Shown: positions 1 to 33,658 of the stretch, piece by piece | Position numbering within the stretch: the stretch's first letter is position 1 | Layout of the letters: each line of letters opens with the position of its first letter | From: Afipia sp. | GTDB taxonomy: Bacteria > Pseudomonadota > Alphaproteobacteria > Rhizobiales > Xanthobacteraceae | DNA: 33,658 nucleotides | Direction: 5' to 3' | Assembly: GCA_017474385.1 (NCBI GenBank) | Contig: JAFVHU010000053.1 | Span: forward strand, 1 to 33,658 | Made by a program: the position numbers and the translations under genes | Notes under the pieces: generated by a model | Databases searched by the model: none | Told to the model about the DNA's origin: nothing | What the model saw: the letters and a program-made list of their open reading frames with translations, nothing else

Positions 1-113
1 CTGTGAATAGGCGTGGAATAAGGACCCTGTTTTCGGGGTGACCGGCATCCAATCGGGACCCCGGGGCTGAGGGTCCACATTGGCCTCCTTTTCTGAGGGA
101 GGCCTGGCTTGGG

Positions 114-1613
114 ATGCTGGTTGTGGAGACGATTGCGAAGATTCGGCGCGCCTATTTTTCCCAGAAGAAGCCGATCAAGGAGATTTGTCGCGAGCTGCGC
201 GTGTCGCGGAAGGTGGTGCGCAAGGTCATCCGGTCGGACGCAACGGAGTTCCGCTACGAACGCGAGACACAGCCGCTTCCCAAAATCGGGCCCTGGCGGG
301 AGCAACTGGAGGGGCTGCTTTCCGAGAATGAGGCGAAGGCGTCGCGGGAGCGACTGACGCTCGTGCGGCTTTTCGAGGAGCTTCGGGGGCTCGGCTACGA
401 TGGAAGCTACGACGCCGTCCGCCGCTACGCGAAAAGCTGGCGCAAGGCGTGCGGCGCCGCTCTGGCGCAAGCCTATGTGCCGCTGAGTTTTGCGCCGGGC
501 GAAGCCTATCAGTTCGACTGGAGCCATGAAGTCGTCTTGCTGAACGGCGTGACGACGACCGTGAAGGTCGCGCATATGCGGCTTTGCCATAGCCGCATGC
601 TGTTCGTGCGGGCCTACCCGCGCGAGACGCAGGAGATGGTCTTCGACGCGCACGATCGCGCCTTCGCCTTCTTCAAAGGCGCCTGCGCGCGCGGGATCTA
701 TGACAACATGAAGACGGCGGTGGAGACGATCTTCGTCGGCAAGGAGCGGCAATATAATCGCCGCTTCCTTCAGATGTGCGGACATTACCTCGTCGAGCCC
801 GTGGCCTGCACGCCGGCGTCCGGCTGGGAAAAAGGCCAGGTTGAAAATCAGGTTGGCCTGGTCCGCGAGCGCTTCTTCACGCCGCGTCTGCGGTTCAAGA
901 GCTATGACGAGTTGAACGCCTGGCTGCTCGACAAATGCGTCGCCTACGCCAAGGCGCACCGTCATCCCGAGATCGCCGATAAGACAGTCTGGGAGGTCTT
1001 CGAGGAGGAGCGGCCCAAGCTCGTGCCGTTACGAGGCCGCTTCGACGGCTTCCATGCGGTGAGCGCAGCGGTGTCGAAGACATGTCTCGTTCGCTTCGAC
1101 AGCAACAAATACTCGGTGAAGGCCAGCGCTGTGGGCCGGCCCGTCGAAGTCCAGGCCTATGCCGACCGCATCGTCATTCGGCAGGACGGGGTTGTCGTCG
1201 CTGAACATCACAGGCGCTTTGGCCGAGACGAGACCGCCTACGACCCCTGGCATTACGTGCCCGTCCTGGCGAGGAAGCCCGGCGCCCTGCGGAATGGCGC
1301 GCCGTTCAAGGACTGGGTGCTGCCGTCCGCCATGGAAAAGATCCGCCGCAAGCTCGCGGGCTCCGCCGACGGCGATCGGCAAATGGTGAAAATCCTCGCC
1401 GCGGTTCTCGATGACGGGCTGCCGGCGGTCGAAGCCGCCTGCGCCGAGGCCATGGATCAGGGCGTCCATTCCGCCGACGTCATTCTCAACATCCTCGCGC
1501 GCCGCCGCGATCCCGGGCCGCCGCTGACCATCCTCACGCCGGACGCCCTGAAGCTGCGGCACGCCCCTCTCGCCGATTGCGCAAGATACGATCAACTGAG
1601 GAGTTCGGGCTGA
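114..1613 (+). CDS. istA: IS21-family transposase IstA
   Basis: DDE-type transposase of IS21 elements (499 aa), which joins and cuts the ends with help from the IstB ATPase. An N-terminal helix-turn-helix (about residues 5-42) is followed by an rve-type integrase core. The catalytic triad is readable as D135 (in QFDW), D197 (in YDNMK) and E244 (in QVENQ). A C-terminal Mu-transposase-like beta domain follows at about residues 300-390. The ATG is preceded by the purine-rich GAGGGAGG at 95-102. Its TGA shares a base with the ATG of istB, the usual coupled arrangement. The length is full for the family and no frameshift is seen. Confidence 0.95.
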
Positions 1614-2344
1614 TGATGGAACGCACGCAAATCTTCGATCTCATGGGAGAACTCAAGCTCTATGGCATGAGGAGCGCTTACGACGAGGTGATGGCGGCGG
1701 GCGTCAAGCGGCAGCACGAGCCGCCTCAGATCGTGGGCGATCTTCTCAAGGCCGAAATCGCCGAAAAGCATGCCCGCTCGATCAAATATCAGATGACGAT
1801 CGCCAAGCTGCCCTTGGCGAAGGACATAGACGACTTCGACTTCGACGGCGCCACCGTCAACGAGACGCTGGCGCGCGATCTTTCCAGCGGCGGCTTCGTC
1901 GCCCAGCAGCGCAATATCGTCCTGGTCGGCGGCACGGGAACCGGGAAGACGCATCTCGCCATCGCCATCGCCAGAAGCTGCATTCGCGCCGGCCTGCGCG
2001 GGCGCTTCTTCAACACGGTCGATCTCGTCAATCGGCTCGAGGCGGAAACGCGCGCCGGACGCCAGGGGCGCATCGCCGATTATCTCACCCGGATGGACTT
2101 CGTCGTTCTCGACGAACTCGGCTATCTGCCCTTCGCGCAGGCGGGCGGCCAACTCCTCTTCCACCTCGTCAGCCGGCTCTATGAGCGCACCTCGGTGATC
2201 GTCACCACCAATCTCGCTTTCGGCGAATGGCCCAGCGTCTTCGGCGACGCCAAGATGACGACTGCCCTCCTCGACCGTCTCACCCATCACTGCGACATCG
2301 TCGAAACCGGCAACGAAAGCTGGCGCTTCAAAAACCGCGCCTGA
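1613..2344 (+). CDS. istB: IS21-family helper ATPase IstB
   Basis: AAA+ ATPase of the DnaC/IstB family (243 aa from this start) that regulates IstA and target choice. The Walker A motif GGTGTGKTH and the Walker B block [12 protein letters not shown] are intact. The start [16 protein letters not shown] is the usual IstB N-terminus; the ATG overlaps the istA stop (TGATG) and GAGGAG at 1598-1603 serves as ribosome binding site. A TTG further upstream at 1577 is in frame but would add 12 residues not typical of the family. Confidence 0.94.
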
Positions 2345-2364
2345 AGTTCCCCGTTCAGGCCGCT

Positions 2365-2424
2365 GCCGTTGTGGGCGTAACTCCGGTCGGGCTACGCCCT
2401 CCCTCCGTCACGCCCACAACGGCA
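2365..2424. repeat. 15-bp inverted repeat downstream of istB
   Basis: TGCCGTTGTGGGCGT (arm beginning at 2364) pairs perfectly with ACGCCCACAACGGCA ending at 2424, with a loop of about 31 bases. It lies between the istB stop and the right end of the IS. There is no T-run, so it is not a classic intrinsic terminator; it may block read-through or be a structural part of the element. Confidence 0.6.
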
Positions 2425-2560
2425 CAAAACGCGCGCCTGAAAAGGGGTCCCTTTTCGGCGCCGATCTGGGGTCCCGGTTCAATGCTGATTGACATGCTGC
2501 GGGTCTCCGTTCGCCGACCAGCGAGCGCGCAGCAGTCCAGCGAGCTCGAAAGGCGGTGCC

Positions 2561-3541
2561 ATGGATTACGTCAAGTTCGGATCGACCGGCCTGGAGGTCT
2601 CGCGCCTCGTGCTCGGCTGCATGAGCTTCGGCGATGCGACGCGAGGCACACACGCCTGGACGCTCGACGAAGAGGGGAGTCGCGCGCTGATCCGCCAGGC
2701 GCTCGAGGCGGGGATTAACTTCCTCGACACCGCCAACAGCTATTCAGGCGGCACGTCCGAAGAGATTGTTGGCCGTGCCATCCGCGATTTCGCGCGACGC
2801 GACGAGATCGTGTTGGCGACAAAGGTCTTCAATCGGATGCGTCCGGGGCCCAACGGTTCCGGGCTTTCGCGCAGAGCGATCTTCAACGAAATCGACGCCA
2901 GCCTGACGCGGCTCGGCACGGATTATGTCGACCTCTATCAAATACACCGCTGGGACGATCGCACGCCGATCGAGGAAACGATGGAGGCGCTCCACGACGT
3001 GGTGAAGGCTGGCAAAGCCCGCTACATCGGTGCTTCCTCGATGGCGAGCTGGCAGTTCGCAAAGGCGATCTACACTGCGCGCCTCCACGGCTGGACCCCG
3101 TTCGTCAGCATGCAGAACCATTTGAACCTGCTCTACCGGGAGGAGGAGCGGGAGATGCTGCCCTTCTGCCGCGATCAAGGCGTGGCCGTGATCCCGTGGA
3201 GTCCGCTCGCGCGCGGCCGCCTGGCGCGGGCGTGGGACGAGAGTTCGGCGCGTCAGGAAACGGATGTCTTCGGCCGCTCGCTTTATTCCGACGCCGACCC
3301 GCAAATCGTCGATGCTGTCGGCGCGATCGCGGCGGCTCGCAATGTCTCGCGTGCGCTGGTGGCGCTCGCCTGGGTGCTGCAAAAGCCTGGCGTCACGGCG
3401 CCGATCGTCGGCGCCACCAAGCCGCAACATCTGACGGACGCACTAGATGCACTTCCGCTGCGCCTGACCGAGGAAGAGGTAAAGACGCTCGAGGGGCCGT
3501 ATTCGCCCCGTCAAGTCGTCGGCTTCTCGTTACCGCGCTGA
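2561..3541 (+). CDS. Aldo/keto reductase family oxidoreductase
   Basis: NADPH-dependent aldo/keto reductase (326 aa), a cytosolic TIM-barrel enzyme that reduces aldehydes or ketones; the substrate is not predictable. The catalytic tetrad is visible as D56 and Y61 (in FLDTANSY), K88 (LATKVF) and H129 (YQIHRWD). The C-terminal part carries the cofactor-binding pattern IVGATKPQHL. The overall layout matches the YajO / voltage-gated potassium-channel beta-subunit-like AKR group. The ATG at 2561 is chosen because the conserved MDYVKFGSTG start follows GAAAGGCGG; an upstream in-frame ATG would add an unrelated 24 residues reaching into the IS end. The stop lies 25 bp before the ABC transporter gene, so the two are probably cotranscribed. 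Confidence 0.9.
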   Translation: MDYVKFGSTGLEVSRLVLGCMSFGDATRGTHAWTLDEEGSRALIRQALEAGINFLDTANSYSGGTSEEIVGRAIRDFARRDEIVLATKVFNRMRPGPNGSGLSRRAIFNEIDASLTRLGTDYVDLYQIHRWDDRTPIEETMEALHDVVKAGKARYIGASSMASWQFAKAIYTARLHGWTPFVSMQNHLNLLYREEEREMLPFCRDQGVAVIPWSPLARGRLARAWDESSARQETDVFGRSLYSDADPQIVDAVGAIAAARNVSRALVALAWVLQKPGVTAPIVGATKPQHLTDALDALPLRLTEEEVKTLEGPYSPRQVVGFSLPR

Positions 3542-3566
3542 GCGCTTCTTGAGGTGGCGTTTCCAA

Positions 3567-5405
3567 ATGGCTCCCGCCTTCAGATCCCTTCACGGTCAGC
3601 TCATCGAACGAGGCCGTTGGTTGACGCGTAAGCCTGCGGCGGCCGAGGTCTCGGCAGCGGCGAGCGACGTCGACGTCGGCACACCTGTGGCAATGCTCTC
3701 GGTGCTGCGTTTCGTCACGAGCTATTGGGGCAGGCGAGCCGGCCTGTTTGTCACCGGTGTCTGCGCCTCGTTGCTCGGGACAGCATTCGATCTGGCCTTG
3801 CCTTGGGCATCGGCCGCGCTTGTTGACGACATCGCGGCCGGGCGGAGCTCGGGAGACAATGTCTGGCGATCATGGGCGATTTTCATCGCAATGTTCCTCG
3901 GCTTCGCCCTGTCTCGCAATGTCGGTCATCGTCTATGGATTCCCGTTGCCGCCCGCAACATGGAGGAAATGGCCAACGAGACCTTTGCCAAGGTCCAGGC
4001 GCTTCCATCCTCGTGGCACGCCTCGGCCTTCGCTGGAGGCGTCGTTCGTCGCATTAGTCGGGCAATGTGGGGCTATGACAATGTAACCGATGCGTTGACT
4101 ATTCGCGTCGGCCCGGCGTTGCTGGTGCTCGGCGGTCTGGCCGTCATGCTCATGCTGCGCAGTTTTCTGGCTGGCATGATCGCGCTCGCTGCAGTCGTCC
4201 TTTTCACCGTGCTGAATCTGATTCTGACCGCGCGCTACGTTCGCCCGGCCAACCAGTTCTCGAACGAACTCGACGCGGCGATGAACGCAACGCTGGCGGA
4301 CGCATTGTCCGGGAACGCCGTCGTGAAGAGTTTTGCGTGCGAGGCTGGCGAGCTGGAGAGATTTGCTGCCGACACGGCGCGCTGGCGTGCATCGGCGATG
4401 CGCACCTGGACTCGATTTGTTGACCTCGGCATCATCCAGAATCTTGTCCTGCTTGTCCTGCAGGCCGGAATGACGGGAATGATGGTGGAAGCCTGGCTTG
4501 CGGGCGCAGCCTCTCCGGGGGACGTCGCCTTCGCCATTACAGCCTTCATCCTGATGAGCGGATATTTGCGCAATCTCGGCGACAATGTCCGGGAGCTGCT
4601 GAAGGGGCTGGATGACACGGCCGACGCGCTGCGGTTTGCGTGGGCGAGCGGAGAGCCGACGAATGACACCGCTCCTGACCTCTTGGTCACGAGAGGCGGC
4701 ATCGAATTCCAGGGCGTTGGCTTCGCCTACGCCGAGACAGGCAGCCCTGTGTTCACGGATCTCGACGTGTCGATCAAGCCGGGAGAGAGCGTGGCGATCA
4801 CTGGCGAAAGTGGCTCTGGCAAATCGACGCTCATCAAGCTCCTGCACCGCCTCTATCCCGTCGGCGCGGGGCGCATTCTCATTGACGGGCAGGATATCGC
4901 CGAGGTTTCCCTGTCCTCATTACGGCGCGCTGTGGCGGTGGCACCGCAAGAGCCGATGCTGTTCCATCGATCAGTTCGCGATAACATCGCCTATGGTCGA
5001 CCGGGGGCGACGCTGGAAGAGATCCGGCACGTCGCCCGTATCGCCTGCGCCGACGGCTTCATTGCGCGACTGCCGGCGGGATACGATACGGTCGTTGGAG
5101 AGCGCGGCGTCGCGCTGTCCGGCGGCGAGAGGCAGCGGGTGGCGCTCGCGCGCGCCCTCCTTGCGCAGGCGCCCATTCTCGTACTCGACGAGGCAACCTC
5201 GGCGCTCGATAGAGATACCGAGGCTGAGGTCTTGACGAACCTTGCGTCCGTCGCCGATCGCCAGACACGCATCATCATCGCTCACCGTCCAGCATCGATC
5301 GCAAGCGCTGGCCGCGTCCTGAAGATCATCGACGGCCGGTCGACGACGGACATGGACCCCGATACGTCAGGCCGACGCCCGATCGCGCTGAGCGGCCGGG
5401 TGTAG
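3567..5405 (+). CDS. ABC transporter, fused permease/ATPase half-exporter
   Basis: Type I ABC exporter half-transporter (612 aa from this ATG) that would work as a homodimer in the inner membrane; the substrate is unknown. Residues about 45-340 form the six-helix membrane domain. The ATPase domain follows with Walker A GESGSGKST (413-421), a Q-loop in APQEPMLF, signature LSGGERQR (517-524), Walker B ILVLDEAT (537-544) and an H-loop His at 573 (IIAHRP). GAGGTGG at 3551-3557 sits nine bases before the ATG at 3567 and decides this start; the in-frame TTG at 3549 lies almost on that site. The gene follows the aldo/keto reductase closely. Its last 39 bp overlap the convergent LysR gene. Confidence 0.92.
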   Translation: MAPAFRSLHGQLIERGRWLTRKPAAAEVSAAASDVDVGTPVAMLSVLRFVTSYWGRRAGLFVTGVCASLLGTAFDLALPWASAALVDDIAAGRSSGDNVWRSWAIFIAMFLGFALSRNVGHRLWIPVAARNMEEMANETFAKVQALPSSWHASAFAGGVVRRISRAMWGYDNVTDALTIRVGPALLVLGGLAVMLMLRSFLAGMIALAAVVLFTVLNLILTARYVRPANQFSNELDAAMNATLADALSGNAVVKSFACEAGELERFAADTARWRASAMRTWTRFVDLGIIQNLVLLVLQAGMTGMMVEAWLAGAASPGDVAFAITAFILMSGYLRNLGDNVRELLKGLDDTADALRFAWASGEPTNDTAPDLLVTRGGIEFQGVGFAYAETGSPVFTDLDVSIKPGESVAITGESGSGKSTLIKLLHRLYPVGAGRILIDGQDIAEVSLSSLRRAVAVAPQEPMLFHRSVRDNIAYGRPGATLEEIRHVARIACADGFIARLPAGYDTVVGERGVALSGGERQRVALARALLAQAPILVLDEATSALDRDTEAEVLTNLASVADRQTRIIIAHRPASIASAGRVLKIIDGRSTTDMDPDTSGRRPIALSGRV

Positions 5406-6323
5406 CAAAGCGCTCGAGCCACCCTGGATCCGCATCGACCGCAGGAAGTCGATAAAGACCCTGAGCTTGGCGGGAACGCGTCGCCGGTCAGGGTAGTAGA
5501 GGTGAAGATCGTCGAAGCGAGGGCTCCAGTCCGCCAGCACGCGGACGAGTTCACCTCTCTCCAGGAACCGTTCGATGTAGCCGTTGATCATGTATGCGAT
5601 CCCGAGGCCATCAAGCGCGCTCTGAACCAGTGCCTCGGAATCGTTGATGATGAGATGGCCGTTCGGCACCATCTCTACGGTCTCCCCGTCCTTGGCGAAT
5701 GCCCAGCGCTCGATCTGGCCCGTGGTGACGTGTCGGAATTGGATGCAGTCGTGGTTCTGAAGATCACGAGGATGATCCGGCATGCCGCGCTTATTGAGAT
5801 AGGCGGGCGAGGCGATCATATGGGCGCTGATCGGGGGGCCTATCCGCAGTGCGATCATGTCCTTTTCCAGCAGATCGCCAAACCGGATGCCGGCGTCGAA
5901 GCCCTTGCCGACAATGTCGACCAGCGCGTTCTCGATGACGATCTCGACGGAGATCTTCGGATAGCGCTCGTGGAACGCCGGAAGCGCTGGCTGCAAGATG
6001 ATCATGTAGGCGGCGCGGGGTACATTCAGCCGCAAGAGACCGGACGGCTGATCGGCATTCTCATCCAGCTCCTCGGTGGCTGCCGACAGCTCCTCGATGC
6101 AAGGCAAGATGCGATCGAAGTAACGCTGGCCAGCCTCGGTCAGGCTGACACTCCGGGTTGTCCGATTGAAGAGCGGGAAGCCAAGTCGTTCCTCAAGATT
6201 GCGCACGGCCTGGCTTACCGCAGATGGCGAAATTCCAAGACGGACCGCCGCAGCCGAAAAACCTGACGCCTGTGCGACAGCCACGAAAACGGCTAACCCT
6301 TCGAACTGATCCTGACGAAGCAT
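5367..6323 (-). CDS. LysR-family transcriptional regulator (CrgA-like)
   Basis: LysR-type regulator (318 aa). The N-terminal winged HTH spans about residues 6-65 (FVAVAQASGFSAAA, then SPSAVSQAVRNLEERLG and LFNRTTRSVSLTEAG). An effector-binding domain of the CrgA-like type occupies about residues 95-300. It converges on the ABC transporter gene with a 39-bp 3' overlap, so the two transcripts are antisense at their ends. The upstream region contains two near-repeats, TCAGACTTACG at 6342 and TCAGACATTACG at 6358, which may be an autoregulatory site. The target genes are unknown; the neighbouring aldo/keto reductase and exporter are candidates by position only. Confidence 0.92.
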   Translation of the reverse strand: MLRQDQFEGLAVFVAVAQASGFSAAAVRLGISPSAVSQAVRNLEERLGFPLFNRTTRSVSLTEAGQRYFDRILPCIEELSAATEELDENADQPSGLLRLNVPRAAYMIILQPALPAFHERYPKISVEIVIENALVDIVGKGFDAGIRFGDLLEKDMIALRIGPPISAHMIASPAYLNKRGMPDHPRDLQNHDCIQFRHVTTGQIERWAFAKDGETVEMVPNGHLIINDSEALVQSALDGLGIAYMINGYIERFLERGELVRVLADWSPRFDDLHLYYPDRRRVPAKLRVFIDFLRSMRIQGGSSALLHPAAQRDRASA

Positions 6324-6598
6324 CGCCGCTCCATTGTATTGTCAGACTTACGAATACTCAGACATTACGGGGAAATTGAGGAAAATGGAACGCGCGACGC
6401 GCACGTCCCCGTCTCCGGTCGACTGACTTCTGGCAGCAGCTTGGCATTCGTCGAAGCGGCGCGCCTGTCCGAAAATTCGGGCCGGCGCGGCGTAAGTGCT
6501 CGCAGCCAATCAACGAGTGCGCACAGGTCTTCAGTCTCTGCTATCCTCTTGGCAGAAGGCGGGCGAGGACGTTCCGGCCGAAAACATCACGGTGCCGC

Positions 6599-6799
6599 TT
6601 GCCAACCATTCAACTTTCCGTGGAGCAGAAGGGTAACGGCTTCCAGGCGACCGTAACGTTTCCCGACGGCGTTTCGATGAGTTCGGCGGAGACATATCCG
6701 TCGATTGCCGAAGCGATGGCTGCGGCTGCCCGAAAGGTTCTGGAGACGCCCGAGCGCCTCGCGGCGCTCGATCAGTCAACGGAAGCTGGAAACAGCTAA
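6599..6799 (+). CDS. Small hypothetical protein
   Basis: 66-aa open frame starting at a TTG. The product has a regular strand-strand-helix look (IQLSVEQKGNGFQATVTF, then SIAEAMAAAARKVLE), vaguely like HicB-type small domains, but I do not recognise a family. Its stop overlaps the stop of convergent dinB by three bases. No good ribosome binding site precedes the TTG, so the start is uncertain. It is kept because the protein-like pattern and codon use look real and no better frame explains the stretch. Confidence 0.45.
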   Translation: MPTIQLSVEQKGNGFQATVTFPDGVSMSSAETYPSIAEAMAAAARKVLETPERLAALDQSTEAGNS

Positions 6800-7917
6800 A
6801 TCAACAAGCGGAGTTGCTCGTCTGAAACTGTCTGCTCTTCATCGAAAGACGAGACGGTTACCCCTATCAAACGAATTCCTTTCTCCGATGGAAAAAGGGG
6901 TTCGAGCAGGCTCTGCGCGATGTTCTCGATATCCGAGGCCGAAGCGGCTGCGGTGCTGACGGTGCGACTGCGGGTGATCTGCTGAAAGTCGGAGAACTTG
7001 ACCTTCAACGTTACGGTTCTGCCGCGCAGGTTCTTCGCTTCGCAATGTCTCCAGACCTTTGCGGCGAGCGGAGGGACCTCCGCGCGCGCCGCGGCGAGGT
7101 CGAAAATGTCATCCGTGAAGGTGTCCTCTGCGCCTATCGATTTTCGCGGCCGGTCTGGCTGGACAGGTCGCTCATCGATCCCGCGGGCAATCGCGTAGTA
7201 CCATGTGCCAGCCTTGCCGAAGTGCTGCCGCAGGAACGGCAGTGATTGCGCTTTGAGATCGGCTCCGGTCAGAATGCCGAGCCGTTCCATCTTCGCCGCC
7301 GTCGCAGGACCGACGCCATGGAATTTCTTCACGGCGAGCGCTTCGACAAATGCCGGCCCCATACGCGGCGTGATGACGGCCTGGCCATTGGGTTTGTTCA
7401 GATCGCTCGCCATCTTCGCCAGGAATTTGCAATAGGAAACGCCGGCGGAGGCGTTGAGGCCCGTAACCTCCTTGATGCGAGCGCGGATTTGCATCGCGAT
7501 CTCCGTAGCGATCGGAATCGCCTGCTTGTTCTCGCTGACATCGAGATAGGCCTCATCGAGCGAGAGCGGCTCGATCAGATCCGTGTGTTCGGCAAAGATC
7601 TCCCTGATCTGCGCGGAGACGGCGCGATAAACGTCGAAGCGCGGCGGCACGAAAATCAGGTCTGGACAGCGGCGCTTCGCGGTTATGGAAGGCAGCGCTG
7701 ATCTGACGCCAAAGGCGCGGGCCTCGTAACTTGCAGCGGCGACCACGCCGCGCGCGGCCGATCCTCCCACGGCAACGGGCTTTCCCCTGAGTTCGGGATT
7801 GTCGCGCTGTTCGACCGAGGCATAGAACGCATCCATGTCGACATGGATGATCTTTCGTCCGGACCGTGGTTCCGGCGTGTCGTTGACTGCTATTGCGTCG
7901 TGATCAGTCGTCTCCAT
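6796..7917 (-). CDS. dinB: DNA polymerase IV (DinB)
   Basis: Y-family error-prone DNA polymerase (373 aa) for translesion synthesis. Metal-binding residues are present: D27 in HVDMDAFYASVE, and D121-E122 in SLDEAYLDV; Y32 occupies the steric-gate position. The thumb helix-hairpin-helix (KFHGVGPATAAKMERLG) and a full little-finger domain follow. It starts 27 bp after the stop of the YedK-like gene, so the two probably form an operon. The C-terminus does not show an obvious canonical beta-clamp peptide. Its place beside the imuA-imuB-dnaE2 cassette groups two translesion systems in one island. Confidence 0.94.
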   Translation of the reverse strand: METTDHDAIAVNDTPEPRSGRKIIHVDMDAFYASVEQRDNPELRGKPVAVGGSAARGVVAAASYEARAFGVRSALPSITAKRRCPDLIFVPPRFDVYRAVSAQIREIFAEHTDLIEPLSLDEAYLDVSENKQAIPIATEIAMQIRARIKEVTGLNASAGVSYCKFLAKMASDLNKPNGQAVITPRMGPAFVEALAVKKFHGVGPATAAKMERLGILTGADLKAQSLPFLRQHFGKAGTWYYAIARGIDERPVQPDRPRKSIGAEDTFTDDIFDLAAARAEVPPLAAKVWRHCEAKNLRGRTVTLKVKFSDFQQITRSRTVSTAAASASDIENIAQSLLEPLFPSEKGIRLIGVTVSSFDEEQTVSDEQLRLLI

Positions 7918-7944
7918 CGTTTGGTCCGCCGGGTCACATGCGAC

Positions 7945-8619
7945 CTACACGGCGCCGTCTCGATCGAGTTTCGCCGGCGGCTCGACCACGACGAGCATGT
8001 TTCCGGGAAGCGGCCGCTGCAGATGTTTGACCTCATCCCACTCGCCGGTCAGCCATAGATCGACTTCTTCGGGCGTCGTCAGGATCGCTGGCATCGCCTT
8101 GAAATGGATCGGCTTGACGATCTCGTTCGGCGAGGTCGTCAGGAACCCGTAGAGCTCGAATTCCCGCTCGCCGTCGCGCACCTTCTTCACGCCCTTCCAG
8201 GGCGTCCAGAAGCCGGCGAAGAACATCAGCGGCCGCTCCGGATTTTGAGCAAACCACGCGTTTGGAACACGCGCACCTTGTGCTTGGCTCTTCGGGTCAG
8301 GCTCGGCGAATGACGTGAAAGGTACGACGCACCGGCTCGTCGGCCCAAGCCAGCGTCGCCACCAGGATGAATCCACGTCACGGATATTCGTGACGCCCGG
8401 ATCGTAGTTCTTGTTCTTGAGATAGACGGGAGGCGTGGGCATGCCCCACGTCGCGCGAACGATCTCGCGCTGTCCGTCGTCCCCGACGCGAACGATCGGC
8501 GCGAGTGTGTTGGGATAAATGTCGACGGAGGGCTCGTTCCAGCCAGCCTTGTCTCGGAACGCTTTGGTGAATTGCATCACCGCGTCGCGGGTCGTGGTGA
8601 GATTATAAAGGTTGCACAC
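7945..8619 (-). CDS. SOS response-associated peptidase / abasic-site shield (YedK/HMCES family)
   Basis: SRAP-domain protein (224 aa) that forms a thiazolidine crosslink with abasic sites in single-stranded DNA through its N-terminal Cys. The conserved residues are C2, N78 (VTNIR), E106 (SFAEP) and H172 (IHFKAMPAIL). The start is GTG at 8619: the family requires Cys directly after the removed initiator Met, and this codon puts Cys at position 2. GGGAG lies upstream. It heads a leftward pair with dinB and stands opposite the imuA arm, consistent with a DNA-damage role. No perfect LexA box of its own was found; the box at 8899-8913 lies about 280 bp upstream. Confidence 0.93.
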   Translation of the reverse strand: MCNLYNLTTTRDAVMQFTKAFRDKAGWNEPSVDIYPNTLAPIVRVGDDGQREIVRATWGMPTPPVYLKNKNYDPGVTNIRDVDSSWWRRWLGPTSRCVVPFTSFAEPDPKSQAQGARVPNAWFAQNPERPLMFFAGFWTPWKGVKKVRDGEREFELYGFLTTSPNEIVKPIHFKAMPAILTTPEEVDLWLTGEWDEVKHLQRPLPGNMLVVVEPPAKLDRDGAV

Positions 8620-8659
8620 TGGCCGATCTCCCTATCGCCGGATGCCGCGCACGCGCATC

Positions 8660-8770
8660 CGCGCCGGCGATGATCAACCGTGGGCTATCAATCGGGCCGG
8701 TCAGAGCGGTGCCGTGCTCGACAGCTTCGCGTTGCCTGTCGTCAAATTTTTCCAGATGCGCTGCATTCAT
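8660..8770 (-). pseudogene. N-terminal stump of a UvrD/Rep-type helicase
   Basis: Reading leftward from an ATG at 8770, 37 codons match the start of UvrD/PcrA-type helicases: a Q-motif region (DDRQREAVEH) then GTALTGPIDSPRLIIAGA. The match stops exactly where the Walker A motif (usually GAGSGKT or GAGTGKT) should follow; the next codons encode unrelated DARARHPAIG. The rest of the helicase is absent and the frame runs into the start of the YedK-like gene. This looks like a deletion scar left when the yedK-dinB arm was joined here. Recognition rests on the characteristic wording of the N-terminus only. Confidence 0.65.
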
Positions 8771-8898
8771 CACGGTCCGCTCGGTTTTCGCTTGAGAATC
8801 AACGGCCGTCCGCAAGCACACGGTTGTTCTCAAACTAATCTATGAGCGTCTTCCCCGAAGACTCTTTTGCGAGTCCGATTGACTCATGCCGCGATTGA

Positions 8899-8913
8899 GA
8901 ACAAATAAAGAAC
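8899..8913 (+). promoter_or_regulatory. LexA (SOS) box of the alphaproteobacterial type
   Basis: GAAC-AAATAAA-GAAC, a perfect GAAC-N7-GAAC direct repeat (GTTC-N7-GTTC on the other strand), the known LexA operator in Alphaproteobacteria. It lies 51 bp before the imuA ATG, an ideal position to repress imuA-imuB-dnaE2. A degenerate half-copy (TTGAGAAC on the minus strand, about 8826-8833) faces the yedK-dinB arm. Confidence 0.85.
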
Positions 8914-8964
8914 ATAGCAGCGGAGAGACCCTTTGCAAAGCCACAAGGAGCAGCCTTTTTCAAT

Positions 8965-9726
8965 ATGCCGGAAGCCGTCGCCAGTCCTGTGATCGCGGAA
9001 CTTCGAGAGCGCATCGCGCGTCTCGAGGGCACGACAGGACGCGCGCGAAAGGTGCTTCCCTTCGGCGTATCGGACATCGACAGACGGCTTCCGGGAGGTG
9101 GGCTGGCACTCGGCAGCCTGCATGAGGTGGCCGGCGGGGGCAATGGTGCTGTCGATGGCGCGGCGGCCGCGCTGTTTGCGGCGGGCGTCACCGCAAGGAC
9201 CAAAGGCAAGGTGCTCTGGGTGGTGACGCGGCGTGATCTTTTCATGCCGGCAATCGCGCAGGCCGGATTGCATCCCGACCGGCTCATTCATGTCGAGGCC
9301 GGTGATGAGAAGGCGCTGCTGGCCTGCATGGAGGAAGGGCTTCGCCATGGAGGGCTTGGTGCCGTCGTGGGAGAGACCGCGCGGCTTTCGATGACGGCGT
9401 CGCGTCGCCTGCAGCTTGCCGCTGAAGGGTCCGGGACACTCGGCATCGCGTTACGCCGCTGGCGGCGACAGACCGAAGCCGCAGATTTCGGATTGCCGAC
9501 AGCGAGCATCACCCGTTGGCGCGTCTCGGTTTTGCCGTCCGCGCCGCTGCCTGTCCCAGGCCTCGCTCGCGCGCGATGGCTCCTTGAACTCATTCGTTGT
9601 CGCGCGGGCGAAAGTGCGGATTTTGAAGTGGAAGCTTGCGATGACAAGGGTCGTATCGCTCTTCCTTCCGAGGTGGCCAACGGATCGCCTCAGAAGGAAA
9701 TTGGGCGGCGCATCGCCTCTGCATGA
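8965..9726 (+). CDS. imuA: ImuA, mutagenesis cassette RecA-like protein
   Basis: ImuA (253 aa), the RecA/SulA-like partner of ImuB and DnaE2 in damage-induced mutagenesis. The core LPFGVSDIDRRLPGGGLALGSLHEV is typical of the family. The phosphate-binding loop is degenerate (GGGNGAVDGAA, no GKT), as is common in ImuA, so ATP turnover is doubtful. It is the first gene after the LexA box and overlaps the start of imuB by 86 bp, implying translational coupling. Confidence 0.92.
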   Translation: MPEAVASPVIAELRERIARLEGTTGRARKVLPFGVSDIDRRLPGGGLALGSLHEVAGGGNGAVDGAAAALFAAGVTARTKGKVLWVVTRRDLFMPAIAQAGLHPDRLIHVEAGDEKALLACMEEGLRHGGLGAVVGETARLSMTASRRLQLAAEGSGTLGIALRRWRRQTEAADFGLPTASITRWRVSVLPSAPLPVPGLARARWLLELIRCRAGESADFEVEACDDKGRIALPSEVANGSPQKEIGRRIASA

Positions 9727-11163
9727 GGCACCGCTGGTTCTTATCGGCCGAACAGGTCGCCGTCGTGTCGTCACCGCGCTCGACGCCGGCGCCGAAGGTC
9801 TCGGCCTGCGCATCGGCATGCCCGTTGCCAAGGCGCAGGCGCTCGCCCCGGGCCTGGTCGTCCTGGATGCCGACATCCGCGCCGACGCGGAGGGTCTGGA
9901 AAAACTCGCGCTCTGGGCCTTGCAGCGGATCTCGCCCGTCGTCATGGCGGATGCACCTGACGGTCTGGTGATCGACAGTTCCGGCGCGGACCATCTCCAT
10001 GGTGGCGAAGCCATGATGCTGACGAAGATTGTCGAGCGTTTCGCGGCCTCCGGCGTCGAAGCGCGTGCGGCGGTCGCCGATACATGGGGCGCAGCCCATG
10101 CCGCGGCCCGCCACGCCACGCGCCCCACCCTCGTCATTCCTCCGGGAGAAACTGGATCGTTCCTGCGCCGCCTCCGATCGTCGCACTCCGGCTTCCACCC
10201 GATACTGTCGCGGGCCTGCGCACGCTCGGCTTCGATCATGTCGGCGACTTGATGGATCAGCCGCGCGCGCCGCTGACGCTGCGCTTCGGTCCCGAGATCG
10301 GCCGTCGCCTGGACCAGGCGTTCGGCCTCGCGGCGGAGCCGATCGAGCCCTTGCGCCCTCCCGAGATCGTTGCGGTCCGTCGCGTCTTCGGCGAGCCTAT
10401 AGGCGCGGCGGAAACCATCGGCCGCTATATCGGCAAGCTCGTCGCGGTCTTATGCGTTGAGTTGGAGGGCAGGGGACTGGGGGCACGCCGGTTGGACCTT
10501 CTGTTCCACCGCGTCGACAATACGCGTCAGGCAATCCGTGTCGGCACGGCTGAGCCAGTTCGCGACGCGAAGCGCCTGACGCGATTGCTGGCGGACAAGA
10601 TCGAAACCGTTGATCCCGGTTTTGGCATCGAAGTCATGGAGCTGGCTGCGATTGTTGCGGAGCCGCTGCGCGACAAGCAGGCGATTTCCTCGCTTGTCGA
10701 AGAGCCTGAAGCCGATATCTCCGACCTGATCGATGTGCTGTCGAACCGCGTCGGCGAAAAGCAGCTCTGCCGCTTCACGCCGGTCCAGAGCGACGTGCCG
10801 GAACGGTCTGTCGCGTCTATCCCGCCGCTTTCACCGGAAACGGGCGCGACCTGGCAGGGCGACTGGCCGCGACCGCCACGGCTGCTGTCGCGGCCAGAGC
10901 CCGTCGAAACGATGGCATTGTTGCCCGATCATCCGCCGGTCTGGTTCACATGGCGCGGCGTGCGCCGGCGTGTTCGCCGCGCTGACGGGCCGGAGCGCAT
11001 TCGCGGCGAGTGGTGGCTGCGCGACGCCGAGAGGGCGACGGTGCGGGATTACTTCAGGGTCGAGGACGATAGCGGAGAGCGCTTTTGGCTGTACCGCAGC
11101 GGTGATGGCGAGCATCCGGAGAGCGGAAACCAGCAATGGTTTTTGCACGGGATCTTCGGATGA
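9641..11163 (+). pseudogene. imuB: ImuB, Y-family polymerase-like protein, frameshifted
   Basis: ImuB is a catalytically inactive Y-family homologue that binds the clamp and recruits DnaE2. The N-terminal part (MTRVVSLFLPRWPTDRLRR to LVIPPGE) runs in one frame to about 10150. The rest (IVPAPPPIVALRLPPDTVAGLRTLGFDHVGDL to WFLHGIFG) continues in the next frame from about 10157. Adding one base near 10150-10162 restores a 507-codon protein of normal ImuB length with no other defect. Left as it is, the first frame ends at 10252 after about 203 residues and loses the little-finger and clamp/DnaE2-contact regions. It is either a true null mutation or a sequencing error. The 3' end overlaps dnaE2 (ATGA). 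Confidence 0.88.
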
Positions 11164-14100
11164 GCGGACCGCGCTACGCCGAATTGCAGGTGACGTCGCA
11201 TTTTTCGTTTCTGCGCGGCGCGAGCAGTTGCGAGGAGCTGTTCGCGCAAGCTGCGATCATGGGAATCGAGGCGCTCGGGATTGTCGACCGCAATTCGCTT
11301 GCCGGGGTGGTGCGGGCCTTCGAGGCAGCGAAGACGACCGGCATCCGCCTCGTCGTCGGTTGCCGGCTCGATCTTGCTGACGGTATGTCGCTGCTTGTCT
11401 ATCCGACCGACCGCCCCGCCTATGCCCGTCTCTGCCGTCTCCTTTCGCTTGGAAAGGCCAGGGCGGGCAAAGCGAAATGCCACATCGAATGGCCAGATCT
11501 CGCGGCATACGCGCAGGGACTGATCGCGGTCCTCGTGCCGGACAACGCCGACGAGACCTGCGCCATGCAACTTCGCCGGCTGCGCGACGTCTTTGGCGAT
11601 CGCGCCTATATGGCGCTGACCCTGCGCAGACGTCCCAATGATCAGCTTCGCCTTTGGGAGCTCGCGAACATGGCGACTGCGGCGCGCGTCGCGACCGTCG
11701 TCACCAACGATGTTCTGTTTGACCAACCTTCGCGCCAGATCCTGCAGGATATCGTCACGGCGATCCGTCACAACGTCACCATCGACGAGCTCGGCCATCG
11801 CCGCGAGCGTTTTGCCGATCGCTACCTCAAACCTCCGGCGGAGATGCACCGTCTGTTCGGGCGCTATCCGGAAGCGCTCGCCCGCACGGTCGAGATCATG
11901 GACCGCTCCACGTTCCGGCTTGACGAGCTCGCCTACCAATATCCCGAGGAACGCTCCGATCCGTCGCTGTCACCGCAACAGACGCTGGAGAAGCTGACCT
12001 GGGAGGGTGCGGCCGAACGCTATCCCGAAGGCCTGCCATCGAAGGTCCGGCGCAACTTCGAGCACGAATTGCGGCTGATCGAGAAGCTTAAATATGCGCC
12101 TTACTTTCTCACGGTGAACAGCATCGTGAGGTTTGCGCGGTCAAAAGGGATTCTCTGTCAGGGCAGGGGCTCCGCGGCGAACAGCTCGGTCTGTTACGTG
12201 CTTGGCGTGACGTCGATCGATCCTGATCGTAACGACTTGCTGTTCGAGCGCTTCGTCTCTGAAGAGCGTCGCGAGCCGCCGGATATCGACGTCGATTTCG
12301 AGCATGAAAGGAGAGAGGAGGTTATCCAGTGGGTCTATGAGACCTACGGACGCGAGCGCGCGGCGCTTTGCTCGACCGTGATCCGCTACCGAGCCAAGGG
12401 CGCGATCCGCGACGTCGGCAAGGCCATGGGCCTGCCGGAGGACCTGACCAAGACGCTATCCTCGCAGGTTTGGGGCTGGTCAGAGGGCGTCGAGGCGAAG
12501 CACGCCGAGAGCGTCAATCTCAACATGGGAGACCGCCGCCTGCGGCTGGCGCTGGAGCTCGCACACCAGTTGGTCGGCACGCCGCGACATCTTTCGCAGC
12601 ACCCGGGCGGATTCGTCTTGACCCGCGACCGCCTGGACGAGTTGGTGCCGATCGAGCCGGCGGCGATGGAGGATCGTCAGGTCATCGAATGGGACAAGGA
12701 TGACGTGGACGCGCTCAAGATGATGAAAGTCGACGTCTTGGCGCTCGGCATGCTCTCCTGCATGCGCCGTGCCTTCGATCTTCTCGCCGGGCACAAGGAC
12801 ATCCGGCTCGATCTCGCGACGATCCCGCCCGAAGATCCGCGAACCTATGCAATGATCAGAAGGGCCGACACCCTCGGTACTTTCCAGATTGAGAGTCGCG
12901 CCCAGATGGCGATGCTGCCGCGGATCAAACCGCGCACCTTCTACGATCTTGTCATCGAGGTCGCCATCGTGAGACCGGGTCCGATTCAAGGCGATATGGT
13001 GCATCCTTATCTGCGCCGGCGCGAAGGAAAGGAGGATGTCGTCTATCCGAAACCCGAGCTGGAGGCTGTGCTCGGCAAGACGCTCGGGGTGCCGCTGTTT
13101 CAAGAGCAAGCGATGCGCGTCGCGATCGAATGCGCCGGCTTCACGGCAGGCGAAGCCGACCAGCTTCGCCGCGCAATGGCCACGTTCAAGCACACGGGCG
13201 GCGTCTCGCAATTCGGCCAGAAGCTGATCCAGGGCATGGTCGACAACGGCTATGAGCGCGACTTTGCCGAACGCACATTCCGGCAACTCGAAGGCTTCGG
13301 CTCCTACGGCTTCCCCGAAAGCCATGCCGCAAGCTTTGCACTGATCGCTTATGCTTCCTCATGGATGAAATGCTGGCATCCGGACGTTTTCTGCTGCGCG
13401 CTGTTGAATGCGCAGCCCATGGGATTTTATGCGCCGGCGCAGATCGTCCGGGATGCACAGGCGCATGGCGTCGAAATTTTGCCCGTTTGTGTCAACGAGT
13501 CGCGATGGGATTGCACGCTCGAGCCGCGCGACGCCGACGATGGCCGGCTGGCAGTCCGTCTCGGTCTCAGAATGGTCAAGGGCCTCGGCAACGCCGAGGC
13601 TGCTCGCCTGGTCGCATGCCGTGCGGGTCTGCCCTATGCGTCAGTCGACGATCTCTGGCGCCGCGCCGCCATTCCCGCCGCTGCCCTCGTGGAGCTGGCG
13701 GAGGCCGACGCCTTCCGGCCGTGGATTGGTCTTGCCCGCCGCGAGGCGCTCTGGGCGATCAGGGCGCTGCGTGACGAGCCTCTGCCTCTGTTCGCGGCCG
13801 CTGCGGCGCGCGAGGCCGCGCCCGTTCCCGAGCAGGACGAGCCCGTCGTTTCGCTCCGGCCCATGACGGCCGGCAGCGAGGTGGTCGAGGACTATAGCCA
13901 TGTCGGGCTGACGCTGCGCCAGCATCCGATCTCCTTTCTCCGGGAGGACCTCGCGCGTCGGCGCGTCAGAACCTGCGCGGAGGCCATTGCGTCGCGCGAT
14001 CGGAAATGGGTTGACGTCGCGGGCCTCGTGCTTGTGCGCCAACGGCCGGGTTCGGCCAAGGGCGTCATGTTTATGACGATCGAGGACGAGACAGGTGTCG

Positions 14101-14411
14101 CCAACGTGGTCATTTGGGAAAAGATATTCGAGAAATTCCGCCGCACCGTGCTTGGTGCCGGCATGATCGGCATCAGAGGACAGATTCAGCGCGAAGGCGA
14201 GGTCGTGCATGTCGTGGCGCGCGATCTGTTTGACCTTTCGGCCGAGCTTGCCAGCATCGGCGCGCGGGACACGGGTTTCCCGCTCCCGCATGGGCGCGGC
14301 GACGAGTTTCATCGCGGCTCACCCGCGCCCGATCCGCGCGAGCCAGCCAATCTCGCACATCGCCCTGGCCACTTTAGTGACCTGACGGTGAAGACACGCA
14401 ATTTTCGGTAG
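11160..14411 (+). CDS. dnaE2: Error-prone DNA polymerase DnaE2
   Basis: C-family DNA polymerase of the mutagenesis cassette (1083 aa). A PHP domain occupies the N-terminus ([22 protein letters not shown]). The palm contains [16 protein letters not shown] and [10 protein letters not shown] with D375, D377 and D379. Further polymerase motifs follow ([52 protein letters not shown]). A C-terminal OB fold ([18 protein letters not shown]) and the usual end (VKTRNFR) close the protein. The ATG at 11160 overlaps the imuB TGA (ATGA), so translation is coupled to the out-of-frame 3' part of imuB. The gene itself is intact and of normal length. Confidence 0.96.
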
Positions 14412-14418
14412 GATCGAC

Positions 14419-14433
14419 GTCGGCATTGCCGAC
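14419..14433 (+). terminator. Short hairpin after dnaE2
   Basis: GTCGGC-ATT-GCCGAC, a perfect 6-bp stem with a 3-base loop, begins seven bases after the dnaE2 stop. No T-run follows, so intrinsic termination is doubtful. Confidence 0.3.
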
Positions 14434-14476
14434 ATCGGTTGATCGAGAAGATTGCGGATCGTCCTCAAAGTCGGAA

Positions 14477-14508
14477 GCGATGACTATGAGAGTATCCGAT
14501 CGCGACGC
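14477..14508 (+). repeat. Direct repeat, left copy, flanking the ssu genes
   Basis: 32 bases beginning GCGATGACTATGAG match 16991-17022 at 30 of 32 positions (differences at the fifteenth and twenty-fourth bases). Both copies are followed within a few bases by ATCGATT. The copies lie just outside the ssuD end and upstream of the ssuA start, 2.5 kb apart. Confidence 0.75.
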
Positions 14509-14570
14509 TCTGAGAATCGATTACAAATCTTGTTGTCCCGGCGCTAAAACCACATAGCTTTGCTGAGTGT

Positions 14571-15719
14571 TTAACGACCCGGGAATGCGACGTGCGCGAT
14601 CACCTCGCCAACCGGTTCGCGAAGCGAATTGCCGCCGTCTCGCCCAATGGCGACTTGCGACTCGGGTGGCTTCAGAGGCAGCAAAGGGAAGACGAGCTCC
14701 GCAAACCGATACGCCTCTTCGAGGTGGGGGTAACCCGAGAGAATAAAGGTATCGACTCCGATCTGTTGATATTCGACGAGCCTGGCAGCAACGGTTTTCG
14801 GGTCACCGACAATCGCTGTTCCGGCTCCTCCACGTACTAGGCCAACCCCTGCCCAGAGATTCGGCGACACGACAAGCTGATCTCGCCGGCCCCCGTGCAG
14901 GGAAGTCATGCGCTGCTGTCCAACGGAATCTTGCGCTGCAAACGCAGCCTGCGCTCGCGCAATAGTCTCGTCATCCAGATATTTGATCAGATCATCGGCT
15001 GCTTCCCAGGCCTTGGATTCAGTTTCCCGCACAACAACATGGAGTCGCATTCCAACTTGTAGCTTTCGGCCATACGCGGCAGCGCGGCGCTGGACGTCCC
15101 GGATTTTCTCCTCTGCCATCCGAGGCGGTTCACCCCACGTCATATAGACGTCGCACTTCTCCGCGGTAAAGCTGTGTGACGCCGCTGACGACCCTCCGTT
15201 GAAGAGACGTGGATGAGGACGTTGAACAGCGGGGAAGAGCAGCCGTGCATCACGTACCTCGAGATGCTTGCCTTTCATTGTGACCGTCTCACCCGCGAGC
15301 AGACGGCACCAAATATCGATGAATTCTCCGGTCAGTTGGTATCGCTCGTCGTGCGTGGCAAAAACGCCGTCAGCAGCAAGTTCGGGCGGGCTCCCTCCAG
15401 ATACGACATTGACGTCGAGCCGGCCCCCCGAAATGCGGTCGACTGTGGCTGCCATTCTAGCCGCGACAGTCGGTTGCATTATGCCGGGACGAACCGCTAC
15501 GAGAAACCGAAGCCTGTTCGTAAGGGGAGCGACTGCTGCCGCAACGGTCCATGGATCTTCGCAAAACAGGCCAGTTGGGATCAGCACTCCTGAATAGCCC
15601 AACTCATCCACTGCGATAGCTATCTGCTTAATGTATGAGAAAGTAGTTTCACGGCCTCCGATAGCAGTGCCGAGATAGTGTCCGTCTCCCTGAGTCGGGA
15701 GAAACCACATGATGTTCAT
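14571..15719 (-). CDS. ssuD: FMNH2-dependent alkanesulfonate monooxygenase (SsuD-like)
   Basis: Bacterial-luciferase-fold flavin monooxygenase (382 aa, the usual SsuD length) that cleaves alkanesulfonates to aldehyde and sulfite with FMNH2 from a separate reductase. The start [18 protein letters not shown], the block [14 protein letters not shown] and the block [30 protein letters not shown] are typical of SsuD; the conserved active-site Cys is in FCEDPW. It follows ssuA by 31 bp on the same strand. Base composition is less GC-rich than the flanking dnaE2 gene, which fits horizontal acquisition. No flavin reductase of the SsuE type is adjacent. Confidence 0.9.
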
Positions 15720-15750
15720 ATTCGTTTCCCGCCAGCCTAGGCCGAGCCCC

Positions 15751-16698
15751 TCAGCTTAGCAGCGCTATATCTGAAACACGCACAGGCTTCGGTAGCAGAC
15801 CTATTTCCACGAAGGAATCAGCTATCCGCTGTTGCTCCACCAGCGGTTCCTGCTCGATCCATTTGGCACCGAACGTTGAGTGTTCGAGCGCCTGCACCCA
15901 TATCGCTGTCGATAGACCCGTCGCGGGCGAAAGGATGCTGGCAGCTTCTCTCCGATTGTTGTTGATCCATTGTCCGGCCGCTCCAATCTCCTCCACTAAG
16001 GCTGTGAGAAGGGCTCTATTCTCGCCAAGCTCTGGGGTGGCACTATAATAAAAGCGATTATTGCTAAGATCAGTGCCGTCGATCAGCTGTCTAGCTCCCC
16101 CGGCGATTGTCGCGGTCATCAGGGGATCCCAAACCGCATAAGCATCCACATTGCGCCCCTCCAGCGCCACCCTGCCGTCTGGAGCAATCATGTATTCGAA
16201 CTTGACATCGGACAGTTTGAGTTGCGCGCGCTTCAGCGCGGCGACCGTCAGGAAGTGACAATTTGAACCGCGTTGAACCGCGATGCGCTTTCCCTTCAGA
16301 TCCTCCAGTCGTGCAATCGGCGATTCCTTTAGGACAAGGATGCCTTGGGATTTTGGCGCTGAGGGCTCGTAGGCGACATAACGTACGGCAGTGCCATTCG
16401 CTTGCGCGAAGATGATGGGTGAATCTCCTGTCATTGCAAAATCAATCGACCGGGATGCCATCGCCTCCAGTATCTGTACCCCCGAGGTGAATTCGCGCCA
16501 TTCAACGTTGACGCCCAGCGGCGCCAGCGCTTTTTCCAGGCGTCCAAGTTTGGAAAGAATTATGAGAGGACCAGCCTTAGGATAACCGATCTTAATCAGC
16601 TTCTGATCAGCAGCACGTGCGTGCCGAAAGGCGGTAGTTGCGGCGATCCCGGTCAATGCGAATCCAAGTAGCGAACGCCGAGTTGATCGAAATGACAT
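15751..16698 (-). CDS. ssuA: Sulfonate ABC transporter substrate-binding protein (SsuA-like)
   Basis: Periplasmic binding protein (315 aa) of the aliphatic sulfonate/nitrate/taurine family. The N-terminus has a twin-arginine-like signal (STRRSLLGF, then a hydrophobic stretch ending HARA, cleavage near residue 29). The mature part carries the family blocks [30 protein letters not shown] and [16 protein letters not shown]. It is promoter-proximal to ssuD. No permease (SsuC) or ATPase (SsuB) is present on either side, so uptake must borrow components encoded elsewhere. Confidence 0.88.
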
Positions 16699-16725
16699 TG
16701 TTCTTTGACTCTCACGAGGATTTAA

Positions 16726-16743
16726 ATATGCGCCGAGGCATAT
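16726..16743. promoter_or_regulatory. Palindromic operator candidate before ssuA
   Basis: Perfect 6-bp arms ATATGC and GCATAT around six bases, embedded in AT-rich DNA just upstream of the ssuA start. It could be bound by a sulfur-control or other dimeric regulator; no regulator gene is adjacent. Confidence 0.4.
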
Positions 16744-16990
16744 ACCCGTTCGACAAACGAAACGGTTCCGTTGTCGGCAGGATGGATAAGTACTGTGAGT
16801 GTTTTAGAGCATTTGTTCGAAAACGGGCTGCCGTTTCCGTCGACAATCTGGAAATGATCTTCGAATGAACGTGCGATCAGAGGTGATAAATTCTCCACCT
16901 TGAAAAGTTGGGGCCTTCTCCCGGCGAACGCTATTCCACGCCCCAACGATCACCTTCGTCTTGGCGCCTCTTTAACATGGCGGTAGCGGT

Positions 16991-17022
16991 GCGATGACTA
17001 TGAGCGTATCCGACCGCGACGC
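16991..17022 (+). repeat. Direct repeat, right copy, flanking the ssu genes
   Basis: Partner of 14477-14508 with 30 of 32 identical positions in the same orientation. It starts 293 bp upstream of the ssuA start and ends 41 bp before the chlorite dismutase stop codon. Confidence 0.75.
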
Positions 17023-17062
17023 GCCTACATCGATTGGCGATCGGTTTACGAATGGACGGCGA

Positions 17063-17614
17063 TCATCGGCTCAGCCGAATGTCGACTTCACGATCGACAT
17101 ATCGCCATTCCGCCGATTCGCGCAGCCGTGACACCAGCCGCTCGAAAGAAGCTGCATGCTCTGGTGCAAATTCAAACCAGGTCAGGAAATCAAACGGTTC
17201 ACCGAGTTCGCGCGAGTGATAGAGACGGCGAGCGATGGCCGGCAGGTATTCGAGCCCGATTGCGATATGGTGCGATGTCTCCTCAAGCACCGCCCGCCGC
17301 TCGTCCTGCGCCAGAGACCACCAAGCCTCGCTTTTCCGGATGGGAATGAGGGCCGCGCGAGTTGCCTGGGGGCGGCCAAGCCCTTCTTGGGTAGCCCCAA
17401 GCTGCTCCACCTCGGACCGGTTTGTGTATCGGGTGTTGCTTGTGACGCCCCTGAGAGTCCAGTCGCCGCCGGCCTCGGGCGGAACGGTCAGCGGTCCGAT
17501 GACTTCGAGAGCGGCTGGTGCGGCCAGCGACTCGCCAGTTACTGCTTTGATGCTATCGATCCTCCACGTCCCGGAAGGACCGGCGCGAAACGCAAATTGA
17601 AGTGGTGCCGGCAT
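17063..17614 (-). CDS. cld: Chlorite dismutase, short (clade 2) type
   Basis: Haem b enzyme that splits chlorite into chloride and O2. At 183 aa it matches the short dimeric lineage typified by Nitrobacter winogradskyi Cld, with which it shares from memory long blocks (ATRAALIPIRKS.AWW, YLPAIAR.LYH, GEPFDFLTWFE, YV.REVDIRL). By that alignment the proximal haem ligand is H116 (in TSHHIAIG) and the distal catalytic arginine is R129 (in PAIARR), so both key residues are kept. AAGGGGG precedes the ATG. It lies 142 bp downstream of the HxlR regulator on the same strand and may be cotranscribed. There is no signal peptide, so it acts in the cytoplasm. Chlorate or perchlorate respiration genes are absent; detoxification is more likely. 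Confidence 0.9.
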   Translation of the reverse strand: MPAPLQFAFRAGPSGTWRIDSIKAVTGESLAAPAALEVIGPLTVPPEAGGDWTLRGVTSNTRYTNRSEVEQLGATQEGLGRPQATRAALIPIRKSEAWWSLAQDERRAVLEETSHHIAIGLEYLPAIARRLYHSRELGEPFDFLTWFEFAPEHAASFERLVSRLRESAEWRYVDREVDIRLSR

Positions 17615-17756
17615 TTGATACCCCCTTTGATGCTATTTTTATGGTGAGCCGCGTTGTCGACGGGTTGCGTGAAGAACGCCAACTTTGGCGATTGAGCAGC
17701 AGCACTCGGCGGCTCGATCCTTCCGCACCCCGGTCGTTTATTTTCGAAAATAATCA

Positions 17757-18260
17757 CTAAGCGGGCGCTGAGTCTTTCAAAGCCATCACTTTGAGCTTCT
17801 CTGCGTCGGTGCGTGTCCTCACTGCGAGCTCAAGCCGGCCACCATCGAGCGAGCGTCCGCTCAAGGTCTTCAGCTCCAGCTTCGCCAGAAGCTCGCCGGT
17901 TTCCCTGTCCGCCAGTCCGAGGTCAAACCCTTCGGACTGAAAGCAGTTCTCCTCGCCCCACTGCCACAGCGCAGCGATAACCAATGCAAGCCGATGTCCT
18001 CGCTCGGTCAGGATATAGCGATGTGACGTCGCCGCTTCAGTGTCCGGCTCCATCACCAATACATCGTACTGGACCAGCTTCTTGAGGCGGACTGACAGAA
18101 TGTTCTTCGCCAATCCGATGTTCTTTTGAAATTCGGAAAACCGGTTTCGTCCGAATAGCGCCTCCCGGACGATCAGAAGGGACCACCAGTCGCCGACAAC
18201 ATCGAGAGCGCGCGCCACCGCGCACTGTGCCGGCGCGAGCTCGGTCTTCTTTCCCTTCAA
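17757..18260 (-). CDS. HxlR-family transcriptional regulator
   Basis: HxlR-type winged helix regulator (167 aa). The core CAVARALDVVGDWWSLLIVREALFG, FSEFQKNIGLAKNILSVRLKKL and RYILTERG is diagnostic; the C-terminal 55 residues are a less conserved extension. The start is a TTG at 18260, supported by GGAGG seven bases upstream; no in-frame ATG is available near it. It is divergent from the NmrA-type reductase gene across a 140-bp gap with two identical 20-bp repeats, the classic arrangement for HxlR autoregulation and control of a divergent reductase. Confidence 0.92.
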   Translation of the reverse strand: MKGKKTELAPAQCAVARALDVVGDWWSLLIVREALFGRNRFSEFQKNIGLAKNILSVRLKKLVQYDVLVMEPDTEAATSHRYILTERGHRLALVIAALWQWGEENCFQSEGFDLGLADRETGELLAKLELKTLSGRSLDGGRLELAVRTRTDAEKLKVMALKDSAPA

Positions 18261-18286
18261 AACGTGGCCTCCGGTGACCTCAGTGT

Positions 18287-18343
18287 CAGGGTTGCAAAAT
18301 TAAACCATCCAGCGCATGTTGTCCAGGGTTGCAAAATTAAACC
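18287..18343. promoter_or_regulatory. Twin 20-bp repeats, putative HxlR operators
   Basis: Two perfect copies of CAGGGTTGCAAAATTAAACC lie at 18287-18306 and 18324-18343, 37 bp apart. Each contains GGTT-N9-AACC, a short palindrome. They lie between the divergent hxlR-type and NmrA-type genes. Confidence 0.7.
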
Positions 18344-18400
18344 TCAAGATCGGCGCCCGCCGGCGGCGAGCCGCGTGATCTGGAAAACCGGAGAGAACTG

Positions 18401-19282
18401 ATGACGACACCAACAATTCTGATCACCGGCGCGACCGGCCGGACAGGGCGTTTCGCCGTGGAATTCTTGAGAAAGGACGGCGCGCATGTGCGGGCCTTGG
18501 CCCATCACGATGGTCCGAAGGCCGATCAGCTCAGGGCGCTCGGTGCGGAAGTGGTGATCGGCGATCTCCTCAGCCTCAACGACGTCACGAGCGCCCTCGA
18601 TGGAATCCAGAGCGCATACTTCTGCTATCCGATCGTGCCGCGCCTGATCGACGCGACGAGCTTTTTTGCCGTTGCTGCAGCCGAGAAGGGCGTGAAGGCG
18701 ATTGTGAACATGTCCCAAATTTCAGCGCGACGAGACGCGAACAGCCACGCTGCTCAGGAGCATTGGGTGGCGGAGCGAATCTTCGATTGGTCCGGAACGC
18801 CGACCACTCATCTCAGACCGACATTTTTTGCGGAGTGGCTGACGATCATGCTGGATCCTACCGTGCTTCGGTCAACGGGAGCCGTCAAAATGCCGATGGG
18901 TGATGGTCGCCACGCGCCGATTGCGGCGGAGGATCAGGGACGTTTGAGCGCCGCCATTTTGCAGAATCCCGCGCCACACGCGGGTAAGACCTATACCCTG
19001 CACGGCCCCGTCCAGATGAATCATTATGAGATTGCAGCGGCGATGGGGAAGGCCCTTGGCCGCGATCTGCATTATGAACCCATCACATTTGATGAATTCG
19101 CTGAGGGCCGGCTCGCATCAATTCGTGCAAATCCTCACGTCGTCCAGCATCTGCGAGAGGTGACTCTCGACTATCAGAACGGGATATTCGAAGGCGAGGA
19201 CGGAATCATTCGGGAAGTGACGGGTGTCGCGCCAATGACTGTCGAGACATTCGTCGAGAAGAACCGGGCCCATTTCGCGTAA
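18401..19282 (+). CDS. NmrA-family NAD(P)-binding protein
   Basis: Atypical short-chain dehydrogenase-like protein (293 aa) of the NmrA / quinone-oxidoreductase-2 group. The Rossmann motif TILITGATGRTGRF is at the N-terminus, followed by VRALAHHDG and VVIGDLLS. There is no classical YxxxK active site, as usual for NmrA proteins, which act as redox-sensing proteins or NADPH-quinone reductases. The ATG has GGAGAG just upstream. The divergent HxlR gene is its likely regulator, possibly in response to a quinone or electrophile. Confidence 0.88.
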   Translation: MTTPTILITGATGRTGRFAVEFLRKDGAHVRALAHHDGPKADQLRALGAEVVIGDLLSLNDVTSALDGIQSAYFCYPIVPRLIDATSFFAVAAAEKGVKAIVNMSQISARRDANSHAAQEHWVAERIFDWSGTPTTHLRPTFFAEWLTIMLDPTVLRSTGAVKMPMGDGRHAPIAAEDQGRLSAAILQNPAPHAGKTYTLHGPVQMNHYEIAAAMGKALGRDLHYEPITFDEFAEGRLASIRANPHVVQHLREVTLDYQNGIFEGEDGIIREVTGVAPMTVETFVEKNRAHFA

Positions 19283-19427
19283 CTCCGACATCAAAGCGCT
19301 TCCGTCGCTGAGCAGGTCCGGTATATCAGTCGGCAGCCAACAGCGGCGGCGGCGTCCTTCGGAAGGTCCCCTTTCGGTGGGAGACGTTGGACCGGCATGC
19401 AGATCGACCTCGGCGAAGCCGGGGTCT

Positions 19428-19967
19428 TCAAGCGGGCCTTGAGTCTCGCCGAAAGGTCGTCGGCAAGCCGAGGAAACGCCGGATCGCATAGTCGACTGAA
19501 ATGCGGCCCGGTCCCCAAGCCATAATGGCGAGCGCCATAGCAGCCCAGGTGATATGGATCGGCCACCCATCCGGCACTGTCAGTTCAACGATCACGGTCA
19601 TGAAGAGCAGACCCAGCGCCGCAAATCGGGTGCCGAATCCGAGGACCAGCAAGACCGGGAAGGTGATCTCGCCGCAGCCCGACAGGAACGCCATCAGCGT
19701 TGGTGCCGGGAACGGGTAGGGCCCACCCGGAAGATGCAGCATGAACTCATCGCTGAACAAGGTAACGGCCGTGTCGCTCAGCTGCAGGAAGCCGTCCCAC
19801 TTAAGGATGCCGGATTTCCAAAACGGCACGGCGATGGCAACGCGCAACAACAACTGCGCCAAGGACGGCTGCGCAACGGTTTGCACTAGCATACTGGCGC
19901 GATCGACGATGTCCGCCACGCCTCTTAACTTGCCGCGAGAGGCGGCGGATTGATCTAAGACAGTCAT
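19428..19967 (-). CDS. DoxX-family membrane protein of the bufferin operon
   Basis: DoxX family inner-membrane protein (179 aa) with about four membrane segments (for example LLLRVAIAVPFWKSGILKW, LMAFLSGCGEITFPVLLVLGF, FAALGLLFMTVIVELTV and ITWAAMALAIMAW). It is the last gene of the bufA-bufB-bufC-doxX operon, with an ATGA overlap to bufC. DoxX proteins commonly end bufferin operons and probably assist redox or copper handling in the membrane. Confidence 0.88.
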   Translation of the reverse strand: MTVLDQSAASRGKLRGVADIVDRASMLVQTVAQPSLAQLLLRVAIAVPFWKSGILKWDGFLQLSDTAVTLFSDEFMLHLPGGPYPFPAPTLMAFLSGCGEITFPVLLVLGFGTRFAALGLLFMTVIVELTVPDGWPIHITWAAMALAIMAWGPGRISVDYAIRRFLGLPTTFRRDSRPA

Positions 19968-20770
19968 GATTCTTCTCCGAATTCTGCAGCGATAAATGCG
20001 CCGGCGGCCAACACGCCAGAGATGCTCGCACCAAGGTCGAAGTCGGGGACCTCTTCGAGCGCAGCGGCTGCAGCGTGGCCGAGTGACTGCCCGGCCAGCA
20101 GCGCAGTCAGAAACACCGCGCCGCCTTCGGGAAGGTGTCTGACTTCGACATCGTTTTCCGCGCGCGTGATCAGAGCGTCTTCCGATTGCGTCGGATCGAT
20201 CTGGCCGGTCGATTCTGTGCCGCGGTTTGCCGAGAATATCGTCAGCGCCGCGTAGCGAGATCTCACGACCTGTGTGGCCGGGTGCGAGACAAATGTCAGA
20301 TCCGCAAGGCGCTCAGGAGGCACAGCCGCCAGGCGCTCGGGAGCAAGCGGGACCGCGTCAGCGGCGTGATAGGCATCTAGCCACGCTCGTTCGATGCGCG
20401 CCGTGTCGGCAAGCCAGGGCATTGCCTGCGCGTATTCATAGCTCTCTATGAAGGCCGGAAAGTCGCGCCCGTATTCGAACAGGAGAGGCGAAGTCGGCGG
20501 CGTCGCGCGAACATGAAACCGGGCCATGGCCCGAAAGAACTCGATACCGGTGATACGCTGCACGGCAGGATAGATCGCGGCAAGCGAGTCGATCAGACTG
20601 ACGGTGACGTTGTTGCGATAAACGTTGTAGCGCTTGACCGCCGCCTTGCCGTTGGGACCCGCGACGACATCAGGCGTTTGGTGATCCGGATCGATGAGGG
20701 CAGGGGAGAAGGCGTCGGCGTAGGTTTGACGCTGCCGCATGTCCTGCCGGGGAAGATGGCTAAGCTGCAT
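19964..20770 (-). CDS. bufC: BufC-type RiPP partner protein (DUF2063 / HvfC family)
   Basis: DUF2063 protein (268 aa), the partner that presents the precursor peptide to the MNIO enzyme. The N-terminal DUF2063 domain is readable ([14 protein letters not shown], then [46 protein letters not shown] split by variable residues), and the C-terminal half has the usual Arg/Trp/Asp-rich [13 protein letters not shown] block. The start MQLSHLPRQ overlaps the bufB stop by 11 bp, and the end overlaps doxX by ATGA, so the three are translationally coupled. A second in-frame ATG ten codons later is an alternative start. Confidence 0.87.
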
Positions 20771-21683
20771 GGCTCTTATCCAGAGAAGAGAATCCGATGT
20801 ACCGATCCAGGATCTGCTGGGCGGCTGTCGCCTCCGCCTTGAGCACTGGCCAATCGGGAATGTTGCTGTCCCACTCGATGAGCGTCGGAACCGGCCCGCA
20901 TTTTTGAATGACGATTTCGTAGAGCTTCCACACTGCATCGGCGACGGGGCCGTCGTGGCTGTCGATGAGAAGACGCTCGCCCTCGTCGTCCGCTTGCTCC
21001 GCGTGGCCGGCGAGGTGGATCTCGCCGACTTTGGCAAGCGGAAAGTCCGAGAGGTAGTCGAGCGCGGAGAACCCGTGATTGGTCGCCGACACGAAGACGT
21101 TGTTGACGTCGAGGAGAAGCCCACAACCGGTTCTCCGCGCTATGGTGCGGATGAAATCAGTTTCGCTCATCGTGGATTCGCGGAACGTTACGTAGGTCGA
21201 TGGATTCTCAAGAAGGATCGGCCGCCCGATTGCCTGCTGCACTTCATCGATATGCTCGCAAACCCTCGAAAGCGTTTCGTTGGTGTACGGCAAGGGGAGC
21301 AAGTCGTTGAAGAATGTATTTTCATGCGTCGACCAGGCCAAATGCTCAGACACGAGCGCCGGTTGATAGCGTTCCACGAGCGATCTGAATCGTCCCAGAT
21401 GTTCGCGATCGAGCGGCTGCGGCCCACCGATCGACATGCACACGCCATGAAGCGATACAGGATTATCCTGTCGGATCGCTTCAAGCGCCCGGTGCGGCGG
21501 CCCACCGGCTCCCATGTAGTTTTCGGCATGGACTTCAAAAAAGCCCTTGGGCTTTCCGTCGGCCATGATCGCCGGAAGGTGCTCGTGCTTGAAGCTCGTC
21601 CCAGCCTGTCCGGCGATTGAATGGTTTGGAAAGCGGAGAGCGCTCGCCACGTTTTCGGCGTTCTGATTATTATTCGAGGTCAT
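20760..21683 (-). CDS. bufB: BufB, multinuclear non-haem iron oxidative enzyme (DUF692)
   Basis: DUF692/MNIO enzyme (307 aa) with a TIM barrel holding two or three iron ions. Related enzymes modify Cys residues of a precursor peptide. Likely ligands are H79 (SLHGV), H114 (SEHLAW), E159 (LLENPS), D192 and N195 ([11 protein letters not shown]), H223 (EIHLAGH), H243 (DSHDGPV) and E270 (IEWDSN). The ATG at 21683 lies 38 bp after the bufA stop; longer frames upstream merely read antisense or out-of-frame bufA sequence. With bufA and bufC this makes a complete bufferin biosynthesis set. Confidence 0.92.
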
Positions 21684-21721
21684 AGCGTTTCTCCGCTTTC
21701 CGTGCCTGGTTGCTGTCGCGA

Positions 21722-22027
21722 TCAGATCGGCTTCAGCGAACCGTGCTTGCCACCCGGGACGGCGATCGACTCGCAGGTGCCGCCCTGCACGAACTTCCAG
21801 GCGTTGCCCTGGAAATCGACGTTGGACGTTCCCTGGCAGGTGGTGCCGGGACCAGCGGCGCAGTCGTTCTGACCCTTCAGGGCGACGCCGTAGCACTTCA
21901 CCTTGTGGGCAGAGACGGCGGCCTGCTCTTCGGCCTTGGTCAGCGGCGCTGCCATGGCGATCGAGGCCAGCGCGCTCGAAACGGCGCCGGCGATAATCAG
22001 CGAACTGATTGTGGACTTTGCGGACAT
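21722..22027 (-). CDS. bufA: BufA1-type bufferin precursor (DUF2282)
   Basis: Small exported precursor (101 aa) of the bufferin RiPP class. The signal peptide (hydrophobic [19 protein letters not shown], cleavage near residue 27) is followed by a DUF2282 core with four Cys: C45 (VKCYGVA), C56 (NDCAAG), C64 (TTCQG) and C85 (GTCESI). In characterised bufferins the MNIO enzyme turns Cys residues into copper-binding thiooxazoles. AAGGAG precedes the ATG at 22027 by seven bases; a TTG one codon earlier is less likely. A sigma-F-type promoter lies at 22077-22102, giving a short leader. Confidence 0.92.
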
Positions 22028-22076
22028 CAAAATACTCCTTGTTGGGTTGTGCCTGTTTTGGGCGGCACGAGAGGTG

Positions 22077-22102
22077 TTCGTGGTTTTGAGGCTATTCGTT
22101 AC
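22077..22102 (-). promoter_or_regulatory. ECF sigma-F-type promoter of the buf operon
   Basis: On the minus strand the sequence reads GTAACG-N16-CGAA. This fits the GTAACC-N16-CGAA motif that I recall for Caulobacter sigma-F, which controls bufferin operons there. It ends 49 bp before the bufA ATG, correct for a short 5' leader. Confidence 0.7.
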
Positions 22103-22134
22103 AACGCGAACCGCTCACGGATTCGTGAAGGCGA

Positions 22135-22686
22135 TCAGGCGGCGTCGCGTGCGTGAACGACCGGGAAGTCGACGTCGGTCTTTGCGACTTCGTTGACGTA
22201 GTTCGTCAGCGTGTTGAGAGCGACGTGAAGCACGATCTCAAGGATCTGAGCGTCGTCGTATCCGGCCGCACGAACGCTCTGCAGCGCTGCGTCGTTCACG
22301 TGGCCACGCTCGCGCGTCACGGTTGCCGCGAACTTCACCGCAGCGTCAGCCTTGGGATCGTTGGAGGCGCCATTGCGGTTGGCGGTGATCTCGGCGTCGT
22401 CGAGCTTGGCGAGATTCTTGCCGAGGTAGGTGTGAGCCGACAGGCAGTAGTCGCAACCGTTGATCTGGGCGACGGCAAGGGCGATCCGTTCGCGAGTCGG
22501 AGCCGGCAGCTGGCCCTTTCCGAGCGCGCCGAACAGGCCGAGGTAACCCTCGAGCGAGGCCGGGCTGGTCGCCACAAGGCGGAACAGGTTGGGGACGCTG
22601 CCGAGCTGCTTGTTCACGGCGTCGAGGAAGGGCCGAGAAGCGGCGGGAGCGGCGTCGACGGAGGCGGGGATGGCGATGCGGGACAT
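22135..22686 (-). CDS. AhpD-like carboxymuconolactone decarboxylase family protein
   Basis: AhpD-fold protein (183 aa). The active-site pattern GCDYCLSAH gives C78-x-x-C81 with H85, as in peroxidase-related alkylhydroperoxidase-type proteins. Two similar helical units follow the CMD domain pattern (ERIALAVAQINGCDYC, then ILEIVLHVALNTLTNYVN). It probably has thiol-dependent peroxidase or reductase activity in the cytosol. It stands upstream of bufA on the same strand but has its own promoter region carrying copy A of the 31-bp LysR-type element, so it seems regulated together with the genes at 24880-29519 rather than with the buf operon. Confidence 0.9.
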   Translation of the reverse strand: MSRIAIPASVDAAPAASRPFLDAVNKQLGSVPNLFRLVATSPASLEGYLGLFGALGKGQLPAPTRERIALAVAQINGCDYCLSAHTYLGKNLAKLDDAEITANRNGASNDPKADAAVKFAATVTRERGHVNDAALQSVRAAGYDDAQILEIVLHVALNTLTNYVNEVAKTDVDFPVVHARDAA

Positions 22687-22768
22687 TGGTGCAATTCCTT
22701 GTTTCGGTCAGGCGTCATTGCCTGACACGTTTTGTATTCGCTTCCGCATTTGCCGAATATCGTGCTTC

Positions 22769-22799
22769 CTTGGAACTTTATCTTCCAGGAATTGAGAGG
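22769..22799 (-). promoter_or_regulatory. 31-bp LysR-type element, copy A
   Basis: On the coding strand of the AhpD-like gene it reads CCTCTCA-N5-TGGAAGAT-N4-TTCCAAG. It matches copy B at 23 of 31 positions. It ends 82 bp before the start codon. Confidence 0.7.
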
Positions 22800-22845
22800 A
22801 CAAAAACAGCGCTTGTGGTGGAAGCGCTCGCGCAATCCCTGCAGC

Positions 22846-22893
22846 AAATCAGTCTGGACACTCGGATTTAAATCAGTCTGGACACTCGGATTT
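22846..22893 (+). repeat. Perfect 24-bp tandem duplication
   Basis: AAATCAGTCTGGACACTCGG plus ATTT occurs twice head to tail with no mismatch (22846-22869 and 22870-22893). No gene covers it. Confidence 0.9.
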
Positions 22894-23235
22894 AATGGCG
22901 GCGCTGTTTCGCTCGACGCGCACCGAAATCGATTTCCCGCGATCGTATGAAAAGCGACGCCGGAACATCGCGCGATGTCACGTCAGTAAAATCATCACAC
23001 GCCACGATGCTCTGCCTGGTGGCACCGACAGGGACAGACCGCAGCTCTGAAGTAATTGTGGCTACTGGCTTAACCGGAGACATCAACGATGGCATAAGCA
23101 GATGCCTTTCGAATGATCATGCCGGCATTCGTTGTCGCGACCGCGCTCGTACCATCGATGAGCAACGTGGCAACGCCGAAATCAACTGCGCCCGCAGACC
23201 ATTTGACCCGTCGTAAATAACGTCCGGAGATTTCA

Positions 23236-23937
23236 ATGTCAGAGTTTCCATACCGCACAGCACTCATTATCGGAGCTGGCACGGGGATCAGTGCATCGGT
23301 TGCCCGCCAGTTGGCGGGACTCGGCGTCAAGGTCGCACTGGCCGCCCGCAGCACTGCGAAATTAAAACAGCTGGATGATGAGATTGGCGCAAAGGTCTTC
23401 TCGGCGGACGCTTCTGACCGAGCCTCTGTCGAGGCATTGTTTCGCGACGTGGACGCCACGATCGGAGAGCCCGACGTGGTTGTGTTCAATGCCAGCGCGC
23501 GGGCGCCTGGGCCAGTCGCAGAAATCGATCCTGTCGCAGTGGAGAAGGCGCTTGCTATCAGCGCTTACGGCGGGTTTCTCGCGGTCCACCATGCGGCGCG
23601 ACGCATGGTGAAGCATGGCAAGGGAGCCATTCTTCTCACAGGGGCATCCGCCAGCGTGAAGGGCTTTCCACGCTCCTCGGCATTTGCGATGGGCAAGTTT
23701 GCTCTACGCGGATTGGCCCAGAGCGCCGCGCGTGAACTGGGGCCGATGGGCATCCACGTTGCGCATTTTGTCATCGATGGAGCTGTTCGATCCGCGTCGC
23801 GTTCGGATCCGCAGGACAATCCCGATAGTACACTGTCGGCCGACGCGATCGCGCAAACCTACATCGACATCCTTCGCCAGCATCGCAGTGCCTGGTCATT
23901 CGAAGTCGAGGTACGCCCCTGGGTCGAGAAATTCTAA
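23236..23937 (+). CDS. SDR-family protein with Phe in place of the catalytic Tyr
   Basis: Rossmann-fold short-chain dehydrogenase-like protein (233 aa). The nucleotide-binding loop is ALIIGAGTGISAS, an incomplete form of TGxxxGxG. The active-site region reads LLTGASAS then SSAFAMGKFALRG, so F150 replaces the catalytic Tyr while K154 is kept. This matches the divergent SDR_c10-like group described as lacking the normal tetrad. It may bind NAD(P)H without classical dehydrogenase chemistry. CCGGAGA precedes the ATG. It stands alone on the + strand between leftward units. Confidence 0.88.
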   Translation: MSEFPYRTALIIGAGTGISASVARQLAGLGVKVALAARSTAKLKQLDDEIGAKVFSADASDRASVEALFRDVDATIGEPDVVVFNASARAPGPVAEIDPVAVEKALAISAYGGFLAVHHAARRMVKHGKGAILLTGASASVKGFPRSSAFAMGKFALRGLAQSAARELGPMGIHVAHFVIDGAVRSASRSDPQDNPDSTLSADAIAQTYIDILRQHRSAWSFEVEVRPWVEKF

Positions 23938-24003
23938 CCAGCCGAACACAGCATTTCGGAACTCCGGGTACATATTCTGCGCCGCGCAGCGTTAGCCTTG
24001 TCG

Positions 24004-24795
24004 TCAAGCAGGTCGTTTCAGAAAGCTCCGAACCTCATTCACGAAGATCTCCGATGCTTCCCAAGGGGCCGCGTGGCCAGCCGTCTCAAGACGAATTCTC
24101 GTGGCTTTGGGAATTGCATTGGTCAGTTCGTCGGAATAGGGGGCAGGCAAGACGACGTCACGCTCGCCTGAAATCACCAAGGTCGGGCTCACCAGACCGG
24201 TAAGGCGATCGAGCGTGTCAGCCTGACTTGCAGCGTTCGCGCCTCTACAGAATGCATCTGCGGATTGATCGTGAAAGAGCGGGTTCGTAAGCGCCGTGAT
24301 CGCGTGAAGCGGAGCACTCGCGAGCACGTCGGGATGGCTCAGATTAAAGGTCATGACCTCACGGAAGTGGGCATCAGGGAGATGCCTCTTCAATATCCGC
24401 CAGGTTTCGAATTTGTTCGCCAGATATTGATCTGTCCGCGCCCAGCTGTTCGCGAGGATCAGCTTGCGCACGCGGTTCGGGTCGCGCAGCGCGAACTCTT
24501 GCGCAATCTGCCCGCCGAGCGAATGACCAAGGATGCTGACTTGCTCGAGACCAAGATCGTCGAGAACGGCACGAACGTCTGCCGACATATCCGACAGAGC
24601 GTATTGCTGTGCGGTCGTAGAGCTTCCGCCGGCATCTCGATTGTCGATAAGCACGATCTTGAAGCCGACCAGCATTGACGCCAGCGGCCGCCACGGACCG
24701 ATATCCATGGCCAGCCCAGGCAGGATGAGGAGGGGTTCACCTTCTCCAACGACGTCATAGTGCAGGACGGCGTCGGCATTGCGGACTAACGGCAT
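24004..24795 (-). CDS. Alpha/beta hydrolase
   Basis: Alpha/beta-hydrolase fold protein (263 aa). The nucleophile elbow is GHSLGGQ (S92), the acid is D213 (GERDVVLP) and the base is H241 (AGHAAPWE); the oxyanion region is LPGLAMDIGPW. It resembles 3-oxoadipate enol-lactonase or BioH-like hydrolases, but the substrate is not predictable. The ATG at 24795 is preferred because CGGAG lies 7-8 bases upstream; an in-frame GTG at 24831 would add 12 unlikely residues. It starts 84 bp after the NTF2-like gene and is probably cotranscribed with it. Confidence 0.88.
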   Translation of the reverse strand: MPLVRNADAVLHYDVVGEGEPLLILPGLAMDIGPWRPLASMLVGFKIVLIDNRDAGGSSTTAQQYALSDMSADVRAVLDDLGLEQVSILGHSLGGQIAQEFALRDPNRVRKLILANSWARTDQYLANKFETWRILKRHLPDAHFREVMTFNLSHPDVLASAPLHAITALTNPLFHDQSADAFCRGANAASQADTLDRLTGLVSPTLVISGERDVVLPAPYSDELTNAIPKATRIRLETAGHAAPWEASEIFVNEVRSFLKRPA

Positions 24796-24879
24796 AACTA
24801 AACTCCGAGCAGGACTTACCCTTGGCTGCACGGCGGTGCGCCAAGCATCGTCGTGGCCTCGCCACGAAATGAGCGGGGG

Positions 24880-25344
24880 CTACAGTCCCAGTTCGCTAAG
24901 GGAGGGATGATCGTCCGGCCGGCGACCCAACGGCCAGTGAAACTTGCGATCGGCTTCGGCGATCGGCAAGTCATTGATGCATGCGAAACGCCGATGCATC
25001 AAACCATCCGGCGCGAACTCCCAGTTCTCGTTTCCATAGCTGCGAAACCAGTTTCCGCTGTCGTCATGCCATTCATAGGCGTAGCGAACGGCGATGCGGT
25101 TCTCGGAAAACGCCCAGAGCTCTTTGATCAGCCGGTAATCGAGCTCTTTTGCCCACTTGCGTGTGAGGAAGGCAACGACCTCGCTTCGTCCATTCACGAA
25201 TTCCGCGCGGTTTCGCCAAACCGTGTCCTGCGTGTAGGCGAGCGAGACCTTTTCGGGATTCCTCCCGTTCCAGCCGTCTTCGGCAAGGCGGACTTTTTCG
25301 ACAGCGCTCTCTCTGGAAAACGGGGGAAGTGGGGGTCGGGTCAT
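24880..25344 (-). CDS. NTF2-like protein (DUF1348)
   Basis: Nuclear transport factor 2-like protein (154 aa), DUF1348 family. The pattern [26 protein letters not shown], then [21 protein letters not shown] and [29 protein letters not shown], is characteristic. The biochemical function of the family is unknown; the cone-shaped pocket suggests small-molecule binding. It heads a leftward unit with the alpha/beta hydrolase. Copy B of the 31-bp element ends 69 bp before its start, and the LysR gene lies just upstream on the same strand. Confidence 0.88.
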
Positions 25345-25413
25345 GGCACTCGTCTTCTCGTTGATTGGAGAGACAAACGTAGATGGCCAGCCGTATTGGT
25401 AAAATACTGTAGA

Positions 25414-25444
25414 GTTGGAACGTTATCTTCCATTTCTTGGAAGG
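25414..25444 (-). promoter_or_regulatory. 31-bp LysR-type element, copy B
   Basis: On the coding strand it reads CCTTCCA-N5-TGGAAGAT-N4-TTCCAAC. It contains the palindrome CTTCCA-N5-TGGAAG followed by a further TTCCAA half-site. It shares all three blocks with copy C (21 of 31 positions, all matches inside the blocks). It lies between the LysR stop and the NTF2-like start. Confidence 0.75.
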
Positions 25445-25486
25445 ACGTAGTTTGCCCCCACGACAGACCGGACGCGCCGCCCACCA

Positions 25487-26497
25487 TTAAGCCGACTGGT
25501 CGGCCGCCTTTCGTGATTTGCGCGGCCCAGTGCTGGCCGCCGGTGCTGTGTCAGCTTCGTTCTCCTCCGGGCGCCCCTGTGGCTTTGCACTCCGTGATTT
25601 GGCCTGAGAGAGACTCGCCCGCAATCGTGGGGTCATAAAGTCAAGGAACGCGCGAAGCTTGAGAGGAATCATCCCTCCGCCGCGGTAGACGAGACTGACA
25701 GGAATTGGGGGTGGTTCGAAATCTTCCAGAATAGTGACGAGCTCGCCTTTACGAACGGCATCTTCGACTTGATAAGACAGCACTCGCGTTACGCCGGCTC
25801 CGAGTTTAGCTGCGTCGATCGAAGCTTCCGCCGTCGTCGCAATAAGCCTGGAATGGACGGGCACCACTACGGGCGCCTTTGCAGTCCCGAAATTCCATGA
25901 TTGCGGGTTGGATTGTCCCTCGAAAGTGATGCATGAAAGCTCACTTAGGTCGGCGGGCTTTGCGGGAGTCCCGTGCTTATCGAAATAGGCTGGGCTGCCG
26001 CATACGACGCGCCGTATTTCACCAACCTTTGTCGCCAGAAGCGTGCTGTCGGGGAGGAGACTGATGCGCAGGGCCGCATCGATGTGCTCTTCCATAAGAT
26101 TTGTGACCCGGTCGGCAAGTGCCAAGCGCACGTCGACCTCTGGATAGGCTTCGAGAAATGCCGCGATTGGTGGCACCATGTGCAGCCGTCCAAACACAAT
26201 GGGCGCCGTGACGACGAGGTCTCCCCGTGGCGCGATGTATTCGCCGGCCGCGGCGCGCTCTGCTTCATTGATCTGCTGGAGAATACGTTTGCTCGCGGCG
26301 ACGTACGCTTCGCCGGCGTCCGTGAGTGTCAGGCGCCGGTTTGAACGGTTGAGAAGTTTTGTTCTTAGGTGGGCTTCGAGGTCCGACACCTTCCTGCTGA
26401 CGGTCGCCAGTGGAACGCCGAGCGCCCTTCCGGCGGCAGACAGGCTGCCTTTTTCCACGGTGGCGACTAGCAGTGTCATTGCCTCGATTCGATCCAT
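25487..26497 (-). CDS. LysR-family transcriptional regulator
   Basis: LysR-type regulator (336 aa). The HTH spans about residues 4-62 (MTLLVATVEKGSLSAAGRALG, then ATVSRKVSDLEAHL and LLNRSNRRLTLTDAG). The effector domain is at about residues 90-295. A basic, Ala/Pro-rich tail of about 40 residues follows (SQAKSRSAKPQGRPEENEAD and beyond), which is unusual. It is divergent from the GST-like gene and directly upstream of the NTF2-like gene. Copies B and C of the 31-bp element flank it, so it is the best candidate to bind all three copies. Confidence 0.92.
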   Translation of the reverse strand: MDRIEAMTLLVATVEKGSLSAAGRALGVPLATVSRKVSDLEAHLRTKLLNRSNRRLTLTDAGEAYVAASKRILQQINEAERAAAGEYIAPRGDLVVTAPIVFGRLHMVPPIAAFLEAYPEVDVRLALADRVTNLMEEHIDAALRISLLPDSTLLATKVGEIRRVVCGSPAYFDKHGTPAKPADLSELSCITFEGQSNPQSWNFGTAKAPVVVPVHSRLIATTAEASIDAAKLGAGVTRVLSYQVEDAVRKGELVTILEDFEPPPIPVSLVYRGGGMIPLKLRAFLDFMTPRLRASLSQAKSRSAKPQGRPEENEADTAPAASTGPRKSRKAADQSA

Positions 26498-26647
26498 CTA
26501 ACTCTCACATTTTGGAAGCGCGCGGCGGGAACAATACACTTACATGGGGAAATCGGAAGGTGGCGCCGCCGTTTTTAGGTCGAATGGCAAAAAGGGCCCG
26601 GCGAAACGCCCGATTTGTCGGGGCCGTAAAGCGAAGAAATCGCGCTT

Positions 26648-26678
26648 CCTTCCATTCTTTGGAAGATTGGCTTCCAAA
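26648..26678 (+). promoter_or_regulatory. 31-bp LysR-type element, copy C
   Basis: Reads CCTTCCA-N5-TGGAAGAT-N4-TTCCAAA on the + strand, upstream of the GST-like gene. The two overlapping palindromes are CTTCCA-N5-TGGAAG and TTGGAAG-N5-CTTCCAA. It lies in the 309-bp divergent region between the LysR gene and the GST-like gene, 128 bp before the latter's start. Confidence 0.75.
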
Positions 26679-26806
26679 CTCACGTAATTCCTGAGGGATA
26701 CGGAAGCGCCTAGTTTGGCCCGGCTCGTAGGTGCTGGACTCGGTCTCCGGTGCCGGTTGGACGCATCGCGTTTTTCGATGGTCCGCGGTTTTCTCAGGAG
26801 GTTGAC

Positions 26807-27427
26807 GTGAAGCTTTACTACCTGTCGTTATCCGGTCATTCGCATCGCGCCCGCTTGTTCCTTTCGATCCTTGGCGCCGATGTCGAGCAGATCGAGCTTG
26901 GTGGCGGAGATCTGCGCACGGCCGAGTTTCTGCGCATGAATCCATTCGGACAGGTGCCCGTGCTTGTCGATGGCGATGCCGTCATTGCGGATTCCAACGC
27001 AATCCTGGTGTATCTCGCCAAGAAGTTCGACAGGAAGGACTGGTTGCCGGAGAGCGCTGTGGAAGCCGCGGCCGTTCAGAAATGGCTTTCTGTTGCGGCC
27101 AACGAGATTGCGAACGGGCCTTGTGCGGCGCGTTTGATCACCGTGTTCAAGGCATCGTTCGACCCGGAGGACACGATCGCCAAAGCGCACAAGGTGCTGC
27201 GGCTTGTTGAGCAGGCGTTAGCTGGGCGGGATTGGATCGCCGCGAAAGGACCGACGATCGCGGACATCGCGCTGTACAGCTACACATCGCATGCCCCCGA
27301 GGGGAATGTGGATCTGTCGGATTACTCGAATATCCGGTCATGGCTGGCCCGAGTTGAGGCGCTCCCCGGCTTCCTTCCGTTTGCGGAAACGCCGGTCGGC
27401 CTTAGAGCGAGTGCGGCCAATGGCTGA
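26807..27427 (+). CDS. Glutathione S-transferase-like protein
   Basis: GST family protein (206 aa). The thioredoxin-like N-terminal domain is [22 protein letters not shown], with [23 protein letters not shown] carrying the cis-Pro and the E/D-S glutathione-binding pair (here DS). An all-helical C-terminal domain ends GLRASAANG. The start is GTG at 26807: AGGAGG lies five bases before it and family homology begins there; a longer upstream frame is unsupported. The stop overlaps the following reductase start by eight bases (ATGGCTGA). It is divergent from the LysR regulator, with copy C upstream. Confidence 0.9.
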
Positions 27428-29519
27428 CGTGGTCGACCGGCCTCAAGCCGCACCGGCTGAGAAGAGCCGGCCGATCGACACGCCCTCTATATGGCATGCG
27501 GGCGAGATGGCGCTTCAGGAGACGGTCGGCGTTCGACGCGCCATGGAACGTCAGGGCGCCCAGGTTATTCGCGACCATCTGATCGATCAGCATCGACTTT
27601 TTTTTCCGCTGCTGCCGTCGATCATCATCGGAGCCGTCGATGAAAACGGTGATGTCTGGTCGACGATGAGAGAAGGCCCGGCAGGCTTCCTGTCCGTGGC
27701 CGACAACAAGACCCTTGAGATCGCCGCGACGGTAGACGTTTCGGATCCCGCCGAAGCGGGACTTTCGGATGGATGTTCCGTCGGTCTGTTGGGTATTCAG
27801 CTGGGGACACGCCGGCGCAACAGGCTGAACGGCGTCGTACGCGGTCGTGGCGCAAATGGCTTTAGCGTCGGTGTGCGAGAAAGCTACGGAAACTGTCCGC
27901 AGTATATCCAGTTGCGCAACTATTCGTTCGAACCTGCGCCTGCGAGCCGTCCTTCGCGCCAGGAGTCAGCCGAGCTCAGCGACGTTCACCGTGCGATGAT
28001 CGCCGCCGCCGATACATTCTTTGTCGCCTCCTATGTCGATCGCGATGGCTCCCGGCACGTTGATGTCTCTCACCGGGGCGGCAAACCGGGCTTTGTGCGC
28101 GTCAACAAAGACGGCTCGCTCACAATCCCCGATTTCGCCGGGAATCTGTACTTCAACACGCTTGGCAATATCCTGGTGAGTGGTCGCGCCGGCTTGTGTT
28201 TCCCAGACTTCGAGTCCGGATCACTCCTGCAGATCACCGGAAAAGCGGAAGTGTTGCTGGACTCCCCTGAGATCGCGCTGTTCCAGGGGGCCGAACGGTT
28301 GTGGCGCGTCTATCCCGAGCGCGTCGTCTATCGCGCCGGCGCGCTGGCGTTGCGGTGGACGAAGGTAGAGGGCGGCGAATCTCCCAATAGCTTGATGACG
28401 GGGAGCTGGGATGAGGTGCGAGACCAGCAGGCAGCATCGAAGGAAGCTTCCTCTTGGAGGCGGTTCCGCGTTGCTCGTCGGGTTCGGGAGAGCACGACCG
28501 TTAGCTCGTTTTTCCTGGAGCCTGCCGATGGCGAGGTTCTGCTTCGTCACAAGGCAGGTCAGTATTTGCCGATTAGGGTACACATCGGCGACCAGGATGC
28601 CCCCGCCATTCGCAACTATACCATTTCGGCTGCGCCGTCTGATGGCTGTTATCGGATCAGCGTGAAGCGCGAGGGTGCGATCTCGTCTTTCCTGCATGAC
28701 CGTTGTGACGTCGGCACGATTATCGAGGCACGCGCCCCGGAAGGTAGTTTCGGTCTGCGTCCGGCGGGAAAGAGACCATCGGTGTTGGTAGCGGCCGGTA
28801 TCGGAATTACGCCGATGATCGCCATGCTGCGCCATCGCCTGTTTGAGCGACAGAGGACGAGATCTGCGAAACAGACGTGGCTTTTTTATTCGTCTCGTTC
28901 GGTAAGCGAGCAGCCTTTCGATCGCGAGCTTCACGCGATCGCGACGAACTCGACTGACTGGCTGCGCGTTGTTCGGCTTCTTTCCAACACCCAAGGCGCC
29001 ATGGCGGCTCGAGACTATGAGTTGGGAGGACGACTGACGGCGGAGGTGATAAAAGACGCTTTGCCGTCGTTGAACTGTGACTTTTACCTGTGTGGACCGC
29101 CAGGCTTTATGCAGGACATGTATGACGGGCTGCGTGCATTCGGCGTGTCGGACGATCAATTGTTCGCTGAGGCCTTTGGACCGGCCGCGTTCCGTCGACA
29201 TGGTACGGAAGCGCTTCCGCCGCTTCCGAGCGCTTCGACGAAGCCGGTGAGCGTGGTATTCTCCAAAAGCGGGACAGAAGCACTTTGGGAGCCGGAATCG
29301 GGCACGTTGTTGGAGCTCGCAGAGCGCGCCGGTTTGACGCCCGATTTCAGTTGTCGGTCCGGATCTTGCGGCACATGCAGGGCAATGGTCAGCCAAGGTG
29401 AGGTGACCTACGAGAACCGCCCGGGCTATGAGACACGGGATCAGGAAGCTCTCTTATGTTGCGCTTTTCCGGCCGAGCGTCCGGCCGACGATCGTCGACC
29501 GCTGGTCATTGAGCTGTGA
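27420..29519 (+). CDS. PNPOx-like / ferredoxin reductase / 2Fe-2S ferredoxin fusion protein
   Basis: Three-domain electron-transfer flavoprotein (699 aa). Residues about 25-330 are a pyridoxamine-phosphate-oxidase-like split barrel ([46 protein letters not shown]). Residues about 345-590 are a ferredoxin-NADP reductase unit with the flavin motif RNYTIS (398-403), the nucleotide-binding AAGIGITPM and CGPPGFM (558-564). Residues about 605-699 are a plant-type 2Fe-2S ferredoxin with C645, C650, C653 and C680 or C681. Electrons probably pass from NAD(P)H via FAD to the iron-sulfur centre and possibly to a flavin on the N-terminal barrel. The ATG overlaps the GST-like stop, so the two are coupled. 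Confidence 0.92.
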
Positions 29520-29893
29520 GGCGGCGGCAGGGACAGGAGAGACGAGCGGCGGAAGCTGCGCCTGGTGAGAAGTTGCATTTTGGCAGAGAGCGTTGTGGCC
29601 CAGCAGACTCTCGGCCGCGCTGCCGAACTAACTTTCGCATCATAACTCTGTAACAAAGCGGCGTTCGGCAACGAACTCGTTATTGTAGCCGTTACGCTCC
29701 CATGCCCAAGGGCGTCAGGGCGGCCGGATATCCGACCGGGGCCGATATGTAGCCCTTGGGTTGGCTGATGAGGCGGTGATTCTTGCGTTGCAGGCGGTCC
29801 GTTTACCGATGAAACGGACACCGAACCTGAGGCGCCGCCAATTTCCGGAACGCGGCCTGTGGCGCAGTGACGTCAGGGCCGGAAAGTTGGGCG
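29520..29893. other. Intergenic leader region of the NrsF-type gene
   Basis: 374 bp without a supported gene. It holds an ECF-type promoter (29650-29675) and an inverted repeat CCCAAGGGC/GCCCTTGGG (29705-29713 and 29752-29760) that would form a hairpin in the transcript leader. No sigma factor gene or fragment was found, although sigma-F genes usually precede nrsF. Confidence 0.6.
29650..29675 (+). promoter_or_regulatory. ECF sigma-F-type promoter of the NrsF-type gene
   Basis: GTAACA-N16-CGAA, the same spacing and boxes as the bufA promoter. It lies about 220 bp before the start codon, so the mRNA would have a long leader that includes the hairpin at 29705-29760. Confidence 0.6.
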
Positions 29894-30535
29894 ATGCGAA
29901 CAGAAGCTCTTGTCAAGACGCTGTCGGAAGATTTGAAGCCGGTGCGTCCCCGAAGTTTCAGGCGCGATGCTGTCATCCTGGGCGTCGTGGCAATCCTGGA
30001 GTTCGCGGCCTTTGCCGGGGCAGGCTTCATGCGCCCGGATCTCTCGCACGCGATGCATATGCCGTCCTTTTGGTGGAAGTTGGCGAGCATGGGGGCAATC
30101 GCGATTTCAGGCGCAGCCGTTGCATTGTTCTCGTCTGACCCCACGAAATCACCGAAAGCCGGCCTTCGATGGCTTGCGATCGCGGTCGCGCTAATCTTCG
30201 CCTCCGGATGGTTGATAGATGCCCTGGAAGGCGGTTTTTCTGAGCTTGTGAGGCGACTCGACTGGCAGATGGGCCTTCAATGCACCTGGAAGATGGTGAC
30301 CCTCTCCGTACCGTTGGTTGTCGCGTTGGGTGTTCTCATTCAGCGCGGCGCGCCCACGGATCGGTTCGGGACATCGTTGGCGGCGGCACTGGGATCGGCC
30401 GGGTGGGGCGCCTTTATTTTCGTCTTTGCCTGTCCCTCGGATGACGTCCTTTATATCGCGGTTTGGTATTCTGTCGGTTGCGCGATCGTGACGGTTATTG
30501 GCAGGTTGATACTGGCGAGGCTGGTTCGCTGGTAG
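29894..30535 (+). CDS. nrsF: NrsF-type anti-sigma factor (DUF1109)
   Basis: Six-helix inner-membrane protein (213 aa) of the DUF1109 / NrsF family, which holds ECF sigma-F inactive at the membrane until metal or redox stress. Membrane segments include AVILGVVAILEFAAFAGAGF, ASMGAIAISGAAVALF, WLAIAVALIFASGWLI, LSVPLVVALGVLI, WGAFIFVFA and AVWYSVGCAIVTVIG. The two conserved Cys are C130 (GLQCTWKM) and C180 (FACPSDD), equivalent to the pair needed for sensing in Caulobacter NrsF. The ATG at 29894 gives the normal length. No sigma gene is adjacent, which is unusual. Confidence 0.88.
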   Translation: MRTEALVKTLSEDLKPVRPRSFRRDAVILGVVAILEFAAFAGAGFMRPDLSHAMHMPSFWWKLASMGAIAISGAAVALFSSDPTKSPKAGLRWLAIAVALIFASGWLIDALEGGFSELVRRLDWQMGLQCTWKMVTLSVPLVVALGVLIQRGAPTDRFGTSLAAALGSAGWGAFIFVFACPSDDVLYIAVWYSVGCAIVTVIGRLILARLVRW

Positions 30536-30540
30536 CCGTT

Positions 30541-30571
30541 GGCGGAGGGTGCGCCGGGGCTGGCCTCCGCC
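30541..30571 (+). terminator. GC-rich hairpin after the NrsF-type gene
   Basis: GGCGGAGG and CCTCCGCC form a perfect 8-bp stem with a 15-base loop, starting six bases after the stop. A T-run appears only later (30595-30600), so it is a weak intrinsic terminator. Confidence 0.45.
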
Positions 30572-30677
30572 CGCCGCGGGGTGGATTTTCCGGCTTTTTT
30601 CTCGCTTCAGCCAGCTTTTCATCTGGCGTTTTGCCCGACGGCCCGGTCTGGAAATCGTGTGTGGCCCATGCTATATC

Positions 30678-30692
30678 TGACTAGCTGACTAG
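30678..30692 (+). promoter_or_regulatory. TGACTAG repeat before the toxin-antitoxin pair
   Basis: Two TGACTAG copies, spaced eight bases start to start, lie 10 bp before the antitoxin start codon next to an AT-rich TATAT. They are a candidate autoregulatory operator for the Phd-type antitoxin. Confidence 0.45.
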
Positions 30693-30702
30693 GTAAAAGC
30701 CA

Positions 30703-31005
30703 ATGGCCAAACGCGCAGAAGTGACGAAAACGAAACGACCTGTAAGGCGAAGGCTTGCAGGACGATGGAAGCTGGAGGATGCCAAGGCCCGCTTCAGCGA
30801 GGTGGTGCGGCACGCTCGCGAGGAAGGGCCGCAGCGCGTGAGCGTGCGCGGGCATGACGCGGTTGTCGTGATGAGCGTGGAAGAATTTGAGCGCCTGACG
30901 CCCGGCAAACCGCGCGCACCGTTCGTCGAGTTCATGGAGAGCCTGCATCTTGGCGGGCTCGATCTCGACCGTGAGGCCGATCGGGGCCGGGACGTCGAGC
31001 TTTGA
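30703..31005 (+). CDS. Phd/YefM-family antitoxin
   Basis: Antitoxin (100 aa) with the Phd/YefM DNA-binding fold: WKLEDAKARFSEVVRHAREEGPQRVSVRGHDAVVVMSVEEFERL (blocks around residues 22-65) matches the family. The C-terminal, acidic tail would wrap the toxin. It is cotranscribed with the PIN toxin, which begins inside its stop codon. Phd-type antitoxins repress their own promoter; a TGACTAG repeat lies just upstream. Confidence 0.9.
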   Translation: MAKRAEVTKTKRPVRRRLAGRWKLEDAKARFSEVVRHAREEGPQRVSVRGHDAVVVMSVEEFERLTPGKPRAPFVEFMESLHLGGLDLDREADRGRDVEL

Positions 31006-31484
31006 AAGGCTGGCTGCTCGACACCAACGTCGTCTCTGCCCTGATCAACCCCCGTGGTGCCCCCTCGGTGAAGACCTGGGCATCGGCGCAGGACGAGGAA
31101 ACATTCTATATCAGCGTCCTGACGCTCGCCGAATATGACAAGGGCATTCATAATCTTCCGGCGGATCATGAAGATCGCCCACGTTATATCGCATCGAGAG
31201 ATGCCCTTGCGGAACGGTTCGGACCAAGAGTGCTTTCCCTCGACGATGACAGCGTCAGGCGCTGGGGACGTCTATCCGGCGAAGTGAAGCGGACGAGCGG
31301 ACATCCGCCGCCGGTGATCGACGCCCTGCTCGCCGCGAGCGCCATTGAACACGATCTTTATCTCGTCACGCGGAATGTGAAGGATACGAAGCCGACGGGG
31401 GCAACCGTCTACGATCCGTGGAACGACGACATGAAGATGTTCCCGTTGAGCCCACGAGTTGGACGGCGACCACCGGCAACCTGA
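31002..31484 (+). CDS. VapC/FitB-type PIN-domain toxin
   Basis: PIN-domain ribonuclease (160 aa). The acidic metal-binding residues are D7 (WLLDTNVVS), E44 (LTLAEYDKG), D107 (PPVIDALLAA) and D128 (TRNVKDTK, the slot usually occupied by Asp in TRNxxDF). The C-terminus keeps the VYDPW block of the FitB-like group. The start is a TTG at 31002 that overlaps the antitoxin stop (TTGA), giving the family N-terminus; such overlap keeps toxin synthesis tied to antitoxin synthesis. Confidence 0.9.
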   Translation: MKGWLLDTNVVSALINPRGAPSVKTWASAQDEETFYISVLTLAEYDKGIHNLPADHEDRPRYIASRDALAERFGPRVLSLDDDSVRRWGRLSGEVKRTSGHPPPVIDALLAASAIEHDLYLVTRNVKDTKPTGATVYDPWNDDMKMFPLSPRVGRRPPAT

Positions 31485-31875
31485 GAAAGAGGCAAGCGCC
31501 GTTTCGGAGTGACCTATCCTCACTGATATCAAGGGTCAGCGAGTTTGAAGCCCCTCTGGGTGCGGTTAATCCGGCGCCACTTTTGCGTCCCGGCCTCTCT
31601 GCGACGGGAACGTCTCGACGGAGTTTTCGACCGGCAAGGTGGGGAGTGGGCGGAATTCACTACGGGTTTGTGGCACTGTAGCCGCACGGGCGATTTCCAG
31701 CCTGATGTGGTCGACGATCAGGGCGTTATGGGGTCGAATTAAGACTAGAGAACCTGTCAGTCGAGCATCATGACGGAGTCCGAAGCCCTCCATTGGCACG
31801 AAAACCTGCGGTTACACCTCGTTGCCGGCTACACCGGCTGTTGCAGCGACAAACGCCGCAACAGTCGGTTAGACG
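31485..31875. other. Gene-poor gap between toxin and DUF417 gene
   Basis: 391 bp between convergent units. Several short open frames occur on both strands but none has a recognisable product, ribosome binding site or conserved neighbour. No clear terminator, repeat or RNA gene was seen. Confidence 0.4.
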
Positions 31876-32397
31876 TCACAAGTTTCCGTTTTGAGAGTTT
31901 TCGGCTTTGAGCCACGGACCTTGCACCGATGCGCTGAGGAGGCACAACGATGCAGCAAGCAGGACGAGATCCTTCAGTAGAAACTGGCCGGGCGCAGCTG
32001 AGATCGCTGGAAATCCCCCGGCCGTTGGCTCTGCTACTCCGGGCGTGCTTATGAAGAAGGTTATCGTAATGAGATAGGTTATCGTAGACATCGCTGCCCC
32101 CAGGGCAGAAAAGACCGGGTTGATGGCACCGGCGATGAGGGCGGCGGCGGTTGATAGCTCAAGGACGCCGATGACGTAGCTCGCCCCCCGGATGCCAAAC
32201 AGAATGTGTAGCCAACTCATCAAAGGGCTGTGCGCGATGAACGGTGCAATGCCTTCTGCTTCATAGGCGGTGAATTTCATTCCCCCGAACCATAGAAAGA
32301 TGACGACCAAAGCCCATCTGAGCAGTGCCAGAAGAGAGAGCGAACCAACTCCTCTTTCGGCAATTTGCAGGCGAAACCGGTTTGTTTGAATGGCCAT
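31876..32397 (-). CDS. DUF417 (YkgB/RclC-like) membrane protein
   Basis: Integral membrane protein (173 aa from this start). The hallmark FLWFGGMKFTAYEAEGIAPFI, then SPLMSW, follows the first membrane segment; three more segments follow (SYVIGVLELSTAAALIAGAI, MSTITYLITITFFIS, LLKDLVLLAASLCLL). E. coli RclC of this family belongs to the reactive-chlorine-inducible rclABC operon. The ATG at 32397 is preferred because AGGAAG lies upstream and homology starts soon after; a longer frame to 32466 would run into the marR gene. It is 40 bp downstream of the MarR-type gene on the same strand and is its likely target. Confidence 0.88.
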   Translation of the reverse strand: MAIQTNRFRLQIAERGVGSLSLLALLRWALVVIFLWFGGMKFTAYEAEGIAPFIAHSPLMSWLHILFGIRGASYVIGVLELSTAAALIAGAINPVFSALGAAMSTITYLITITFFISTPGVAEPTAGGFPAISAAPGQFLLKDLVLLAASLCLLSASVQGPWLKAENSQNGNL

Positions 32398-32437
32398 TTG
32401 CTGCTTCCTGTCTGTATTGTGCAACCCTGTTGAAAAA

Positions 32438-32989
32438 TCAGCTTCGGAGGCCGGTGACCGGGCCACCGGCAGGTTCGAGCGTCCCGAAGACCTCCATTGG
32501 GCAATCGGTGCAGTGACGCTCGTCGCAGAATCGGCATGTTGTCAGCGCAGTGAGCGCGTTCTCGGGCAGCGAGCCGGCAATCGTTTCAGCAACGCGTTCG
32601 AATGCAGCTAGATCTTCTGCCGTCACTTGATCAAACAGAGTTGCCAACGCGGCGCTTCGCAAAGCCAGCAGCTTGTGACGTTGGTGCATACCGTCCGTCG
32701 TCAACGCCAGGCACATAACCCTGCGGTCGACGGCCGACGGTCGCTTCTCGACGAAGCCGCTCTCGACAAGACGATCTACGAGGCGAACCGTGCCGGCGTG
32801 CGACAGACGTAGAACGCGGCTAAGTTGATCGATAGACATAGTTGGAGCGTGGCCGATCACGTTCACCGCCGCTGCCGTCTCTCCCCCAAACGGCACGGCC
32901 TCAGCGACAGCCCGACGCATCCGGTCGGACACGCCTAGTGCTAATGCACCCAAGAGGTTCACCATCCGATCTGTTGCGTTCAGTGCCAT
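32438..32989 (-). CDS. MarR-family regulator with C-terminal Cys cluster
   Basis: MarR-type winged helix regulator (183 aa). The DNA-binding part is MSIDQLSRVLRLSHAGTVRLVDRLVESGFVEKRPSAVDRRVMCLALT around residues 51-97. Unusually, the C-terminus carries CRFCDERHCTDC (C152, C155, C160, C163), a compact four-Cys cluster suited to Zn or Fe-S binding or thiol sensing. Another Cys, C93, lies in the wing. A palindrome upstream (33017-33033) is a likely self-operator, and the DUF417 gene follows within 40 bp. Confidence 0.92.
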   Translation of the reverse strand: MALNATDRMVNLLGALALGVSDRMRRAVAEAVPFGGETAAAVNVIGHAPTMSIDQLSRVLRLSHAGTVRLVDRLVESGFVEKRPSAVDRRVMCLALTTDGMHQRHKLLALRSAALATLFDQVTAEDLAAFERVAETIAGSLPENALTALTTCRFCDERHCTDCPMEVFGTLEPAGGPVTGLRS

Positions 32990-33016
32990 TGGAGACGAAG
33001 CCCTCCTCGAAAATCA

Positions 33017-33033
33017 ATGTATGAGTCATGCAT
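33017..33033 (-). promoter_or_regulatory. Palindromic operator of the marR-type gene
   Basis: ATGTATGA-G-TCATGCAT, 8-bp arms with one mismatch around a central base. It is followed upstream by an AT-rich TATAATATAT stretch that could supply the -10 region of the leftward promoter. GGAGGG at about 33001-33006 serves as ribosome binding site. Confidence 0.55.
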
Positions 33034-33658
33034 ATAATATATTTGCGCGGGATGAGCAAGACTAAGAAGCGATCGGTGATGCGGGCGTAGGCACCTAGGC
33101 GTGAGCCTTCTTTCTCAATCGTCTTCATGAACGTCCGCTCGGGACGTCGCGCCGATTTCGCCGTTGTCACGACTGTCCACCGCAACGGAAATCAGAAAAG
33201 CAGTCTTGGGCTGCTACGACGGGAAGCGAAGTCGTTGCGCCCGGCCTTGGAGGAGAAGAAACAGCGCGTGCTCCTTCTTCCCATTCCATTTTTGGGGGCG
33301 GCTGGCTGACAATTTTTGTTGACGCGGTGCGCTGACCGGCGAGACCGCGCCACAAAAAAGGACCGCCCCGTTTGGGGTCAGCCCGACCTACGCGAGTGGC
33401 GGATCACGCTGCCTCCCGCTCTGCGGTCTCAGCCGGCTGGAGACCGTGCAGAAACGCGGCGGCGCGCTGCGCATGTGCGGCGGCCTGGAAAACCGCTCGC
33501 TTGTCGCCCTGCAGGACCTGCAGTTATCCGCAGCAGCCCATAATGAGAAGGAAAGCGGCTGCACCGCCTGAAAACCGCAGAAATCAGCTTTTGCGGACGG
33601 GATTTGCTCAGCATTATTTTCTGCCGGACCTTTGCTGTCGTTTTGACAAGCAGAGGAA
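33034..33658. other. Right-hand region without recognisable gene
   Basis: About 625 bp in which I recognise no gene family. Short open frames exist on both strands. A minus-strand frame is open from the right edge to a TAG at 33388-33390, and a terminator-like hairpin lies eight bases further (33354-33380), so a leftward gene may enter from outside; its translation is not recognisable. Confidence 0.35.
33354..33380 (-). terminator. Rho-independent terminator, leftward
   Basis: On the minus strand GACCCC-AAAC-GGGGCGGTC forms a GC-rich stem with one bulge, followed by C and six Ts. It would end a transcript coming from the right edge. Confidence 0.55.

What the first reader, a model, noticed from the sequence alone, without database searches (positions are those of the whole stretch)
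22769..26678. A 31-bp three-block element in three promoters defines an unreported LysR-type regulon
Read on the coding strand, CCTTCCA-N5-TGGAAGAT-N4-TTCCAA occurs at 26648-26678 (GST-like and fusion reductase) and 25414-25444 (NTF2-like and hydrolase). A variant with CCTCTCA as the first block occurs at 22769-22799 (AhpD-like). Copies B and C are identical in all three blocks and differ only in the spacers, which is the signature of selection on protein contacts rather than of recent duplication. All copies have the same orientation relative to the gene, 69-128 bp before the start. The LysR gene at 25487-26497 lies between copies B and C. The regulated set (GST, PNPOx/FNR/ferredoxin fusion, DUF1348 protein, alpha/beta hydrolase, AhpD-like) suggests a coordinated redox or electrophile-detoxification pathway.
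Basis: partly seen in the sequence, partly recalled or inferred. Interest (0 to 1): 0.85.

Follow-up and report, generated by a model that had tools for sequence, protein, structure and literature searches.

The report
LysR regulator with four local operators
A bacterial LysR-type gene switch has several copies of its likely DNA docking site in front of itself and of detoxification-type genes, and the same switch with the same kind of site recurs in many other Proteobacteria, so this is very probably a real regulon of an ordinary design.

Summary
The element is real. Three exact copies lie at 22770-22799(-), 25415-25444(-) and 26648-26677(+); each is 30 bp, not 31. The core has no other exact match in the 4.48-Mb, 84%-complete genome. 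A 68-bp promoter model trained only on LysR promoters of other genomes ranks the three copies first to third in the window. A like site lies beside the start of related LysR genes in 26 of 29 family loci and upstream of the LysR gene in 55 of 80 named loci. In 39 of those 55 the divergent partner is a CMD (AhpD-like), PNPOx or GST gene, families also found in the window. The blocks read as half-sites, TTCC-N7-GGAA-N7-TTCC, 11 bp apart, as in LysR-type operators. A fourth, partial site (26502-26518) beside the LysR start was missed. The regulon claim is supported for the CMD and GST-fusion promoters and weaker for DUF1348-hydrolase: none of 29 other DUF1348 loci examined has the site. Ten searches of an open-licence library listed no description of it. 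Binding, effector and physiology are untested. New member of a known kind.

The parts
22770..22799 (-). Operator copy A (CCTCTCA-N5-TGGAAGAT-N4-TTCCAA), 83 bp before the CMD start codon
   Evidence: second-best hit of the relatives-only 68-bp matrix in the window
25415..25444 (-). Operator copy B (CCTTCCA-N5-TGGAAGAT-N4-TTCCAA), 70 bp before the DUF1348 start codon
   Evidence: third-best hit of the 68-bp matrix; its downstream promoter half does not match
26648..26677 (+). Operator copy C (CCTTCCA-N5-TGGAAGAT-N4-TTCCAA), 129 bp before the GST start, in the LysR/GST divergent intergenic region
   Evidence: best hit in the window; only hit below E 0.01 in the genome with model R1
26502..26518 (+).
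   Evidence: columns 0-18 of the matrix rank it 8 of 67,282 positions, the full 68 columns score only -7.6
26678..26716 (+). Promoter extension of copy C matching the conserved downstream block (GGAAGGGnCTA-like)
   Evidence: columns 28-68 of the relatives-only matrix rank this position 1 of 67,238
22731..22769 (-). Promoter extension of copy A
   Evidence: columns 28-68 rank this position 8 of 67,238
25487..26497 (-). LysR-type regulator, 336 aa (HTH_1 + LysR_substrate)
22135..22686 (-). AhpD-like / carboxymuconolactone decarboxylase (CMD) family protein with a CDYC motif; presumed target of A
24880..25344 (-). DUF1348 (SnoaL/NTF2-like) protein; presumed target of B
24004..24795 (-). alpha/beta hydrolase, 84 bp downstream of DUF1348 on the same strand; perhaps the same transcript (inferred)
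26807..27427 (+). Glutathione S-transferase-like protein (GTG start assumed); presumed target of C
27420..29519 (+). PPOX-like / FAD-NAD reductase / 2Fe-2S ferredoxin fusion protein, overlapping the end of the GST gene

Best explanation
The three-block element is the operator of the LysR-type protein encoded at 25487-26497. It consists of three half-sites, TTCC-N7-GGAA-N7-TTCC, 11 bp apart, so that all face about the same side of the helix. Half-sites 1 and 2 form the recognition dyad. Half-site 3 is probably the activation half-site towards the target promoter, whose conserved block lies about 25-40 bp further on. One regulator thus controls itself (site D, and C in the divergent region), the GST plus PPOX-reductase-ferredoxin operon (C), the AhpD-like gene (A) and probably the DUF1348-hydrolase pair (B). 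Shown here: the sites, their geometry, and their conservation with this LysR clade and, in part, with CMD and GST-fusion genes. Inferred: binding by this protein, autorepression plus effector-dependent activation (the usual LysR-type mode, from general knowledge), and a detoxification role.
For: 26 of 29 LysR-homologue loci of the family carry a gaplessly alignable site beside the LysR start; 24 of 29 reach seed score 13 of 16, against 8 of 2000 random stretches. Model R1 gives 58 matches in 80 named loci; 55, in 55 loci, lie upstream of the LysR gene. By matrix, 61 of 71 loci with LysR identity of 47% or more score 8 or more, against 2 of 8 below. Partners in the 55 loci: CMD 18, PNPOx 16, GST 5, MBL 4, SDR 3, hydrolase 2, other 7. 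L146 has a site directly before a GST-fusion pair. In G261 a TTTC-N7-GAAA-N7-TTTC site stands before a GST-fusion pair about 725 kb from that genome's closest LysR relative. The own-genome C57 paralogue (41%) has a different upstream sequence.
Against: No binding or expression data. B lacks the conserved downstream block (rank 2053 of 67,238), and none of 29 other DUF1348 loci examined scores 8 or more upstream (best 2.2). R1 finds only C below E 0.01 in the own genome; a weak opposite-strand partial hit (E 7) overlaps A, and B is not found. Over 28 columns alone, A scores better in the reverse orientation (17.3 against 14.2) and one of 20 shuffles reached 19.5. 25 of 80 named loci have no R1 match upstream of LysR, 15 of them with CMD, PNPOx, GST, SDR, MBL or hydrolase partners as picked. 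Six of 15 CMD and seven of 13 fusion loci lack a site. LysR relatives at the fusion loci are only 40-44% identical. Complementarity between half-sites exceeds shuffles only modestly (57 and 67 of 2000 as high; relatedness not controlled). A loose pattern gives 8 further places in the genome against 2 for its reversed control; only one was examined.
Confidence: 0.87

Rival explanations
1. The sites are bound mainly by another regulator, such as a paralogous LysR protein encoded elsewhere in the genome, and the neighbouring LysR gene is only one of its targets.
For: The genome holds two further relatives at E up to 1e-40. The C57 paralogue (41%) is also divergent from a PNPOx-like gene.
Against: The site sits beside LysR genes of this clade and is rarer beside more distant ones (61 of 71 against 2 of 8). 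The C57 paralogue's own upstream region scores -4.4 and reads differently. The third relative was not examined.
Confidence: 0.06
2. The true regulon is smaller: the LysR protein controls itself, the GST-fusion operon (C) and CMD (A), while copy B is a weak, recently acquired or non-activating site.
For: B lacks the conserved downstream promoter block and the 29 other DUF1348 loci examined lack the operator.
Against: B is identical to C in all three blocks. DUF1348 follows CMD beside an operator-bearing LysR in L043 and L172, and lies in the LysR-fusion-GST neighbourhood of L247.
Confidence: 0.25
3. The copies are a chance match or the trace of a recent local duplication, with no regulatory meaning.
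For: All three lie within 4 kb, and B and C share 21 of 21 block positions.
Against: B and C differ at all 9 spacer positions, and like sites stand upstream of the LysR gene in 55 of 80 named loci.
Confidence: 0.01

Closest known systems
LysR-type transcriptional regulator operators (T-N11-A box, recognition plus activation sites)
   Same: Imperfect dyad in a divergent LysR/target intergenic region with a further half-site towards the target promoter. TTCC-N7-GGAA contains T-N11-A in B and C. The T-N11-A motif, an extended consensus CTATA-n9-TATAG and an architecture of repeated motifs IR1-IR3 appear in passages of PMC5002191.
   Different: Half-site TTCC/TCTC rather than that AT-rich consensus. 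In copy A the first half-site (TCTC) breaks the T-N11-A rule.
OxyR-type four-half-site operators (ATAG-N7-CTAT-N7-ATAG-N7-CTAT; recalled, not from a call)
   Same: Same 4-N7-4 spacing repeated at 11 bp.
   Different: Other half-site; only three clear half-sites. OxyR is not named among the four distinct solved sequences matched at E up to 1e-20 (3mz1, 3hhg, 3t1b, 3szp); OxyR itself was not compared.
CrgA / YafC / AaeR group of LysR-type regulators
   Same: Closest named relatives found: NCBIfam YafC 190 bits and AaeR 140 bits; PDB 3hhg E 3.1e-37 (that 3hhg is CrgA is recalled).
   Different: Far below the equivalog cut-offs (470 and 425). The bs1 site reported for P. aeruginosa CrgA at alkB2 (GGGA-N3-GGC-N-GG-N-CGG-N3-AGGG mirror repeat; passages of PMC6422896) does not resemble this operator.

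Membership tests
LysR-type transcriptional regulator (protein) | N-terminal HTH_1 and C-terminal LysR substrate-binding domain above Pfam cut-offs | tested here: met
   HTH_1 59.3 bits (cut-off 26.6), LysR_substrate 110 bits (cut-off 28)
LysR-type operator | Site in the intergenic region upstream of the regulator gene, conserved with it | tested here: met
   26 of 29 family loci; 55 of 80 named loci
LysR-type operator | T-N11-A within an interrupted dyad | tested here: inconclusive
   Present in B and C; not in A, whose first half-site is TCTC; relatives vary in the same positions
LysR-type operator | Binding by the cognate protein and effector-dependent change | not testable with these tools
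   needs footprinting and expression data
YafC / AaeR equivalogs | NCBIfam equivalog cut-off | tested here: not met
   190 against 470 and 140 against 425 bits
OxyR | OxyR-type regulator with redox cysteine pair | not tested
   Only geometry compared, from memory; C166 and C189 are invariant in 16 aligned relatives, equivalence to OxyR cysteines not examined

The most novel reading that the evidence does not exclude
One LysR protein with one operator type acts as a portable control cassette kept across Alpha-, Beta- and Gammaproteobacteria (and found in one myxobacterium), while the enzyme placed under it is repeatedly exchanged among at least six families (AhpD-like, PNPOx, GST-fusion, SDR, metallo-beta-lactamase fold, alpha/beta hydrolase). 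All would then act against the same, still unknown, inducer class, and the window's organism has gathered several of these modules under four operators within 4 kb.
Probability: 0.45. Interest if true: 0.55.

Novelty: new member of a known kind. Interest (0 to 1): 0.42.

Why it matters
It gives an operator model and a conserved regulator for enzyme families whose physiological role is unclear (DUF1348, CMD/AhpD-like, PNPOx-like, the PPOX-reductase-ferredoxin fusion), and so a direct way to find what they respond to: look for the inducer of one LysR promoter. If the partner swapping is functional, the shared regulator points to a shared class of substrate for unrelated enzymes.

Tried and rejected
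Other regulon members in the own genome: patterns and model R1 gave none that I could support. One search gave 11 places: A, B, C and 8 others, against 2 for the reversed pattern. Only one of the 8 (C57:40586) was examined; it overlaps open reading frames on both strands. Plasmid origin: no megablast match in the plasmid collection. Base-by-base covariation between half-sites: only weakly above shuffles (that script stopped at its last slid control and before printing the half-site counts). DUF1348 as a conserved target: not supported, no site in the 29 other loci examined, the best of the matches listed. The P. aeruginosa CrgA site as the same motif: rejected on the passages seen. R1 or exact-string sites outside the LysR promoter that were not resolved: L172 at 2624, two in L082, one in L078 (about 320 bp before a CMD gene), L083 at 9085 before a PNPOx gene (exact string; R1 does not report it). 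Literature: ten searches listed no description of this regulon. I saw listings and abstract starts, and opened passages of two papers only; the library holds open-licence papers only, so this is no proof of absence.
Full report
Observation. The exact pattern occurs at 22770-22799(-), 25415-25444(-) and 26648-26677(+). B and C agree at all 21 block positions and differ at all 9 spacer positions; A carries CCTCTCA first. In the window 10 matches with up to 3 mismatches to the core were found (3 of them the same sites read on the other strand), against a shuffle mean of 1.93 and maximum of 5. In the 4.48-Mb genome (84% complete) only these three exact core matches exist; one other place with one mismatch lies in apparent coding sequence, judged by eye.

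Anatomy. The blocks resolve into half-sites TTCC-N7-GGAA-N7-TTCC. Four bases from the LysR start codon lies a fourth, partial copy D, CTCTCA-N5-TGGAAG at 26502-26518. It ranks 8 of 67,282 positions for the first 18 columns of the relatives' matrix but lacks half-site 3 and scores only -7.6 over 68 columns.

Neighbouring genes. LysR (HTH_1, LysR_substrate), CMD/AhpD-like, DUF1348, alpha/beta hydrolase, GST, and a PPOX-like/FAD-NAD/2Fe-2S fusion. An SDR gene at 23236-23937(+) lies between A and the hydrolase; no copy faces it.

Conservation with the regulator. Of 149 family genomes searched with the LysR protein, 111 had a match at E up to 1e-40. Thirty loci were returned, from among the best matches; 29 are not the window. 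I accepted a site near the LysR start in 26 of these, aligned without gaps over 68 bp. The three left out are L049, L053 and L056; L049 has the same seed score (12 of 16) as two that I kept (L046, L064), so the cut is partly by judgement. 24 of 29 score 13 or more; in 2000 random stretches 8 did, and 79 reached 12 or more. The seed was written after viewing 19 of the loci, the window's own included, so the stronger tests are the columns outside the seed and the later sets.

Test on the window. The 68-bp weight matrix from these 26 sites, with no window sequence in it, ranks C (41.5), A (23.3) and B (9.3) first to third in the window; the best of 20 local shuffles was 5.1. With 28 columns A and B are less clear: one shuffle reached 19.5, and A scores higher read the other way (17.3 against 14.2). 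Columns 28-68 alone rank C 1st, A 8th, B 2053rd and D 1087th of 67,238, so the promoter part supports C and A, not B. Model R1 over the own genome found C (E 3.7e-4) and one weak opposite-strand partial hit (E 7) overlapping A.

Wider set. A profile scan of named genomes gave 80 loci, a capped list. R1 found 58 matches at E up to 1; 55, in 55 loci, lie upstream of the LysR start (within about 185 bp), one is the same site read backwards (L119), and two lie elsewhere: L146, directly before a GST-fusion pair, and L172 at 2624, not interpreted. At least two of the 80 contigs equal training contigs by length (L122, L186). By record title most of the 80 loci are Alphaproteobacteria; loci with a site also include Pseudomonas, Halomonas, Raoultella, Variovorax, one myxobacterium (Enhygromyxa) and one contig titled Acidobacteriales. 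By weight matrix, 61 of 71 loci with LysR identity of 47% or more score at least 8, 56 of them within 15 bp of the start, against 2 of 8 at 46% or less; L193, a partial gene, was left out. Score 8 is about the 99th percentile (7.9) of 2540 random 380-bp stretches, a null that probably still contains a few real sites, since its maximum was 32.7. In 100 family genomes R1 at E up to 0.01 hit 23; of the 24 places, 20 adjoin a LysR relative (most were training sites; L103, L107 and L113 were not), one is window C, one (L116) stands before a GST-fusion pair, and two (L114, L115) have no recognised neighbour.

Partners. In 78 of the 80 loci a divergent open reading frame was picked by a simple longest-frame rule. 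Pfam counts at E up to 1e-8 were CMD 23, PNPOx 19, GST 6, metallo-beta-lactamase 6, SDR 5, hydrolase 3; the rest had single or no families. The rule errs at times: in L172 it missed a CMD gene that BLAST finds. By BLAST cluster, the 55 loci with an operator have CMD 18, PNPOx 16, GST 5, metallo-beta-lactamase 4, SDR 3, hydrolase 2, other 7; the 25 without have CMD 6, PNPOx 4, SDR 2, hydrolase 1, GST 1, metallo-beta-lactamase 1, other 10. The CMD proteins are up to 76% and the GST proteins up to 60% identical to the window's; L155 carries a fusion 53% identical over 670 residues; other PNPOx partners match only part of the fusion at 28-39%, and the SDR proteins are 25-29% identical.

Targets looked up separately. 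Fusion: of 13 non-window loci, LysR and GST both appear in 6 (L244, L245, L246, L247, L249, L252), and a DUF1348 gene in L247; the LysR relatives in these loci are only 40-44% identical. Sites of the same geometry, with TTCC or TTTC first half-sites, stand upstream in L244, L249, L252, L253, L254 and L255 (28-column scores 11.6 to 17.5), not in the other seven; the regions scanned were about 1,140 bp, longer than the null's 380. CMD: 9 of 15 non-window loci score above 8; two of these are training loci seen again (L228, L230), and one (L235) scores in the reverse orientation. DUF1348: 0 of 29 non-window loci do, these being the best of the matches listed; in L213 the gene follows an operator-bearing CMD gene. 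In L238-L242 and L116 the half-sites have shifted towards TTTC.

Which regulator. The own-genome paralogue on C57 (41%) is divergent from a PNPOx-like gene, but its upstream sequence scores -4.4 and reads differently; a third relative was not examined.

Mechanism. Most likely a LysR tetramer holds half-sites 1 and 2, represses its own gene through the site beside its start, and on effector binding engages half-site 3 to activate the target promoter. This is inferred from general knowledge of LysR-type regulators and from geometry; nothing was measured. Complementarity between half-sites across 86 sites exceeds column shuffles only modestly. The electrophile or redox role rests on gene families only.

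Literature. Ten searches of the open library listed nothing on this regulon. I saw search listings with abstract starts and, for PMC6422896 and PMC5002191, passages. The two DUF1348 papers listed concern cercosporin resistance in a fungus.

Verdict. It is a new member of a known kind.

Noticed in passing
21722-22030 (-) and 29867-30535 (+): A bufferin-like DUF2282 gene and an NrsF anti-sigma-F gene flank the region.
   Followed up: no
about 22862-22909: A tandem duplicate of about 24 bp (AAATCAGTCTGGACACTCGGATTT) in the CMD/SDR intergenic region, seen by eye.
   Followed up: no
L200, L216, L225 upstream of DUF1348: Some DUF1348 orthologues show a different, palindrome-like GATCGGT-containing sequence upstream, suggesting another regulator.
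   Followed up: no
25487-26497: Two cysteines (C166, C189) are invariant in the 16 aligned LysR proteins.
   Followed up: no
G000:C132:4400-4852 (L271): A second DUF1348 gene (68%) in the same genome; no operator-like site scored above 0.3 in the 9-kb stretch.
   Followed up: partly
L238-L242: In one genus the operator before CMD genes has shifted to TTTC-N7-GAAA-N7-TTTC in all three half-sites.
   Followed up: partly
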